Shown: positions 1 through 64,000 of the stretch, in pieces
How positions within the stretch are numbered: the first letter of the stretch is position 1
Layout of the letters: each line of letters starts with the position of its first letter
Assembly: GCF_001005295.1 (NCBI RefSeq)
Contig: NZ_LBMK01000001.1
Span: forward strand, 498,704 to 562,703
DNA length: 64,000 nt
DNA from: Streptomyces yangpuensis
GTDB lineage: Bacteria; Actinomycetota; Actinomycetes; Streptomycetales; Streptomycetaceae
Direction: 5' to 3'
Program-made: the position numbers and the translations under genes
The notes under the pieces: generated by a model
The model's input: the letters and a program-made list of their open reading frames with translations, nothing else
The model's database searches: none
Told to the model about the DNA's origin: nothing

Positions 1-137
1 GACGGCCGCGCACCCTGGAGGAGATCGGCCGCATCTTCGGCGTGACGCGCGAGCGGATCCGCCAGATCGAGTCCAAGACCCTCAACAAGCTGCGCGACCA
101 CGCCTTCGCCGACCAGCTGCGCGGCTACCTCGACTGA
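1..137 (+). CDS. hrdA: RNA polymerase sigma-70 factor, HrdA-like (C-terminal end only)
   Basis: Only the last 44 codons are present; the gene enters from the left edge (frame starts at base 3) and stops with TGA at 135-137. The peptide is sigma-70 region 4.2: the helix-turn-helix [19 protein letters not shown] that reads the -35 element, followed by the usual short tail ending RGYLD. This motif is shared by all group 1/2 sigma factors (HrdB, HrdA, HrdC, HrdD), so the family is certain but the paralogue is not. HrdA is inferred from the neighbourhood: an ABC exporter pair follows, as I recall downstream of S. coelicolor hrdA, and the tail differs from HrdB. Confidence 0.7.
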
Positions 138-162
138 CGCGGGCACCCGGCCGGAACGGGAA

Positions 163-182
163 GGGCGCCCCGAAGGACGCCC
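163..182. terminator. Short hairpin between convergent genes
   Basis: GGGCGCCC, loop CGAA, GGACGCCC: an 8-bp stem with one mismatch between the sigma factor stop (137) and the convergent ABC gene stop (201). It is GC-rich with no U-tract, which is common for Streptomyces terminators. Confidence 0.45.
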
Positions 183-200
183 CACCCGCTCATGGCCGGC

Positions 201-2123
201 TCAGTCGACCTCGGCGACCGCCTGGGCGAACTGCGCCGCGTACAGCCGGGCATAGGCCCCGCCCGACGCGAGCAGCTCCTCGTGCGTGCCCTGCTCCACG
301 ATCGAGCCGCTCTCCATCACCAGGATCAGGTCGGCGTCGCGGATCGTGGAGAGCCGGTGCGCGATCACGAAGGACGTACGGCCGTGCGCCAGACGCGCCA
401 TCGCCTTCTGGATCAGCACCTCGGTACGGGTGTCCACCGAGCTCGTCGCCTCGTCCAGGACCAGGATCACCGGGTCCGAAAGGAACGCCCGGGCGATGGT
501 GATCAGCTGCTTCTCGCCCGCGCTGACACCCGCGCCCTCGTCGTCCAGCACCGTGTCGTAGCCGTCCGGCAGCGTCCGGATGAAGCGGTCCGCGTGCGCG
601 GCCCGCGCCGCCTCCTCGATCTCGGCGCGCGTGACCTCGCGCGAAGCGCCGTAGGCGATGTTCTCCGCGATGGTCCCGCCGAACAGCCAGGTGTCCTGGA
701 GCACCATGCCGATACCGCCGCGCAGTTCCTCGCGGGTCATCTTGGCGATGTCCACCCCGTCCAGGGCGATCTCCCCGCCCGTGACCTCGTAGAACCGCAT
801 CAGCAGGTTCACCAGGGTGGTCTTGCCGGCGCCCGTCGGGCCGACGATCGCGACCGTGTGGCCCGGCTCCACCGAGAGCGAGAGGTTCTCGATCAGCGGC
901 CGGTCCGGCTCGTAGCGGAAGGCCACCTTGTCGAAGGTGACCTGGCCGCGCAGCTCCTGCGGACGCTCCGGCACATCGGCGTCACGCTCCTGCTCCGGGG
1001 CGTCCAGCAGCTCGTACACCCGCTCCGCCGAGGCGACACCGGACTGCACGAGGTTCGCCATCGACGCGACCTGCGTCAGCGGCATCGAGAACTGCCGCGA
1101 GTACTGGATAAAAGCCTGCACGTCACCGATCGACAGGGTGCCGGAGGCGACCCGGAGCCCGCCGACCACCGCGATCAGCACGTAGTTGATGTTCGAGATG
1201 AAGAACATCACCGGCTGCATGATGCCGCTGACCAGCTGCGCCTTGAACGAGGCCCGGTACAGCGCCTCGTTCTGCTCGGCGAAGAGCGCCGCGGACTCCT
1301 TCTGCCGGCCGAAGACCTTGACCAGGTTGTGCCCGGAGTACATCTCCTCGATGTGGGCGTTGAGCGTGCCGGTCGTCTTCCACTGCTCCACGAACTGCGG
1401 CTGCGACTTCTTGCCGATCTTCGCCGCGACGTAGACCGAGACCGGTACGGTCCCCACCGCGACCAGCGCCAGCAGCGGCGAGATCCAGAACATCATCGCC
1501 AGCACGCCGACGATGGTCAGCAGCGAGTTCAGCAGCTGCCCCATCGTCTGCTGGAGCGTCTGGCCGATGTTGTCGATGTCGTTCGTGGCCCGGCTCAGCA
1601 CCTCGCCGCGCTTCTGCTGGTCGAAGTACGACAGCGGCAGCCGCGACAGCTTCGCCTGGAGCTCCTCGCGCATCCGGTACAGGGTGCCGTTCATGACGTG
1701 GTTCGACAGCCGGGTCGCGACCAGCATCAGCAGCCCCGCCAGGGTGAAGACCACCAGCGCCCAGACCGCCACGACCCCGACGGCACCGAAGTCGATGCCC
1801 TGGCCCGGGGTGAAGTCGGTGCCGGACAGCATGTCCGCCATGCCCTCGTCGCCGCGGGCGCGCATCCCGTCCAGCGCCTGCTGCTTGGTCACACCGGCCG
1901 GCATCTCCCGGCCGACGATCCCCGCGAAGACCAGGTCGGTCGCCTCGCCGAGGATCTTCGGTCCGACGACCGCGCAGGCGACGCTGCCGACGACGGCCAG
2001 GACCATGCCCCACAGCTTGGTCCGGTCCTGCGCGAGCCGGGCCAGCAGCCGCCTGCCCGATCCCCTGAAGTCCAGGGACCGCTGGGCCGGTCCCATCATC
2101 ATCCGTCCTCCGGGCCCGCTCAT
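201..2123 (-). CDS. ABC exporter half-transporter, catalytically complete subunit
   Basis: A 640-residue half-transporter of the multidrug/lipid exporter type: N-terminal six-helix ABC membrane domain (about residues 40-350), C-terminal nucleotide-binding domain. The NBD has Walker A GPTGAGKTT, signature VSAGEKQ, Walker B ILVLDEATSS with the catalytic Glu, and the switch His in IAHRLS. Its start overlaps the stop of the upstream gene by 4 bp (ATGA, 2120-2123), so the two are translationally coupled and probably form a heterodimer. The partner has a degenerate site, so this subunit carries the Walker B glutamate and switch histidine. The substrate cannot be read from sequence; drug or lipid export is the family expectation. 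Confidence 0.88.
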   Translation of the reverse strand: MSGPGGRMMMGPAQRSLDFRGSGRRLLARLAQDRTKLWGMVLAVVGSVACAVVGPKILGEATDLVFAGIVGREMPAGVTKQQALDGMRARGDEGMADMLSGTDFTPGQGIDFGAVGVVAVWALVVFTLAGLLMLVATRLSNHVMNGTLYRMREELQAKLSRLPLSYFDQQKRGEVLSRATNDIDNIGQTLQQTMGQLLNSLLTIVGVLAMMFWISPLLALVAVGTVPVSVYVAAKIGKKSQPQFVEQWKTTGTLNAHIEEMYSGHNLVKVFGRQKESAALFAEQNEALYRASFKAQLVSGIMQPVMFFISNINYVLIAVVGGLRVASGTLSIGDVQAFIQYSRQFSMPLTQVASMANLVQSGVASAERVYELLDAPEQERDADVPERPQELRGQVTFDKVAFRYEPDRPLIENLSLSVEPGHTVAIVGPTGAGKTTLVNLLMRFYEVTGGEIALDGVDIAKMTREELRGGIGMVLQDTWLFGGTIAENIAYGASREVTRAEIEEAARAAHADRFIRTLPDGYDTVLDDEGAGVSAGEKQLITIARAFLSDPVILVLDEATSSVDTRTEVLIQKAMARLAHGRTSFVIAHRLSTIRDADLILVMESGSIVEQGTHEELLASGGAYARLYAAQFAQAVAEVD

Positions 2124-3853
2124 GCGGCCTCCGCCTCCGTCAGCTGGGAGAGCACGATCTCCCGGTAGGTCTCGTTGCCGGCCATGAGCTCGTGGTGGCG
2201 TCCCTCACCCACGACCTGCCCCTCGTCCAGGACGATGATCCGGTCGGCGTCGCGGATCGTCGCGACCCGCTGGGCGACGATGACCACGGTCGCGTCCTCG
2301 GTCTCGCGGGCGAGCGCCGCGCGCAGCGCCGCGTCCGTCGCGTAGTCCAGGGCCGAGAAGGAGTCGTCGAAGAGATAGATCTCCGGGCGCTGGACCAGCG
2401 TGCGGGCGATGGCCAGACGCTGGCGCTGGCCGCCGGAGACGTTGGTGCCGCCCTGGGTGACGGGGGCCTGAAGGCCGCCCTCCAGTGCCGCGACGAACTC
2501 CCTGGCCTGGGCCACCTCCAGGGCCTGCCACAGCTCTTCGTCGCTGGCGTCCGGGCGCCCGTAGCGCAGGTTGGAGGCGACGGTGCCGGAGAACAGGTAG
2601 GGCTTCTGCGGCACCATGCCGACCGTCTTCGCCAGCAGTTCGGGGTCGATCCGGCGTACGTCCTCGCCGTCGACGAGCACCTCTCCGCCGGTCGCGTCGA
2701 ACAGCCGGGGGACCAGCCCCAGGAGCGTGGACTTGCCGCTTCCGGTGGAGCCGATCACCGCCGTGGTCTCGCCGGGGCGGGCCAGCAGGTCCACGCCGCG
2801 CAGGACCGGGGCCTCGGCGCCCGGGTAGCGGAAGTCGGCGCCGCGCAGCTCCAGGACGCCGCGGCGGGTGAGTTCGCGCACCGGGTCGGCGGGCGGGACG
2901 ACGCTGGACTCGGTGTCCAGCACCTCCTGGATGCGCTCGGCGCAGACCTCGGCCCGCGGCACCATCATGAACATGAAGGTGGCCATCATCACGGCCATGA
3001 CGATCTGCATCAGGTAGGCCAGGAAGGCCGTCAGCTGGCCGATCTCCATGCCGCCGCTGTCGACGCGCATCGCGCCGAACCAGATCACGGCGACGCTGGA
3101 GATGTTCACGACCAGGATCACGGTCGGGAACATGAGCGCGAGGAGCCGGCCCGAGGCGAGCGAGACGCCGGTGAGGTCGGCGTTGGCCTCGCGGAAACGG
3201 TCCTTCTCGTAGTCGTCGCGGACGAAGGCGCGGATCACCCGGTTGCCGGTGATCTGCTCGCGCAGCACCCGGTTCACGGTGTCCAGGCGGTCCTGCATCC
3301 GGCGGAACAGCGGCCGCGTCCTGAAGACGATGGCGCCGACCGAGATCCCGAGCACGGGCACCACGGCCAGCAGGACGCCCGACAGCCGCACGTCCAGCGA
3401 GAGCGCCATGGCGATGCCGCCGACGCACATGATCGGCGCCGAGACCATCAGGGTGAAGGTCATCAGCACCAGCATCTGGACCTGCTGGACGTCGTTCGTC
3501 GTACGGGTGATCAGGGACGGGGCACCGAAATGGCCCAGCTCACGGGCGGAGAAGCTCTGCACCCGGTCGAAGACACCGGCCCGGATGTCGCGCCCGACGG
3601 CCGCGGCCGTGCGGGCGCCGTAGTAGACGGCTCCCACGTTGCAGACGAGCTGGACGAGCGAGACACCCAGCATCAGCGCGCCGAAGCGCAGGATGTAGCC
3701 GGTGTCGCCGTTGACGACACCGTTGTCGATGATGTCGGCGTTCAGGGTGGGCAGGTAGAGGCTGGCGCTGGTCTGCAGGAGTTGCAGCAGGACCAGCGCC
3801 GCGACGGGTTTCCGGTACGGACCCAGATGGGTCCGCAGAAGTCGTATGAGCAC
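2120..3853 (-). CDS. ABC exporter half-transporter, degenerate-site subunit
   Basis: A 577-residue partner of the next gene, with the same architecture. Walker A GSTGSGKST and signature VSGGQRQ are intact. Walker B reads IYLFDDSFSALD (Asp where the catalytic Glu should be) and the switch His is Gln (VAQRVATIRDAD). This pairing is typical of asymmetric heterodimeric exporters such as TM287/288. I place the start at the GTG at 3853 (VLIRLLRTHLGPYR), which has GGAG 7 nt upstream. A longer frame up to 3946 exists but adds a basic non-homologous-looking leader. The upstream region 3854-4006 should hold the operon promoter; no clear element was identified. Confidence 0.86.
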   Translation of the reverse strand: MLIRLLRTHLGPYRKPVAALVLLQLLQTSASLYLPTLNADIIDNGVVNGDTGYILRFGALMLGVSLVQLVCNVGAVYYGARTAAAVGRDIRAGVFDRVQSFSARELGHFGAPSLITRTTNDVQQVQMLVLMTFTLMVSAPIMCVGGIAMALSLDVRLSGVLLAVVPVLGISVGAIVFRTRPLFRRMQDRLDTVNRVLREQITGNRVIRAFVRDDYEKDRFREANADLTGVSLASGRLLALMFPTVILVVNISSVAVIWFGAMRVDSGGMEIGQLTAFLAYLMQIVMAVMMATFMFMMVPRAEVCAERIQEVLDTESSVVPPADPVRELTRRGVLELRGADFRYPGAEAPVLRGVDLLARPGETTAVIGSTGSGKSTLLGLVPRLFDATGGEVLVDGEDVRRIDPELLAKTVGMVPQKPYLFSGTVASNLRYGRPDASDEELWQALEVAQAREFVAALEGGLQAPVTQGGTNVSGGQRQRLAIARTLVQRPEIYLFDDSFSALDYATDAALRAALARETEDATVVIVAQRVATIRDADRIIVLDEGQVVGEGRHHELMAGNETYREIVLSQLTEAEAA

Positions 3854-4006
3854 GCGCAGGCTCCGGTCGGCACGATCGAGGGGGTTCAACCCATCTTCGG
3901 CCAATCGGCCCGACGATCCCCACCGGATTTCGCAAAGGCCGGTCAAAAGGACCAGCCGCGCGGCGCGGGTCCTACGACCCCCGCGCCCGCCCGGATCCGG
4001 CGGCGC

Positions 4007-5455
4007 TCAGAACGCCCCGGGGTGGATCTGCTCCCGCGTCGCCGCGTACTGCTGGCGCACGCCCTGCCAGGCCGCGAAGTCCTCGCCCGGCTCGAAGACC
4101 TGGGCCGCGGGGGCCGGCCAGACCGGCGGGGTGTGCGGCGCCAGGGTGCCCTGCGCCACACCGAGGGCCCAGGCAGCCTGGCGGGCCGCGCCCAGCGCCG
4201 CGTAGTCCGCCGGCGCGGGCACGACGACCTGGGTCCCGAACAGCCCGGGGGCCGCGGCCTGCACGGCGGGCAGCTCGGCGGCCGCGCCCAGCAGGAACAC
4301 CCGGCGGATCTCGACCCCGCGCGAACGCAGCACGTCGAGGGCGTCCACCAGCCCGCACAGCATGCCCTCGAAGGCCGCCCGGGCCAGGTGCTCGGGCTTC
4401 ATCGAGTCCCGGCGCAGCCCGGTGAGGGTTCCGGCGGCGAGCGGCAGGTTCGGCGTCCGCTCACCCTCCAGGTACGGCAGGAGCACCAGGCCGTGCGCGC
4501 CCGGCGTGGACTTCAGCGCGAGCTCGGACAGCCCCCCCAGGTCGGTGCCGAGCAGCTCGGCGGTGCCGCGCAGGGCCCGGACGGCGTTGGAGGTGTTCAC
4601 CACGGGCAGGTGCATGCCGCTGGCGTCGGCCAGCGAGGTGATCAGCCCGCCCGGCTCCGACAGTGCCTCGTGGTGCACCGCCATCACCGAACCGGAGGCA
4701 CCGAGGGAGACCACCGCGTCGCCGTGGCCCAGCCCCAGGCCGAGGGCCGCGGCCATGGTCTCGCCGGTACCGGCGGAAATCAGCAGCCCCTCGGGCGTGG
4801 TCCCGGCTGCGTCGGCCGGGCCGAGGACCTCCGGCAGCAGGGCCCGGTGCCCGAGCGCCAGCTCCACCAGATCGGGCCGCCAGGCTCCGGCGGCCGCCGA
4901 CCAGTAGCCGGTTCCCGAGGCGCCGCCGCGGTCGGTGGTACGCCGGGCCGGGCGGCCCAGCAGCTGCCAGACCAGCCAGTCGTGCGGCGACATCAGCACG
5001 GCCACCCGGCGGGCCGCCTCGGGCTCGGTGCGGGCCAGCCAGGCCAGCTTCGCGACGGGCTGCGCGGAGTGCGGGACCGAGCCCACCGCCTCGGCCCAGG
5101 CGTGCCGCCCGCCGAGTGCCTCGGTGAGGTCGACGGCCGCGACCTGGCCGCGCTTGTCGTTGCCGACGAGGGCCGGGCGCACCAGCGCGCCCTGCGGGTC
5201 CAGCGGCAGCAGGGCGTGCTGCTGCGCGGAGACACCGATGGCCTGGACGCCCTCCAGGATCCCGCCGCCGGCGGCCTCGCCGAGCGAGAGCAGCCAGGCC
5301 TGCGGGTCGGTGTCGTGAGGGCTGGCGCCGTCGGGTTCGCCCACGGGCTGCGGATGGGGTGCGTACCCCTGGCGCAGCACGGCGCCGGTCTCGGTGTCAC
5401 AGACGACGATGCGTGTGAACGCGGAAGAGCTGTCCAGCCCGGCGACTATCCCCAT
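4007..5455 (-). CDS. xylB: FGGY-family carbohydrate kinase, xylulokinase-like
   Basis: A 482-residue sugar kinase that would phosphorylate a ketose (D-xylulose in the named family) for the pentose phosphate pathway. It opens with the phosphate-binding hairpin GIVAGLDSSSAFTRI, followed by GVSAQQHALLPLD and the VGNDKR substrate loop. A C-terminal region includes LGASGSVMAV and a LLPYLEGERTPNLP stretch common to xylulokinases. Where canonical XylB has a GGGDNAA-like catalytic-Asp motif, this protein reads SAGTGETMAAALG, with Glu in place of Asp, so substrate or activity may differ. It is transcribed alone; no pentose isomerase or sugar transporter is adjacent. Confidence 0.78.
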   Translation of the reverse strand: MGIVAGLDSSSAFTRIVVCDTETGAVLRQGYAPHPQPVGEPDGASPHDTDPQAWLLSLGEAAGGGILEGVQAIGVSAQQHALLPLDPQGALVRPALVGNDKRGQVAAVDLTEALGGRHAWAEAVGSVPHSAQPVAKLAWLARTEPEAARRVAVLMSPHDWLVWQLLGRPARRTTDRGGASGTGYWSAAAGAWRPDLVELALGHRALLPEVLGPADAAGTTPEGLLISAGTGETMAAALGLGLGHGDAVVSLGASGSVMAVHHEALSEPGGLITSLADASGMHLPVVNTSNAVRALRGTAELLGTDLGGLSELALKSTPGAHGLVLLPYLEGERTPNLPLAAGTLTGLRRDSMKPEHLARAAFEGMLCGLVDALDVLRSRGVEIRRVFLLGAAAELPAVQAAAPGLFGTQVVVPAPADYAALGAARQAAWALGVAQGTLAPHTPPVWPAPAAQVFEPGEDFAAWQGVRQQYAATREQIHPGAF

Positions 5456-5494
5456 GCGGAGAATTCTGCCGCACGCGGGGCCGGTCCTGACCGT

Positions 5495-5535
5495 CCCGGA
5501 GCCCCTGAAACCACATGGGTCCCAGGGGCTCCGGG
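5495..5535 (-). terminator. Hairpin terminator after YtxH-like gene
   Basis: A perfect 13-bp stem (5495-5507 with 5523-5535, arm CCCGGAGCCCCTG) and a 15-nt loop, lying just beyond the stop of the minus-strand gene that ends at 5555 and before the kinase start. Confidence 0.6.
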
Positions 5536-5554
5536 TACGGCGGCCGGTGACGCA

Positions 5555-5860
5555 TCAGGTGTTGCTGGTGCCCCAGTCGTCGTCGCCGACCCCGCCACCC
5601 GTACGGCCGCGCAGTCCGGGCACCCGCCGGGCGAGCGATTCCGGCACGGCGCCGCCGGCCCTCTCGCTCACCACGGCGAAGGCCTTCCCGGCGTACTCCC
5701 GGCCGGTGTGGCCGGCGCTCTCGGCGGCGTTGCGCACCGCCGGGTTCTGCGCGATCTGCCGGGCGGACTTCTTGAGCTGCTCGTAGCGCTCGCGCCCGGC
5801 CCGGCTTCCGAGCACGTACCCGAGGGCCAGTCCGACCACGAACGTGACCTTGTACCGCAT
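5555..5860 (-). CDS. YtxH-like small membrane protein
   Basis: 101 residues. The N-terminus MRYKVTFVVGLALGYVLGSRAGRERYEQLKK is one short membrane helix followed by a basic Arg-Lys helix, the pattern of YtxH-type stress-associated proteins. The rest is a polar helical region (AESAGHTGREYAGKAFAVVSE) and a Gly-rich tail ending DDDWGTSNT. An in-frame GTG three codons upstream (5869) abuts its only purine-rich stretch, whereas the ATG at 5860 has AAGG at a normal 9-nt spacing, so I use the ATG. Function is unknown; membrane association is the only supported statement. Confidence 0.72.
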   Translation of the reverse strand: MRYKVTFVVGLALGYVLGSRAGRERYEQLKKSARQIAQNPAVRNAAESAGHTGREYAGKAFAVVSERAGGAVPESLARRVPGLRGRTGGGVGDDDWGTSNT

Positions 5861-6005
5861 GCCTGTCACCCTTCGTCGTGTGGTGCCCGGCCTGCTGCCG
5901 ATACCGATTGGCGGAGCACCCCCCTGCTTGCGCTAATCTATGTCTCGCAACGGGCGCTCGCCCCCCGGCAAGGCCGGAGGTGGGCCGTTCGATGCAACGC
6001 AGCAA

Positions 6006-6078
6006 TCCCCTGTAGCTCAATTGGCAGAGCAGCCGGCTGTTAACCGGCAGGTTACTGGTTCGAGTCCAGTCGGGGGAG
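6006..6078 (+). tRNA. tRNA-Asn (GTT), copy 1
   Basis: A 73-nt cloverleaf: acceptor TCCCCTG pairs with CGGGGGA, D-arm GTAGCTCAATTGGCAGAGC, anticodon loop CTGTTAACC giving anticodon GTT, T-arm ACTGG-TTCGAGT-CCAGT, discriminator G. CCA is not encoded. The next tRNA starts 6 nt downstream, so the two are co-transcribed. Confidence 0.96.
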
Positions 6079-6083
6079 CGCAG

Positions 6084-6156
6084 TCCCCTGTAGCTCAATT
6101 GGCAGAGCATTCGGCTGTTAACCGGAGGGTTGCTGGTTCGAGTCCAGCCGGGGGAG
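6084..6156 (+). tRNA. tRNA-Asn (GTT), copy 2
   Basis: A second 73-nt tRNA-Asn with identical acceptor arm and anticodon GTT. It differs from copy 1 at scattered positions: after the D-arm (AGCATTCGG against AGCAGCCGG), after the anticodon stem (GGAGG against GGCAG), and in the T-stem (GCTGG/CCAGC). This is an ancient tandem duplication, not a recent copy. CCA is not encoded. Confidence 0.96.
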
Positions 6157-6161
6157 CAAGG

Positions 6162-6195
6162 AGAAGAGGACCCTACGGGGTCCTCTTCTGTCTTT
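6162..6195 (+). terminator. Intrinsic terminator of the tRNA-Asn pair
   Basis: AGAAGAGGACCC, loop TACG, GGGTCCTCTTCT (perfect 12-bp stem, 6162-6189), then GTCTTT. It lies 5 nt after the second tRNA-Asn. Confidence 0.85.
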
Positions 6196-6341
6196 GTCGC
6201 CCGTTCCGGGAACCGGGCAGGCCTCAGCGCGGTCTCTCTGAGCAGACGAAGCCGATCATGCGAGGCATCCGAAGCAGGAGATCGTATGAGCGGCTATGCT
6301 GCGGCAGACGGCGCGCACACGTGTACGCGCCACGCCGTGAA

Positions 6342-6415
6342 GGGGCGGTAGCTCAGCCGGTTAGAGCAGCGGACTCATAATCCGTCGGCCGTGGGTTCGA
6401 GTCCCACCCGCCCCA
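6342..6415 (+). tRNA. tRNA with CAT anticodon (Ile2 or elongator Met)
   Basis: A 74-nt cloverleaf: acceptor GGGGCGG with CCGCCCC, D-arm GTAGCTCAGCCGGTTAGAGC, anticodon stem-loop GCGGACTCATAATCCGT (anticodon CAT), T-arm GTGGG-TTCGAGT-CCCAC, discriminator A, no encoded CCA. It has a 1-72 G-C pair, so it is not the initiator. CAT tRNAs are either elongator Met or Ile2 (C34 converted to lysidine by TilS); sequence alone does not settle which. Confidence 0.92.
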
Positions 6416-6419
6416 CCGC

Positions 6420-6464
6420 AAGCCGCAGGTGCAGAAACGATTGCACCTGCGGCTTCGGCGTTTT
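6420..6464. terminator. Bidirectional terminator
   Basis: A 14-bp perfect stem (6420-6433 with 6442-6455, arm AAGCCGCAGGTGCA) and an 8-nt loop, followed by CGGCGTTTT. It sits between the CAT tRNA and the convergent ligase gene (stop at 6480), so it likely serves both. Confidence 0.85.
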
Positions 6465-6479
6465 CCGGGGAGCGCCCGG

Positions 6480-7637
6480 CTAGAAGTCCTCCGTTTCGTC
6501 CACGAGGTGGCGCAGGACGTCCGTCAGGTCCTGGCGGCGGGCGTAGGCCGTGCGCTGGCGGTGGGCGCCCGAGCCGTCACGCAGGAGCCCGGCGAGGGTC
6601 TTGGCGGCGTGGTCCAGGTCGCCGGCGGCGGCCAGTTCCGGGGCGACCAGGTCCAGCAGGGCCTCCGCGAGGTCGGCCGCCGGGAGTTCCGTGCCCGTGT
6701 ACGGGTCGAGGCCGAAGCCCTCCAGGCCGTCGTGGGCGGCCCGCCAGCGCGCGAGGCGCAGTACGTCGTCCCGTACGGCCGGCTCCGGACGCTGTTCGGC
6801 GATCTCGCGGAGCGCCGTGGCCACCAGCGCGCGGGCCAGTTCGGCCTGGAGGACCGCCGAGTCGACGCCCGGGGACATGTCCGGTGCGCGGAACTCCAGC
6901 GTCGGCCAGTGCCCGGAGGGCCGGAGGTCCCAATAGACCATCTTGGTGTCCAGGGCCGCCCCGGAGCCGAGCAGGGTCTGCACGGAGCGTCGGAAGTGGG
7001 CCGTGGACGTGAAGTGCGGAGGCGGGCCCGCCGAGGGCCACCCGGACCAGGCCATCGCCCGCCAGCTGCAGTGACCGGTGTCGCGGCCGCCCCAGAACGG
7101 CGAGTTGGCGGCCAGCGCGATCAGCGTGGGCAGCCATGGTCTGATCCGGTTGGACACCGCCACCGCCGTGTCCACGTCGAGCGTGCCGATGTGGACGTGG
7201 CGGCCGCAGCTGACCAGGGTGTCGGTGAGCGCGCCGAAGCGGCGGTGCTGCTCGCGCTGGCGCGGCTCGTCATCCGTCAGGTGCAACGGCCCGTCGACCG
7301 CGACGACCGGCGAGGGCGCGGCCAGGAGCCGGCAGCCGTGGGCGCGGGCCGCCCGGCCGAGGGTGCGCCGCAGCGCGGCGAGCTCGGCGCGCAGCGAGGA
7401 CGCCGAGTCGGCGACCGGGGTGGATATCTCCACCTGGTAGCGGGTGGCCTCGGGATGCATCTCGCCCGGCAGCCCGGCGGCCGTCGCCAGGACCAGCGGG
7501 GCGGCGGGGACCACCCGGAGGGTGCGGGCGTCGACGAGCAGGAACTCCTCCTCGACGCCGACGGTGAGGGGAACGGTGGGGCGCACCGTGTTCTGCGTCG
7601 TGCCGGTGCTCGTGGTGCTGTTGCCAGGATCGATCAC
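6480..7637 (-). CDS. Carboxylate-amine ligase, YbdK / GCS2 family
   Basis: A 385-residue glutamate-cysteine-ligase-like enzyme of the YbdK type, which ligates a carboxylate (glutamate in tested members) to an amine at ATP cost. Visible features are VGVEEEFLLVD near residue 27, YQVEISTPV, a metal/substrate motif CGRHVHIG, and DLRPSGHWPTLEFRAPDM, all standard for the family. The GTG start at 7637 has GGGAGG 5 nt upstream. The first 20 residues (Ser/Thr-rich) are a non-conserved leader. Mycothiol rather than glutathione is the actinomycete thiol, so the true product is unclear. It stands as a single gene, with a shared terminator downstream. Confidence 0.82.
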   Translation of the reverse strand: MIDPGNSTTSTGTTQNTVRPTVPLTVGVEEEFLLVDARTLRVVPAAPLVLATAAGLPGEMHPEATRYQVEISTPVADSASSLRAELAALRRTLGRAARAHGCRLLAAPSPVVAVDGPLHLTDDEPRQREQHRRFGALTDTLVSCGRHVHIGTLDVDTAVAVSNRIRPWLPTLIALAANSPFWGGRDTGHCSWRAMAWSGWPSAGPPPHFTSTAHFRRSVQTLLGSGAALDTKMVYWDLRPSGHWPTLEFRAPDMSPGVDSAVLQAELARALVATALREIAEQRPEPAVRDDVLRLARWRAAHDGLEGFGLDPYTGTELPAADLAEALLDLVAPELAAAGDLDHAAKTLAGLLRDGSGAHRQRTAYARRQDLTDVLRHLVDETEDF

Positions 7638-7852
7638 TACGCCTCCCTGGACATACGCGTCTTTTCATCATGAGCTGAACACGAGGGGAGGAGCGCGCGG
7701 CGAATCAGTCAAATGTCCGGTGATAGTGGCGAGTTACCGGCAACGAGCCGCTCGCGCCGGGAGCCCGGAGCAGGATGGGGCCACTGTTGCCGGTGGGTGA
7801 AGCGGGCGGGCGCACCCTGGGGGCGCCGACGGGCCGGTGCTTATCATCCGAT

Positions 7853-9115
7853 GTGACTCGTACTAGTGCGCCAACCCGCCCCCGACGCCGGTTATTCGCC
7901 GACCTGACCCCGCTGCGCACGTCCCCGGACTACCGGAGACTGTGGCTGGGCGGGACGATCTCCTGGGTCGGCCAGGCGATGACCGCCCTCGCGATCTCGC
8001 TCCAGGTCTACGACATCACCCGCTCCAGCTTCGCCGTCGGTCTGGTGGGGCTCTTCTCCCTCGTCCCCCTGATCGTCTTCGGCCTCTACGGCGGGGCCAT
8101 CGCCGACACCGTGGACCGGCGCAAGCTCGGCCTCTACAGCTCCCTCGGCGCCGCGGGGCTGTCGGTGGCGCTCGCCGTGGCCGCACTGCTGGGCCGGCAC
8201 CACGTCTGGTTCCTGTACGCCGTCGTCGCGCTCCAGGCCGTCTGCGGGGCGCTCACCGGTCCGGCGCGGTCCGCCATGATCCCGAGGCTGCTGCCGGCGG
8301 AACAGCTGCCCGCGGCCAACGCCCTGAACTCCGTGACCATGACCTTCGGGACGATGGTCGGCCCCGCCCTGGGCGGCCTGATCGTCGCCCTCGGGGGATA
8401 CGAGTGGGCGTACCTGATCGACGCCGTCACCTTCACCGCCGCGCTCTACGCGATGTGGCGGCTGCCGTCGATGAAGCCGGACCGGGCGGAGGGCGCGCGG
8501 GGGCGGGCCTCCGTCGTCGACGGACTGCGCTTCCTCGGCACCCGGCCCAACATCCGGATGACGTTCTTCACCGACATGGCCGCCATGGTGCTGGCCCAGC
8601 CGAAGGCGTTGTTCCCCGCCGTCGCCGTGCTCTGGTACGGGGACGACGCGAAGACGGTCGGCCTCATGATGGCCGCGATCGCCGCCGGGGCGCTGCTCGG
8701 CGGGCTGTTCTCCGGCTGGCAGGCACGGATCCGGCGGCACGGGCTGGCGATCCTGCTCGCCGTCGCGGGATGGGGGCTGGCCATCGCGGTGTTCGGCCTC
8801 ACGCGGCACCTGTGGCTCGGGCTGTTCTTCCTGGCGCTGGCCGGGTACGCGGACACCGTCTCGATGGTGTTCCGCACCACCATGCTGCAGGCCGCCACCC
8901 CCGACGACATGCGGGGGCGGCTCCAGGGGGTCTTCATCGTGGTCGTCGCGGGCGGGCCCCGGCTCGGCGACTTCTTCGCCGGGACCGTCGGCGACCTGAC
9001 CTCCCCGGCCGTCGCGATCACGGGCGGCGGGCTGGCCTGCGTGCTGGTGGTGGGCCTGCTCGCCCTGCGCTGGCGCAACTTCGCCCGCTACGACGCGCAC
9101 TCCCCGCAGGCCTAG
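7853..9115 (+). CDS. MFS transporter, EntS/DHA3-like exporter
   Basis: About 420 residues and 12 predicted membrane helices. It starts with a basic stretch, then LTPLRTSPDYRRLWLGGTISWVGQAM and the loop GAIADTVDRRKLGLY (the motif-A-type loop between helices 2 and 3). The family exports siderophores or drugs by proton antiport. No in-frame ATG with an SD exists. The GTG at 7853 is chosen because sequence before it is not MFS-like and because TTATCA lies exactly where a -10 box would put the transcript start on this GTG (leaderless). A longer frame from 7775 would add 26 residues. Confidence 0.8.
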   Translation: MTRTSAPTRPRRRLFADLTPLRTSPDYRRLWLGGTISWVGQAMTALAISLQVYDITRSSFAVGLVGLFSLVPLIVFGLYGGAIADTVDRRKLGLYSSLGAAGLSVALAVAALLGRHHVWFLYAVVALQAVCGALTGPARSAMIPRLLPAEQLPAANALNSVTMTFGTMVGPALGGLIVALGGYEWAYLIDAVTFTAALYAMWRLPSMKPDRAEGARGRASVVDGLRFLGTRPNIRMTFFTDMAAMVLAQPKALFPAVAVLWYGDDAKTVGLMMAAIAAGALLGGLFSGWQARIRRHGLAILLAVAGWGLAIAVFGLTRHLWLGLFFLALAGYADTVSMVFRTTMLQAATPDDMRGRLQGVFIVVVAGGPRLGDFFAGTVGDLTSPAVAITGGGLACVLVVGLLALRWRNFARYDAHSPQA

Positions 9116-9118
9116 CCG

Positions 9119-9145
9119 CTGGGCCCGCTGGGCCCGCTGGGCCCG
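9119..9145. repeat. Three tandem 9-bp repeats after MFS gene
   Basis: CTGGGCCCG is repeated three times immediately after the MFS stop codon (9113-9115). It is non-coding on both strands as far as I can tell. Confidence 0.8.
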
Positions 9146-9245
9146 CGGCGACCGCCGGGCCCGACGGTCCGGGGCGCCGGCTGCCGTGCCGGGCCCGGGC
9201 GTGGCCGCGGCTGCCGGCCCGCGCGGATCCCGGTCCGGGCGCCAC

Positions 9246-9608
9246 CTACGCGTCGACCGGGTCGCGGGTGCGTTCGCCGCCCGCGGTGCCGGTGTTGACG
9301 GTGCCGGACGGTTCGAAGAGCAGGATGTGGGCCTCCTCGTCCGCCGACGGGCAGTGCTCCGCCCCGCGCGGGACCACGTACATCTCGCCGGGTCCCAGGA
9401 CCACGTCCCCGTCGCGCAGACGGATCGTCAGGGTGCCGGCGACCACGAGGAAGAGCTCGTCGGTGTCCTCGTGGGTGTGCCACACGAACTCGCCCCGGAC
9501 CTTGGCGACCTTGACCTCGTAGTCGTTGACGCGGGCGATGCGGCGCGGTGCCCACTGCTCGGTGAAGCCGGCCAGCTTCCCGGCGATGTCGATCTTCTGT
9601 GTCGTCAT
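9246..9608 (-). CDS. Cupin-domain protein
   Basis: A 120-residue single-domain cupin. Motif 1 reads WHTHEDTDELFLVVAG (His, His and Glu metal ligands, about residues 43-58) and motif 2 ends PRGAEHCP (third His). Such proteins bind a divalent metal and act as small isomerases, dioxygenases or sensors; the substrate is not predictable. It is transcribed divergently from an AraC-type regulator with only 48 bp between the starts, so the regulator probably controls it. The start MTTQKIDIAG has only a weak AGG upstream. Confidence 0.82.
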   Translation of the reverse strand: MTTQKIDIAGKLAGFTEQWAPRRIARVNDYEVKVAKVRGEFVWHTHEDTDELFLVVAGTLTIRLRDGDVVLGPGEMYVVPRGAEHCPSADEEAHILLFEPSGTVNTGTAGGERTRDPVDA

Positions 9609-9656
9609 ACGGACAGCCTGGCGGCCGGAGCGCGGGGGGTCTTGTACGTTCCTGAC

Positions 9657-10478
9657 ATGGCCGCGATACGTCCGCGCAGCACGGTCAGCGCCTGGCAGCC
9701 GCCGGTGAGGGGCATCGCCGAGGTCTTCCACGCCCGCTTCACCGAGCACGCGTACCCGGCCCACGTGCACGACACCTGGGCGCTGATGATCGTGGACGGC
9801 GGGCGGGTGGACTTCGCCCTCGACCGGGAACGGCACGGCGCCGGAGTGTCGGACGCGGTGGTCCTGCTGCCGCCCGGGGTGGTCCACGACGGGCGGACCG
9901 TGACCGAGGCGGGCTTCCGCAAGCGCGTCCTGTACCTCGACACCTCGGTGCTGCCGGAACGGCTGACCGGAGCCGCCGTGGACGCGCCGCTGCTGGCCGA
10001 TCCCGCGCTGCGCGAGCGCGTGCACGGGCTGCACCTGGCGCTGGGGGAGCAGGACCCCCTGGAGGCCCAGTCGCGGCTGGCCTTCGTGCAGGATCGGCTC
10101 CACGGGTGGCTGGCGGGCCGCGGGGGGCCGCCGGTGGCGACCGGGGCGGCGCCGGATGCGCGGCTGGCCGTACGGCTGCGTGAGCTGCTGGACGCGCGAG
10201 TGGTCGCCGGGATCACCCTGGAGGAGGCCTCGGCCCGGCTCGGCCACGTCCACCCCACCCATCTGATCCGCAGTTTCCGGACGGCCTTCGGGCTGCCGCC
10301 GCACGCGTACCTGACGGGGCGGAGGGTGGCGGTCGCGCGGGGGCTGCTGCTGGCGGGGGCGAGGCCGGCCGAGGCGGCCACGGAGGCCGGCTTCTACGAC
10401 CAGGCCCATCTCGCGCGGCACTTCGCACGGCACGTCGGGACCACCCCGGCCCGCTTCGCCCGATCCGGCCCGGTGTGA
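9657..10478 (+). CDS. AraC-family transcriptional regulator
   Basis: 273 residues. The N-terminal half is a cupin-like effector domain (AYPAHVHDTWALMIV, later LLPPGVVHDGR). The C-terminal third carries the two AraC helix-turn-helices: ITLEEASARLGHVHPTHLIRSFRTAFG and PAEAATEAGFYDQAHLARHFARHVGTTPARF. It probably senses a small molecule and controls the divergent cupin gene. There is no Shine-Dalgarno; TACGTT at 9645-9650 is spaced so that transcription would start on the ATG (leaderless). The last codons lie 38 bp from the convergent carboxyltransferase stop. Confidence 0.88.
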   Translation: MAAIRPRSTVSAWQPPVRGIAEVFHARFTEHAYPAHVHDTWALMIVDGGRVDFALDRERHGAGVSDAVVLLPPGVVHDGRTVTEAGFRKRVLYLDTSVLPERLTGAAVDAPLLADPALRERVHGLHLALGEQDPLEAQSRLAFVQDRLHGWLAGRGGPPVATGAAPDARLAVRLRELLDARVVAGITLEEASARLGHVHPTHLIRSFRTAFGLPPHAYLTGRRVAVARGLLLAGARPAEAATEAGFYDQAHLARHFARHVGTTPARFARSGPV

Positions 10479-10516
10479 GTGAGCCGAGTCCGCCTCGGGC
10501 GGCAGGGCGGTCCGCT

Positions 10517-11866
10517 TCAGGCGGGTGCCGGGCCGACGATTCCGCGGGCCACGCCCAGGGAGACCAGGTCCTGCGGGCGGATGCGGAGCTGGTCGGCCGT
10601 GGCCGCGGCGGCCGACGGGGGGCGCTTGAGGATGGCCGCGGCCAGTTCCGGGGCGATGACCGAGAAGTAGCTGTCCGGGGTCACCCAGGTGTTCCCCGGG
10701 GCGGCCAGCGCGAGGGCGCCGCCCGAACCGCCCTCGCCGATCAGGAGGGTGGTGACGGGGACGGTGGCCGCCGCCAGCGCCGCGAAGGCGTCGGCGATGG
10801 CCGGGCCGGCGCCCGCGTGCTCGGCGGCGGCGTCGTTGGCCGCGCCCGGGGTGTCCACCAGGGTGAGGACGGGGACGCCGAGCCGGTCCGCGAGGCGGAC
10901 CACGCGGGCGGCCGTGCGGTAACCCGCCGGGCGGGTGGCCGTCCCGCACTGGGCTGCGTAGGCCACGGCCCGGCCCTCCCGCAGCCCGAACCCGCACAGC
11001 ATCCCCGCGTCCGTGCCGCCTGCCCGGTCCCCGGACAGGTGCAGGCGCAGCTCGAAGTACGCGTCCAGGTACGCCTCGGCACGCGGCCGACCGGGGTCGC
11101 GGGCCTGCCGTACCGCGTCCCAGCCGGTGGCGGGCGGGCGTACGTCGGCCAGCGCGGCCGGGGGTTCGACCGGCTCGCCGGAGCGGGGCGCGGCGAGGAC
11201 CCGGAGCCAGCGCGCGAGGGTGCCTGGCAGGTGGGCGGCCGGGACCACGGCGTCGACGTGCCCGGCGGCGTGCTGGCCCTCGGCGCTGTACGCCGCCGGG
11301 TCCGCGTCCGCCGGCCGCACCCGGGACCCGGCGAAGCCGACCTGGGCGCCGGGCAGCGCGAGGACCACGTCGGCGCCGGCCCCGAGGGTGGCCCAGCCGC
11401 CACCGGTGGTCGGATCGCGCAGGACGGCGAGCTGGGGGAGCCCGGCGGCCCGGGTCAGGACACTCTGGCGGGCCACACGCTGCAGTTGCGTCAGCGCGAG
11501 CATGCCCTCCTGCATCCGGGACCCGCCCGTGGCGATGAGCGAGACCAGGGGCAGGCGGTGCTCGCGGGCGTGCGTGTACGCGGTTTCGAGCCGGTCGCCG
11601 GTGCGCTGCCCCAGGGAACCGCCCAGGAAGCCGAACTCGAAGGAGATCAGGACGGCTTCGCGGCCGCCGATGAGGGCGGTGCCGGTGACGGCGGACTCCT
11701 GCTCGCCGGTGCGCTCGGCGGCGCGGGCGCGGGAGGCGTCGTACCCGGACCAGGCCAGCGGACCGTCGGCGGGGCACTCCCGGTGGGGTGCGGGCAGTTC
11801 GGCGAAGGAGCCGGGGTCGGTCACGGAGGCGATGGCCGCGCGGGCCGAGAGGCGGGTCGTCGTCAC
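10517..11866 (-). CDS. Fused beta-alpha acyl-CoA carboxyltransferase
   Basis: About 449 residues containing both halves of a biotin-dependent carboxyltransferase in one chain. N-terminal: beta-type crotonase fold (ISFEFGFLGGSLGQRTGDRLETAYTHA, TGGSRMQEGMLALTQ, DPTTGGGWATLGAGADV). C-terminal: alpha-type fold (ELRLHLSGDRAGGTDAGMLCG, LTLVDTPGAANDAAAEHAG, LIGEGGSGGALALA, ISPYFSVIAPE-like segment DSYFSVIAPELAAAILK). It would move CO2 from carboxybiotin to an acyl-CoA. The bacterial AccD zinc ribbon (CxxC pairs) is absent. No biotin carboxylase or carrier lies nearby, so it must borrow subunits. The GTG start at 11866 is the best fit but its SD is weak; the upstream in-frame extension is low-complexity. 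Confidence 0.78.
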   Translation of the reverse strand: MTTTRLSARAAIASVTDPGSFAELPAPHRECPADGPLAWSGYDASRARAAERTGEQESAVTGTALIGGREAVLISFEFGFLGGSLGQRTGDRLETAYTHAREHRLPLVSLIATGGSRMQEGMLALTQLQRVARQSVLTRAAGLPQLAVLRDPTTGGGWATLGAGADVVLALPGAQVGFAGSRVRPADADPAAYSAEGQHAAGHVDAVVPAAHLPGTLARWLRVLAAPRSGEPVEPPAALADVRPPATGWDAVRQARDPGRPRAEAYLDAYFELRLHLSGDRAGGTDAGMLCGFGLREGRAVAYAAQCGTATRPAGYRTAARVVRLADRLGVPVLTLVDTPGAANDAAAEHAGAGPAIADAFAALAAATVPVTTLLIGEGGSGGALALAAPGNTWVTPDSYFSVIAPELAAAILKRPPSAAAATADQLRIRPQDLVSLGVARGIVGPAPA

Positions 11867-12162
11867 GGGTGCACCCCAGGTCGGATCGGTCGAAGTCGTC
11901 TCCGGGCGACAGTACTTCGGCCGGGCGGCGAGGGTCAGCCCACGAACTGGACGGGGTGCAACGCCCCGACGGCCGTCGCCAGGCTCGGGCAGGCGGTGTC
12001 GGAGCCGGGCGCCCGGGCTTCCGCCGATCAGGCCGCCGGCCCCGTACGACAGCCCGCAGAGCCGGTGCGTAGGTGGCGGCGCCGACGGCCGAGTGACGAA
12101 GGCCGCGGCCGGGGCGGCGGGCGGGACGGCGGCGACCGGCGCCCCGCGGCGCCGGCAGGCGG
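11867..12162. other. Intergenic, no gene seen
   Basis: 296 bp between two minus-strand genes. Open frames here are compositional and lack homology-like motifs. It presumably contains the carboxyltransferase promoter. Confidence 0.5.
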
Positions 12163-12843
12163 TCACGGCAGGGGGAGGGCGATCTTGACCGCGTAGGCGG
12201 CGACCAGGCCGTAGCCCAGGCGGAAGGTCCAGACGCGGGCGGTGGCGGAGATGCGGGCGCCCGCGAGGGAGCCGAGCGCCACGAGGGCCTGCTGCCAGAG
12301 GAGGGAGGCGGCGCCGACGCCGACGAGGAACGCGGCCCCCGACGGGCCGGAGCCGAGGGTGGCGCCCTGGGCGGTGGTGAGGGCGGCGAAGTAGAGGGCG
12401 GTGGTGGGGTTGATCGCGGTCAGGGCGACATAGCGGGCGAACGCCTTGGCCGGCCGCAGGCCGGTGGCCGTTCGCGTGGTGCCCCCGGTGCCGGCGTCCT
12501 GCCCGGGATCAGGCACCGCCGGGACCGGCGGGACCGGCGGAACCGCCGGCTTCGGGCGGGCTCCGGAGAGGCCGTGGGCCGCGATGGCCAGCAGGATCAC
12601 GGCCGAGGTCAGCCGGACCCAGGCCTCGACGGGCGCGACGTGGGAGGCCATCCAGGGGCCCAGGGCGGTGGCGAGGGCGGCGTAGCCGAGGTCGACCGCC
12701 GCGATGCCCGTGGCCGCGGCCACCGCAGTCCGCCGGTGCCGCATCGCCTCCTGGAGCAGCAGCACGCTCATCGCACCCATCGGCATCGCCACGCCCAGAC
12801 CGGCGGCGGCGCCCGCCAGGGCCGGTGTCATCAGTTCGCTCAT
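12163..12843 (-). CDS. LysE-family amino acid/metabolite exporter
   Basis: 226 residues. The start MSELMTPALAGAAAGLGVAMPMGAMSVLLLQEAMRHRR is the LysE/RhtB N-terminal helix and glycine/proline motif. The middle contains a cytoplasmic Pro/Val/Gly linker (PPVPPVPAVPDPG) made of short GC repeats, and the second helix bundle has ALTAINPTTALYFAAL, the family's NP motif. It probably exports an amino acid. It is divergent from an Lrp/AsnC regulator (70 bp between starts), the classic ArgP/LrpA-lysE type arrangement. Confidence 0.85.
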   Translation of the reverse strand: MSELMTPALAGAAAGLGVAMPMGAMSVLLLQEAMRHRRTAVAAATGIAAVDLGYAALATALGPWMASHVAPVEAWVRLTSAVILLAIAAHGLSGARPKPAVPPVPPVPAVPDPGQDAGTGGTTRTATGLRPAKAFARYVALTAINPTTALYFAALTTAQGATLGSGPSGAAFLVGVGAASLLWQQALVALGSLAGARISATARVWTFRLGYGLVAAYAVKIALPLP

Positions 12844-12913
12844 ACGGGCGAGGGTCGGGCTCCGGGCCCGCGCTATGGACGCGAATATCGGGTGCGGCTG
12901 CGAGAATCGCGGC

Positions 12914-13354
12914 ATGGACCGCCTCGACAGGGAAATCCTCGGCATCCTGCAGCAGGATGCGCGGATCTCGTACCGCGATCTCGGCGTCCGCGTCGGCCTC
13001 AGCGCCAACGCCACCGCGGACCGGGTGCGGCGGATGCGCCGGGACGGGGTGATCCGCGGGTTCACCGTCGTGGTGGACCCGGCCGCCGACACAGCCGGCG
13101 GTCTCGTTGTCTTCATCGACGTCACCCTCCGCCAGGACACCACCAACGAGGAGTTCGAGCGTCGGGTCGCGGGGCTGCCCGGGATCACCGAGGTGGTCCA
13201 TGTGACCGGCGCGCACGACTACCTCGTACGCGCCCGGGCCGCCGATCCCGCAGCCCTCGACGGCCTGCTGCGCCGCCTGAAGCGGGAGGCCGGGGTGGCC
13301 CAGTCCAACACCCGGATCGCCCTGCGCGCGGCCGACCGCCCCGGCCGGCCCTGA
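12914..13354 (+). CDS. Lrp/AsnC-family regulator
   Basis: 146 residues. The N-terminal winged HTH reads MDRLDREILGILQQDARISYRDLGVRVGLSANATADRVRRM; the C-terminal RAM ligand-binding domain includes GITEVVHVTGAHDYLVRARAADPAALD. It senses an amino acid and most likely regulates the divergent LysE exporter. No SD precedes the ATG; GAGAAT at 12902-12907 would place the transcript start on the start codon. The stop is 65 bp from the convergent kinase-fragment gene. Confidence 0.9.
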   Translation: MDRLDREILGILQQDARISYRDLGVRVGLSANATADRVRRMRRDGVIRGFTVVVDPAADTAGGLVVFIDVTLRQDTTNEEFERRVAGLPGITEVVHVTGAHDYLVRARAADPAALDGLLRRLKREAGVAQSNTRIALRAADRPGRP

Positions 13355-13419
13355 CACTCATGAGCCCGCTCTGACACACCCCCGGACGGCCGCACCCCCG
13401 GCCGGCCGTGCCGGCGCCG

Positions 13420-14184
13420 TCAGAGTGCCGACTCCCACGCCACCGTCGTGCCCCGCGCCCCCGCTTCCGTGCGCCCGTCGTCCGTCACGGTCAGGCGGAC
13501 CCGGCCCGGGGACGACGCGTCCACCACCACCTCGATCGAGGTGACCGGGTTGCGCCGGTGCGCGGTGGCGAGGGCGCCGCGCAGGGCCGTGAGCAGGTCG
13601 CCCGCCACGGCCGGCGGGAGCAGGGCGTCCACCGCGCCCGCGAAGTGCACCGACGGCTGGAAGCCGAGCAGGACCGCCGCGCCGTCCGTCTCGCGCAAGA
13701 CCCGCCCCCGGAAGGTGGTCGGGGCGTCGGTCGGCGGCTGCTGGAGGGCGAAGACGGCCGTGCGGACCTCCTGGATGGTGGAGTCCAGCTCGTCGACGGC
13801 GCGGGTGAGTTCGTCGCCGACGGTGTCCCCGGAGGGGGCGTTCTCGGCGCGCCGCCGCGTGCTCTCCAGCATCATCTCGGTGGCGAGGAGCCGCCGGACC
13901 ACCAGGTCGTGCAGGTCCCGCGCGATCCGGTCGCGGTCCTCGCACACCGCGAGCTGCTCCCGGTCGTGCTGGGCGTCGGCCAGGACGAGGGCCAGCGCGG
14001 CCTGCGAGGCGAACTGCGAGGCGAGCAGCCGGTCCACCGCGTCGTACGCCGGGCCGCCCCGGGCGCGCGGCAGGGCCAGGGTGCCGATCAGCCGGCCGCC
14101 GCTCTGGAGCGGAAGCATCATGCAGAGGCCCGCCGGGTCCTCGTCGGACCGGTCGGCGGGCCTCTGCTGACCTGCGTCCGTCAT
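13420..14184 (-). CDS. GAF / HisKA_3 sensor protein lacking a full ATPase domain
   Basis: 254 residues. It starts in the second half of a GAF domain (MMLPLQSGGRLIGTLALPRARGGPAYDAVDRLLASQFASQAALAL), then a NarL/DevS-type dimerisation helix with the phospho-acceptor His (CEDRDRIARDLHDLVVRRLLATEMMLES). The HATPase_c part ends at VRLTVTDDGRTEAGARGTTVAWESAL: only the DxG start of the G1 box is present, and the normal GxGxxG region is missing. The protein may dimerise and bind a ligand but should not autophosphorylate unaided. Its start overlaps the mbl stop by 4 bp (ATGA at 14181-14184), so it is coupled to mbl. Confidence 0.72.
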   Translation of the reverse strand: MTDAGQQRPADRSDEDPAGLCMMLPLQSGGRLIGTLALPRARGGPAYDAVDRLLASQFASQAALALVLADAQHDREQLAVCEDRDRIARDLHDLVVRRLLATEMMLESTRRRAENAPSGDTVGDELTRAVDELDSTIQEVRTAVFALQQPPTDAPTTFRGRVLRETDGAAVLLGFQPSVHFAGAVDALLPPAVAGDLLTALRGALATAHRRNPVTSIEVVVDASSPGRVRLTVTDDGRTEAGARGTTVAWESAL

Positions 14185-15218
14185 CCGGCCAGCGGGTTGA
14201 GGACCATGGGTGCGATCTTCCCTTCGAGCATCGCGCCGAGCCCCAGTACGGCGCACACGTCCGGCCGTTCGGCGATGGCGACGGGCATTCCGGTGGCGTC
14301 CCGCAGCATCTGGTCCAGACCCGGCAGCAGGGCACTGCCGCCCACCATCATGATTCCGCGGTCCGTCAGGTCGGCCACCAGGTCGGGCGGGCAGTCGCGC
14401 AGCACCTTGCCGATCCCGTCGAGGACGGCGGTCAGCGGGGTGTGGATGGCGTCGCGCACGGCCGCGGTGTCCACGTGGACCGAACGCGCCAGACCGGTGG
14501 CCACGTCACGGCCGTGGATGAGGGTGGACGCCGGGCCCTCGGAGGTGAGGCCGTTGCCGTGCAGGGCCAGTTGGAGCGGCCGGACGGCCTGGCTGGGCAG
14601 CATCAGCTCGTGAGCGTGGCGCAGGTGCTGGACGACGGCGTGGTCGATGGCCTCGCCGCCGACGGGGATCCGCTGGGCGGTGACGATCGAGCCGAGGGAG
14701 AGGACGGCGACCTGGGTGGCCGCGGCCCCGCACACCATGATCATCGTCGCGGTCGGCTGCTCCACGGGCAGTCCGCAGCCGACGGCCGCCGCGATCAGGG
14801 TGTCGACCAGTTCGACGCGCCGCGCCCCGAGGCCGACCAGGGTCTCCACGGCGGCCCGCTGGGCGAGCGGGTCCGCGTCGTGCGGGGTGCAGGCCGCCGC
14901 CCGCAGCCGGGGCTTGCGCCGCAGGGCGCGCCGCAGCTTCTCGCCGAGGAGGTGGCGCAGCATCCGCTGGGCCATCTCGATGTCGACGACGGTGCCGCCG
15001 GAGACGGGGCGCACGACCCTGATGTAGTCGGGCGTGCGGCCGGTCATCCGCTCGGCGAAGGTGCCGACGGCGATGAGTGCGCCGGTGCGCGTGTTGACCG
15101 CGGCGACGCTGGGTTCGTCGACCACGAGGCCGGCGCCCTTGACGTACACGCGGGTCCTGGCCGCCCCCAGGTCGACGGCGACGTGGCAGCGGCGCAACTG
15201 CTCAAGACTGACGGTCAC
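14181..15218 (-). CDS. mbl: MreB/Mbl-like bacterial actin
   Basis: 345 residues of actin/Hsp70 fold. Phosphate-1 reads HVAVDLGAARTRVYVKGAG, and VVDEPSVAAVNTRTGALIAVG and RPVSGGTVVDIEMAQRMLRHLL follow the MreB pattern. The C-terminal adenosine motif is GIMMVGGSALLPGLDQMLRDATGMPV. The divergent sequence compared with true MreB, and the isolated position (no mreC/mreD), match Streptomyces Mbl (SCO2451 in S. coelicolor, as I recall), which acts with MreB in spore-wall assembly. The GTG start at 15218 has GGGAGG 7 nt upstream; longer frames to 15404 are not MreB-like. It is followed by an overlapping GAF/kinase fragment gene. Confidence 0.83.
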   Translation of the reverse strand: MTVSLEQLRRCHVAVDLGAARTRVYVKGAGLVVDEPSVAAVNTRTGALIAVGTFAERMTGRTPDYIRVVRPVSGGTVVDIEMAQRMLRHLLGEKLRRALRRKPRLRAAACTPHDADPLAQRAAVETLVGLGARRVELVDTLIAAAVGCGLPVEQPTATMIMVCGAAATQVAVLSLGSIVTAQRIPVGGEAIDHAVVQHLRHAHELMLPSQAVRPLQLALHGNGLTSEGPASTLIHGRDVATGLARSVHVDTAAVRDAIHTPLTAVLDGIGKVLRDCPPDLVADLTDRGIMMVGGSALLPGLDQMLRDATGMPVAIAERPDVCAVLGLGAMLEGKIAPMVLNPLAG

Positions 15219-15439
15219 GGCAGTACCTCCCGAGAGCGCTGACGCAAGAGGACCGGCGGAGTGCCGGTCGCTTGTCCTATCATCTCGGGCATTTCGGGCT
15301 ATCCGCCCGTTGTAATGCTCCGGTCGTGGGTGTGTCGCGGCCGTGCCGCGCCTGCAGGGGGGTGGATTTCTGTACCGACAGGCGCCACCATGCCCGCACC
15401 GCACGCGCTACTTGCGCGTAACAAGGTAAGGGGGCCCCG

Positions 15440-16150
15440 ATGCTGACGGTACGACAGGGACTGGTCGCGCTCCTGGCGCTCTGCCTGGCGCTCACGGCGT
15501 CCGCCGCGGCCCATGCCTCCGGCCGGGTCGCGGCCCCCGCCGCTGACCGGGCATCACCGCGCAGCCCGGTGGTCTTCGTGCACGGCTACAACGCCGACCC
15601 CGGCGTCTGGGGAGCCCTCCGCGCCGACCTGCGCGCCGACGGGTACACCGACGCGGAGCTGTTCTCCTTCGGCTACGACACCCACCAGTCCGTCAACGAG
15701 GTCCTCGCCGGGCGGCTCGGCGCCTACGTCGAGCAGGTCCGCCGGGAGACCGGCGCCGCCACGGTCGACCTCGTGGCGCACTCCTTCGGCTCGCTGGTGA
15801 GCCGCTGGTACGTCAAGTTCGGCGGCGGCACCGCCACCGTGGACCACTGGGTGTCGCTGGCCGGCCCCAACCGCGGCACCTCCACCGCGTGGGCCTGCGC
15901 TCTGTGGGACCAGGCGTGCCGGGACATGACCCCCGGGTCGTACGTGGTGAAGAACCTGGGCAGCGGGGACGCCACGCCGGGCGCGGTGAAGTACGCGACC
16001 TTCTGGTCGAACTGCGACGAGGTGATCAACCCCGACGACAGCGTCCCGCTCACGGGCGCCAGCAACACGCCGGTCGGCTGCCTGGCACACAACGACCTGC
16101 TCGGCGACGACGGGACCTCGGCCGGAGTGCGCGCCTTCCTCGCGTCGTAG
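15440..16150 (+). CDS. Secreted lipase / triacylglycerol acylhydrolase
   Basis: 236 residues with a Sec signal peptide (MLTVRQGLVALLALCLALTASAAAHAS, cleavage probably after AHA). Mature alpha/beta-hydrolase: oxyanion region VVFVHGYNADPGVWG, nucleophile elbow AHSFGS with Ser115 (Ala replaces the first Gly, as in Bacillus LipA), a later NCDEVINPDDSVPL holding the likely Asp, and CLAHNDLL the likely His. Four cysteines in the mature part (CALWDQAC, NCDE, CLAH) suggest disulfides. It hydrolyses esters outside the cell. It is divergent from mbl with about 220 bp between. Confidence 0.88.
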   Translation: MLTVRQGLVALLALCLALTASAAAHASGRVAAPAADRASPRSPVVFVHGYNADPGVWGALRADLRADGYTDAELFSFGYDTHQSVNEVLAGRLGAYVEQVRRETGAATVDLVAHSFGSLVSRWYVKFGGGTATVDHWVSLAGPNRGTSTAWACALWDQACRDMTPGSYVVKNLGSGDATPGAVKYATFWSNCDEVINPDDSVPLTGASNTPVGCLAHNDLLGDDGTSAGVRAFLAS

Positions 16151-16257
16151 CGTGCGTCCCGCGCCGGGTGGTCGGCGGACCGGCCGGCGCTGACGCGCTG
16201 CTTAGGGGGTACGGGCGACAGTGGGGGAGGCCGCCGCGCCCTGAGGGGGAAGTACCG

Positions 16258-16683
16258 ATGCCGGACCGGGTCCGCGCCCGCACCACCGACGAACGGCCCG
16301 CGCCGCCGCGGCGTCCCGTCACCCGTCTGCGCCTCACCTGCCTGTACGGCGGGGTGTTCATGGCGGCCGGGACGGCGTTCCTGGCCGTGACCCTCCTGCT
16401 GGCCGAACAGGCCGTGAGCAAGGGGAACGGCCCCCTTCTCGAAGTGGGCCCGCAAGGCCCGGTCGTCCTGGCGGCCGCCCGCTGCCCGGCGCCGGCGAAC
16501 GAGGGGCCGCCCTCCTGCGAGTCCTCCGGGCGGGACCGCGCCCACGACCCGCTGTTCCTGTCGGCCCTGCCGGTCCTGGCCGTGCTCGGCCCCTTGTCGG
16601 CCGGCGCGGGGTACCTGACGGCCGGGTACGCGCTGTCGCCGCTCCGGCGGATGACCCGCACCGCCCGCGCGGCCTACCGTTAG
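16258..16683 (+). CDS. Two-helix membrane protein, histidine-kinase N-terminal remnant
   Basis: 141 residues: cytoplasmic basic leader, membrane helix (LTCLYGGVFMAAGTAFLAVTLLLAEQAV), about 45 extracytoplasmic residues with two Cys, a second helix (LFLSALPVLAVLGPLSAGAGYLTAGYALSPL) and a stop soon after RRMTRTARAAYR. That last segment is how the HAMP domain of actinomycete OmpR-type sensor kinases begins, so this looks like the sensor half of a kinase without its catalytic half. GGGGGAAG 6 nt before the ATG is a good SD, so it is translated. Whether it is a decayed kinase or a functional stand-alone sensor is unknown. Confidence 0.65.
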   Translation: MPDRVRARTTDERPAPPRRPVTRLRLTCLYGGVFMAAGTAFLAVTLLLAEQAVSKGNGPLLEVGPQGPVVLAAARCPAPANEGPPSCESSGRDRAHDPLFLSALPVLAVLGPLSAGAGYLTAGYALSPLRRMTRTARAAYR

Positions 16684-16725
16684 GCCCTGTCGCGGGCCCT
16701 GTCGTCCGCCAGGGGCGTCTCGCCG

Positions 16726-17307
16726 TCATGCCGGGCTCGTGGGCCCGGCCGGCACGCCCTGGAAGCCCACCCGCTGGAGCAGGCCGTAGGTGAACTCCGC
16801 CACGCAGGGCCGCCCCCGCGCGGTGAAGGCGAGGCGCCAGCGGGTCGGCGCGGTGCCCTCCATCGGCCGGACCGGCGCGAAAGCCCGCGCCACCTCGTCC
16901 ACCGTTGCCGACCAGGGCAGCAGGTCGTCCGGCGACTCCAGTACGGGCCCCCGCGCGCCCGGGGCCCGTACGAGCCACTCGTTCCACACCGCTCCGTCCG
17001 GCGCGGCCAGCACCTCGAAGCGCAGGTCCGGCCAGAGCGGCAGCGGCCACAGCAGGGCCTCGCACTCCAGGTCGCCGATCGCTCGGTGCCCGGTGGACTC
17101 GGGCGGTCCGAGCACCGAGCGGTACCGGGCCAGCGCCCCGCGCGAACGCGGCGAGCGGAGCATCGCCTGCCAGCGCCTGTTCGCCTCCCGCTGGTCCGCG
17201 AGGGAGGCGCCCAGCCGCCGGCGGGCCTCGTCGGCGAGATCCGGCTGGAAGTCCGCCATCCGCCGCAGCAGCACCAACTGGAACGCGGCCGGCCCGAAAG
17301 AAGTCAT
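16726..17307 (-). CDS. Uncharacterised protein
   Basis: 193 residues, no signal peptide or membrane helix. The N-terminal half is helical and Arg-rich (AAFQLVLLRRMADFQPDLADEARRRLGASLADQREANRRWQAMLRS). The C-terminal half is mixed, with Trp-rich segments (LLWPLPLWPDLRFEVL, WNEWLVRAPG) and ends FTYGLLQRVGFQGVP. I do not recognise the family. The start at 17307 is the first ATG in a region of good codon usage, but no SD is visible. Divergent from the zinc-ribbon gene at 17386. Confidence 0.6.
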   Translation of the reverse strand: MTSFGPAAFQLVLLRRMADFQPDLADEARRRLGASLADQREANRRWQAMLRSPRSRGALARYRSVLGPPESTGHRAIGDLECEALLWPLPLWPDLRFEVLAAPDGAVWNEWLVRAPGARGPVLESPDDLLPWSATVDEVARAFAPVRPMEGTAPTRWRLAFTARGRPCVAEFTYGLLQRVGFQGVPAGPTSPA

Positions 17308-17385
17308 GGAGGGAACGATTCCACACAGGATCCTTACGTTCTCGGGATCCGGATGTTGTCCCCCAGCGCGTAACCTGCGGGCGCC

Positions 17386-18096
17386 ATGAACTATTGCCAC
17401 GCCTGCCGGAGGCACCTCAACGGCGCACTGGCGTGCGCCGGATGCGGAACGCCCGCCGAGTACCTGATACCCGCCTCCCCCACCGCCGGGCCGCCGGCGC
17501 CGCCCGCGGCCCGGGGGCCCGCCGCCGATCCGCCGGCCGCCCTGGCGGACGTGTTCGCCGACTCCCTCGTGGTGCTCTCCGCCCCGGACGGAGGCAGGTC
17601 CGGCGCCCGCCGCCGGGCCGCGAACCGGCGCCGCCGCCGCACCGTGGTGTCACTCTCGCTCGGGGTGCTGCTCGCCGCCGCGGGCTCCGTGCTGGTGGCG
17701 GGCATGGCCGCCGACGGGGAGCGCACCGACCGGGCCTCCGACGTCGTCCTGACGGACGACGCACCCCGGGAGCCCGCTCCGCTGCCGGACGCGCCGACGG
17801 CCGGCGCGCCCACCGGTCCGGGGAAGGCCACCGTGAAGGCCCCGGTCGCGGCCACGAAGAAGGCCGGCTCCCCGGCGCCCTCCGCGAGCGTCGCGCAGCC
17901 CGGTCCGGCCGGCGCCGCGTCCGCCGCCGCCCCCACCTCGTCGGCGCGGGCCTCCCGCACCCCCGCTCCGGGGCCGTCCGTACAGGGCGGCGGTTCGGGT
18001 TCGCCGTCGCCCGGCGGCAGCCCCACCCCGACCTCGACCCGCACGCCGACACCCGAGCCGACCCAGGACTGCTGGATCTTCTGCGGCTGGTTCTGA
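17386..18096 (+). CDS. Zinc-ribbon single-pass membrane protein with Pro/Ser/Ala-rich tail
   Basis: 236 residues. The N-terminus MNYCHACRRHLNGALACAGCG is a four-cysteine zinc ribbon (CxxC...CxxC). After a Pro/Ala linker and a basic stop-transfer cluster (RRRAANRRRRR), one membrane helix (TVVSLSLGVLLAAAGSVLVAGMAA) leads to a 120-residue low-complexity Pro/Ser/Thr/Ala region. The protein ends with DCWIFCGWF, a compact Cys-Trp tail. Topology suggests a cytoplasmic zinc ribbon and an external extended stalk. TAACCT at 17371-17376 lies 9 nt before the ATG and there is no SD, so it may be nearly leaderless. Function unknown. Confidence 0.75.
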   Translation: MNYCHACRRHLNGALACAGCGTPAEYLIPASPTAGPPAPPAARGPAADPPAALADVFADSLVVLSAPDGGRSGARRRAANRRRRRTVVSLSLGVLLAAAGSVLVAGMAADGERTDRASDVVLTDDAPREPAPLPDAPTAGAPTGPGKATVKAPVAATKKAGSPAPSASVAQPGPAGAASAAAPTSSARASRTPAPGPSVQGGGSGSPSPGGSPTPTSTRTPTPEPTQDCWIFCGWF

Positions 18097-18131
18097 GCGG
18101 CCCGCGGGGTCGCCAGGGGGTGTCCGGTGGA

Positions 18132-18554
18132 TCAGCCCAGCATCCGCTTGAGCAGGTCCCGCAGTACGGCCCGCTCCGCCGGGGACAGCCCGGCCAGCGG
18201 CTCGCGCGCGAAGTCCAGCGACTCGCGCAGCCGCTCCGCCGTACGCAGCCCCTCCTCGGTGGGGGCGGCCAGCTTGACCCGCCGGTCGGCGGGGTCCGGA
18301 CGGCGCTCCACCAGACCGCGGCCCTCCAGCCGGTCGATGATGCCCGTCACGTTCGAGGGCTCGCACCGGAGCTTCTGCGCGATGCGGCGCATGGGCGTCG
18401 GCTCCAGGGAGAGCAGGTTCAGCACCTTGGCCTGGGCGCCGGTCAGCTGATGGCTGGCGGCCGCGTGCTCGTACTCCATGTGGTACCGGCTCACGACGTC
18501 ACCGATGAGTTCGACGACCTCGACGGTCACTGGGTCTGCGCGATGACTGGGCAT
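18132..18554 (-). CDS. MarR-family transcriptional regulator
   Basis: 140 residues with a MarR winged helix: LTGAQAKVLNLLSLEPTPMRRIAQKLRCEPSNVTGIIDRLEGRGLVERRPDPADRRVKLAAPTEEG. It is divergent from an MDR oxidoreductase and an Ohr-type peroxidase, so an OhrR-like role is tempting. However, the N-terminal sensing Cys of OhrR is absent; the only Cys (LRC) sits in the DNA-recognition helix region. TACGCT (18561-18566) is spaced for a transcript starting at the ATG. Confidence 0.88.
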   Translation of the reverse strand: MPSHRADPVTVEVVELIGDVVSRYHMEYEHAAASHQLTGAQAKVLNLLSLEPTPMRRIAQKLRCEPSNVTGIIDRLEGRGLVERRPDPADRRVKLAAPTEEGLRTAERLRESLDFAREPLAGLSPAERAVLRDLLKRMLG

Positions 18555-18575
18555 GGATCCAGCGTACCCATTTAC

Positions 18576-18621
18576 TTGACAACATGAAATATCCAGGCGC
18601 ATGGTTGTTTCACCTAGTGAA
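18576..18621 (+). promoter_or_regulatory. Promoter with overlapping inverted repeat
   Basis: TTGACA (18576-18581), 18-bp spacer, CATGGT (18600-18605) is a reasonable HrdB-type promoter for the oxidoreductase gene at 18651. TTCAC-CTA-GTGAA (18609-18621) covers the predicted start point and is a candidate operator for the divergent MarR protein. GGAG at 18640 region serves as SD. Confidence 0.5.
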
Positions 18622-18650
18622 CCAATTTCGTTCTGACCAGGAGCGCCGCA

Positions 18651-19673
18651 ATGTCTGAGATCCCCGCCGTGAGCCGCGAGTGGCACCTCGTCCGTCGCCC
18701 GCAGGGCTGGCCCGTCGCCGAGGACTTCGCCCTGCGCGAGGTGCCCGTGAACGCCGAGCCCGCCGCCGGCCGGATCCTCGTGCGCAACCTGCACATGTCC
18801 GTGGACCCGTACATGCGCGGCCGGATGAACGATGTGAAGTCCTACATCCCGCCCTTCCAGCTCGACCGGCCGATGGAGGGCGGCGCGGTCGGTGAGGTCG
18901 TCGCCTCCGGCGCCGAGGGCTTCGCCGTCGGCGACCACGTCCTGCACGGCCTGGGCTGGCGCGAGTACGCGGAGCTCGACGCGAAGCACGCCACCAAGGT
19001 CGACGCCTCCCTCGCCCCGCTCTCCACCTACCTCGGTGTCCTCGGCATGCCGGGCCTGACCGCCTACGCGGGCCTCTTCGAGGTCGCTTCCTTCAAGGAG
19101 GGCGACTCCGTCTTCGTCTCCGGCGCCGCCGGCGCGGTCGGCGGCCTCGTCGGCCAGTTCGCGAAGATCAAGGGCGCGTCCCGGGTCGTCGGCTCCGCCG
19201 GCTCGGACGAGAAGGTGACGCTCCTCACGGAGAAGTACGGCTTCGACGCCGCCTTCAACTACAAGAACGGCCCCGTCGCCGAGCAGCTGCCCGCCGCCGC
19301 CCCCGAGGGCATCGACGTCTACTTCGACAACGTCGGCGGCGACCACCTGGAGGCGGCCATCTCCTCCATGAACGTGAACGGCCGCGCCACCCTCTGCGGA
19401 GCGATCGCCCACTACAACGACACCGAGGCCGCCCCCGGCCCGCGCAACCTGATGCAGGTCATCGGCAAGCGGCTGCGCCTGCAGGGCATCCTCGTCAACG
19501 ACCACGCCGGACTCCAGCAGCAGTTCGTCCAGGACGTCGCCGGATGGCTGCGCTCCGGTGAGCTGCGCTACGACGAGACGGTCGTCGAGGGCGTCGAGAA
19601 CGCCACCTCCGCCTTCCTCGGCATGCTCCGCGGAGAGAACACCGGAAAGATGATCGTTTCCTTCACCGGTTAG
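18651..19673 (+). CDS. Zinc-independent MDR NADP-dependent oxidoreductase (CurA/LTB4DH-like)
   Basis: 340 residues. N-terminal GroES-like domain with VSREWHLVRRPQGWPVAEDFALREVPV and MSVDPYMRGRMND, both typical of the curcumin-reductase/prostaglandin-reductase branch. Rossmann domain with VFVSGAAGAVGGLVGQFAKIKGASRVVGSAGSDEK (AxxGxxG dinucleotide loop), then YFDNVGG and the C-terminal QGILVNDHAG. It reduces alpha,beta-unsaturated carbonyls with NADPH, a detoxification role consistent with the neighbouring MarR and Ohr genes. Good SD (CCAGGAG) before the ATG. Confidence 0.9.
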   Translation: MSEIPAVSREWHLVRRPQGWPVAEDFALREVPVNAEPAAGRILVRNLHMSVDPYMRGRMNDVKSYIPPFQLDRPMEGGAVGEVVASGAEGFAVGDHVLHGLGWREYAELDAKHATKVDASLAPLSTYLGVLGMPGLTAYAGLFEVASFKEGDSVFVSGAAGAVGGLVGQFAKIKGASRVVGSAGSDEKVTLLTEKYGFDAAFNYKNGPVAEQLPAAAPEGIDVYFDNVGGDHLEAAISSMNVNGRATLCGAIAHYNDTEAAPGPRNLMQVIGKRLRLQGILVNDHAGLQQQFVQDVAGWLRSGELRYDETVVEGVENATSAFLGMLRGENTGKMIVSFTG

Positions 19674-19738
19674 GCTCACCCCACAACCGTCGTGACCGTG
19701 GGCGCGAGTCGCGGCGATTACCAGGAGGAACATTCTTC

Positions 19739-20161
19739 ATGTCCATCCAGCAGTCCGACGTCGCGTACACCGCCGTGGCCACCGCCGAGAACGGCCGCGA
19801 CGGCCGCGTGGCCACCAGCGACGGCCGGCTCGACGTCGTCGTGAACCCGCCCAAGGAGCTCGGTGGCTCCGGCGCCGGCACCAACCCGGAGCAGCTCTTC
19901 GCCGCCGGCTACAGCGCCTGCTTCCAGGGCGCCCTGGGCGTCGTCGCCAAGAACGTGAACGCCGACATCTCCGGCTCCACGGTCACCGCCGAGGTCGGCA
20001 TCGGCAAGAACGACGACGGTTTCGGCCTGATCGTCAAGATCTCCGCCGTGATCCCGAACGTGGACGCCGCCACCGCCAAGGAGCTCATCGAGAAGGCCCA
20101 CGAGGTCTGCCCGTACTCCAAGGCCACCCGCGGCAACATCACCGTCGAGCTCGCCGTCTGA
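19739..20161 (+). CDS. ohr: Organic hydroperoxide resistance protein (Ohr)
   Basis: 140 residues of OsmC/Ohr fold. The catalytic cysteines are Cys61 (GYSACFQGAL) and Cys124 (HEVCPYSKATRGN); the conserved Arg20 and Glu51 that tune the peroxidatic Cys are in place. Ohr reduces lipid and alkyl hydroperoxides with dihydrolipoyl donors. It lies 65 bp after the MDR oxidoreductase and just before a strong hairpin, so the pair is probably an operon controlled by the divergent MarR protein. SD CCAGGAGG precedes the ATG. Confidence 0.95.
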   Translation: MSIQQSDVAYTAVATAENGRDGRVATSDGRLDVVVNPPKELGGSGAGTNPEQLFAAGYSACFQGALGVVAKNVNADISGSTVTAEVGIGKNDDGFGLIVKISAVIPNVDAATAKELIEKAHEVCPYSKATRGNITVELAV

Positions 20162-20176
20162 TCCGGCAGCCGCACA

Positions 20177-20212
20177 GCGAGGGCCGCACTCCGATCGGGG
20201 TGCGGCCCTCGC
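20177..20212 (+). terminator. Terminator after ohr
   Basis: A perfect 13-bp stem GCGAGGGCCGCAC / GTGCGGCCCTCGC (20177-20189 with 20200-20212) and a 10-nt loop. Confidence 0.75.
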
Positions 20213-20226
20213 CGTAGACTGACGCC

Positions 20227-21027
20227 ATGCACGATCTTGCGGGGGGCTTCCGGTACCTGCTGGCCGGACAGCGATGGGTGTTGCGACACGGCCGGTGGCT
20301 GGGCTTCGGGCTGCTGCCCGGGCTCGTCTCGCTCGCCCTCTACGCCGGCGCCCTCATCGGGCTCGGCTACGGCGCCGACGACCTGACCGCCTGGGCGACC
20401 CCGTTCGCCGACGACTGGTCCGCCTTCTGGCTCGGCCTCTTCCGCGGCTTCCTCACCGCCCTGTTCTTCGGCCTCGGGCTCTTCCTCGCGGTGATCACCT
20501 TCACCGCCGTGACCCTGCTGATCGGCCAGCCCTTCTACGAGTCCCTCTCGGAGCAGGTCGACCGCAGCGAGGGCGGAGAGGTCCCGCAGTCCGGCCTCCC
20601 GCTCTGGCGGGAGCTGTGGATCTCCGCCCGCGACAGCGTCAAGGTGCTCGGCCGGGTGGTGCTGTACGGCATCGGACTCTTCGTGCTCGGCTTCGTCCCG
20701 GTGATCGGCCAGACGGTCGTCCCGGTCCTCGGTTTCTGCGTCTCCGGCTACTTCCTCACCCAGGAGCTCACCTCCGTGGCGCTCCAGCGCCGCAAGATGG
20801 AGCTGCCCGAGCGGCTGGTGCTGCTGCGGTCGCGGCGGCTGCTGGTGCTGGGCTTCGGAGTGCCGCTGGTGCTGGCGTTCCTGGTGCCGCTCGTCGCGGT
20901 GTTCCTGATGCCGGGCGCGGTGGCGGGGGCCACGCTGATGGCGCGCGACCTGACGCGCACCGACGACACCCCGGCCGCCGAGGCCGCACCCGCCGGCTTC
21001 GGACCGCCGCCGCCCGCGTTCTCGTAG
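20227..21027 (+). CDS. EI24/CysZ-family membrane protein
   Basis: 266 residues with an EI24 domain. About four to six hydrophobic segments (LGFGLLPGLVSLALYAGALIGLGYG; FLTALFFGLGLFLAVITFTAVTLLIGQPFYE; GRVVLYGIGLFVLGFVPVIGQTVVPVLGFCVSGYFL; LLVLGFGVPLVLAFLVPLVAVFLM) flank the conserved GQPFYESLSEQVD and LTQELTSVALQRR motifs. CysZ members are sulfate transporters, but actinomycete members are uncharacterised. TAGACT at 20215-20220 is placed so that transcription starts at the ATG, and there is no SD: a probable leaderless gene. Confidence 0.85.
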   Translation: MHDLAGGFRYLLAGQRWVLRHGRWLGFGLLPGLVSLALYAGALIGLGYGADDLTAWATPFADDWSAFWLGLFRGFLTALFFGLGLFLAVITFTAVTLLIGQPFYESLSEQVDRSEGGEVPQSGLPLWRELWISARDSVKVLGRVVLYGIGLFVLGFVPVIGQTVVPVLGFCVSGYFLTQELTSVALQRRKMELPERLVLLRSRRLLVLGFGVPLVLAFLVPLVAVFLMPGAVAGATLMARDLTRTDDTPAAEAAPAGFGPPPPAFS

Positions 21028-21087
21028 GCCGTCCGCAACCTCGTAGGCCGTCCCCCGCGGAGCCCTGCGACACCAGCTGACAAAGCC

Positions 21088-21981
21088 CTACTGGCGCTTC
21101 TTCAGCAGCAGGATGGCCCCCGCCGTGTCCTCCCCGCCGTGGGCGGCCGGGTCCGCGGCCAGCCGGCGGTGCATCAGATCCAGGTACGGGGAGATCAGCT
21201 CGGCGCTGACCTGCTGCTCCTCGGCGGTGCGCAGCAGGGTGCCGGTCGCCGCGACCTGCATGGCGAGGTTCGACACCACCCCGGAGGTGAAGTCCCGCGA
21301 AGTGAGCCGCTCGGCGGCGTTGCCGATGAAGAAGCCCATTGCGCCCAGCCACTCGGACAGCAGCGGAGACAGGTCCTTCGGGGCGATGTCCTCGCCCTCG
21401 GTCAGCGCGAAGGCGTGCGAGATACCGGCGAACATCCCGTACATGGCGCTGAGCAGCGCCACGTCGTGCAGGGCGGCGTGCCCGGGGTCCTCCCCGACGA
21501 AGCGGGCGCCGGCCGGGATCTCCAGCGTTGCGTGGTGGGCGTCGAAGAGGGTTTGCGAGCCGCTGTAGAAGACGTATCCGCCGGCCTCCGGGACGCCGAT
21601 CATGTCCGGTGTGGCCATGATCCCGCCGTCCGTGTACCGGGCGCCGCGGGCCTCGGCCCAGGCGGCCCGGGCCCGGGCCTCGGCCGGGGTGCCGGTGGTG
21701 AGGTCGACGAGGTCCTTGCCGGTCAGGTCGATGCCGTCCAGGGTGGAACGCACGCTGGCGTCGTCCAGCAGACAGGTCACGACCAGCTCGTTCGCCGCGA
21801 CGGCCGCCGCGGCGCTCGGGGCGACGACGGCGCCCTCGGCGGCGAGCGGTGCGGCCTTGGCGGCGGTGCGGTTCCAGACGGTCGGGGAGTGCCCGGCGGC
21901 GAGCCAGGTGCGGGCGAGGGCGGTGCCCATGTCGCCGAGTCCGAGCAGGGTGAGCGATTTCCGCGATGTGGTGTCGGTCAT
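21088..21981 (-). CDS. NAD(P)-dependent oxidoreductase, imine reductase / beta-hydroxyacid dehydrogenase-like
   Basis: 297 residues. Rossmann start LTLLGLGDMGTALARTWLAAGHSPTVWNRT is the beta-hydroxyacid-dehydrogenase fingerprint, followed by DLTTGTPAEARARAAWAEARGARYTDGGIMATPDMIG. The C-terminal helical domain (FIGNAAERLTSRDF) lacks the usual catalytic Lys motif GxxGxGxxxKxxN; here the equivalent region reads VALLSAMYGMFAGISHAFAL, as in imine reductases. It likely reduces an imine or similar C=N/C=O group. Divergent HxlR regulator with an inverted-repeat-rich 96-bp gap. Confidence 0.82.
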   Translation of the reverse strand: MTDTTSRKSLTLLGLGDMGTALARTWLAAGHSPTVWNRTAAKAAPLAAEGAVVAPSAAAAVAANELVVTCLLDDASVRSTLDGIDLTGKDLVDLTTGTPAEARARAAWAEARGARYTDGGIMATPDMIGVPEAGGYVFYSGSQTLFDAHHATLEIPAGARFVGEDPGHAALHDVALLSAMYGMFAGISHAFALTEGEDIAPKDLSPLLSEWLGAMGFFIGNAAERLTSRDFTSGVVSNLAMQVAATGTLLRTAEEQQVSAELISPYLDLMHRRLAADPAAHGGEDTAGAILLLKKRQ

Positions 21982-22015
21982 GGCGTTTAGCCTGGTTGCA
22001 GGCAGTGCGGTGCTC

Positions 22016-22052
22016 AAGTACGCACTTCGGAGTGGGTGGTTACCCCGAAGTG
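22016..22052. promoter_or_regulatory. Candidate HxlR operator
   Basis: Two overlapping dyads lie between divergent starts: AAGT-ACGC-ACTT (22016-22027) and CACTTCGG (22023-22030) paired with CCGAAGTG (22045-22052). The gap also contains the promoters of both genes. Confidence 0.5.
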
Positions 22053-22077
22053 AGCGAGCAGGTGGGGAGGATGCGCG

Positions 22078-22413
22078 ATGGCGTTGACACGAAGGCCCGG
22101 TGCGGACGAGTGCGGGATCGCCGCGGCGATGTCCGTGATCGACGGCAAATGGAAGGTGTCGCTCCTGTGGACGCTGGAGCAGCGCCCGCGCCGCTTCGGC
22201 GAGCTGCGCCGGCTCGTCCCCGGCGTCTCCGAGAAGGTCCTCGCCGCCCAACTGCGCGAGCTCGAGACCGACGGCATCGTCCACCGCGAGGTGTACGACG
22301 AGGTCCCGCCGCGCGTCGAGTACTCCCTGACCCCGCTGGGACGGGACCTGAACGCGGCCCTGGAGCCGTTGGGGGAGTGGGGCACGAAGCACCTCCTCCC
22401 GGATTCGGCCTAG
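22078..22413 (+). CDS. HxlR-family transcriptional regulator
   Basis: 111 residues, the usual HxlR size. CGIAAAMSVIDGKWKVSLLWTLEQRPRRFGELRRLVPGVSEKVLAAQLRELETDGIVHREVY is the complete winged HTH, with the N-terminal Cys common in redox/aldehyde-sensing members. The C-terminal tail is VEYSLTPLGRDLNAALEPLGEWG. SD GGGGAGG 8 nt before the ATG. It most likely controls the divergent imine-reductase-like gene. Confidence 0.92.
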   Translation: MALTRRPGADECGIAAAMSVIDGKWKVSLLWTLEQRPRRFGELRRLVPGVSEKVLAAQLRELETDGIVHREVYDEVPPRVEYSLTPLGRDLNAALEPLGEWGTKHLLPDSA

Positions 22414-22474
22414 GTGCGTTGCCGGCCGGGCCGGAGATCGGTTGCCGGCCGCCGCCTGCCCCCCGGCGGGCCCG

Positions 22475-22480
22475 TAGTAT
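22475..22480 (+). promoter_or_regulatory. Candidate -10 box for the glycosyltransferase operon
   Basis: TAGTAT fits the Streptomyces -10 consensus about 150 bp before the start at 22628. No clear -35 is seen. The intervening 5' leader holds no recognised riboswitch. Confidence 0.3.
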
Positions 22481-22627
22481 GCATGGCAGCAAATGCCAAG
22501 GCTGTCTCCCACTGCCCTTGAGTCCGCCCTGGCCCGGAGCTTCGGCGGGGGGCCGGAGTCGCGCAGCGGCTTGCCGAGCCACGACCGGCCACCGGGCCGA
22601 GGACCGACCAGCAGTAGGGACACAGCA

Positions 22628-24310
22628 GTGACAGTCAGTACCGAGGGCACGGCGACCGTGCTGCCCCCGGGCGGACCGGCCGCGCCCGCCCGCCCGATAC
22701 CGGCCACCCGGCGGGGGACCGGCTCACGCGGCACGCTCCTGCTCCTCGAAGCCGTCGTCGCCTTCGCCGCGGCGCTCGTGCTCCCGCTGCTGGCCCGCGG
22801 CTTCAAGCTGAACCCCCTGGACCGGATCGCGCAGGTCAGCGGCCTCGCCGCGATCCAGCTGCGGTTCGCGCTCATAGGCCTGGTGTTCATCGGCGCGGTG
22901 GCGCTGGCCGTACGACTGCGCGGGGGCCGGCACCTCGACCTCGCCACCCGGTTCGCCTCCGCCGCCCTCGCCGGCCTGGCCAGCGGTTTCGTCGCCGCCG
23001 GAGCGGTCGTCGCGCTCCACGGGACGCCCTGGCCGATGTTCGGCCTCAACGGCGACAGCGGCCGCATCGTCGAATGGGCCCAGGCGGTGGCCAACGGCCG
23101 TCCCTCGGGCTCGCCGGTCTACCCCCCGGCCCCCCTGTACACCCTCGGCCACTACGCCGAATGGTTCCGCGGCGGCAACACCGCGTACGCCTTCAAGGAC
23201 CTCCAGATTCTCGGCGCCGCGGCGTTCGGACCGCTGGTCTACCTGTGCTGGCGCATGCTCCTCGGCCCGGTCCGGGCCCTCGCCTTCGGCGTCGCCCCGG
23301 CCTTCGCGCTGATCGACGCGTACAAGCCGTACAGCCAGACCGTCCTCGTCGTGCTGGTCCCGGTCCTGGTGGCGATGGTGGTGTCGCTGAGCCGCAGCGG
23401 CGCGTGGAACTGGCGGCCGCTGCTGCTCAAGGGTGCGGGATTCGGCGCGCTGCTCGGCCTGATGTTCCTCACCTACTCGGGCTGGTTCCTGTGGAGCGCG
23501 GGGGGTGTGCTGTTCGCCGCGCTGCTGTACTTCCCGTGGCGGGACGGCCGGCTCGGCCGTCTCAAGGGCGCGGCCTTCCTCGGCGCCTCCCTGGCGGCGT
23601 TCCTCGTGGTCGCCGGGCGCTACCTCATGGTCATGCTGACCGAGGGCCAGACCACCAAGGACTACAACTTCCGGTTCGACAACTTCACCGACCCGGCGTA
23701 CTACCTCATGTGGCGCACGGACATGCCCGGCAAGGTCGGCGAGTGGCCGCTGCCCGGCGAGTACGGCGGGGTCGGGCTGTTCGCCCTGGTCACCTTCGCC
23801 GGCCTCGGCGCCGCGATCTGGCTGGGCCTGCGCAAGCCGATGGTGGTCACCATCGCCGCCATGTTCATCAGCGCGTGGGTGATGCGCATGTACATCGCCT
23901 CGCACATGTACGAGACGCAGACCGTCCAGCTCTACACCCGCACGAACAACCAGCTGCTCTACTGCGGGCTGCTGCTGTGCGCGCTGGTCGTCCACCTGGT
24001 CTCGCTGCGGATGGCCGAGCGCCGGACGCAGCCCGCGGCGGACGCCGGGCCGGCGCGGACCACGCCGGGCACCGGCTTCCCCGGCCGTGAGGGCGCGGTG
24101 ATCGGAGCCCTGTGCGCCCTGCTGCTCCTCCTCGGCACGGTCTCCTCCTCGATGGCCGACCGCTACATGCCGGCCAAGGAGAACACGTACCGGATCCTGC
24201 CCTGGGTGTCGCACACCATCACGGAGCGGGACGGGAGCTGCCCGAAGTACGCGCCCGGCGGCACGTGCTCCAAGGACGGCGACCAGAGCTGGCTCGGCTT
24301 CATCCGATGA
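22628..24310 (+). CDS. GT-C type polytopic glycosyltransferase, arabinofuranosyltransferase (AftA)-like
   Basis: 560 residues with roughly a dozen membrane helices and a short extracytoplasmic C-terminal tail (YMPAKENTYRILPWVSHTITERDGSCPKYAPGG, then CSKDGDQSWLGFIR). Loop motifs NGDSGRIVEWAQAVANGR, SPVYPPAPLYTLGHYAEWF and DAYKPYSQTVLV resemble the N-domain of AftA-type galactan arabinofuranosyltransferases that use decaprenyl-phosphate donors. Streptomyces cell walls lack arabinogalactan, so the acceptor must be another envelope glycan. The GTG at 22628 has AGGGA 8 nt upstream; an in-frame extension to 22493 is unconvincing. It ends 13 bp before a second polytopic gene, so an operon is likely. 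Confidence 0.6.
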   Translation: MTVSTEGTATVLPPGGPAAPARPIPATRRGTGSRGTLLLLEAVVAFAAALVLPLLARGFKLNPLDRIAQVSGLAAIQLRFALIGLVFIGAVALAVRLRGGRHLDLATRFASAALAGLASGFVAAGAVVALHGTPWPMFGLNGDSGRIVEWAQAVANGRPSGSPVYPPAPLYTLGHYAEWFRGGNTAYAFKDLQILGAAAFGPLVYLCWRMLLGPVRALAFGVAPAFALIDAYKPYSQTVLVVLVPVLVAMVVSLSRSGAWNWRPLLLKGAGFGALLGLMFLTYSGWFLWSAGGVLFAALLYFPWRDGRLGRLKGAAFLGASLAAFLVVAGRYLMVMLTEGQTTKDYNFRFDNFTDPAYYLMWRTDMPGKVGEWPLPGEYGGVGLFALVTFAGLGAAIWLGLRKPMVVTIAAMFISAWVMRMYIASHMYETQTVQLYTRTNNQLLYCGLLLCALVVHLVSLRMAERRTQPAADAGPARTTPGTGFPGREGAVIGALCALLLLLGTVSSSMADRYMPAKENTYRILPWVSHTITERDGSCPKYAPGGTCSKDGDQSWLGFIR

Positions 24311-24323
24311 CCCCGGGGGACCG

Positions 24324-25910
24324 ATGACTTCCGCACTGACACGACTCGCCGACTGGCCGGCCGGAACCCCCCGACGGCTCTGGCTGATCTCGTTCGCGCT
24401 GTTCTTCACGCTCACGGGCTCGTGGGCGGCCGCCAGTCCCGTCGGAAGCTCCCCGGACGAGCACGCGCACTTCATCCGTGCCGCCGCCGTCGCCCGGGGT
24501 CAGATCGGCGGCACCGAGGTGATGGTCCCGCACACGGTCGCGGGCATCGAGGGGCACTTCGCCGAGACCGGCGTGCAGCTCCCCGAGTGGTACCGGAACC
24601 TGCCCACCGTCCACGAGTGCTACTCGTGGAAGGAGCGGCAGCCCGCCTCCTGCGCGCCCTCGCTCGGCAACTCCGGGAAGACCGCGCAGGCCACCACGGC
24701 GGCCGGCCGCTACCACCCGGGCTACTACCTGGTGACCGGCTGGCCGAGCCTGCTGGTCGACGGCCCCAAGGGGCTGTACCTCATGCGCTTCATGTCGGCG
24801 CTGCTCTGCTCGGCCCTGCTGGCGAGCGCGGTGGTCACGGCCGCCGAATGGCGGCGGCGCTCGCTCGCGATGCTCGGCGTGTTCGCCGCGGCCACTCCGA
24901 TGACGCTCTACATGTCCGGCATGGTCAACCCCAGCGGCGGCGAGATCGCCGCCGGGATCCTGGTGTGGACGGCCCTGCTGTCGATCGTCCTGTCGCCCGA
25001 CCCCGTGCTGCTCAACCGCAGACTGGCCCGGCTCGGCATCGGCGGCCTGGTGCTGATCAACATCCGGCCGCTCGGGCTGATCTGGTTCGGCGGGGCGGTC
25101 GTCTTCTGCCTGCTGCTGACACAGCGGCGCGGGCTGCTGGGACAGGTGCTGCGCCGCAAGGACCTGTGGCTCTGGACGGCCCTGCTGGGCCTGGCGACGG
25201 CCGGTGCGCTGCTCTGGGCGGCGAAGCACCCCGACAACTCGAAGATCGACATCCCCGACTCGCTGACCACCGGCGTGGCCGCGAAGCGGACCCTCGGCAA
25301 CACCGAGGTCTACATCAAGCAGATGCTCGGCTTCTTCGGCTGGCTCGACACCCCCGCCCCGGCCTTCATGTACCTGGTGTGGATGGCCGTACTCGCCACC
25401 GTCGTGGTGCTGGCGCTCGTCCATGGCCGGGCCCGCGAAGTCGTTGCCCTGCTGGGCATGCTGGTGGCCGTCGTGATGGTGCCGGTGGTCGCGCAGGCCT
25501 CGCAGGCGGAGCGGATCGGCATGGTGTGGCAGGGCCGCTACCTGCTGCCCTTCGCCGTCGGCCTGCCGCTGATGGCCGTGGCCGTCTGCGCCACGCGCGC
25601 CCCCGAGCGCGGCCTGCCCTGGCGGCGGCTGGTCGGCCTCTGTGTAGGCACCCTCGTCCTGGCAGACGTGGCGGCCTTCTACTGGACGCTGCGCCGGTTC
25701 GCCGTCGGCACCGGGGGCTCGTGGGTGGCGACCTCGGCGCACTGGGCTCCGCCCGGCGGGTGGGTGTTCTGGACCTGCCTGTACGCGGTGGCTGCCTGCG
25801 CCGTCGTACTGCCGGCCCTGCTCCCGGACCGCAGGGACGAGGCCGCACGGTTCCCGGACCTGGACAGTTCGCGTACGGGCGGCCGCTCGCGGGTGCCCGA
25901 GCCCGCCTGA
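24324..25910 (+). CDS. DUF2142 polytopic membrane protein
   Basis: 528 residues and about 11-12 membrane helices. The first extracytoplasmic loop carries PVGSSPDEHAHFIRAAAVARGQIGG, the DUF2142 signature (an acidic-His loop reminiscent of GT-C glycosyltransferase active sites), then a long loop containing paired cysteines (ECYSWKERQPASCAPS) and TTAAGRYHPGYYLVTGWPS. It follows the AftA-like gene by 13 bp, and both are polytopic with GT-C-like loops. I infer a shared step in surface polysaccharide or teichoic-acid decoration. SD GGGGG lies before the ATG. Confidence 0.82.
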   Translation: MTSALTRLADWPAGTPRRLWLISFALFFTLTGSWAAASPVGSSPDEHAHFIRAAAVARGQIGGTEVMVPHTVAGIEGHFAETGVQLPEWYRNLPTVHECYSWKERQPASCAPSLGNSGKTAQATTAAGRYHPGYYLVTGWPSLLVDGPKGLYLMRFMSALLCSALLASAVVTAAEWRRRSLAMLGVFAAATPMTLYMSGMVNPSGGEIAAGILVWTALLSIVLSPDPVLLNRRLARLGIGGLVLINIRPLGLIWFGGAVVFCLLLTQRRGLLGQVLRRKDLWLWTALLGLATAGALLWAAKHPDNSKIDIPDSLTTGVAAKRTLGNTEVYIKQMLGFFGWLDTPAPAFMYLVWMAVLATVVVLALVHGRAREVVALLGMLVAVVMVPVVAQASQAERIGMVWQGRYLLPFAVGLPLMAVAVCATRAPERGLPWRRLVGLCVGTLVLADVAAFYWTLRRFAVGTGGSWVATSAHWAPPGGWVFWTCLYAVAACAVVLPALLPDRRDEAARFPDLDSSRTGGRSRVPEPA

Positions 25911-25918
25911 CGCACACC

Positions 25919-25948
25919 GCCGGACGCCGTCGCGCCGGACGCCGTCGC
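25919..25948. repeat. Tandem 15-bp repeat between convergent genes
   Basis: GCCGGACGCCGTCGC occurs twice in direct tandem between the DUF2142 stop and the nitrilase stop. Confidence 0.75.
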
Positions 25949-25980
25949 GTCCCGTGCCGCCCCGTCCGGGACCGGCCCCG

Positions 25981-26697
25981 TCAGACGGCGGGACCGGTCT
26001 CGGCGGTCACCACCGACGGGGTGCGGTCGTCGGCCTCGGCGAGCAGCGCCCCGCCCGGGGCCCACACGGCCGAGCGGCCGCAGCCGGTCCACGGGCCCGC
26101 CGGGCCGACGTGGTTGGCGAGGACGACGTACAGGCCGTGCCGTTCGGCGATCCCCGGGTGCACGGTGGCCCGCTCGCGGATCCCGTCGCCGGTCCCGTAC
26201 AGGGAGCTGGCCAGGTGGACCCGGCAGCCGGCGGCCGCGCCCCGTCCGGGCAGTTCGGGGAAGTGGTTGTCGTAGCAGACGCCCAGCGAGAAGCGGACCC
26301 CGAGGAGCTCGAAGCACCCGTCGCCCGTGCCGGGCTCGAAGAGGTCCTGCTCGTGCCGGAACAGGTGCTGCTTGCGGTACGTCGTCACGTGCGCGCCGTC
26401 CGCGTCGTGGACCAGCGTCGCGATGGCGGGCCGCGGGCCGTCGCCGGGCAGGGCCACGTTGACCGCGGTGGCGATCCCGGCGGCGCGCAGCGGGTCCAGC
26501 CGGGGGTCGTCCGCGCCGGTCCACAGACCGGGGTCGGCGGCGAGCGCGTCGAGTTCGTAGCCGGTGAGCGTGAACTCGGGGAACACCACCAGTGCGGCGC
26601 CCTGCTCACGGGCCGTCACGGCGAGGGCGGCGGCCCGGGCGGCGTTGGCGCGGACATCGGCGGGGGCGCACGTCATCTGTGCGGCGGCGATCTTCAC
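25981..26697 (-). CDS. Carbon-nitrogen hydrolase (nitrilase superfamily)
   Basis: 238 residues with the full catalytic triad: Glu41 (VVFPEFTLTGYE), Lys109 (TYRKQHLF) and Cys141 (LGVCYDNHFPE). It hydrolyses an amide or nitrile C-N bond; the short length and DNHFPE motif point to an aliphatic amidase/omega-amidase-type subgroup, substrate unknown. The GTG start (26697) is only 4 bp after the stop of the LysR gene on the same strand, so the regulator and enzyme form one operon. Confidence 0.85.
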   Translation of the reverse strand: MKIAAAQMTCAPADVRANAARAAALAVTAREQGAALVVFPEFTLTGYELDALAADPGLWTGADDPRLDPLRAAGIATAVNVALPGDGPRPAIATLVHDADGAHVTTYRKQHLFRHEQDLFEPGTGDGCFELLGVRFSLGVCYDNHFPELPGRGAAAGCRVHLASSLYGTGDGIRERATVHPGIAERHGLYVVLANHVGPAGPWTGCGRSAVWAPGGALLAEADDRTPSVVTAETGPAV

Positions 26698-26701
26698 CGG
26701 T

Positions 26702-27610
26702 TCAGGATGCCAAGCCGTCCGCGGCCTCCTTCAGCAGGGTCAGCAGGGCCGAGGCGGCGGGTGAGGGGGAGATCCCGCGCGGGGTGGCCGCGTAGACCCC
26801 GCGGCGCGGGGCGTCGTCCGGGTGCAGGGGGACGAGTACGAGGTCGGGCCGGACCGAGGAGGCGGCGAGCTCCGGGACCAGCGTGACGCCGAGCCCGGCC
26901 GCGACGAAGCCCTGCTTGGCGATCCAGTCGGCGGCGACGAAGCCCGTACGGGGGCGGAAGCCGCTCGCCAGCGCGGAGTGCATGAGGGTCTCCTCGGGGC
27001 GGGTGCCGGCGGCGATCCAGTCCTCGTCGGCCAGTTCGGCCAGCCGCAGCCCGCTGCTCCCGGCGAGCCGGTGGCCGATCGGCAGGGCCACGTACATCCG
27101 CTCGTCGAGCAGGTGGTGCGGCGTGCAGTCCCGGGGCGGCCGTCCGGAGGTGTCGGCGACGACGGCGAGGTCCAGTTCCCCGGCCGCGAGGAGGGCGAGG
27201 TGCTTGGCGGACGGACCTTCGGTCCGGGTGACCGTGACAGCGGGGTGCCGGGCCCGGAAGGCGGCCAGCGCGCGCGGCAGCAGCGCGGCGTCCGCGGTGG
27301 AGAAGGAGCCGATCCGCAGCCGCCCGGCGCCCAGGGTGCGCAGCGCGTCGAGCTCGGCGCGGGCGGTGCGCAGGCGTTCGCCGACGGCCTCTGCGTGCGG
27401 GAGCAGGAGCCGGCCGGCCTCGGTGAGGCGGACGCCGCGCGGGAGGCGGTCGAAGAGCGGGGTGCCCCACTCGTCCTCCAGGCACTGGATCTGCCGGGAG
27501 ACGGCGGACTGGGTGTACCCGAGGGAGCGGGCGGCGGCCGTGAAGGACGCCAGCCGGGCGACGTGCAGGAAGACCTCGTACAAGCTGTGCGGAGTCGGCA
27601 TGACGGCCAT
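26702..27610 (-). CDS. LysR-family transcriptional regulator
   Basis: 302 residues. The N-terminal HTH SLYEVFLHVARLASFTAAARSLGYTQSAVSRQIQCLEDEWGTPLFDR is followed by the periplasmic-binding-like effector domain (GRLRIGSFSTADAALLPRAL, EGPSAKHLALLAAGELDLAVVAD, GFVAAGLGVTLVPE). It is co-oriented with the nitrilase immediately downstream and divergent from the monooxygenase at 27703. Two ATGs compete: 27610 (MAVMPTPH) and 27601 (MPTPH); neither has a clear SD. Confidence 0.9.
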   Translation of the reverse strand: MAVMPTPHSLYEVFLHVARLASFTAAARSLGYTQSAVSRQIQCLEDEWGTPLFDRLPRGVRLTEAGRLLLPHAEAVGERLRTARAELDALRTLGAGRLRIGSFSTADAALLPRALAAFRARHPAVTVTRTEGPSAKHLALLAAGELDLAVVADTSGRPPRDCTPHHLLDERMYVALPIGHRLAGSSGLRLAELADEDWIAAGTRPEETLMHSALASGFRPRTGFVAADWIAKQGFVAAGLGVTLVPELAASSVRPDLVLVPLHPDDAPRRGVYAATPRGISPSPAASALLTLLKEAADGLAS

Positions 27611-27686
27611 GCTAGGGATGTGCCGTCCTCATGGACGGTCCGTCACCCGCCGTGCGGTGGCCATGGGCTGACGGTGTAAATCAATC

Positions 27687-27697
27687 TGCATAAAATG
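27687..27697. promoter_or_regulatory. Small dyad at the monooxygenase start
   Basis: GCAT-AAA-ATGC lies just upstream of the GTG at 27703. TGCATAAAAT inside it also resembles an extended -10. It could be the LysR or core promoter site for the divergent pair. Confidence 0.35.
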
Positions 27698-27702
27698 CGT
27701 GT

Positions 27703-28026
27703 GTGATCTTCATTGTGGTGAAATTCCCCGTCAAGCCCGAATACGTCGACGCGTGGCCCGACAAGGTCGCGCCGTTCACCCGCGCCACCCGCGCCGAACC
27801 GGGCAACCTCTGGTTCGAGTGGTCGCGGAGTCTGGAGGAGCCGGACACCTACGTGCTGGTCGAGGCCTTCCAGGACGACGCCGCCGAAGCGCACGTCACC
27901 TCCGAGCACTTCCGTGCCGCGCTGGAGACCATGCGGCCGATGGTGACCCGTACGCCCGAGATCGTCAGCACCACCATCGAGGGCGCGGCCGGCTGGAGCC
28001 GGATGGGCGAGCTCCAGGTCGACTAG
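27703..28026 (+). CDS. Antibiotic-biosynthesis-monooxygenase (ABM) domain protein
   Basis: 107 residues, one ferredoxin-like ABM domain: MIFIVVKFPVKPEYVDAWPDKVAPFTRATRAEPGNLWFEWSRS, then TYVLVEAFQDDAAEAHVTSEHFRAA. Relatives such as YgiN oxidise quinols without cofactors or degrade haem. No active-site assignment is certain. It is divergent from the LysR regulator, which may control it. Confidence 0.88.
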   Translation: MIFIVVKFPVKPEYVDAWPDKVAPFTRATRAEPGNLWFEWSRSLEEPDTYVLVEAFQDDAAEAHVTSEHFRAALETMRPMVTRTPEIVSTTIEGAAGWSRMGELQVD

Positions 28027-28064
28027 TGCTGTGACCCGGTGAGCCTTTCCGGTCACAGCACTAG
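28023..28064. terminator. Bidirectional terminator overlapping the ABM stop codon
   Basis: A 14-bp perfect stem (CTAGTGCTGTGACC, 28023-28036, with 28051-28064) and a 14-nt loop. The stop codon TAG is inside the 5' arm. It separates two convergent genes. Confidence 0.75.
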
Positions 28065-28072
28065 ACGTGCCT

Positions 28073-28654
28073 TCAGGCTTCCGGGCCCCGCAGCAGGGTC
28101 AGGAAGGCGCGGAAGGCGGCGGGCATGTCCACGGACTCCGGGTCCAGCAGCCACTGGTACTGGAGGCCGTCCATGACCGCCGTCAGCAGCGGCGCCGCCT
28201 CCTGCGGGGTGAGACCCGAGGGGAGGCGGTCGCCGAACTCCGCGCGCAGCACCGCCGCCATCTCCGCGCGGACCTGGGCGTAGCGCTCGGTGAAGAACTC
28301 CCGGGCCGGGTGCCCGTCCGTGACGCTCTCGCCCAGCAGCGCCGAGAAGGTCTGCACGATGCCCGGGCGCATCGCGTTGTAGTCCACCAGTGAGGCCAGC
28401 AGGTCCAGCCGCCAGGTGCCCGCCGCCGCGCGCGAGCCGCCTCCGGTGTCCCACCGGTCGCGCTCCTCCAGCACCGCGACGAGCAGCGCCTCCTTGGTCG
28501 GGAAGTAGTGCAGCAGCCCCTGCTGGGTCAGGCCCACGCGCTCCGCGACCGTGCCCAGGGACGCCCCCCGGTAGCCGCGCTCCGCGATCACCTCGACGGC
28601 CGCGCGGACGATCTCCCCGCGGCGCTCCTCGCTCCTCGCCCTGGCCATCGCCAT
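28073..28654 (-). CDS. TetR-family repressor
   Basis: 193 residues. The N-terminal HTH ERRGEIVRAAVEVIAERGYRGASLGTVAERVGLTQQGLLHYFPTKEALLVAVL is canonical. The C-terminal ligand/dimer domain includes ARPEFF-like AREFFTERYAQVRAEMAAVLRAEFG and DGLQYQWLLDPESVDMPAAFRAFL, common among sugar-related TetR regulators. The ATG at 28654 has GGAAGGGG upstream; the longer frame is not conserved-looking. Divergent from the GH3 glycosidase, its probable target. Confidence 0.9.
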   Translation of the reverse strand: MAMARARSEERRGEIVRAAVEVIAERGYRGASLGTVAERVGLTQQGLLHYFPTKEALLVAVLEERDRWDTGGGSRAAAGTWRLDLLASLVDYNAMRPGIVQTFSALLGESVTDGHPAREFFTERYAQVRAEMAAVLRAEFGDRLPSGLTPQEAAPLLTAVMDGLQYQWLLDPESVDMPAAFRAFLTLLRGPEA

Positions 28655-28731
28655 GGCACCCCTTCCGTCCACTCCCGTCGGCAGGACCGTAGGAGGACCG
28701 TACGGCATTCGAATATCACGAAGAGATGACA

Positions 28732-28753
28732 ACACCTACCGTTCAACAGGTGT
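28732..28753. promoter_or_regulatory. Candidate TetR operator for the glycosidase gene
   Basis: ACACCT-N10-AGGTGT (28732-28737 with 28748-28753), a perfect dyad midway between the divergent TetR and GH3 starts. Confidence 0.5.
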
Positions 28754-28825
28754 CAGGTTCACCATGGGGGCACCCGCACCGCGCCGCACCGCGCAACCGC
28801 ACGCTCTCGACGAGGAGGCTCGGCC

Positions 28826-31279
28826 GTGACCGACGCCGATCAGGTCCGCGATCAGATCCGGGAAGGCGCCGTGGAGGCGGCGCTCGACAAGCTCGACCTC
28901 GACACCAAGACCCTGCTCCTGGCGGGCCAGGACATGTGGTCCCTGCCGGCGGTCCCTGCCATCGGGCTGCGTTCCCTGGTCATGTCCGACGGCCCCATCG
29001 GGGTGCGCGGCGTGCGCTGGACCGCCGACGACCCGTCCGTCGCCCTGCCCTCCCCGACGTCGCTGGCCGCCGCCTGGGATCCCGGGCTCGCCCGCCGCGC
29101 CGGCCGGCTCCTCGCCCAGGAGGCCCGCCGCAAGGGCGTCCACGTCCTGCTCGCGCCGACCGTCAACCTGCACCGCTCGCCGCTCGGCGGCCGGCACTTC
29201 GAGTGCTACTCCGAGGACCCGTACCTCACCGGAGTCATCGGCAGCGGCTACGTGAGCGGCGTCCAGGACGGCAGCGTCGGGACCACGGTCAAGCACTTCG
29301 TCGGCAACGACGCCGAGACCGACCGGTTCACCGTCGACAGCGTCATCGCCCCGCGCCCGTTGCGCGAGCTGTACCTGGCCCCCTTCGAGGCCATCGTCGA
29401 GAACGCCCGTCCGTGGGGCATCATGACCGCCTACAACCAGGTCAACGGCACGACGATGACCGAGCACCACCACCTGGTGAACGAGGTCCTGCGCGGCGAG
29501 TGGGGCTTCGACGGCTGCAACGTCTCCGACTGGATGGCCGCCCGCTCCACCGCCGGCGGCATCCTGGGCGGCATGGACGTGGCCATGCCCGGCCCCACCA
29601 CCGTCTACGGACCCGCCCTCGCCGAGGCCGTCCGCGCCGGGGAGGTCCCCGAGTCCGCCGTCGACGACGCCGTGCGCAACGTCCTGCGCCTCGCCGCCCG
29701 CGTCGGGGCCCTGGAGGGCGCCCCCGCGGTCGTCGAGACCCCGCCGGCTCCGGTCGACGGCCAGGCGCTGGCCCGTGAGCTCGCCGCCCGCGGCTTCGTC
29801 CTCGTGCGCAACGAGGACGGCGCCCTGCCGCTGGACGCCTCCGCCGGCCGCACCGTCGCCCTCCTCGGGGCCGCCGCGCGCGACGCCCGGGTGCTCGGCG
29901 GCGGCAGCGCCACCGTTTTCCCCGAGCGGATCGTCTCCCCGCTCGAAGGGCTGGCCGCGGCCCTCCCGGACGGGTCCCTCACCTACGCCGTCGGTGCCGA
30001 CCCCTGCGAGGAGCCCGCCCCCGCCGACAAGGGCTTCGCGCTCGTCGCCGTGTGCCGCGACGCCTCCGGGGCCGTCCTCGGCGAGGGCGCCCTGCCCACC
30101 GGGCAGGTCCAGTGGATCGGCGACGACCTGCCCGTGGGCGCCACCTACGAGACCATGGCGAGCATCGAGGTCCGCGGTACGTTCGTACCGCGCGAGAGCG
30201 GCGAGCACGCCTTCGGCACCCGCGGACTCGGCGCCTTCTCCCTCGCCGTCGGCGGACGGCCGCTGTGGAGCGGCGTCCAGGAGATGGGCGACGAGACCGA
30301 CCCCTTCGAGGCCTTCTTCGGGGCGCCCAGCGTGCGGGGCCGCGTCACCCTCACCGCGGGCGAGCCCGTCGAGGTGTCGCTGACCTACCAGGTCCCCGAC
30401 ACGAGCGGGCTCCCGATGCGGGCCGTCGTGTTCTCGCTGCTCCACCTCGGCCCGCGGCGCGACCCCGACGAGCTGATCGCCGAGGCGGTCGCGGCCGCCC
30501 GCGCCGCCGACACCGCCGTCGTGGTCGTCGCCACCACCGAGCGCGTGGAGTCCGAGGGCTTCGACCGCAGCGACCTCGCCCTCCCGGGCCGCCAGGACGA
30601 CCTGGTGCGTGCGGTGGCCGCCGTCAACCCGAACACCGTGGTCGTCGTCAACGCAGGCTCCCCGGTGGAGCTCCCGTGGCGCGAGGACGTCGCCGCCGTC
30701 CTGCTGACCTGGTTCCCCGGGCAGGAGGGCGGGGCCGCGCTGGCCGACGTACTCCTGGGCGAGGCGGAGCCGGGCGGGCGGCTGCCCACCACCTGGCCCG
30801 CGCGGTTCGCGGACGCGCCCGTCACCGAGGTCGTGCCCGCCGACGGGCGCCTGGAGTACGGCGAGGGCCTCTTCATCGGCTACCGGGCCTACGAGAAGCA
30901 CGGCGTCGCCCCCGCCTACCCGTTCGGGCACGGCCTCGGCTACACCGACTGGGCGTACGAGTCCCTGGAGGCCACGGCCGACGCCGTGCGGGTCCGCCTC
31001 ACCAACACCGGCACCCGGCCCGGCCGCGAGGTCGTCCAGGTCTACCTGGCGCCCCTGGCGGACACCGTGGAGCGGCCGGCGAGCTGGCTGGCGGCCTTCG
31101 CCGGCGTCACCGCGGGCCCCGGCGAGAGCGTCGAGACCGAGATCCCGCTGCCCGCCCGGGCCTTCGAGATCTGGGACGAGGAGGCCCGCGCCCGGCGGCG
31201 GATCGGCGGCGCCTACGAGGTCCGCGCGAGCCACGCGCACGGCGACACGCGGCTGACCGCCACGCTCGACATCGCGTGA
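28826..31279 (+). CDS. GH3 beta-glucosidase with PA14-like insert
   Basis: 817 residues, no signal peptide, so cytoplasmic. GH3 N-domain starts MWSLPAVPAIGLRSLVMSDGPIGVRG; KHFVGNDAETDR and GFDGCNVSDWMAAR hold the substrate-binding residues and the nucleophile Asp235. A PA14-like insert (about residues 420-520: GQVQWIGDDLPVGATYETMASIEVRGTFVPRESGEHAFGTRGLGAFSLAVGG) interrupts the second alpha/beta sandwich, and a fibronectin-III-like domain (REVVQVYLAP) ends the chain. This order is that of PA14-containing GH3 enzymes acting on plant-derived beta-glucosides. GAGGAGG lies 8 nt before the GTG. Likely repressed by the divergent TetR. Confidence 0.92.
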   Translation: MTDADQVRDQIREGAVEAALDKLDLDTKTLLLAGQDMWSLPAVPAIGLRSLVMSDGPIGVRGVRWTADDPSVALPSPTSLAAAWDPGLARRAGRLLAQEARRKGVHVLLAPTVNLHRSPLGGRHFECYSEDPYLTGVIGSGYVSGVQDGSVGTTVKHFVGNDAETDRFTVDSVIAPRPLRELYLAPFEAIVENARPWGIMTAYNQVNGTTMTEHHHLVNEVLRGEWGFDGCNVSDWMAARSTAGGILGGMDVAMPGPTTVYGPALAEAVRAGEVPESAVDDAVRNVLRLAARVGALEGAPAVVETPPAPVDGQALARELAARGFVLVRNEDGALPLDASAGRTVALLGAAARDARVLGGGSATVFPERIVSPLEGLAAALPDGSLTYAVGADPCEEPAPADKGFALVAVCRDASGAVLGEGALPTGQVQWIGDDLPVGATYETMASIEVRGTFVPRESGEHAFGTRGLGAFSLAVGGRPLWSGVQEMGDETDPFEAFFGAPSVRGRVTLTAGEPVEVSLTYQVPDTSGLPMRAVVFSLLHLGPRRDPDELIAEAVAAARAADTAVVVVATTERVESEGFDRSDLALPGRQDDLVRAVAAVNPNTVVVVNAGSPVELPWREDVAAVLLTWFPGQEGGAALADVLLGEAEPGGRLPTTWPARFADAPVTEVVPADGRLEYGEGLFIGYRAYEKHGVAPAYPFGHGLGYTDWAYESLEATADAVRVRLTNTGTRPGREVVQVYLAPLADTVERPASWLAAFAGVTAGPGESVETEIPLPARAFEIWDEEARARRRIGGAYEVRASHAHGDTRLTATLDIA

Positions 31280-31313
31280 CACACCGTATGGCCGGAAATC
31301 ACCCCTGAAAGCC

Positions 31314-31349
31314 GGTCCGGGGGCGGGACCTGACACCCGCCCCCGGACC
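31314..31349. terminator. Bidirectional terminator
   Basis: A perfect 14-bp stem GGTCCGGGGGCGGG / CCCGCCCCCGGACC with an 8-nt loop between the GH3 stop and the convergent lipoprotein stop. Confidence 0.75.
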
Positions 31350-31367
31350 CTGCGCGCACGGCCGGCG

Positions 31368-32264
31368 TCAACGCGGCGGTTCGGCGGCCGTTACCTGGCG
31401 GTGCGCCAGTTCCGCCAGCCGCGCCTGCCCCTCCTTGCCCGGGTGGAACCAGTCCCAGCGGCTCAACTGATCCGCCGCGAAGGGGTACTGGAACACCGCG
31501 CCGCCGTCGTAGCGGCACAGCGCGTCCTTCCCGCAGACCTCGCGCAGCACCTGGTTGTACTCCACCACCCGCGCCCGCACCTGCTCGCGCCGGGACGTCG
31601 CCCCCGTGGCCAGCGACAGCGGATCGGCGAGCATCGACTGGCAGATGCCCAGCTTCCACACCTGGCGCACCATCGGGAGGTCCTTGCCCTGCTCCCACAG
31701 CCGTTGCAGGTCGGGCACGCTGGAGACGTACACCTGGGAGGCCGGGGACGCGGCCCGCAGCTGCGCCAGGGCCTGCTCGAAACCGGACCGGAACTCCGCC
31801 ACCGGGGTCATCGACGAAGCGGTGGGCCGGCAGGCGTCGTTCGACCCCACCATCACCGTGACCAGGTCGGGCTTGTGCGCGGCGGCCGCCGCCAGCTGGC
31901 CCGGCAGGTCCGCCATCCGCGAGCCGGTCACCGCGTAGTTCCAGCTGCGCTCGGGCACCGCGGCGTCCCCGAGCAGCCGGGCGGCGAGGGAGCGGACGGC
32001 GGGGTCGTTGCCCGTGGCCCAGGAGACCTCGGGGCAGTCGGCGAGGACCGAACAGGCGTCGAATCCACGGGTGATGGAATCTCCGGCGGCCGCGATCGAG
32101 GTGGGCGCCGTGTTCCAGCGCGGCGCCGACTGTGACCCCCGCTCGCCCGGATCGGCCGGCCCGCCCGACTGACACCCGGTCAGGGTCCCGGCCAGCAGAG
32201 CGACCACCGCGCCCGCGCCCGCGAGAGCACGGCGCGCGCGGCGGCGGGCAGGGGTGGTGCGCAT
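31368..32264 (-). CDS. SGNH/GDSL hydrolase lipoprotein
   Basis: 298 residues. Arg-rich n-region, hydrophobic h-region and lipobox LTGC (Cys31) mark a lipoprotein anchored on the outer face of the membrane. SGNH blocks: GDSITRG (Ser63), VTGSRMADL (Gly), VMVGSNDAC (Asn) and DWFHPGKEG (Asp/His). It deacylates an ester, possibly on a cell-wall glycan or lipid. Single gene, convergent with the glycosidase. Confidence 0.9.
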   Translation of the reverse strand: MRTTPARRRARRALAGAGAVVALLAGTLTGCQSGGPADPGERGSQSAPRWNTAPTSIAAAGDSITRGFDACSVLADCPEVSWATGNDPAVRSLAARLLGDAAVPERSWNYAVTGSRMADLPGQLAAAAAHKPDLVTVMVGSNDACRPTASSMTPVAEFRSGFEQALAQLRAASPASQVYVSSVPDLQRLWEQGKDLPMVRQVWKLGICQSMLADPLSLATGATSRREQVRARVVEYNQVLREVCGKDALCRYDGGAVFQYPFAADQLSRWDWFHPGKEGQARLAELAHRQVTAAEPPR

Positions 32265-32514
32265 GGGAAGGACCCCTCCTTGTCGACCCCGCGTCGTCCG
32301 GGGGGTCCTGCTGAGTGAAAGCTCCGTGTTTTACCGGCCTTGGAGCGACCGTACGTCACACCAGGACCCCTGGCGCACGGTAGCTTTTTCCCGTGGCGTT
32401 TCAGCCGCAGGTCCCGTAGCGCAATGTCAGATAATTTCCGTTACATTACATCACGTCACAAACTGTCCCTTTTCTGGAGTTTATTCCCGACCTCGTCCAC
32501 CACTGGAGGTCCCG
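32265..32514. other. Intergenic region between divergent genes
   Basis: 250 bp, noticeably AT-richer than the surroundings near 32390-32480 (TTTTTC, GATAATTTCCGTTACATTACATCACG). It should carry the promoters of the lipoprotein and DUF3145 genes; no specific box could be assigned. Confidence 0.5.
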
Positions 32515-33009
32515 GTGACGACACGTGGAGTTCTGTACGTGCATTCCGCACCGCGCGCGCTCTGCCCGCACGTGGAATGGGCCGTAGCGGGCGTGCTCGG
32601 GGTGCGGGTGAACCTCGACTGGATCAGGCAGCCCGCCTCCCCGGGCACCTGGAGAGCCGAGTTCTCCTGGCAGGCCGAGGCGGGCACCGCCTCGAAGCTC
32701 GCCTCCGCCCTGCGCGGCTGGCACCTGCTGCGCTTCGAGGTGACCGCGGAGCCCTGCCCGACCGCCGAGGGCGAGCGCTACAGCTCCACACCGGAGCTGG
32801 GCATCTTCCACGCCGTCACCGGTCTGCACGGCGACATCCTGATCCCGGAGGACCGGCTGCGCGCCGCGCTGGCCCGCTCCGTGCGCGGCGAGACCGACCT
32901 GGAGGCGGAGATCTCCAAGCTGCTCGGCAAGCCCTGGGACGACGAACTGGAGCCCTTCCGCTACGCGGGCGAGGGCGCACCCGTCCGCTGGCTCCACCAG
33001 GTCGTCTGA
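32515..33009 (+). CDS. DUF3145 protein
   Basis: 164 residues, a soluble actinobacterial family of unknown function. It opens MTTRGVLYVHSAPRALCPHVEWAVAGVLG and contains WHLLRFEVTAEPCPTAEGERYSSTPELGIFHAVTGLHGDILIPEDRLRAALA. GTG start with GGAGG 6 nt upstream. It lies next to, but convergent with, the fab cluster and is separated from it by a 20-bp-stem terminator, so it is not part of that operon. Confidence 0.9.
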   Translation: MTTRGVLYVHSAPRALCPHVEWAVAGVLGVRVNLDWIRQPASPGTWRAEFSWQAEAGTASKLASALRGWHLLRFEVTAEPCPTAEGERYSSTPELGIFHAVTGLHGDILIPEDRLRAALARSVRGETDLEAEISKLLGKPWDDELEPFRYAGEGAPVRWLHQVV

Positions 33010-33030
33010 GCCGGGACGCATCCCGTACAC

Positions 33031-33074
33031 GTGAAAGGGCCCTGCACGGCGACTGCCGTGCAGGGCCCTTTCAC
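33031..33074. terminator. Very strong bidirectional terminator
   Basis: A perfect 20-bp stem (33031-33050 with 33055-33074) with a 4-nt loop GACT. The outer pairs GTGAAAGGG/CCCTTTCAC give a T-rich arm in both directions. It separates DUF3145 and fabF. Confidence 0.9.
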
Positions 33075-33085
33075 ATGGAGCCGGT

Positions 33086-34351
33086 TCAGACGCTGCGGAA
33101 CGCCAGGGTGACGTTGTGGCCGCCGAAGCCGAAGGAGTTGTTGATCGCGGAGATCGGGCCGTCGGCCGGCAGCTTGCGCGGCTCGTTCACGACGATGTCC
33201 GCGTCGATGTCGTCGTCGAGCGCGTCGACGTTGATCGTCGGCGGGGCCACGCGGTGGTACAGCGCCAGCACGGTCGCGACGGTCTCGATGCCGCCCGCGC
33301 CACCCAGGAGGTGACCGGTCATCGACTTGGTCGCGGAGATCGCGATGTGGTCGAGGTCGTCGCCCAGGACCTTGCGCAGGGCCTTGATCTCGGCCGTGTC
33401 ACCCTGCGGGGTGGACGTGGCGTGCGCGTTGACGTGGACCAGCTCGGCCGGGTCGAGACCCGTGTTGTCGAGCAGGTTCTGCACCGCGGCCGCGACACCG
33501 CGGCCGGTCGGCTCCGGCTGCGCGATGTGGTGGCTGTCCGCGGACAGGCCCTGGCCCAGCACCTCGCAGTAGACCCGGGCGCCGCGCGCCGCGGCGTGCT
33601 CGGCGGACTCCAGGACGACGACGCCCGCGCCCTCGCCCAGGACGAAGCCGTCACGCGCCTTGTCGTACGGACGGGAGGCCGTCTCGGGGCTCTCGTTGTT
33701 CTTCGACATCGCCATCATGTTGGCGAAGGCGGCGATCGGCAGCGGGTGGATCGCGGCCTCGGTGCCGCCCGCGACGACCACGTCGGCGCGGCCGGTACGG
33801 ATCATCTCGACGGCGTAGCCGATGGCCTCGGCGCCGGACGCGCAGGCGCTGACCGGGGTGTGCACGCCCGCCTGGGCGTTGACCTCGAGGCCGACGTTGG
33901 CCGACGGGCCGTTCGGCATGAGCATGGGGACGGTGTGCGGGGAGACCCGGCGCACACCCTTTTCCTTCAGTACGTCGTACTGGTCGAGCAGAGTGGTGAC
34001 ACCGCCGATACCGGAGGCGATCACGGTGCCCAGGCGGTCGGGCGCGACGGACTCGTCCTCGCCCGCCGGGGCGGTGTAGCCGGCGTCGGCCCACGCCTCG
34101 CGGGCCGCGATGACGGCGAACTGCGCCGAGCGGTCCAGCTTGCGGGCCAGCGGCCGGGGCAGGACCTCACTCGGGTCCACGGCGACCGGGGCGGCGATCC
34201 GTACCGGGAGTTCGGCGAAGCGCTCGCCCTCCAGGGGCTTGACACCGGAACGGCCGGCGAGCAGACCTTCCCAGGTCGAAGCGCTGTCGCCACCCAGCGG
34301 AGTGGTTGCGCCGATACCGGTGACGACCACGGTGCGATTGGTCGGGCTCAC
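33086..34351 (-). CDS. fabF: Beta-ketoacyl-ACP synthase II
   Basis: 421 residues, the elongating ketosynthase of type II fatty acid synthesis: condenses malonyl-ACP with acyl-ACP. Catalytic Cys170 (TPVSACASGAEAIGYA), His310 (VNAHATSTPQGD), Lys342 and His347 (SATKSMTGHLLGGAGG). The start is GTG at 34351 (VSPTNRTVVVTG); an upstream frame to 34417 is not homologous. Last gene of the fabD-fabH-acpP-fabF cluster, 79 bp after acpP, closed by the strong hairpin at 33031-33074. Confidence 0.97.
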   Translation of the reverse strand: MSPTNRTVVVTGIGATTPLGGDSASTWEGLLAGRSGVKPLEGERFAELPVRIAAPVAVDPSEVLPRPLARKLDRSAQFAVIAAREAWADAGYTAPAGEDESVAPDRLGTVIASGIGGVTTLLDQYDVLKEKGVRRVSPHTVPMLMPNGPSANVGLEVNAQAGVHTPVSACASGAEAIGYAVEMIRTGRADVVVAGGTEAAIHPLPIAAFANMMAMSKNNESPETASRPYDKARDGFVLGEGAGVVVLESAEHAAARGARVYCEVLGQGLSADSHHIAQPEPTGRGVAAAVQNLLDNTGLDPAELVHVNAHATSTPQGDTAEIKALRKVLGDDLDHIAISATKSMTGHLLGGAGGIETVATVLALYHRVAPPTINVDALDDDIDADIVVNEPRKLPADGPISAINNSFGFGGHNVTLAFRSV

Positions 34352-34430
34352 AGGAATTCTTTCTCCACGTCTCAGAGGGTGCTGAATTGTCACGGCGCCA
34401 CCGCCGGGTGGCGACAAACGCTCGTCAGGC

Positions 34431-34679
34431 TCAGGCCTGGTGCTTCAGGATGTAGTCCGCGGCGTCGCCGACCGTCTTGAGGTTCTTGACGTCCTCGTCC
34501 GGGATCTTGACGTCGAAGCGCTCTTCGGCGGCGACGACGACCTCGACCATGGACAGGGAGTCGACGTCCAGGTCGTCGGTGAAGGACTTGCCGATCTCGA
34601 CGTCCTCGACCGGGATGCCCGCGATCTCGTTGACGATCTCGGCGAGGCCCTCGACGATCTCTTCCTGCGTGGCGGCCAT
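34431..34679 (-). CDS. acpP: Acyl carrier protein
   Basis: 82 residues, acidic, with the phosphopantetheine attachment Ser41 in DLDVDSLSMVEVVVAAEERFDVKIPD. It carries the growing acyl chain between fab enzymes. SD AAGGAG 6 nt before the ATG. The sequence is that of a fatty-acid, not polyketide, ACP, given its fab neighbours. Confidence 0.97.
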   Translation of the reverse strand: MAATQEEIVEGLAEIVNEIAGIPVEDVEIGKSFTDDLDVDSLSMVEVVVAAEERFDVKIPDEDVKNLKTVGDAADYILKHQA

Positions 34680-34735
34680 GTGGCGCTCCTTCTCTGGGTA
34701 ACTGGGTAAGACAGACCGGGATGCGGATCCCGGCC

Positions 34736-35740
34736 CTAGGGGAGGGTAACGACCGTCGCGGCGTAGACGAGCCCCGCCCCGAAGCCGATGACGAGCGCGG
34801 TGTCGCCGCTCTTCGCCGCTCCGGTCGCCAGAAGCCGCTCCATGGCGAGCGGGATCGAGGCGGCCGAGGTGTTGCCGGTGGTCTCCACGTCACGGGCGAC
34901 CGTGACGTGCTCCGGCAGCTTCAGAGTCTTCACCATCGAATCGATGATCCGCATGTTCGCCTGGTGCGGGATGAAGACGTCCAGGTCGTCCGCGGTGATC
35001 CCGGCGGCGTCGAGCGCCTGCTGGGCCACCTTGGCCATCTCGAAGACGGCCCAGCGGAAGACCGCCTGACCCTCCTGCGTGATGGCCGGGAACTTCTCTC
35101 CGGCGTCCCTGCCGAGGTACTCGTCCCACGGCACGGTCTGCTTGATCGTGTCGGACTTGTCGCCCTCCGAACCCCACACCGTGGGGCCGATGGCCGGCTC
35201 GTCCGAGGGACCGACGACGACGGCGCCGGCGCCGTCACCGAACAGGAAGGCCGTCGCGCGGTCCTCCAGGTCCGTGAGGTCCGAGAGCCGCTCCACGCCG
35301 ATGACGAGGACGTACTCCGCGGAACCCTCCACCACCATGCCCTTGGCGAGCGTCAGGCCGTAGCCGAAACCGGCACAGCCTGCGGAGATGTCGAAGGCGG
35401 CGGGCTTGACCGCGCCGATCCGGTGCGCGATCTCGGTCGCGACGGCCGGGGTCTGCTTGAAGTGCGAGACCGTGGAGACGATCACCGCACCGATCCGCTC
35501 GGGGGCGACACCGGCGTCGGCCAGCGCCTTGCCCGAGGCCTCCACCGACATCGCGGCGACGGTCTCCTGGGGCGAGGCCCAGTGCCGGGTCGCGATACCG
35601 GAGCGGGAACGGATCCACTCGTCGGACGAGTCGATGGTCTCGAGGATGACCTCGTTGGGCACCACACGGGTCGGGCGGTAGCCGCCGACACCGAGGATGC
35701 GGGCGTAGGGGGAGCCCTTGGCCGGCTTGATCTTGGACAT
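34736..35740 (-). CDS. fabH: Beta-ketoacyl-ACP synthase III
   Basis: 334 residues. FabH starts fatty acid synthesis by condensing an acyl-CoA (branched or acetyl in Streptomyces) with malonyl-ACP. Catalytic triad Cys122 (DISAGCAGFGYGL), His259 (FIPHQANMRI) and Asn290 (ETTGNTSAASIPLA). It lies 19 bp after fabD and 56 bp before acpP in the same operon. SD AAGGAG before the ATG. Confidence 0.97.
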   Translation of the reverse strand: MSKIKPAKGSPYARILGVGGYRPTRVVPNEVILETIDSSDEWIRSRSGIATRHWASPQETVAAMSVEASGKALADAGVAPERIGAVIVSTVSHFKQTPAVATEIAHRIGAVKPAAFDISAGCAGFGYGLTLAKGMVVEGSAEYVLVIGVERLSDLTDLEDRATAFLFGDGAGAVVVGPSDEPAIGPTVWGSEGDKSDTIKQTVPWDEYLGRDAGEKFPAITQEGQAVFRWAVFEMAKVAQQALDAAGITADDLDVFIPHQANMRIIDSMVKTLKLPEHVTVARDVETTGNTSAASIPLAMERLLATGAAKSGDTALVIGFGAGLVYAATVVTLP

Positions 35741-35759
35741 GCTGTGTGGGCTCCTTCTC

Positions 35760-36683
35760 TCAGGCCGTCAGTTCGGCGACCAGCGCCGCGGCCTTCTCGA
35801 GATCGTCCGGGGTCTTCAGCGCCACGCTCGGTACGCCCTTCAGCGCGCGCTTGGCCAGACCCGTCAGGGTGCCACCGGGGGACAGCTCGATGATCCCCGT
35901 GACGCCCAGTTCGGCGAACGTCTCCATGCACAGGTCCCAGCGGACCGGGTTCGCGACCTGGCCGACCAGGCGGGCGACGACGTCGGCACCCGTGGCGACG
36001 ACGAGGCCGTCCTTGTTCGAGACGTACTTCAGGGCCGGGTCGGCCGGGGACAGGGCCTCGGCGGCCTTCTCCAGCTCGGCGACCGCGGGGGCCATGTGGT
36101 GCGTGTGGAAGGCGCCCGCGACCTTGAGGGGAACGACCTTCATGGAACCCTCGGGCTTGTCGGCCTGCAGGGCTTCGATCTGCTCCATCGTGCCGGCGGC
36201 CACGATCTGGCCCGCGCCGTTGATGTTGGCCGGGGTCAGGCCGAGCTTCTCGAGGTGTGCGACGACGACGGCGGGTTCTCCGCCGAGCACCGCGGCCATG
36301 CCCGTCTCAGTGACGGCGGCGGCCTCCGCCATGCCCAGCCCGCGGGTCCGGACGAACGACAGCGCGTCCTTCTCGGGCAGTACGCCGGCGATGGCCGCGG
36401 CGGTGATCTCACCGACGCTGTGGCCCGCGACGGCCCCGAAGGCCGAGGTGGAACCCAGTGCGGAGGCGGACAGCAGACCGGCGGCCACCAGCAGGGGCTG
36501 GGCCACCGCGGTGTCGCGGATCTCCTCGGCGTCGGCCGTCGTGCCGTAGCGGGCGAGGTCCAGCTTGATGGCGTCCGACCACTCGGCGACGCGGTCAGCG
36601 GCACCGGGGAGGTCGAGCCAGGGGGTCAAGAAGCCGGGCGTCTGAGCGCCTTGGCCGGGAGCGACGAGTACGAGCACCCTCAC
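35760..36683 (-). CDS. fabD: Malonyl-CoA:ACP transacylase
   Basis: 307 residues. It loads malonyl units on ACP. Features: N-terminal LVLVAPGQGAQTPGF, nucleophile Ser89 in AGHSVGEIT, Gln motif GQGAQ and catalytic His in VAGAFHTHHMAP. Two adjacent GTG codons can start it: 36683 (VRVLVLVAPG), preceded by AAGAGAGA, is preferred over 36677. First gene of the fab operon, separated from fasR by 83 bp containing two dyads. Confidence 0.95.
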   Translation of the reverse strand: MRVLVLVAPGQGAQTPGFLTPWLDLPGAADRVAEWSDAIKLDLARYGTTADAEEIRDTAVAQPLLVAAGLLSASALGSTSAFGAVAGHSVGEITAAAIAGVLPEKDALSFVRTRGLGMAEAAAVTETGMAAVLGGEPAVVVAHLEKLGLTPANINGAGQIVAAGTMEQIEALQADKPEGSMKVVPLKVAGAFHTHHMAPAVAELEKAAEALSPADPALKYVSNKDGLVVATGADVVARLVGQVANPVRWDLCMETFAELGVTGIIELSPGGTLTGLAKRALKGVPSVALKTPDDLEKAAALVAELTA

Positions 36684-36699
36684 ACTCTCTCTTGTGGAG

Positions 36700-36728
36700 G
36701 GTCCCTGCCGCCCGTGGGGACAGGGACC
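36700..36728 (-). promoter_or_regulatory. Hairpin in the fabD leader
   Basis: GGTCCCTG (36700-36707) pairs with CAGGGACC (36721-36728). It could terminate fasR transcripts partially or be an operator/attenuator in the fabD leader. Confidence 0.45.
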
Positions 36729-36745
36729 AAGAACCGTCGGGGTAA

Positions 36746-36762
36746 TTGTTGATGTCCAACAA
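36746..36762 (-). promoter_or_regulatory. Candidate FasR box upstream of fabD
   Basis: TTGTTG-ATGTC-CAACAA, a perfect 6-bp dyad with 5-nt spacer, just after the fasR stop codon and 60-80 bp before fabD, where an activator of the fab operon would sit. FasR is known to activate this operon in S. coelicolor; assignment of this exact dyad is inference. Confidence 0.55.
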
Positions 36763-36766
36763 AATG

Positions 36767-37984
36767 CTAGGACTGCGTGTCGCCGTCGGCCAGACGCCCC
36801 AGAATCAGGGCGATCCGCAGGGTGAACGCCGATCGGACATCGGACGGCGACCATCCGGTGACGTCGGTCACACGTCGCAGCCGGTAGCGCACCGTATTGG
36901 GGTGCACGAACAGCATCCGGGCAGCCCCTTCGAGGCTGCTCGCCTGCTCCAGGTAGACGCTCAACGTCTCCAGCAGTGCCGACCCCGCCTCCTCAAGCGG
37001 TCTGTAGATCTCCTCCACCAGTTGTTCCCTGGCTGCCGGATCGGAGGCGATCGCGCGTTCCGGCAGGAGATCATCCGCCAGGACCGGCCGCGGCGCGTCC
37101 TGCCACGCCGTACAGGCCTTCAGTCCGGCCGCGGCGGCCTGCGCCGACTTCGTCGCGTTCAGCAGGTCGGCCACCACCGGGCCGGCCACCACCGGACCCG
37201 CGGCGAACGGCCCGATCAGGGACTTCGCCACCTGCATCGGGTTGTCGCTGCCACCCGCGATCACGACCAGACGGTCCCCGAGCACACCCGTCAGGACCTG
37301 CAGCTTGTGGTGGCGGGCCGCGCGCCGGATCGCCTCGACCGTCAGCTCGCTGTCGCCCTCGGGCGCGGTGCCCAGCACCACGCACACGTGCTCCGGGGAG
37401 TTCCAGCCCAGCGCCGCCGCCCGCGACAGCGCGCCCTCGTCGGCCTCGCCCGACAGCACCGCGTTGACGACCAGGGACTCCAGCCGGGCGTCCCACGCCC
37501 CGCGCGCCTCGGCGGCCTGCGCGTACACCTGGGCGGTCGCGAAGGCGATCTCCCGCGCATACACCAGGAGCGCCTCACGCAGGATCGACTCGTCACCGGG
37601 GGCAGCGACCTCCTCGATCGCGGTCTCCATGACCTCGATCGTGGTGCGCACCATCTCGACGGTCTGGCGCAGGGTGATCGCCCGGGTCAGCTCGCGCGGA
37701 GCCGTACCGAAGACATCGGTGGAGATCGCCTGCGGGGTCTCCGGATGCCGGAACCACTCGGTGAACGCGGCGATACCGGCCTGCGCGACCAGGCCGATCC
37801 ACGAGCGGTTCTCGGGTGGCATCGCCCGGTACCACGGCAGGGTCTCGTCCATGCGCGCGATCGCGTTGGCGGCGAGCCGGCCGGAGGACTTCTCCAGACG
37901 GCGAAGCGTCGCGGCGTGCGGATGCGCGGGAGCGGGATGCGCGGAGTGTGTGGCGGGGGAATGCTCACGTTCGGGTTGAGGCAC
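36767..37984 (-). CDS. fasR: FasR, PucR-family activator of fatty acid synthesis
   Basis: 405 residues. The C-terminus carries the PucR/CdaR HTH (LSVYLEQASSLEGAARMLFVHPNTVRYRLRRVTDVTGWS); the middle is a GGDEF-like PucR domain (VVNAVLSGEADEGALSRAAALGWNSPEHVCVVLG). In S. coelicolor the orthologous gene (SCO2386, directly before fabD) activates the fab cluster and links membrane lipid supply to growth and actinorhodin. Same strand and order here. The start MPQPEREHSP is the first ATG; the following His/Pro/Ala-rich 20 residues are not conserved. Confidence 0.92.
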   Translation of the reverse strand: MPQPEREHSPATHSAHPAPAHPHAATLRRLEKSSGRLAANAIARMDETLPWYRAMPPENRSWIGLVAQAGIAAFTEWFRHPETPQAISTDVFGTAPRELTRAITLRQTVEMVRTTIEVMETAIEEVAAPGDESILREALLVYAREIAFATAQVYAQAAEARGAWDARLESLVVNAVLSGEADEGALSRAAALGWNSPEHVCVVLGTAPEGDSELTVEAIRRAARHHKLQVLTGVLGDRLVVIAGGSDNPMQVAKSLIGPFAAGPVVAGPVVADLLNATKSAQAAAAGLKACTAWQDAPRPVLADDLLPERAIASDPAAREQLVEEIYRPLEEAGSALLETLSVYLEQASSLEGAARMLFVHPNTVRYRLRRVTDVTGWSPSDVRSAFTLRIALILGRLADGDTQS

Positions 37985-38076
37985 GGGACAAGACTGCCTT
38001 ATCGGGAGGGCTGCGCCGAGTCCGGTCCCGTGTCCGGGCCCGGCCCCGTCCCGCCGCTGGGGCTACCGTGGCCCTC

Positions 38077-38733
38077 ATGATTGATGTACGCCGAGGCGCC
38101 GACCGGTACGAGGGAGGGGACCCGGCCGCCGGGATCACCACCCGGCACGCCTTCTCCTTCGGGTCCTTCTACGACCCGGACAACCTGCGCTTCGGCCCCG
38201 TCCTGGCCTGCAACGAGGAGACCCTCGCGGCCGGCGCGGGCTTCGACGAGCACCCGCACAGCCACACCGAGATCGTGACCTGGGTGATCGACGGCGAGCT
38301 CACCCACCAGGACAGCACCGGGGAGAAGAGCCTCGTCCGGCCCGGTGACGTGCAGCGGCTCAGCGCCGGATCCGGGGCGCGCCATGTCGAGCGCAACGAC
38401 GGCGACCGGCCGCTGCGCTTCGTGCAGATGTGGCTCTCGCCGCTCGCCGCGGGCGGCGACCCCTCGTACGAGGTGCTGCGGGGTCTCCCCGACGGCACGC
38501 CCTACGAGGTCCGCGCGGCCGGGGCCGCGTTGCACGTGCGGCGGCCGGGCGCGGGCGAGCGGGTCGCGGTACCGGCCGCCGAGCGGGTGTACCTGCACGT
38601 CGTACGCGGGGACCTGCGGCTGGACGGGGCGGAGCTGGGCCCCGGGGACTCGGCGCGGATCACCGCCGAGAAGGGACTGGAGATCGTCGCCGGGTCCCCG
38701 GGGGAACTGCTGATCTGGGAACTGCCCGCCTAA
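38077..38733 (+). CDS. Pirin-family cupin protein
   Basis: 218 residues. Bicupin of the YhhW/pirin type: FSFGSFYDPDNLRFGPVLACNEETLAAGAGFDEHPHSHTEIVTWVIDGELTHQDS supplies the metal ligands (HPHSH, later Glu and His), then PGDVQRLSAGSGARHVERN. Relatives have quercetin dioxygenase activity or act as redox sensors. TACCGT at 38064-38069 is spaced for a transcript starting 1 nt before the ATG; no SD. The stop overlaps the convergent hydrolase stop by 4 bp. Confidence 0.9.
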   Translation: MIDVRRGADRYEGGDPAAGITTRHAFSFGSFYDPDNLRFGPVLACNEETLAAGAGFDEHPHSHTEIVTWVIDGELTHQDSTGEKSLVRPGDVQRLSAGSGARHVERNDGDRPLRFVQMWLSPLAAGGDPSYEVLRGLPDGTPYEVRAAGAALHVRRPGAGERVAVPAAERVYLHVVRGDLRLDGAELGPGDSARITAEKGLEIVAGSPGELLIWELPA

Positions 38734-39575
38734 GCGGAGCGCAGTTCGGCCAGGACCGCGTCGGTGAACGGGGTCCAGGCCTCCACCGCCCACGGGCCGA
38801 AGGGCCGGTCCGTCAGCGCCACGCACGCGGCGCGCGCGTCCGGGTCCACCCACAGGAAGGTGCCGGCCTGGCCGAAGTGGCCGAAGGTACGCGGGGAGGA
38901 GGTCAGGCCCGTCCAGTGCGGGGACTTGCCGTCGCGGATTTCCATGCCGAGGCCCCAGTCGTTGGGGGACTGGCTCCCGTATCCCGGCAGGACGCCCTTG
39001 AGCCCGGGGTGGACGACGGAGGTGGCCTCGGCGACGGTGCGGACGTCGAGCAGCCGGGGAGCCTGCAGTTCGGCGGCGAAGCGCAGCAGGTCGGCAACGG
39101 TGGAGACGCCGTCCTTGGCGGGCGACCCGTCCAGGGTGGTCGACGCCATGCCCAGCGGTTCGAAGACGGCCTGGTGCACGTACTCCGCGAAGGGGATGCC
39201 GGTGGCCTTGGCGATGTGGTCGCCGAGCTCCTCGAAGCCCGCGTTCGAGTACAGCCGGCGGGTACCGGGCGCGGCCATGGCGCGGTGCTCGTCGAAGGCC
39301 AGGCCGCTGGTGTGCGCGAGCAGGTGACGGACCGTCGACCCCTCGGGCCCCGCCGGTTCGTCCAGCTCGATCGCCCCTTCCTCGTAGGCGACGAGGGAGG
39401 CGTACGCGGCGAGCGGCTTGGTGACCGACGCCAGCGCGAAGCGGTGTCCGACGGGCCCGTGCGAGCCGGCGAGGCTCCCGTCGGCACGTACGACGGCCGC
39501 CGCGGCGGTGTCCACGGGCCAGGTATCGATGATCCGCAGGCTTTCCATGCCGCTCACGGCGTCCTTGCTGTCCAT
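38730..39575 (-). CDS. Serine hydrolase, class C beta-lactamase-like
   Basis: 281 residues, no signal peptide, so probably intracellular. Penicillin-binding fold motifs: Ser50-Val-Thr-Lys53 (LASVTKPLAAYASLV), Tyr109-Ser-Asn (RLYSNAGFEELG) and GHFGQAG in place of KTG. This is the esterase/DD-peptidase-like branch (EstB, LACTB relatives) rather than a resistance lactamase. Two starts are possible: 39575 (MDSKDAV) with AGG 9 nt upstream, or 39548 (MESLRII). Divergent from MerR. Confidence 0.85.
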   Translation of the reverse strand: MDSKDAVSGMESLRIIDTWPVDTAAAAVVRADGSLAGSHGPVGHRFALASVTKPLAAYASLVAYEEGAIELDEPAGPEGSTVRHLLAHTSGLAFDEHRAMAAPGTRRLYSNAGFEELGDHIAKATGIPFAEYVHQAVFEPLGMASTTLDGSPAKDGVSTVADLLRFAAELQAPRLLDVRTVAEATSVVHPGLKGVLPGYGSQSPNDWGLGMEIRDGKSPHWTGLTSSPRTFGHFGQAGTFLWVDPDARAACVALTDRPFGPWAVEAWTPFTDAVLAELRSA

Positions 39576-39589
39576 GCGGCCGAGCCTAC

Positions 39590-39620
39590 TTGCTTGGAGT
39601 GCACTCAAGGGTTTTAGCGT
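39590..39620 (+). promoter_or_regulatory. MerR-type promoter with 19-bp spacer
   Basis: -35 TTGCTT (39590-39595), 19-bp spacer, -10 TAGCGT (39615-39620). The spacer holds the dyad GAGTGCACTC (39597-39606) within CTTGGAGTGCACTCAAG. The predicted start point (39627) is the A of the merR-like ATG, so the mRNA is leaderless. Confidence 0.75.
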
Positions 39621-39626
39621 GGGGCC

Positions 39627-40033
39627 ATGAGCCAGAGCCAGAGCCTGAGCCTGACGCAGACGCGGTACACGATCAGCGAGGTGGAGGCCCGGACCGGTCT
39701 GAGCCAGCACACCCTGCGCTGGTACGAGCGGATCGGCCTGATGCCGCACGTGGACCGCTCGCACTCGGGTCAGCGCCGCTTCACCGACAAGGACCTCGAC
39801 TGGCTGCGCTTCGTGGGCAAGCTGCGTGCCACGGGGATGTCGGTGGCGGACATGGTCCGCTACGCCGAGCTGGTCCGCGAGGGCGAGCACACCGTCGAGG
39901 AACGCCGTGACCTGCTGGAACGGACACGGAACGAGGTGCGGGCGCGGATGGCGGAGCTGACGGACGCACTGGCCGTACTGGATTACAAGATCGACATGTA
40001 CGCGATGAAGACGGTCTCGGGGAAGGAACGGCG

Positions 40034-40037
<4 letters not shown>
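39627..40037 (+). CDS. MerR-family transcriptional activator
   Basis: 136 residues. HTH RYTISEVEARTGLSQHTLRWYERIGLMPHVDRSHSGQRRFTDKDLDWLRFVGKLRATGMSV, then a dimerisation coiled coil (ERRDLLERTRNEVRARMAELTDALAVLDYKIDMY). No metal-binding cysteines, so it belongs to the aldehyde/electrophile-type MerR group (AdhR-like) that controls aldo-keto reductases. It overlaps the downstream reductase gene by ATGA (40034-40037) and is likely autoregulated through the 19-bp-spacer promoter. Confidence 0.93.
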
Positions 40038-41056
<1,019 letters not shown>

Positions 41057-41071
41057 CGCCGCCCCGGCCCC

Positions 41072-41986
41072 TCAGGGGTGGCGCTTCCGCAGCACCGCGA
41101 AGGCACCCCGGACGGCGAGGGCGGCCAGGACCAGGACGACGGCCGTCTCGATGGACTGGGTCGGCCAGTAGTGCGTGACCGGGTGGTAGTCGACGTACCA
41201 CCCGGTCACGTTCATGTCCGGTGGGCACTGGCTCATGCTGCGGGTGTGCGCGAAGCAGGCCCCCTCGGGCAGGCGGCCGCCCGAGGCGGTGGTCAGTCCG
41301 AGGTCCATCATGAGGGCGTCCCTCGGCAGCTTCGGGACCCCGGGCGCCGTGGGCGTGGTGAGCGTCCGTACCGGCAGGAGGGACCACCGCAGGGCGCCCA
41401 GCACCACCATCACCAAGCCGGTGGCGAGGCCGGTGACCGCCATGGCGGCGATCGTGCGCCGTACGAGCTGGCCCACCAGCGCTCCGACAGCCACGCCGAG
41501 GAGGTAGTACGCGACGATCACCGTGCCGGTCGCCTCGTACGGCCCCCGGTCGGCCCAGTGGAACTGGTACGTGCCGTTGAGCGGCATCCAGCCGAGACGG
41601 TAGACCCCGGCCAGGGACGCCGAGCAGGCCACGGCGGCCACCGAGGCCACCGTGATCTTCGCGGCGAGCCAGGCCCGGGGTGTCGAGGACTGGGTCAGGG
41701 CGAGCCGGTAGGTGCCGCTCTCCAGCTCACGGGCGACCATCGGACCTGCGACGAAGGCCCCCACCAGCAGCGGCAGGAGCAGCATCCCGATACCGGCGAC
41801 GTCCATCGCGGACCGCAGCGGGCCGTCCGGGCTGCTCGGGTACAGGTCGGCTCCGTAGGCCGCCCACCCGCGCAGCGCGACGACGCCGGCCAGGCTCGTC
41901 GCGACGACGGCGGACAGCATCCACAGGACGCGCCGGTGCTGGCGGACGGTGACCCAGCGCGGGCCCGTCAGGATCGGCGTGCTCAT
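41072..41986 (-). CDS. ABC transporter permease (ABC-2 type)
   Basis: 304 residues, about six membrane helices: VVATSLAGVVALRG; GIGMLLLPLLVGAFVAGPMVARELESGTYRLALTQSSTPRAWLAAK (the ABC-2 coupling motif); ITVASVAAVACSASLAGV; YYLLGVAVGALVGQLVRRTIAAMAVTGLATGLVMVVLGAL; and a C-terminal helix. The long loop before it has two cysteines (GACFAHTRSMSQCP). Overlaps the ATPase gene by 4 bp and completes a GntR-ATPase-permease operon of the YtrA type, usually induced by cell-envelope stress. Confidence 0.9.
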   Translation of the reverse strand: MSTPILTGPRWVTVRQHRRVLWMLSAVVATSLAGVVALRGWAAYGADLYPSSPDGPLRSAMDVAGIGMLLLPLLVGAFVAGPMVARELESGTYRLALTQSSTPRAWLAAKITVASVAAVACSASLAGVYRLGWMPLNGTYQFHWADRGPYEATGTVIVAYYLLGVAVGALVGQLVRRTIAAMAVTGLATGLVMVVLGALRWSLLPVRTLTTPTAPGVPKLPRDALMMDLGLTTASGGRLPEGACFAHTRSMSQCPPDMNVTGWYVDYHPVTHYWPTQSIETAVVLVLAALAVRGAFAVLRKRHP

Positions 41987-42867
41987 GCCCCCACCGCCTC
42001 GGTGGCGGGAGCGAGGGCGAGGGCCGGGGCCCCGGGGGAACGCAGGTGGGCGAGCAGGATTTCCTCCAGGGACGGTTCGGCGGTCTGCCAGGTGTCCGCG
42101 TCGACGGTGCCGTGCGGTCTGGCGAGCGCGGTGAGTTGGCGGCCCGTCGTCCGTGACTCGACGACGGTGTGCGCCGCGAGATCGGCGACGGCGGTGGCGG
42201 GGCCGGTGAGCAGGCAGTGGGCCGCGAGGAGATCGTCGACGGCGCCGGAGAGACGGACCCGCCCGCCGTCGACGAGCAACAGGTGGTCGCAGGCACCTTC
42301 CAGCTCGGCGAGGATGTGCGAGGACATCACCACGGACGTGCCGTGGTCGGCGGTGTCGGCCATCAGCGCCCCCATCAGCCGGTGCCGGGCCAGCGGGTCG
42401 AGGTCCGCCATCGGTTCGTCCAGCAACAGCAGCCGGGGGCGCTTGCCGAGGGCGAGGGCCAGGGCGACCCGGGTGCGCTGGCCGCCGGAGAGGGACCGGA
42501 TCCGGACGCTGCCGTCGAGCCCGCCCTCCCCGACGATCCGCTCGGCGCTCTTCGCGTCCCAGCGGCCCGGGTTGAGCTCACGTCCCATGCGGAGGGTCTC
42601 GTCCACGGTCAGCTGCGGATAGAGGGGCTTGTCCTGGCCGACGTACGCCATCTCCTCGCGCGGCGGTGCGCCGATGGTGCCCTCGGTCGGCCGGAGCAGG
42701 CCCGCGGCGAGCGCCAGCAGGGTCGACTTGCCCGCGCCGTTGGGGCCGACGAGCGCGCACACGCGGTGGGCAGGCAGCCGGAAGGAGCAGTCGCGCAGGG
42801 CCCAGCCGCGCCGTCGTGCGTAGCGCACGCCCAGCCCCGTCGCCTCGATCACCGGATCGTCCGTCAC
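41983..42867 (-). CDS. ABC transporter ATP-binding protein
   Basis: 294 residues. Walker A GPNGAGKSTLLALAAGLLRPTEG, Q-loop YVGQDKPLYPQL, signature LSGGQRTRVALALALG, Walker B LLLLDEPMADLD, H-loop VVMSSHILAELEGACDHLLLVDGG. Partner of the downstream permease. Overlaps the GntR gene by 4 bp (42864-42867) and the permease by 4 bp, so all three are translationally coupled. Confidence 0.95.
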   Translation of the reverse strand: MTDDPVIEATGLGVRYARRRGWALRDCSFRLPAHRVCALVGPNGAGKSTLLALAAGLLRPTEGTIGAPPREEMAYVGQDKPLYPQLTVDETLRMGRELNPGRWDAKSAERIVGEGGLDGSVRIRSLSGGQRTRVALALALGKRPRLLLLDEPMADLDPLARHRLMGALMADTADHGTSVVMSSHILAELEGACDHLLLVDGGRVRLSGAVDDLLAAHCLLTGPATAVADLAAHTVVESRTTGRQLTALARPHGTVDADTWQTAEPSLEEILLAHLRSPGAPALALAPATEAVGA

Positions 42868-43259
42868 GTGTCGTCCCCCTTGAAGTGTTGGTCCAGTACG
42901 GAAGTGAAGAGCGCGGCCACGTCGTCCCGTTCCATCCCCGCGGCGCTCGCGCGCCGTGCCCAGTCGGCCAGTTCCGCGCGCAGGGGCGAGTCGGCCGGGG
43001 CACCCCCCAGGGACCTGCGCACGAAGGTGCCCATGCCCCGGCGTCCCTCCACCAGGCCCTCGCGCTCCAGCTCCCGATAGGCCTTGAGCACCGTGTTCGG
43101 GTTGATGGCCGTCGCCTCGACGACCTCGCGCGCGGTGGGCAGCTGATCGCCGGGTGCGAGCAGGCCCAGGCGCAGCGCCTGCTTGGTCTGGTGGACGATC
43201 TGCAGGTAGGTGGCCATGCCGCTGCGCCGGTCGATGCGGTACTCCAGCACGTCCAGCAC
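42864..43259 (-). CDS. GntR-family repressor, YtrA type
   Basis: 131 residues. Winged HTH ATYLQIVHQTKQALRLGLLAPGDQLPTAREVVEATAINPNTVLKAYRELEREGLVEGRRGMGTFVRR with only a short C-terminal helical tail, the YtrA subfamily. It heads an operon with an ABC ATPase and permease and is presumably its repressor. Start choice is open: GTG at 43259 (VLDVLEYRI) lies inside the inverted repeat, while GTG at 43250 (VLEYRIDRRSG) has AAAGG 9 nt upstream within the repeat. Confidence 0.92.
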   Translation of the reverse strand: MLDVLEYRIDRRSGMATYLQIVHQTKQALRLGLLAPGDQLPTAREVVEATAINPNTVLKAYRELEREGLVEGRRGMGTFVRRSLGGAPADSPLRAELADWARRASAAGMERDDVAALFTSVLDQHFKGDDT

Positions 43260-43294
43260 CCTTTCACTAGTTAAGTAGTGAAAGGGTGCTGGAC
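43251..43294. promoter_or_regulatory. Perfect 19-bp inverted repeat at the GntR operon head
   Basis: GTCCAGCACCCTTTCACTA (43251-43269), 6-bp centre GTTAAG, exact reverse complement at 43276-43294. It occupies the start and the expected promoter of the GntR-ABC operon. As RNA it would also form a terminator-like hairpin for the upstream minus-strand gene. Confidence 0.8.
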
Positions 43295-43342
43295 GGGGCG
43301 CCGCATGTCAACGGGCGTTATCGCCGGGCGCGTCGAGGAAGG

Positions 43343-43378
43343 CTGGTGCGACTGGTGCGACTGGTGCGACTAGCGCGA
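43343..43378. repeat. Four tandem 9-bp repeats spanning a stop codon
   Basis: CTGGTGCGA three times (43343-43369), then the variant CTAGCGCGA (43370-43378). On the minus strand the repeats read Ser-His-Gln codons, and the variant supplies the TAG stop of the DUF4429 gene. Confidence 0.8.
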
Positions 43379-44212
43379 CTCGGCGGCGAAGCGGTCCCGG
43401 AGGGTGGCGTACTCGACGTCGGTCAGAAGGCCGGCCGAGTAGAGCTCGCTCAGGTGCCGCAGCCGCTCGTCGCCGGAGCGGCCGCGGGCGGCGGCGACCG
43501 GGGTGCGGCTGCGCGTGGCGGCCAGGACGGCCGCGGCGAACGGCAGTGACTCGTGCACCGCCCCGTAGCCCACGCCGAAGACGGCCGTCGAGAGGTCGTG
43601 GTCGGGGCGGGGGTCGGCCGGGGTCTGCTGGGGCTCGCGCAGCAGCAGCCGCAGGTGACCGCCCGCGCCGCCCGGGGAGCGCCATTCGACGTCGGCCAGC
43701 TCGGCCAGCGGGTACTGCTGGTCGCCCGCCTTCCACTTCGTGCCCGTGGCGCCGGTGCGCGACCAGTGGAAGACGACCGAGGAGCCGTCGAAGGCCACCC
43801 GCGCGTCGTGCGCCTTCAGCTGGAGCGGCGGCTCCGGTACGTCGACCAGGAAGTGCGGGGCCGGCTCGGCGGCGTCCGGCCCGAGCCGCGAGCGCAGGGC
43901 GGCGGCGAAGGCCGCGGCCGATGTCGCGCGCTCGCCCGGCAGCACCATCCGGTACGGGTCGCACGCCTCCTTGAGCTGACCCGCGGCGGCCTCCATCAGC
44001 GGATCGGCGCCCGGGCGCGGGACGGCACGCAGAACCACCGTGTCCCGCCTTCCGGCGGTCACGGTCACGGTGGACACCGCTTCCAGGGGAATCCGGCGCG
44101 AACCCAGTGCTTGCCACAGTCTCGGCGTTCGCATCCCCCGTGCGAAGCGGATGAGCACCGAGTCCGAGTCGAACTCCCAGACGGCATGGTTTCCGGCCAG
44201 TACGTCACCCAT
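43370..44212 (-). CDS. DUF4429 protein with C-terminal SHOCT domain
   Basis: 280 residues. N-terminal DUF4429 repeats (MGDVLAGNHAVWEFDSDSVLIRFARGMRTPRLWQALGSRRIPLEAVSTVTV, second copy near LQLKAHDARVAFDGSSVVFHW) are pleckstrin-homology-like beta folds; the C-terminus GDERLRHLSELYSAGLLTDVEYATLRDRFA is a SHOCT helical hairpin, which usually mediates oligomerisation. Function unknown. The first in-frame ATG is 44221; I use 44212 because MGDVLAGNHAVWEF is the conserved-looking start. The 3' end merges into tandem 9-bp repeats. Confidence 0.78.
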   Translation of the reverse strand: MGDVLAGNHAVWEFDSDSVLIRFARGMRTPRLWQALGSRRIPLEAVSTVTVTAGRRDTVVLRAVPRPGADPLMEAAAGQLKEACDPYRMVLPGERATSAAAFAAALRSRLGPDAAEPAPHFLVDVPEPPLQLKAHDARVAFDGSSVVFHWSRTGATGTKWKAGDQQYPLAELADVEWRSPGGAGGHLRLLLREPQQTPADPRPDHDLSTAVFGVGYGAVHESLPFAAAVLAATRSRTPVAAARGRSGDERLRHLSELYSAGLLTDVEYATLRDRFAAESR

Positions 44213-44287
44213 GCGCCACATGGTAAAGGGCGCCACCTCCGTGCGTCCCCCTCGATGCAGTGGCCGATTTCCGCGCCTCTACGCGCG

Positions 44288-45523
44288 TCAGTCCTGCTCT
44301 GTCCCGGAAATTCCCCGTCGGCACACGTCGTCGCCGGTCGCGCACACAACGGAAGCGAAGCTGCCGGTTCCGATCTTGGCGAAGTTGGCGACCGAGTCCG
44401 TACCTGGCGCGAAATAGCCGGTGTGGCTCTTCGCCCGGGCCGAGGACAGCAGCCGCGCGCCGAACTCCGGGGACACCGGATCGGCTCCGTGGCCCACACC
44501 GCCGAGCTCCAGGTGCGGCACGTCCGCGATCCAGTCGCCCTCGTCGCGGGTCGCCCAGACCCGGGCCGAGGTGCGCAGGTCCTGGACGTTCTCCGCCCGC
44601 ATGCCGGGGCTGCCCGCCACCACCACGTCCGTGACCCGCTTGGGCAGCTCGCGCGCGGCGACCCCGCACACCACCGACCCGTAGCTGTGGCAGAACAGCG
44701 CCACGCTGGAGTTCCCGGGCAGGGACACCGTCAGGTCCTTCAGGCGGACGGCGCCGTCGAAGGCCAACCGGCCCGTGGCGGCGTCCACGCCGACCCCGGT
44801 GGGGGAGGTGTAGCCGGCCCACGCGATGACCGCCGTCCGGCTCTTCGGCGCGGCCGCCCGCTCGGCCCCGTACAACGCCTCTGCCATGCCGACCGGGGAG
44901 GTCAGCCGGCGCTGGGTGCGCTCGAAGGTGAGGAGATCGGTGTCCACGCCCGGAACGATCACCGAGACCCGCTCGGCGTCGTCGAGGTCTCCGAAGACCT
45001 CGGCCACCCGGCCGCCGCCGGTGGGGTCGAAGACGAGGATCTGCCGGCCCGGTTCGGCGAGCGAGGCGAAGCGGTGGGAACGCCGGGTGGCCTCGGCCCG
45101 GTCGGCCGGGGTCAGCGCGACGTCGTGGCTGCGGGCCTCCTCCACCAGGCGGGCCTTCTCCAGGCCGCGTTGGTTGGCCCGGTAGCGCGTGGTGACCGGC
45201 GCCCCGTCGAGGTTGCCCACGACGAGCGGGTGACTGTCGGCCAGACGGGCCCGCTGCGCACCGTCGAGGGCGGCGAAGAAGCGGGCCACCGTCCGCACGG
45301 GGGCGTCCGCCGGCGGCACCGGGCGGCCGTCCAACAGGGCCGTGGACCAGGCGTCGAGGGCGGCGGCCCGCAGCGGCGTGCCCCCCTCGGGCCGGTGCAC
45401 GGCCGTCCAGCCGGTCGTCGCCAGCATGATGAAGACGACCGCCAGCGCGAGCAGGGTGCGCAGGGCGGCCGGGCGCGGGTCGGCGCCGGGAACGGTGGGG
45501 TGGGCGAGGCCGGGCAGATTCAC
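44288..45523 (-). CDS. DUF1023 alpha/beta-hydrolase, membrane-anchored
   Basis: 411 residues. One N-terminal membrane helix (RTLLALAVVFIMLATTGWTAV) with no clear cleavage site. The C-terminal half is an alpha/beta-hydrolase: AVIAWAGYTSPTG and nucleophile elbow FCHSYGSVVCG, then PVSPEFGARLL. DUF1023 members are uncharacterised actinobacterial esterase-like proteins, often extracytoplasmic. The mature part has several Cys including VVCATGDDVCRR at the C-terminus. Single gene. Confidence 0.85.
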   Translation of the reverse strand: MNLPGLAHPTVPGADPRPAALRTLLALAVVFIMLATTGWTAVHRPEGGTPLRAAALDAWSTALLDGRPVPPADAPVRTVARFFAALDGAQRARLADSHPLVVGNLDGAPVTTRYRANQRGLEKARLVEEARSHDVALTPADRAEATRRSHRFASLAEPGRQILVFDPTGGGRVAEVFGDLDDAERVSVIVPGVDTDLLTFERTQRRLTSPVGMAEALYGAERAAAPKSRTAVIAWAGYTSPTGVGVDAATGRLAFDGAVRLKDLTVSLPGNSSVALFCHSYGSVVCGVAARELPKRVTDVVVAGSPGMRAENVQDLRTSARVWATRDEGDWIADVPHLELGGVGHGADPVSPEFGARLLSSARAKSHTGYFAPGTDSVANFAKIGTGSFASVVCATGDDVCRRGISGTEQD

Positions 45524-45665
45524 TGAGACCAGCCTAGGAGACCGATTCCGGCCGTGGCGCGCCGGGTGACGGGGGTCACGCCCGACCGTGGGACCCCCTA
45601 CGGGGTGGAGCCGGGGCCGCCGAACTTCGGAGGAAAGATCCGGAATGCCGCTTTTTGGTGGTGAC

Positions 45666-46358
45666 TCAGCGCCAGCTCCCCGCCAGAGCGGGGGTGATGC
45701 CGTCGAGGTACGTGTCCGTCAGCCGGCGGATCGCTTCCACGCTGGTGTCGTCCCCCTGCCCCCAGAGCCGCCCCGTGACCCTCATCACTCCGAAGAACGC
45801 GGCGACGGCCACCCGGGGCCGCGGGTCGGCGTCCACGTCCAGGCCCTCGCGGGCGGCGATCAGCCGGGAGATCCGCTCCTCCAGGCCCGTGGAGCGCCGC
45901 AGGTGCACGGCGAGCAGGGCAGGCGTGGACTCGATCAGCCGGTAGCTGCGCATGTAGAGGTCGACCGGGACCACCCCGCCGAGGGCGCCGTCGACCGTGT
46001 CCCACGCGGCGAGCACGGCGCCCCGCAGCGCTTCGAGAGGCCCCTCGGACGGCGGCCGGGCGTGCAGCTCGGCGACGAAGTGCGACTCCATCAGGTCCTG
46101 GACGGCGAAGACGACCTCTTCCTTGTTGGCGAAGTAGCGGAAGAAGGTGCGCTGGGACACGGCCACCGCGGCGGTGATCTCGTCGACGGTGGTGCGCTCG
46201 TACCCCTGGGACACGAAGAGCACGAGCGCGGCGCGCAACAGCGCGCTCCGGGTACGCCGTTTCTTGCGTTCGCGCAGTCCGGTCACCCCGGTCACCGCGG
46301 TCCCCCCGGTCACCGCGGCCGCCGGGGTGGCCGGCGCGGTCCGCTCCTCGATCGTCAC
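45666..46358 (-). CDS. TetR-family regulator
   Basis: 230 residues. An N-terminal 28-residue Val/Thr/Gly-rich leader made of short repeats (AVTGGTAVTGVTG) precedes the HTH LRERKKRRTRSALLRAALVLFVSQGYERTTVDEITAAVAVSQRTFFRYFANKEEVVFAVQ. The C-terminal domain resembles MftR-type TetR. GTG at 46358 has AAAGGAG 7 nt upstream, so the odd leader appears to be translated. No obvious target: flanked by a DUF1023 hydrolase and the I36 inhibitor gene. Confidence 0.88.
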   Translation of the reverse strand: MTIEERTAPATPAAAVTGGTAVTGVTGLRERKKRRTRSALLRAALVLFVSQGYERTTVDEITAAVAVSQRTFFRYFANKEEVVFAVQDLMESHFVAELHARPPSEGPLEALRGAVLAAWDTVDGALGGVVPVDLYMRSYRLIESTPALLAVHLRRSTGLEERISRLIAAREGLDVDADPRPRVAVAAFFGVMRVTGRLWGQGDDTSVEAIRRLTDTYLDGITPALAGSWR

Positions 46359-46738
46359 CGCCGGGCTCCTTTCTGACGCCGAGGGCGGTCAGAGTACCCG
46401 TGACCGACGGCGCGGCGGCCGATCCTCCGAGCCGTTTCGCGAAGGCGCGGCGACCCCGTCCGGTCACGCGATCGGGGGTCGCGGATGACACGTCCGGGTC
46501 GGCCGTGAACGGCGTCCGCAGCCGTACCAGGGCGGGCGCGGGCCCGCCGCGAGGGCGCCCGGAGGGGTCAACTCCGTACGGGTGGACGGCCCGCCGGACG
46601 GTTCCGCCCGGGCTGTCGCCTATCAGGGTGGACCCGGCCGGCCTCTCTTCCGTACGACCGTCACCGCAGGTCAGCGTGGTGTCGGCGGAGCACCGGAAGC
46701 GGTCCGGGCGCCCGCCGTCCACAAGGAGTTGACCCGTC
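46359..46738. other. 380-bp intergenic region between divergent genes
   Basis: Promoters of the TetR gene and the I36-type gene must lie here. The open frames present are compositional. I see no tRNA, hairpin of note or recognised operator. Confidence 0.5.
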
Positions 46739-47164
46739 ATGCGTACGTGTGGAATCACCCGCGTCACCACCGCCCGAGCCACCACCGCCCGCGTCACCAC
46801 CACCCTCGCCGCGACCGCCCTGGCCCTCACCGCCCTCATCCCGACCGCCGCCGGTACGGCGCATGCCGCGGGCCCGCCGGGCCTCGGGGCCTGCGCGAGC
46901 GGACAGCTGTGCCTGTGGGCGAAGCCGGAGTTCAAGGGCACCCGGCAGACCCACGAGCTGAGCACCCTGGACATCAACAGCTGCACCGCCCTGCCCGCCG
47001 GCACCAGCGCCCAGTCGCTGGTCAACCGGACCGGGCGGCCGGTCACCACGTACCAGTCGGCGGAGTGCGCGGAGACCGGCGAGTTCCAGACCTATCCGGG
47101 CGACGGGGTCTGGCTGCCCCAGTCCCCGTACCAGGTACGCGCCTTCAAGGTGTGGGAGCGGTAG
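46739..47164 (+). CDS. Secreted peptidase-inhibitor family I36-like protein
   Basis: 141 residues. Signal peptide (Thr/Arg-rich start, hydrophobic TLAATALALTALIPTAAGTAHA). The mature part resembles I36/beta-gamma-crystallin-like inhibitors: GACASGQLCLWAKPEFKGTRQTHELS, then NSCTALPAGTSAQSLVNRTGRPVTTYQSAEC, with four to five cysteines for disulfides. The type member, SMI of Streptomyces, inhibits metalloproteases. AAGGAG 9 nt before the ATG. Its last 20 bp overlap the convergent channel gene. Confidence 0.85.
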   Translation: MRTCGITRVTTARATTARVTTTLAATALALTALIPTAAGTAHAAGPPGLGACASGQLCLWAKPEFKGTRQTHELSTLDINSCTALPAGTSAQSLVNRTGRPVTTYQSAECAETGEFQTYPGDGVWLPQSPYQVRAFKVWER

Positions 47165-47939
47165 CCCCGCGCTGCGCCGGCGCGGCGGGAGCCGGCGGGA
47201 CGGTGGCCGGGTCCGCCGTCCCGCCCAGCCGGGCGACCTCGCCGCGCAGCGCCCGCACCTCCGCCTGGAGTTCCAGGATCGCCGCCAGGTGGAGCCGCTC
47301 CGCCTGGTCGTCGCGCTCGAAGCGGGAGATGAACCACGCCGCGATGTTGGCGGTCACCACACCGAGCAGGGCGATCCCGGACAGCATCAGGCCGACCGCC
47401 AGGACCCGGCCGAGGCCGGTGGTGGGCGAGTGGTCGCCGTACCCGACCGTCGTCATCGTGGTGAAGGACCACCACACGGCGTCGCCCAGGTTCCTGATGT
47501 TCCCGTCGGGCGCGTCCCGCTCCACGCTCAGCACGGCCAGCGAGCCGAACATCATCAGCCCGACGACCGACCCGGCCACGTACGTCGTCAGCTGGATCTG
47601 CGGGGCCATCCGGGCCCGCCGGCCCACCAGCAGCAAGGTGGCCACGAGCCGCAGCAGCCGCAGCGGCTGTACGAGCGGCAGCACCACGGCCGCCAGGTCC
47701 AGCCAGTGGGTCCGTACGAACCGCCCGCGCTCCTCGGAGAGGGCCAGCCGCACCAGGTAGTCGGCGGCGAAGGCACCCCACACCACCCACTCCACAGCGG
47801 TGCAGGCGCCGTGCACCCGGGCACTGGCGTCCGGAGCGACGATGGGCACGGCGTACGCCACGGCGAAGGCCACGGCGAGGACGAGCAGCGGGGTCTGGCT
47901 CCGCCGCTCCCAGAGCAGCCGGCGGGATGGTTCCTTCAT
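47145..47939 (-). CDS. Voltage-gated-like potassium channel
   Basis: 264 residues. Six-helix Kv-type layout: S1 from about residue 18, an S4-like Arg-rich helix (QPLRLLRLVATLLLVGRRAR, 91-110), pore helix and selectivity filter TTVGYGD (163-169), S6 VLAVGLMLSGIALLGVVTANIAAWFI. A cytoplasmic coiled coil (ILELQAEVRALRGEVARLGG) then a Pro/Ala tail follow. It conducts K+ across the cytoplasmic membrane. The gene ends inside the 3' end of the I36 gene (47145-47164), a convergent overlap. Confidence 0.92.
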   Translation of the reverse strand: MKEPSRRLLWERRSQTPLLVLAVAFAVAYAVPIVAPDASARVHGACTAVEWVVWGAFAADYLVRLALSEERGRFVRTHWLDLAAVVLPLVQPLRLLRLVATLLLVGRRARMAPQIQLTTYVAGSVVGLMMFGSLAVLSVERDAPDGNIRNLGDAVWWSFTTMTTVGYGDHSPTTGLGRVLAVGLMLSGIALLGVVTANIAAWFISRFERDDQAERLHLAAILELQAEVRALRGEVARLGGTADPATVPPAPAAPAQRGATAPTP

Positions 47940-47967
47940 GCGGAGCATCGTAGGCAACGCGCAAAGG

Positions 47968-48001
47968 GGCGCGGGCCCCGGCCGGAGCCGGGACCCGCGC
48001 C
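47968..48001 (-). terminator. Terminator of aceE
   Basis: A 15-bp stem with one mismatch (GGCGCGGGCCCCGGC with GCCGGGACCCGCGCC) and a 4-nt loop, 20 bp beyond the aceE stop. Confidence 0.65.
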
Positions 48002-48020
48002 CACGCCCGCCGCGAGGCGA

Positions 48021-50753
<2,733 letters not shown>

Positions 50754-51243
50754 GCTGTTCCTTCGCTGTCGGGGGAGTCGTGCTGAGGCCGTCACTGGGG
50801 GGCGCCGCCTCCCATGGTCTTACGCTCGGCCGTCTTCGTCATCCGTACCAATGGGTAATCCCTGCTATCGACGGGGATGCCCGGCAGGCTGGAGGGGCCC
50901 GGCGAGGTGCGGACGGGTCCGGTTCCGCGGTGCGGGGTGGCGGGTGCGACCAAATCGCAACCTTACGCCCAAGGCGGTCGCCGGCTCCGGGAGGCCGTTC
51001 GTCCCTCAAACAGGTAGGAAAGTCCTCATGCGATGCGAATGAGCTGGAATGGTGTGGGATGAATCACCAGAGGTGCACACGGGCACGCTGAAAGTTGCGG
51101 CGAGACGGCCGTAATCGTCACCGTTTCGACGGTCTCGGCGGCCGGGTACTTGCGCGATCCGCCGCGCCCGTGTGGACTACGCCCAATGCTGCGCGTACGC
51201 GCGCCGCCGAAGACATTCACCGAACATGAGCAGGAGGCACCCC
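50754..51243. other. 490-bp divergent promoter region, aceE / DUF3052
   Basis: Contains the promoters of two divergent genes. A small dyad ACCGT-TTCG-ACGGT lies at 51120-51133. Nothing else stands out; open frames here are compositional. Confidence 0.5.
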
Positions 51244-51672
51244 GTGAGCGCGACCGCGGACCACGCGGAGAGCCTGGCCGCCCGGCTGGGTTTCCAGTCC
51301 GAACAGGTGGTCCAGGAGATCGGCTACGACGACGACGTCGATCAGGAATTCCGTGACCTCGTCGAAGAGCTCGTCGGCGAACTCGTCGACGAGGAGTACG
51401 ACGACGTTGCCGACGCGGTTCTGCTGTGGTTCCGCGAGGACGACGGCGATCTGACGGACGCGCTGGTCGATGCCACCGAGCTGGTCGAGGACGGCGCACT
51501 GATCCTGCTGCTGACCCCCAAGACGGGCCGTGACGGCTACGTCGAGGCCAGCGACATCAGCGAGGCCGCCGAGACCGCCGGTCTCTCGCAGACCAGGAGC
51601 GTCAGCGTCGGCAAGGAGTGGGCCGCCACCAAGCTGGTGACCCCCAAGACCGCCGCCAAGTCCAAGCGCTGA
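51244..51672 (+). CDS. DUF3052 acidic protein
   Basis: 142 residues, strongly acidic (DDDVDQEFRDLVEELVGELVDEEYDDVADAVLLWFREDDGDLTDALVDATELVEDG), ending with Lys-rich VTPKTAAKSKR. A soluble actinobacterial family of unknown function. The GTG at 51244 has AGGAGG 6 nt upstream. Followed by a strong terminator, so it is a single-gene unit, divergent from aceE. Confidence 0.88.
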   Translation: MSATADHAESLAARLGFQSEQVVQEIGYDDDVDQEFRDLVEELVGELVDEEYDDVADAVLLWFREDDGDLTDALVDATELVEDGALILLLTPKTGRDGYVEASDISEAAETAGLSQTRSVSVGKEWAATKLVTPKTAAKSKR

Positions 51673-51702
51673 GCCGCGCCCGCTGCCGAGCGGACACGCT
51701 TC

Positions 51703-51742
51703 CACACCCCGCCGACCAGGTGATCCCGGTCGGCGGGGTGTG
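51703..51742 (+). terminator. Terminator after DUF3052
   Basis: A perfect 15-bp stem (51703-51717 with 51728-51742, arm CACACCCCGCCGACC), 10-nt loop, then TGCGTTTC. Confidence 0.8.
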
Positions 51743-51857
51743 TGCGTTTCCCGTGATTTCGTGTGTTTCGCGGATCCGGGTGCGCCAGGTCAGGATCTAG
51801 GCTGTGACTCACCCGAACAGCCCAACGCGGGGATGCGGGAACGAAGGGATGCGAGAG

Positions 51858-52316
51858 ATGGCGATCGAGGTCGGCGACAAGGCCCCGGACTTCGAGCTCA
51901 AGGACAACCACGGCGCCACCGTGCGGCTCTCCGGCTTCCGGGGGGAGAAGGCCGTGGTGCTGCTCTTCTACCCGTTCGCCTTCACCGGTGTCTGCACCGG
52001 CGAGCTGTGCGAGCTGCGCGACCAGCTCCCGCGCTTCCAGAACGACGACGTCCAGCTCCTCGCCGTCTCCAACGACTCCGTGCCGACCCTGCGGGTCTTC
52101 GGGGAGCAGGAGGGCCTGGAGTACCCGCTGCTGTCGGACTTCTGGCCGCACGGCGAGACCTCCCGCGCGTACGGCGTCTTCGACGAGGACAAGGGCTGCG
52201 CGGTCCGCGGCACCTTCATCATCGACAAGGACGGTGTGGTGCGCTGGACTGTCGTCAACGGACTGCCCGACGCGCGTGACCTGAACGAGTACATCAAGGC
52301 GCTCGACAGCCTCTGA
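51858..52316 (+). CDS. AhpE/Bcp-type peroxiredoxin
   Basis: 152 residues. Thioredoxin fold with peroxidatic Cys46 in YPFAFTGVCTGELCELRDQLP (TxxC motif) and a possible resolving Cys51; Arg in VRGTFIID. Reduces peroxides, regenerated by thiols such as mycoredoxin/mycothiol in actinomycetes. Start at 51858 (MAIEVGDKAPDF) is favoured by AAGGGA about 10 nt upstream; an earlier ATG (51849) overlaps that SD. First gene of the stress cluster that continues with terD. Confidence 0.93.
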   Translation: MAIEVGDKAPDFELKDNHGATVRLSGFRGEKAVVLLFYPFAFTGVCTGELCELRDQLPRFQNDDVQLLAVSNDSVPTLRVFGEQEGLEYPLLSDFWPHGETSRAYGVFDEDKGCAVRGTFIIDKDGVVRWTVVNGLPDARDLNEYIKALDSL

Positions 52317-52382
52317 GCGCGACTGCGCGGGCCGTTACGCGCAGTTCCCTGCGAAAACCGCCAACCGGCGGGAACCCGTCAC

Positions 52383-52388
52383 TAGGAT
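52383..52388 (+). promoter_or_regulatory. -10 box upstream of the first terD
   Basis: TAGGAT matches the Streptomyces HrdB -10 consensus about 70 bp before the terD start. GGAAC (52371-52375) followed 19 nt later by GTT (52395-52397) also resembles a SigR-type promoter, which would suit a stress gene. Confidence 0.4.
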
Positions 52389-52455
52389 CGAAACGTTGAT
52401 CCGGTAGCAACCGCACGACGGGGCACCGCCCCACACAGAACCCAATGGAGGACCC

Positions 52456-53031
52456 GTGGGAGTCAGCCTCAGCAAGGGCGGCAACGTCTCGCTGACCAAG
52501 GCCGCGCCTAACCTGACGGCGGTCATCGTCGGTCTGGGCTGGGACGCTCGCACCACCACCGGTGTCGACTTCGACCTCGACGCCAGCGCGATCCTGACCA
52601 ACGACCAGGGCAAGGTCGCCAGCGACGCGAACTTCGTCTTCTTCAACAACCTGAAGAGCCCCGACGGTTCGGTCGAGCACACCGGTGACAACACCACCGG
52701 TGAGGGCGAGGGCGACGACGAGGCGATCAAGGTCAACCTCGCCGGCGTCCCGGCCGACGTCGCCAAGATCGTCTTCCCGGTCTCGATCTACGAGGCCGAG
52801 ACCCGCCAGCAGAGCTTCGGCCAGGTCCGCAACGCCTACATCCGCGTGGTGAACCAGGCCGACAACACCGAGCTCGCCCGCTACGACCTCTCCGAGGACG
52901 CCTCGACCGAGACCGCCATGGTCTTCGGCGAGCTCTACCGCAACGGCGCCGAGTGGAAGTTCCGGGCCATCGGCCAGGGCTACGCCTCGGGCCTGCGCGG
53001 CATCGCGCAGGACTTCGGCGTCAACGTCTGA
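52456..53031 (+). CDS. terD: TerD-family protein 1
   Basis: 191 residues, a stand-alone TerD domain: [45 protein letters not shown], then [33 protein letters not shown]. The acidic clusters ([11 protein letters not shown]...GEGDDE) match the Ca2+-binding ligands of TerD proteins. TerD-domain proteins in Streptomyces have been linked to calcium homeostasis and development rather than only tellurite resistance. GAGGA SD before the GTG. About 80% identical by eye to the next gene. Confidence 0.95.
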
Positions 53032-53166
53032 GTCCGAGAGCAGTTCGTCCGTCCGGCGCCGTGCACTGTGTGTACGGCGCCGGACGCGCTTCGCCCGCCG
53101 CACCGCTTCACCCGCAGCACCGCAGCAACCGTCACATCGCCACCGTCGTCCGGGGAGGACCACAAC

Positions 53167-53742
53167 ATGGGCGTCACACTCGCCAAGGGGGGCAATGTCT
53201 CCCTGTCCAAGGCCGCACCGAACCTCACCAGGGTTCTGATCGGTCTCGGATGGGACGCGCGCTCGACCACGGGAGCCGACTTCGACCTCGACGCCAGCGC
53301 GCTGCTCTGCAACGGCGGCCGGGTGCTGGGGGACGAGTACTTCGTCTTCTACAACAACCTGAAGAGTCCCGACGGCTCCGTCGAACACACGGGGGACAAC
53401 CTCACGGGCGAGGGCGACGGCGACGACGAGTCGATCATCATCGACCTCACCAAGGTGCCGGCGAACGTGGACAAGATCGTCTTTCCGGTCTCCATCCACG
53501 AGGCGGACAGCCGTCGGCAGAGCTTCGGCCAGGTCAGCAATGCCTTCATTCGCGTGGTGAACCAGGCCGACGGCCAGGAACTGGCCCGCTACGACCTCTC
53601 CGAGGACGCCTCCAGCGAGACCGCGATGATCTTCGGCGAGGTCTACCGGTACGGGGGTGAATGGAAGTTCCGTGCAGTGGGGCAGGGGTACGCGTCGGGG
53701 CTCCGGGGCATCGCTCTAGACTTCGGGGTCAACGTTTCGTAA
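53167..53742 (+). CDS. terD: TerD-family protein 2
   Basis: 191 residues, tandem paralogue of the preceding gene with the same length and all acidic ligand positions kept ([24 protein letters not shown]). It differs mainly at [19 protein letters not shown]. The 135-bp spacer has GGGGAGGA before the ATG. Codon use matches its neighbours, so the duplication is old. The two probably form homo- or hetero-oligomers at the inner membrane with the DUF475 protein encoded next. Confidence 0.95.
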
Positions 53743-53770
53743 AGCCGTACACAGACGCATGGGGTGCCAG

Positions 53771-54889
53771 GTGCCAGTGGTTCTGAAAACCTTCGGCTGG
53801 TCGTTCGCCATCACGGCGCTCGGCCTTGCCTTTGCCGCGTGGCAGTGGGGGTGGGAGGCCTTCGGGGTCGTACTGATCCTGTCGATCCTCGAAATCTCCC
53901 TGTCGTTCGACAACGCGGTCGTCAATGCCGGAATCCTGAAGAAGATGAATGCCTTCTGGCAGAAGATCTTCCTCACCATCGGCATCTTGATCGCCGTGTT
54001 CGGTATGCGGCTGGTCTTCCCGGTGGCGATCGTCGCCATCAGTGCGAAGGTCGGCCCCATCGAGGCGATCGAGCTGGCCCTGGACCAGCCTGAGCAGTAC
54101 GAGGCCCTGGTCACCGACGCCCACCCGGCCATCGCCGCGTTCGGCGGAATGTTCCTGCTGATGATCTTCCTCGACTTCATCTTCGAGGACCGCGACCACA
54201 AGTGGCTCGCCTGGCTGGAGCGCCCGCTGGCCAAGCTCGGCAAGGTCGACATGCTGTCGGTCTGCATCGCCCTGATCGTGCTGCTCGTCTCGGCGATGAC
54301 CTTCGCCGTCAACGCCCACACCAGCACCGGCCACCAGGACAAGTCCGCCACCGTGCTGCTCGCCGGTGTCGCAGGCCTGATCACCTACCTGATCGTCGGC
54401 GGCTTGTCCTCCTACTTCGAGGACAAGCTGGAGGAGGAAGAGGAGCGCGAGCACGAGGAGGAGGAGAAGGCCAAGGCCGCGGGCAAGCCCGTCTCCGCCG
54501 TCGGCCTGGCCGGCAAGGCCGCGTTCTTCCTCTTCCTCTACCTCGAGGTCCTCGACGCCTCGTTCTCCTTCGACGGGGTCATCGGCGCCTTCGCCATCAC
54601 CAACCACATCTTCTGGATGGCGCTCGGCCTCGGTATCGGCGCCATGTACGTCCGTTCGCTCACGGTCTACCTGGTCCGCCAGGGCACCCTGGACGACTAC
54701 GTCTACCTGGAGCACGGCGCGCACTACGCGATCGGCGCGCTCGCGGTCATCCTGCTGATCACCATCCAGCACGAGATCAGCGAGATCATCACCGGCCTCA
54801 TCGGCGTGGTGCTGATCGCGGCCTCCTTCTGGTCCTCGGTGCGCCGTAACAAGCGCCTGGAACTGGAGGGTTCCACCGTCGACGCATGA
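53771..54889 (+). CDS. DUF475 / TerC-like integral membrane protein
   Basis: 372 residues with 8-9 helices. The TerC-like acidic/Asn motif ILEISLSFDNAVVNAGILKKM recurs in the second half as EVLDASFSFDGVIGAFAITN, an internal duplication of the LysE/TerC fold. A highly charged cytoplasmic loop (EDKLEEEEEREHEEEEKAKAAG) separates the halves. It likely moves or senses metal ions, working with the TerD proteins. The GTG at 53771 has GGGG 6 nt upstream; an ATG at 53759 in frame lacks an SD. Only 28 bp after terD 2. Confidence 0.88.
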   Translation: MPVVLKTFGWSFAITALGLAFAAWQWGWEAFGVVLILSILEISLSFDNAVVNAGILKKMNAFWQKIFLTIGILIAVFGMRLVFPVAIVAISAKVGPIEAIELALDQPEQYEALVTDAHPAIAAFGGMFLLMIFLDFIFEDRDHKWLAWLERPLAKLGKVDMLSVCIALIVLLVSAMTFAVNAHTSTGHQDKSATVLLAGVAGLITYLIVGGLSSYFEDKLEEEEEREHEEEEKAKAAGKPVSAVGLAGKAAFFLFLYLEVLDASFSFDGVIGAFAITNHIFWMALGLGIGAMYVRSLTVYLVRQGTLDDYVYLEHGAHYAIGALAVILLITIQHEISEIITGLIGVVLIAASFWSSVRRNKRLELEGSTVDA

Positions 54890-54918
54890 CCGCGCCGTTA
54901 ATGCGGAACGCTCCATTG

Positions 54919-54964
54919 CGGGGCGGTCCGCCGGGTTCACGGACCCGGCGGACCGCCCCGTTTT
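54919..54964 (+). terminator. Intrinsic terminator after the terD-terD-DUF475 unit
   Basis: A perfect 17-bp GC stem (54919-54935 with 54944-54960), 8-nt loop, then GTTTT. One of the few hairpins here with a clear T-run. Confidence 0.9.
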
Positions 54965-55012
54965 CCGTAGGCTTCGCGGAGATCAGGGGATCAGGGGACC
55001 AGGGGGTAGGGG

Positions 55013-55753
55013 ATGGGATTCTTCGACGGCATCATGGGCAGCCGGGCCGTGCAGTTCCAGTCGGGCAGCGCCTCGTCGAACGCGATCGAGCTGACCAAGC
55101 GAGCGCCGACGGTGTCGCTCACCAGGCAGGGCGCCGTCCACGGCAATCTGCGCGTCAATCTGTCCTGGCGCATGCGCACCTCGGACATCGGCGGCCGCTC
55201 CGGCCAGAGCGGCCAGCTCTTCCGCCACCCGTTCAAGCTGTTCAAGCCGGACATGGTGCAGGCACACACCCAGGGCATGGTCAACGTCGACCTCGACATG
55301 GGCTGCCTGTACGAGCTGACCGACGGCACCCGCGGCGCCGTCCAGCCGCTGGGCAACCTGCTGGGCGACCTCAACGACCCGCCGTTCGTCAAGCTCAGCG
55401 GCGACGACCGGTTCGGATCGGGGTCCGGGGAGACCCTCTACATCAACCTCGACCACGCCGACGACATCAAACGGCTGCTGGTCTTCGTCTACATCTACGA
55501 CCAGACCCCGGCCTTCGACCGGACGCACGCCATGGTGACCCTCTACCCCGTGACAGGCCCGCGGATCGAGATCCCGCTGGACGAGCGGCACCCGCAGGCC
55601 CGGTCCTGCGCGGTCGTCTCCCTGGAGAAGGTCAAGGGCGAGCTCGTCGTGAAGCGCGAGGTGAAGTTCGTGTACGGGTTCCAGTCCGAGCTGGACCGCC
55701 TGTACGGCTGGGGGCTCCAGTGGGGGCGGGGCTACAAGAGCACCAAGAGGTGA
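55013..55753 (+). CDS. TerA-like tellurium-resistance-associated protein
   Basis: 246 residues, soluble. MGFFDGIMGSRAVQFQSGSASSNAIELTKRAPTVSLTRQG, then VNLSWRMRTSD and VDLDMGCLYELTDGTRGAVQPLGNLLGDLNDPPFVKLSGDDRFGSGSGETLYINLDHADDIKRLLVFVYIYD. It is the TerA/COG4110 relative of TerD, with its own acidic Ca2+-type loops. Ends LYGWGLQWGRGYKSTKR. Its own transcription unit after the terminator at 54919; convergent with the next TerD-like gene. Confidence 0.85.
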   Translation: MGFFDGIMGSRAVQFQSGSASSNAIELTKRAPTVSLTRQGAVHGNLRVNLSWRMRTSDIGGRSGQSGQLFRHPFKLFKPDMVQAHTQGMVNVDLDMGCLYELTDGTRGAVQPLGNLLGDLNDPPFVKLSGDDRFGSGSGETLYINLDHADDIKRLLVFVYIYDQTPAFDRTHAMVTLYPVTGPRIEIPLDERHPQARSCAVVSLEKVKGELVVKREVKFVYGFQSELDRLYGWGLQWGRGYKSTKR

Positions 55754-55778
55754 CCCCGGAGCCCACGCAGCCCCCGGA

Positions 55779-55806
55779 GCCCCTGGCCCCCGGGAGTCCC
55801 AGGGGC
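55779..55806. terminator. Hairpin between convergent ter genes
   Basis: GCCCCTGG (55779-55786) with CCAGGGGC (55799-55806), between the TerA-like stop and the minus-strand TerD stop. Confidence 0.5.
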
Positions 55807-55815
55807 GCGTTCCGC

Positions 55816-56595
55816 TCAGTGGCGGATGAACTGAGGGCCCTGCGCCGGCAGCCGGAAGGACGGGTCGCCGCCCGGACCCGGCACCGGAGCCGGGGACACC
55901 GGCTGCGGGTACCCGTAGGCGGGCTGGGCGGCCGGCGGGGCCTGCGTCGGCGGGGCCATCGCGGCCGTCCGCTCGGAGGCCGGGCCCGCCGTGGCTGCCG
56001 CGGGGCCGGAGGCCACGCCCGCCTCGGCCTCGGCGGCGGCGTTCTCGTCGACCGAGATCCCGTGGTCGGTGGCCAGACCCACCAGCCCGTCGGAGTAGCC
56101 CTCGCCGAGCGCCCGGAACTTCCACCCGTCGCCGCGGCGGTACAGCTCGCCGCAGATCAGCGCGGTCTCCGCGCCGGTCTCGGGCCGCACGTCGAAGTAG
56201 GCCAGCGGCTCGGAGCCGCCGGTCGCGGTGGCGTCGTACAGCAGGATCCGCAGGTCACGGACCCGCTGGAAGGGGACGTCCTCGGCCGAGGCGACCACCA
56301 GGATCCGGTCCACGCTCGGGGTCACCGTGCGCAGGTCCGCCTGGACGGCGTCGGTGATCGCGTCGCCGACCTGCTTCTTGCCGAGGCGCCAGACGGCTCC
56401 CGAGGGGTGCCGGGGCTGGTTGTAGAAGACGAAGTCCTCGTCCGAACGCACCCGGCCGTCCGGGCCCACCAGCAGCGCCGAGGCGTCCACGTCCGGCACC
56501 TCGGGGCCGCCGGTCCAGCGCAGCACCGCCCGGACCGCCACGGGGGCCACCGGGATGTTCGAGCCCTTCTGCATCGCGTGCGTCATGCACGTCAT
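55816..56595 (-). CDS. TerD-domain protein with Pro/Ala-rich tail
   Basis: 259 residues. TerD core: [65 protein letters not shown], ending [28 protein letters not shown]. The acidic GDN/GEG loop of the tandem TerDs is replaced ([14 protein letters not shown]), so calcium binding may be lost. A disordered Ala/Pro/Gly tail of about 75 residues ([19 protein letters not shown]) follows, ending [19 protein letters not shown] before the ATG at 56595. Divergent from the lyase operon. Confidence 0.88.
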
Positions 56596-56731
56596 CCTGC
56601 CCTCCCGGGGCGGGGCCGGACAATGCGGCCCCCCGTATGACCCCATAGGGCTTGTACCGATCGCGGTACCGATCGCGCGAGCTGGGCATCGTGCAAGAGG
56701 GTTACCTGAACTTCATGTGCTTGAGGAACTC

Positions 56732-56758
56732 TTGACTCACGTTCGTACGTACTATTAC
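56732..56758 (+). promoter_or_regulatory. Candidate promoter of the Ter-linked biosynthetic operon
   Basis: TTGACT (56732-56737) and TATTAC (56753-56758), separated by 15 bp, shorter than the optimum, upstream of the lyase ATG at 56803. GTACGTAC (dyad) lies in the spacer. Confidence 0.35.
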
Positions 56759-56802
56759 CGGCCATGCCAGTTGGGCCGCCGAGGCAGTACGGGGGATAGC
56801 AC

Positions 56803-57969
56803 ATGCGTCACTTTGGGCACGTATCGCCCACGGTCCGTAAGGACCTCTTCCACCAGGAACCGGCGGAATTCAGCGGAGCCTCGTCCGCCCACGTCCTCGC
56901 GGCGGCCCTCGGAGCGACGCTCTACAGCCCCGCCACCCGTCCCGCACTGGCCGCCGACGTCCGCAAGCAGGCCGGCCGCGGCGTCGTCTCCATGGTCCTC
57001 TGCCTGGAGGATTCCATCAGCGACGCCGACGTGACGGGGGCGGAGGAGAACCTCGTCCGCCAGTTCGCCGACCTCGACGGCGACGCCACCGAGCTCCCGC
57101 TGCTCTTCATCCGTGTCCGTACGCCCGAGCAGATACCGGACCTGGCGCGCCGCCTGGGCCGCTCCGTACGCCACCTGGCCGGATTCGTACTCCCCAAGTT
57201 CGACGAGCGGCGCGGCATCCCCTTCCTCGAAGCCGTCGCCGACGCGGAGGCCGCGACCGGAAAGGCCCGGCTGTATGCCATGCCCGTCCTGGAGACCCCG
57301 GAGCTCCTCCACCTCGAAACCCGCGTCGAGGCCCTCGCCGGCATCTCCCGCACGGTCAACAGCCACCGCGAGCGCGTCCTGGCGCTCCGCCTCGGCGTGA
57401 CCGACTTCTGCTCCGCCTACGGGCTGCGCCGCACCCCCGACATGACCGCCTACGACGTCCAGATCGTCGCCGGCGTCATCGCGGACGTCGTCAACGTCCT
57501 CAGCAGGGCCGACGGCACCGGCTTCACCGTGACCGGCCCCGTCTGGGAGTACTTCCGCAGCCAGCAGCGCCTCTTCAAGCCCCAGCTGCGCCGCAGCCCC
57601 TTCCTGGAGGAGGGCGTCGAGGAACTGCGCACCGCGCTCATCGAACACGACCTGGACGGACTGCTCCGCGAGATCGAACTCGACCGGGCCAACGGCCTGC
57701 TCGGCAAGACCTGCATCCACCCCGCCCACGTCACGCCCGTGCACGCCCTGTCGGTCGTCTCCCACGAGGAGTTCTGCGATGCCCAGGACATCCTGAGACC
57801 CGAGCGCGGCGGCGGCGGGGTGATGCGATCTGCTTATACGAACAAAATGAACGAGGTGAAGCCCCACCGGGCCTGGGCCGAGCGCACCATGCTGCGCGCC
57901 GAGGTCTTCGGTGTGGCGAAGGAGCAGGTCGGCTTCGTCGACCTGCTCACGGCCGGGCTCCAGGTATGA
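56803..57969 (+). CDS. TIM-barrel C-C bond lyase (HpcH/CitE-like), Ter-associated
   Basis: 388 residues. CitE/HpcH-type aldolase barrel: LAADVRKQAGRGVVSMVLCLEDSISDADV supplies the acidic metal ligands; LLFIRVRTPEQIPDLARRLG, AGFVLPKFDERRG, LYAMPVLETPELL and LGKTCIHPAHVTPVHALSVV follow the barrel strands. Family members cleave or form a C-C bond of an acyl-CoA or keto-acid. This subgroup recurs in tellurium-resistance-linked operons with phosphoribosyltransferase and HAD genes, as here. First gene of a four-gene operon; its stop overlaps the next start by ATGA (57966-57969). Confidence 0.88.
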   Translation: MRHFGHVSPTVRKDLFHQEPAEFSGASSAHVLAAALGATLYSPATRPALAADVRKQAGRGVVSMVLCLEDSISDADVTGAEENLVRQFADLDGDATELPLLFIRVRTPEQIPDLARRLGRSVRHLAGFVLPKFDERRGIPFLEAVADAEAATGKARLYAMPVLETPELLHLETRVEALAGISRTVNSHRERVLALRLGVTDFCSAYGLRRTPDMTAYDVQIVAGVIADVVNVLSRADGTGFTVTGPVWEYFRSQQRLFKPQLRRSPFLEEGVEELRTALIEHDLDGLLREIELDRANGLLGKTCIHPAHVTPVHALSVVSHEEFCDAQDILRPERGGGGVMRSAYTNKMNEVKPHRAWAERTMLRAEVFGVAKEQVGFVDLLTAGLQV

Positions 57970-60656
57970 GCGGGCCCGTGCCGAAGCGGACGACGAGGAA
58001 AGGCAAGACGATCGACGAGGTGTGGTCGGGTACCTGGGTCGCGGACCGGCTGGGAGTCGCCCTTCACGACTCCGAAGGGGGCCCGAGGCCCGGACCGCGG
58101 CTGAGCCCGCGGCTCACGGACCTGCTCGGACTGGCCCTGCGGCGCAACCCCAAGCGTGCGCACCTGCTGGTCTCGCAGGTCCTGGGCAAGCACGTCCCGC
58201 AGTCCCCGCGCACGGTGTACGCGGCCGGGTACGGGCTCGGGACACGCGTACGGGCCCTGCTCGGCGAGGAGGCCGCCGAGGCGGCCGTGGTCCTCGGCTA
58301 CGCCGAGACCGCCACCGGGCTCGGCCACTGCGTCGCCGACGGCCTGGGCCCCGCCCCGTACCTGCACTCCACCCGCCGGCCCGTGCCGGGCGTCGCGACC
58401 GCAGGCGGCTTCGAGGAGGCGCACTCGCACGCCACCTCCCACCTGCTGCTGCCCGCGGACCCCGCGCTGCTCGCGGGCGACGGGCCGCTGGTCCTCGTCG
58501 ACGACGAGTTCTCCACCGGCAACACGGTCCTGAACACCATCCGCGACCTGCACGCCCGCCACCCCCGCTCGCGCTACGTGGTCGTCGCCCTCGTCGACAT
58601 GCGCTCCCCGGCCGACCGCGACCGGCTCACCGCCTTCGCCGCCGAGCTGGGCGCCCGCGTGGACCTGATCGCCCTCGCCTCGGGCACGGTGTCCCTCCCG
58701 GACGGGGTCCTGGCCAAGGGTCAGGCCCTGGTGGAGCAGCACGAGGCCGAGAACCGGGCCCTGGTGGAGCAGCACGAGGCCGAGAACCGGGCCCTGGTGG
58801 AGCAGCACGAGGCCGCCGACGTCGTGCCCGCCGCGGCCCCGTCGGCCGGGACCCCGGAGGTCGTCCGGGTGGACCTGGGCTGGCCGCGGGGGCTGCCCGA
58901 CGGCGGCCGCCACGGTTTCACCCCCGCGCACCGGCAGCGCCTGGAAGCCGCCCTGCCGGACCTCGCCGCCCGGCTCACGGCCGCGCTCGGCACCGACCCC
59001 GGACGGGTCCTCGTACTCGGCAACGAGGAGCTGATGTACGCGCCGCTGCGCCTCGCCAAGGCGCTGGAGGAGTCCGGCGCGGCCCGCGAGGTCCGCTTCT
59101 CCACCACCACCCGCTCCCCGGTCCTCGCCGTGGACGACCCCGGCTACGCCATCCGCACCCGGCTCGTCTTCCCGGCCCACGACACCCCCGCCGACGGCCC
59201 CGGCGACCGCTACGCCTACAACGTCGCCCGCCCCGCGCACGGCGCCGGTTTCGACACCGTCGTCGCCGTCGTGGACTCGGCCGGCGACACCCCCGCACTG
59301 CACACCGGACTGCTCGCGGCCCTCGCCCCGCACACCGGCCGCCTCGTCCTGGCCGTCGTCCCGTCCTACGTACCGCCCCGGGCGCCCGTACCGTCCACAG
59401 CCCCCGTGGCGTCCGTACCCTCCGTGGCGCCCGTACCGACCCTGACCCCCATGGCGTCCGTAACGTCCATGACCCCCGCGGTGTCCCGCACGTCCCACCA
59501 CCGGCAGGAGCCGACCATGTCCGAGCCCCTGCGCGGCCCCGCCTTCTCCTCCTACGCCCCCGAGGACGTCGGCTGGCTGCTCCAGGACCTCTCCGGCGTC
59601 CGGCTCGAAGCCCCGACCGAGGAGCGCGAGGAGGCCATCCAGGCCGGCGGCGCGCACTACGCCGAGTCCCTGCCCGTCGAGTACCAGCCCTCGCCCCAGT
59701 ACCAGGAGCTCTACCGCAGCGCGCTGACCGCCTCGGCCGCCCGCGTCGCCCGTGCCGTCGGCACGGTCACCGAGACCGTCCTCGCCGAACGCTCCCCCTC
59801 CCCGGTCCTGGTCTCCCTGGCCCGCGCCGGCACCCCCGTCGGCGTGCTGATGCGCCGCTGGGCCCGCGCCCGGCACGGCCTGGACCTCCCGCACTACGCC
59901 GTCTCCATCGTGCGCGGCCGCGGCATCGACGCCAACGCCCTGCGCTGGCTGGCCGCCCACCACGACCCCGCCGACGTCGTCTTCGTCGACGGCTGGACCG
60001 GCAAGGGCGCCATCACCCGCGAGCTGAAGGCCGCCCTGCGCGAGTTCCCCGGCTTCGACCCGGAGATCGTCGTCCTCGCCGACCCCGGCTCGTGCGTGCC
60101 CACCTACGGCACCCGCGAGGACTTCCTGATCCCCTCCGCCTGTCTCAATTCCACCGTCTCCGGGCTCATCTCGCGTACGGTTCTCAGGTCCGACCTGGTC
60201 GGACCCGCCGACTTCCACGGCGCGAAGTTCTACCGCGAGCTCGCCGGAGCCGACGTCTCCGTCGAATTCGTCGACGCCGTCGCCGCCCACTTCGACACGG
60301 TGGCGGACGCCGTCGACGAGGAGGTCAAGGAACTCCTCGCGGCCGACCGCACTCCCACCTGGGAGGGCTGGGCGGCGGTCGAGCGGATCAGCGAGGAGTA
60401 CGGCATCCACGACGTGAACCTCGTCAAGCCCGGCGTCGGCGAGACCACCCGCGTCCTGCTGCGCCGGGTGCCGTGGAAGATCCTGGCGCAGCGCGGCGCC
60501 GGGGCCGACCTGGACCACGTACGGCTGCTCGCCGAGCAGCGCGGCGTCCCGGTGGAAGAGGTCGACGGACTGCCCTACACCTGCGTCGGGCTCATCCACC
60601 CCCGATTCACGCGCGGCGCCACCGGCGCCGACGGAAAGGCTGTGGCCTCCAAGTGA
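57966..60656 (+). CDS. Fused phosphoribosyltransferase-TRSP and StiP/PELOTA protein
   Basis: 896 codons without a stop. Residues 1-480: PRTase_2 with PRPP loop LVLVDDEFSTGNTVLN (about 176-191), a 33-bp-repeat-encoded spacer, then TRSP domain (FTPAHRQRLEAALPDLAARL, LVLGNEELMYAPLRLAKALEESG, RYAYNVARP). Residues 480-517: Pro/Val/Ser/Thr low-complexity linker. From Met518 (59517) a second module starts MSEPLRGPAFSSYAPEDVGWLL with another PRPP-like loop VVFVDGWTGKGAIT and a C-terminal PELOTA-like domain (VNLVKPGVGETTRVLLRRVPWKILAQRG). These are two separate genes in related operons. An SD (CAGGAG, 7 nt) precedes Met518, so a free second protein may also be made. Overlaps both neighbours. Confidence 0.85.
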   Translation: MSGPVPKRTTRKGKTIDEVWSGTWVADRLGVALHDSEGGPRPGPRLSPRLTDLLGLALRRNPKRAHLLVSQVLGKHVPQSPRTVYAAGYGLGTRVRALLGEEAAEAAVVLGYAETATGLGHCVADGLGPAPYLHSTRRPVPGVATAGGFEEAHSHATSHLLLPADPALLAGDGPLVLVDDEFSTGNTVLNTIRDLHARHPRSRYVVVALVDMRSPADRDRLTAFAAELGARVDLIALASGTVSLPDGVLAKGQALVEQHEAENRALVEQHEAENRALVEQHEAADVVPAAAPSAGTPEVVRVDLGWPRGLPDGGRHGFTPAHRQRLEAALPDLAARLTAALGTDPGRVLVLGNEELMYAPLRLAKALEESGAAREVRFSTTTRSPVLAVDDPGYAIRTRLVFPAHDTPADGPGDRYAYNVARPAHGAGFDTVVAVVDSAGDTPALHTGLLAALAPHTGRLVLAVVPSYVPPRAPVPSTAPVASVPSVAPVPTLTPMASVTSMTPAVSRTSHHRQEPTMSEPLRGPAFSSYAPEDVGWLLQDLSGVRLEAPTEEREEAIQAGGAHYAESLPVEYQPSPQYQELYRSALTASAARVARAVGTVTETVLAERSPSPVLVSLARAGTPVGVLMRRWARARHGLDLPHYAVSIVRGRGIDANALRWLAAHHDPADVVFVDGWTGKGAITRELKAALREFPGFDPEIVVLADPGSCVPTYGTREDFLIPSACLNSTVSGLISRTVLRSDLVGPADFHGAKFYRELAGADVSVEFVDAVAAHFDTVADAVDEEVKELLAADRTPTWEGWAAVERISEEYGIHDVNLVKPGVGETTRVLLRRVPWKILAQRGAGADLDHVRLLAEQRGVPVEEVDGLPYTCVGLIHPRFTRGATGADGKAVASK
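58725..58814 (+). repeat. 2.7 copies of a 33-bp in-frame repeat
   Basis: GCCCTGGTGGAGCAGCACGA... at 58725-58757, 58758-58790 and partial 58791-58814, nearly identical, encoding the 11-residue unit ALVEQHEAENR between the PRTase_2 and TRSP domains. Perfect copies indicate recent slippage expansion. Confidence 0.9.
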
Positions 60657-61483
60657 CTGTCCTCGTAGCCAGTGACCTCGACCGTACGCTCATCTACTCG
60701 ACGGCCGCCCTCGGGCTGACCATGCCCGACCCGGTCGCCCCGCGGCTGCTGTGCGTCGAGGTCCACGAGAGCAAGCCGCTGTCCTACATGACGGAGACGG
60801 CCGCGGCCCTGCTGGCGGAGCTCACCGAGGACCCGTCCGTCGTCTTCGTCCCCACCACCACCCGCACGCGCAAGCAGTACCAGCGCATCCGCTTCCCCGG
60901 CCGCCCCGCCCGGTACGCGATCTGCGCCAACGGCGGGCAGCTCCTCGTCGACGGCCTACCGGACCGCGACTGGCGGCGGCAGGTCGCGGCCCGCCTCGCC
61001 GAGGAGTGCGCCCCGCTGGAGGAGGTCCACGAGCACCTGCTGGCCACCGCCGACCCGGCGTGGCTGCGCAAGGCCCGGGTCGCGGAGGACCTCTTCGCCT
61101 ACCTCGTCGTCGAACGGGCCCTGGTCCCCGACGAATGGCTCAAGTCCCTGACGGAGTGGGCCGGGGCCCGCGGCTGGACCGTCTCCCTCCAGGGCCGGAA
61201 GATCTACGCCGTGCCGCGCCCGCTCACCAAGAGCGCGGCGATGCACGAGGTCGCCCGCCGGACCGGAGCGACCACGACCCTGGCCGCCGGCGACTCGCTG
61301 CTCGACGCCGACCTGCTGCTGGCCGCCGACGCCGCCTGGCGCCCGGGCCACGGCGAACTGGCCGACGCGCGGTGGACCGCGCCCACGGTGACGGCCCTCG
61401 CCGCGGCGGGCGTCCTGGCGGGCGAGGAAATAGTGCGGGCTTTCTCCCGCGAGGCCGGGCGGCTCGGCAGACTGGACGCATGA
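60653..61483 (+). CDS. HAD-family phosphatase, Ter-associated
   Basis: 276 residues. HAD motif I ASDLDRTLIYS (DxDxT), motif II TTTRTRKQY, motif III Lys in LTKSAAMHEVARRTG, motif IV AAGDSLLDADLLLAAD. Cof/sucrose-phosphatase-like cap. It would dephosphorylate the product of the phosphoribosyltransferase steps. GTG start overlaps the upstream TGA (GTGA, 60653-60656); its own stop overlaps the next ATG. Confidence 0.9.
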   Translation: MTVLVASDLDRTLIYSTAALGLTMPDPVAPRLLCVEVHESKPLSYMTETAAALLAELTEDPSVVFVPTTTRTRKQYQRIRFPGRPARYAICANGGQLLVDGLPDRDWRRQVAARLAEECAPLEEVHEHLLATADPAWLRKARVAEDLFAYLVVERALVPDEWLKSLTEWAGARGWTVSLQGRKIYAVPRPLTKSAAMHEVARRTGATTTLAAGDSLLDADLLLAADAAWRPGHGELADARWTAPTVTALAAAGVLAGEEIVRAFSREAGRLGRLDA

Positions 61484-62139
61484 GCAAAGGCAACAGCACG
61501 AAGATCACGGACGAGCTGTACCAGTACATGCTCGACCACAACCCCCCGCTGGACGCCGTCCAGCGGGGGCTCGTGGCGAGGACGTACGCCAAGTTCCCCG
61601 ACGTCGCCGGGATGCAGTCCGCGGAGGAGCAGGGGCCGCTGCTGGCCTTCCTCGTCCGCCTGACCGGCGCCCGCCACATCGTCGAGGTCGGCACCTTCAC
61701 CGGCTTCTCGGCCCTGTCGATGGCCCAGGCACTGCCGCCCGACGGGCGCCTCATCGCCTGCGACGTCTCGGAGGAGTGGACGGCGTACGGCAGGCAGGCG
61801 TGGGAGGAGGCCGGTGTCGCGGACCGCATCGAACTGCGCATCGCGCCGGCCCTGGAGACCCTGCGCGCGATGCCCGCCGAGCCCCACATCGACATGGCCT
61901 ACGTGGACGCCGACAAGGAGAGCCAGATCTCCTACTGGGAGGAGCTCGTCCCGAGGCTGCGCCCCGGCGGACTGATCGTCACGGACAACACGCTGTTCCA
62001 CGGGACGGTCCTCGACGCATCGGCCACCGGCTCGGCGGCGGGCGTACGCGCCTTCAACGACCACGTCACGGCGGACCCGCGCATGGACTCCGTCCTGCTG
62101 GCGATCTCGGACGGGCTGACGCTCTCGCGCAAGCGGTAG
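61480..62139 (+). CDS. O-methyltransferase (family 3, CCoAOMT-like)
   Basis: 219 residues. SAM-binding motif HIVEVGTFTGFSALSMAQALPPDGRLIACDVSEEW; metal/substrate region DMAYVDADKESQISYWEELVPRLRPGGLIVTDNTLFHG (DADK, DN as in class I cation-dependent methyltransferases). It would methylate a catechol-like hydroxyl. ATGA overlap (61480-61483) with the HAD gene makes it the fourth gene of the Ter-linked operon, a probable tailoring step. Confidence 0.92.
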   Translation: MSKGNSTKITDELYQYMLDHNPPLDAVQRGLVARTYAKFPDVAGMQSAEEQGPLLAFLVRLTGARHIVEVGTFTGFSALSMAQALPPDGRLIACDVSEEWTAYGRQAWEEAGVADRIELRIAPALETLRAMPAEPHIDMAYVDADKESQISYWEELVPRLRPGGLIVTDNTLFHGTVLDASATGSAAGVRAFNDHVTADPRMDSVLLAISDGLTLSRKR

Positions 62140-62181
62140 CGGGGTGGCGCGGGCGGCGGCAGGCGGTGGAGGCCTCGGGGG

Positions 62182-62403
62182 TCAGCCGCAGCCGCCGCCC
62201 CCGCAGCAGCCGCCGCCTCCGCCGCCCATGGGACGGGCGGGCGCGGGGGCGCTGCTCGACCCGCCCACGGCCACGGCGGACAGCAGCTTGACGGTGTCGG
62301 CGTGCCCGGCCGGGCAGTCGGCGGGGGCGGAGGACTCGGCCATGGGGCGGCTCACCTCAAAGGTGTCGTCGCAGGTCCGGCAGCGGAATTCGTAACGAGG
62401 CAT
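62182..62403 (-). CDS. FmdB-family zinc ribbon protein
   Basis: 73 residues. MPRYEFRCRTCDDTFEVSRPM plus APADCPAGHADTVKLLSAVAVGG is the FmdB/CxxC_CXXC_SSSS zinc ribbon (second pair CPAGH, one Cys replaced by His). The tail is Gly-rich with extra cysteines (GGGGGGCCGGGGCG). The ATG at 62403 is preferred over a GTG two codons upstream because family members begin MPxYEFRC. Function unknown, likely a nucleic-acid- or protein-binding regulator. Confidence 0.85.
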   Translation of the reverse strand: MPRYEFRCRTCDDTFEVSRPMAESSAPADCPAGHADTVKLLSAVAVGGSSSAPAPARPMGGGGGGCCGGGGCG

Positions 62404-62445
62404 GCGCACAGGCTAAGCGCGCCCGCCGCCCCCGCGCTACGGCTC

Positions 62446-63177
62446 TCACACGGTGTCGGGCCGCGAGAGCCGCCCCTGCGCCAGGCGCGCCCGGTCCTCC
62501 CGGGCCGCCTGCTCGGGGTGGCGGGCACGCCAGTACGGATTGTCGTGCGGCAGCGCACTGCCCACCCGCCCGTACATCCCGAACCACATCAGCATCACGC
62601 CGACGACGAAGCTGAACAGCACGTTCTGGATCTTGAAGGCCAGGAAGTTCAGCCCGGTGTCCAGCAGCGCGAGGTTCACGAAGCCGCTCGCGATGAACAG
62701 CACGCCCAGCACGATGTTCAGCGTCGAGGCGAAGGTCCCGCCCACCACCATCCCGACGATGAGCAGACCGCCGATGCAGATCGACAGGACGCTCAGCGCG
62801 CCGTTGGTGTTCAGCGCGAGCACCGTGTCGCCGCCCGTGTCGAAGAACCCGATCCGGTCGACCAGGCCCAGGATCCCGAAGACCACCAGCAGCAGACCGG
62901 TCAGCCCCGCCCCCACCCGGTACACCTGGCTGAGCTTGTGATCGATGGGCAGGTGCTCGTCGAGCCGCGCGTTCACCGGGTGCAGGGCCCGCTGCACGCG
63001 CCGCGCCACCGGGTGCGGGTCCTGCGGCACGACCGGCCCGTACGGCTCGTGGGCCACGTAGGGCGCGTAGTGCTCGTGGGGCTCGGTGCACCCGTACGCC
63101 GCGTGGGGCGCGTACGGCGCGTGGGACACCGGGGGTACCTGGGACGCACGCGGCTTGTGGAAGGTATGGGCAGCCAT
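62446..63177 (-). CDS. DUF4383 membrane protein
   Basis: 243 residues. N-terminal His/Pro/Tyr-rich cytoplasmic stretch (about 60 residues, YGCTEPHEHYAPYVAHEPYG), then four membrane helices in the DUF4383 layout: GAGLTGLLLVVFGILGLVDRIGFFDTGGDTVLALNTNGALSVLSICIGGLLIVGMVVGG, TLNIVLGVLFIASGFVNLALLDTGLNFLAFKIQNVLFSFVVGVMLMWFGMYG. Ends with charged HPEQAAREDRARLAQGRLSRP. GGAG 7 nt before the ATG at 63177. Function unknown. Confidence 0.85.
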   Translation of the reverse strand: MAAHTFHKPRASQVPPVSHAPYAPHAAYGCTEPHEHYAPYVAHEPYGPVVPQDPHPVARRVQRALHPVNARLDEHLPIDHKLSQVYRVGAGLTGLLLVVFGILGLVDRIGFFDTGGDTVLALNTNGALSVLSICIGGLLIVGMVVGGTFASTLNIVLGVLFIASGFVNLALLDTGLNFLAFKIQNVLFSFVVGVMLMWFGMYGRVGSALPHDNPYWRARHPEQAAREDRARLAQGRLSRPDTV

Positions 63178-63319
63178 GGAGGTCTCCTCTGCTCCGTCCC
63201 GTACCCCCAGCATCCGCCGCCCACCGCCCCACGACAACCAGTACGGGGCGGGCCGCGGGCCAGAACCGGGGGAGCTGCGGGAGCGGGGGGATGCCTGAGG
63301 GCTGCCCTGAGGGCTGCCC

Positions 63320-64000
63320 TCAGGCCTGGCCGCGCTCCTCCCGGATTCCGGTCACCACCCGGTTCACCGAGGCCCGTACGGCCTCCATCTCCTGCAGGAA
63401 CGCCCAGTAGTCCGGGTGCCGCCCCTCCAGCCCCTCCAACGCCCGGCCCACCCGGGCCACCGCATCGTCCAGCGGCCGCGCATGCCGCGGATCCGGCACA
63501 CTGCGGCCCGCCATCGCCAGCCGCTGCGCATCCCGGATCGCGAAACGGGTCCGGTCCACCTCCGCCTGCGGATCCCGCGCCACCGCCTCCAGCCGCGTCA
63601 GCCGGTCCTGCGCCGCCGACACCGCCTCGTCCGTCGCGTCCAGTGCCGCGCGTACCGCCTCGATCAGCGTCCCCACGTCCGCCCAGCGCTGCTCGTCCCG
63701 CGCCCGGCCGGCCTCCCGCAACCGCTCCTCGGCCCGCGCCACGTCCCGTACCGCCTGGTCGGGCACGTGCTGCAGGTCCTGCCAGCACGCCGCACTGAAC
63801 CGCCGCCGCAGCTCGCTGAGCACCGGATCCACCCGGTCCGCCCGGTTGCGCAACGCCTGCGCCCTCGTCCGCAGGCTCACCAGCCGCCGGTCGATCTCCG
63901 CCGCCCGCTCGGGCAGCCGCGCCGCCTCAACCCGTATGGCCTCCGCGTCACGCAGGATCCGGTCCGCCCGCTGCACCGTCTCCTGCACCCCGTGCCGCGC
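63320..64000 (-). CDS. Coiled-coil protein, 5' end outside window
   Basis: At least 226 codons, open to the right edge (no in-frame stop before base 64000), so the true N-terminus is missing; the GTG at 63988 is only the last candidate inside. The visible part is almost wholly helical and charged (ADRILRDAEAIRVEAARLPERAAEIDRRLVSLRTRAQALRNRAD; EERLREAGRARDEQRWADVGTLIEAVRAALDATDEAVSAAQDRLTRLEAVARDP), ending VNRVVTGIREERGQA. In Streptomyces such C-terminal coiled coils follow an N-terminal TPM domain in ter regions; that domain is not in view, so this is a guess. Confidence 0.65.
   Translation of the reverse strand, partial: ARHGVQETVQRADRILRDAEAIRVEAARLPERAAEIDRRLVSLRTRAQALRNRADRVDPVLSELRRRFSAACWQDLQHVPDQAVRDVARAEERLREAGRARDEQRWADVGTLIEAVRAALDATDEAVSAAQDRLTRLEAVARDPQAEVDRTRFAIRDAQRLAMAGRSVPDPRHARPLDDAVARVGRALEGLEGRHPDYWAFLQEMEAVRASVNRVVTGIREERGQA

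Follow-up and report, generated by a model that had tools for sequence, protein, structure and literature searches.

Regulators of the YtrA subfamily of GntR proteins typically control a single ABC transporter operon through one long palindrome, and the form GT-Nx-AC fits many, though not all, GntR motifs, as set out in the portions of Suvorova et al. (2015; PMC4494728) drawn on here. In the sections used of the report on YtrASa, an autorepressor of Sulfolobus acidocaldarius (PMC6746942), transcription starts at the centre of the regulator's sites, a 14-bp core lies in a 32-bp repeat within an archaeal promoter, and binding is strengthened by additional half-sites beyond the core. The same sections quote GGTG-N16-CACC as the site of a YtrA-like regulator of Xanthomonas citri.

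We analysed a stretch of 64,000 nucleotides from Streptomyces yangpuensis (the window), in which a long dyad adjoins a gntR-ATPase-permease operon. Sequence comparison makes it very probable that this dyad is the autoregulatory operator of the YtrA-like GntR repressor encoded by the first gene. The features are listed below by position in the window.

41072 to 41986, minus strand: ABC-2 type permease (PF12698; present in 101 of 109 loci)
41983 to 42867, minus strand: ABC transporter ATPase (PF00005; present in 108 of 109 loci)
42864 to 43250, minus strand: YtrA-like GntR-family regulator, 128 amino acids from the GTG at 43250 (PF00392)
43248 to 43250, minus strand: GTG, most likely the true gntR start, rather than 43257 to 43259 (orthologue comparison)
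43250 to 43295, minus strand: 46-bp dyad with 20-bp exact arms around GTTAAG, proposed GntR operator (sequence and homologue conservation)
43260 to 43265, minus strand: GAAAGG, proposed Shine-Dalgarno sequence (SD), 9 nt upstream of the start codon and within the downstream arm (sequence and orthologues)
43261 to 43284, minus strand: inner 24 bp (offsets 1 to 12 on either side), CTTTCACTA-N6-TAGTGAAAG, the most conserved core (homologue comparison)
43274 to 43278, minus strand: probable region of transcription initiation, close to the dyad centre (from the −10 position)
43283 to 43288, minus strand: CACCCT, proposed −10 (CANNNT) with a 17-bp spacer, within the upstream arm (homologue comparison)
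43306 to 43311, minus strand: TTGACA, proposed −35, which begins 39 bp from the centre of the dyad (TTGAC at 39 or 40 bp in 108 of 144 loci)

The locus shares with the YtrA subfamily, as portrayed in the portions of PMC4494728 drawn on, a small GntR protein whose C-terminal part is short, the pairing of its gene with an ABC transporter and one long palindrome preceding a single operon, and the contacts predicted there at 4–5 and 8–9 from the centre match, in our reading of its numbering, the invariant TA at offsets 4–5 and the C/G at offset 8. Unlike the YtrA motifs given in those portions, the half-sites here read CACTA..TAGTG, with AC before GT; the order AC..GT (CACTA-N6-TAGTG) likewise departs from the GntR-family form GT-Nx-AC, which counts against a GntR operator. 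As with YtrASa in the sections cited (PMC6746942), a probable autorepressor would act at a site that overlies the transcription start and has it at its centre, and the extra half-sites of YtrASa are a further likeness to the dyad; unlike the YtrASa repeat, the dyad has a core of about 24 bp within 46 bp that also contain the proposed −10 and SD. The X. citri regulator, as quoted there, is similar in having a long spaced inverted repeat and a small GntR protein, but the half-site order is opposite and the spacing different. Within this known kind, the dyad stands apart by its reversed AC..GT order and by outer arms that are long and symmetric. A literature search, covering mostly titles and abstract openings and subscription journals thinly, found no published report of the site.

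Direct reading of the sequence together with a repeat search placed the arms at 43250–43272 and 43273–43295, complementary at 22 of 23 positions with no gap. The dyad is real and far beyond chance: the longest exact arm (loop 0–10) was 20 in the window versus 9 to 14 in 50 first-order Markov windows. An earlier note on this DNA had described a perfect 19-bp repeat at 43251–43294; the repeat and its 6-bp centre stand, but the note missed one pair, since the exact arms (43250–43269 and 43276–43295) are 20 bp long. It had rightly seen that the repeat abuts the operon start, as the dyad adjoins the minus-strand gntR and overlaps its start codon, at 43250, by one base. The window has more than one long dyad: at 33028–33077 another pairs at 22 of 23 positions around a 4-nt loop and may be a terminator because it is placed between converging genes (a plus-strand ORF at 32254–33009 and a minus-strand ORF at 33086–34417).

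The reading frames of gntR, the ATPase and the permease share 4 bases at each overlap, with gntR first. The regulator has a GntR winged helix-turn-helix at its N-terminus (PF00392, E 3.2e-15), followed in the 128-residue protein by about 48 residues, a length that, as the only property compared, fits the two-helix C-terminal domain of about 50 residues in YtrA. Its PDB matches were mostly small GntR proteins (e.g. 3neu, 4ham), and a search of NCBIfam returned no model at its cut-off. Two further marks of the YtrA subfamily were found, namely an operon with an ABC transporter and a single-operon regulon (ATPase in 108/109 and permease in 101/109 loci; one exact core site), and a long palindrome with conserved bases far from its centre. 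The next gene upstream is a same-strand gene for a DUF4429 protein; its end, at 43370, is about 75 bp short of the dyad. Of 109 loci, 103 of which had at least 1200 nt of upstream flank, one had this gene in that flank, while the ATPase gene followed gntR in 108, which argues that the dyad belongs to the gntR operon.

Homologous loci, 150 in all, came from three sources: the best 80 of 304 Streptomyces relatives, the locus of the window itself, and 69 loci out of 296 genomes drawn from the class. Of these 296 genomes, 60 gave matches at E≤1e-25, 76 in number, and 70 of the matches were examined, the window's own among them; the Streptomyces loci lean to close relatives because they are the best 80 of 304. 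A dyad caller anchored on the core found a dyad upstream of 144 of the 150 gntR genes versus 17 of 750 Markov copies, that is, 94/94 versus 8/470 where identity was at least 72% and 50/56 versus 9/280 among distant homologues. By this rule six of the 150 loci (L116, L123, L131, L137, L139 and L160) had no dyad, which counts against the operator reading; they were left out of later counts. The 144 dyads comprise 126 distinct 46-mers, 76 from homologues with at least 72% identity and 50 from those below. Since the choice of centre uses offsets 4–12, the pairing figures of this caller are biased and were not used as evidence. A first caller went to a different dyad in several loci (L013, L044, L059 and L107 among them) and was replaced by this one; in these four loci a separate GC-rich dyad lies across TTGAC just before the operator and may end upstream transcripts. 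Pairing was complete at offsets 4–20 in 33 of the 144 loci, the window's included, and among these L121, L122, L134 and L169 have quite different arm sequences. The dyad had been called exceptional for an operator; such sites recur in related bacteria, and this one, though clear, is an ordinary case of a familiar type.

The gntR start had been left ambiguous between 43259 and 43250, and orthologues favour the latter. Among the 94 orthologues with at least 72% identity, the place of 43250 held a start-like codon in 91 (GTG in 76, ATG in 15), and that of 43259 in just 22. Counting against 43250, an in-frame start-like codon occurred within 8 codons upstream in 74 of the 94. The distance from dyad to start fell into all three classes modulo 3 (58, 21 and 15 of 94), so the stretch between them is not kept in frame. 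The AAAGG previously noticed in the arm is likely the SD of the 43250 start: GAAAGG stands 9 nt before it, and its spacing to a start at 43259 would be nil. The commonest spacing in the orthologues, 12 nt (40/94), is long. We conclude that gntR most likely starts at 43250, not 43259.

A conserved promoter (TTGAC, a spacer of 17–18 bp and CANNNT) appears to lie under the dyad. Of the 144 loci, 129 had an upstream TTGAC, and in 108 the distance between its first T and the centre was 39 or 40 bp; YANNNT followed at spacer 17/18 in 114 of the 129, as CACCCT in 88. CACCCT belongs to the conserved arm as well, so diverged operators give a better test of the −10. In the 25 distinct distant loci with TTGAC at 38–43 bp, YANNNT at spacer 17/18 occurred in 20 versus 1.9 after shuffling, and in 16 of 21 versus 1.6 once the CACCCT carriers were removed; the hexamer occupied a fixed place, 16 to 11 bases before the centre, in 18 of the 25 and was absent from it in 7, which counts against the reading. 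Two more points do so, as a consensus scanner called no promoter and CACCCT makes a poor −10 hexamer. A stem around the −35, tallied in 58 of 91 orthologues with no shuffle control, was given no weight. Transcription starts about 7 nt past the −10, which by this general rule would put the start near the dyad centre. The dyad had been said to lie over the promoter and start codon, and the geometry agrees: the upstream arm contains the putative −10, the downstream arm contains the SD, and the probable transcription start is close to the centre.

In the mechanism that we propose, a GntR dimer would bind the core CTTTCACTA-N6-TAGTGAAAG, and because this core overlies the −10 (CACCCT, upstream arm) and the probable transcription start, the bound repressor would keep RNA polymerase off; the downstream arm would also supply the GTG at 43250 with its SD, GAAAGG, and some signal would presumably release the repressor. 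Sequence comparison supplies the conservation, the promoter geometry, the start codon and the one gene-tied site per genome, and from these we infer protein binding, repression and the transcription start point.

Conservation was strongest in the core. In the 76 distinct sites with at least 72% identity, positions −16 to −2 and +4 to +18 were almost invariant; in the 50 distant sites the near-invariant part was reduced to CTA-N6-TAG, and the TA at offsets 4–5 was nearly invariant even there. One distant group (L142, L147, L149, L150, L157, L159, L162, L164 and L165) has another upstream motif, roughly CTAAAGTNCTAGGANACTAGATAAATGGAG, with the same CTA-N6-TAG core. The outer arms of distant homologues diverge in sequence yet remain symmetric to an offset of about 20. 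With shared descent uncorrected throughout, distant sites paired at offsets 13–17 in 146 of 250 cells versus 89 re-dealt (0/5000 shuffles), at offsets 18–20 in 59 of 150 versus 40 (1/5000) and at offsets 21–23 in 56 of 150 versus 49 (464/5000); the corresponding figures for orthologues, likewise uncorrected, were 357 of 380 versus 346 (0/5000), 139 of 228 versus 128 (21/5000) and 96 of 228 versus 90 (477/5000). The pairing excess therefore fades past an offset of about 20. A single dimer typically covers 24 bp, and symmetry that continues past offset 12 goes beyond this, which counts against the operator reading. Template switching between arms is a source of paired changes, and one could envisage that the core is the operator and that the outer symmetry is kept by such mutation rather than by selection. 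Paired double changes did occur in 35 sister pairs (6 at offsets 13–17 and 3 at offsets 18–22), as when the window is compared with L001 (91% gene identity), where G-C became C-G at offset 20; however, single breaking changes were commoner (16 and 36, respectively), and the double changes are also explained by selection with an unseen intermediate. We regard this origin of the outer arms as unlikely.

The symmetry past offset 12 would also be expected if the dyad were both operator and translational insulator, such that read-through RNA, having both arms, would fold and conceal the SD, and RNA made from the operon's own promoter would begin in mid-dyad and be freely translated. As RNA, the full dyad gave −40.1 kcal/mol (z −8.8). 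Because the promoter places the start near the dyad centre, the operon's own mRNA would hold one arm and no hairpin; an RNA starting at 43274 did not form the dyad hairpin (−9.5 kcal/mol, z −0.30) and left most of GAAAGG unpaired. The upstream gene of the window is codirectional, and in the unthinned set codirectional neighbours went with slightly longer arms (19.7 versus 18.2). Against this, arm mismatches showed no G-U preference (sense-strand wobble 10, antisense 8 and other 16 in orthologues; 14, 21 and 51 in distant homologues), and after thinning, with neighbour direction called by a crude GC3 rule, pairing was alike for 45 codirectional and 26 opposite upstream neighbours (p 0.71; outer part p 0.64). 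An RNA role is thus unsupported, since there is neither a G-U bias nor a dependence on upstream gene direction, and the dyad most probably acts as DNA. The SD-hiding hairpin suggested previously is not supported for the operon's own mRNA, given the single arm that this mRNA would have and the missing G-U bias, although a hairpin in read-through RNA is possible. The insulator is accordingly a doubtful addition to the operator, and we give as little weight to the triple role that would follow from it, in which the dyad is the operator, mirrors the −10 and the SD in its arms and senses the origin of RNA so as to shield the operon from upstream transcription. If true, selection for this triple role would explain symmetry to about 20 bp, past the footprint of one dimer.

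Returning to the operator reading, the site and the regulator gene go together. The window's own genome has CACTA-N6-TAGTG once exactly and 6 times with one mismatch, the pattern read backwards 48 times, and its other 15 GntR-like matches have identities of at most 41%. All 14 Streptomyces genomes with an orthologue of at least 72% identity had one CTTTCACTA-N6-TAGTGAAAG site (at most 2 mismatches) beside the gene; of 14 without such an orthologue, one (G133) had a site, located elsewhere. When 3 mismatches were allowed in the 28 genomes, further sites appeared in G073, G133, G252 and G277. A near-identical perfect dyad, CACTACAGATGTAGTG (either strand), is found in G133 (contig 1, 6778737–6778760), where it is not beside that genome's gntR homologue, and in G277 (contig 1, 5476140–5476163). 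Mutual information between amino acids and bases in 39 thinned homologues gave many correlated positions, uncorrected for descent, and was set aside. That another regulator reads the dyad, rather than the adjacently encoded GntR protein, is very improbable, given that site and gene occur together in 14/14 genomes, that almost all genomes lacking the gene lack the site, that there is one site per genome, and that site divergence follows protein divergence. The earlier note's proposal of a GntR binding site is very probably right, the dyad being conserved and a gene-linked single site. The same note had offered an RNA hairpin ending transcription of the upstream gene, to which the strong stem and the same-strand gene ending about 75 bp before the dyad might point, but this is scarcely credible, as the dyad persists though the DUF4429 gene occurs in just 1 of 109 loci, no T-run follows the stem, the conserved core expected of an operator sits in the loop and stem top, and no terminator-like sites were called in 42800–43500.

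An uncharacterised ABC transporter present in many Streptomyces thus gains a well-defined predicted operator and promoter for its regulator, with the gntR start codon most likely settled. The homologous sites, with arms that changed together, form a natural operator series that would be useful for learning how YtrA-like repressors read long dyads.
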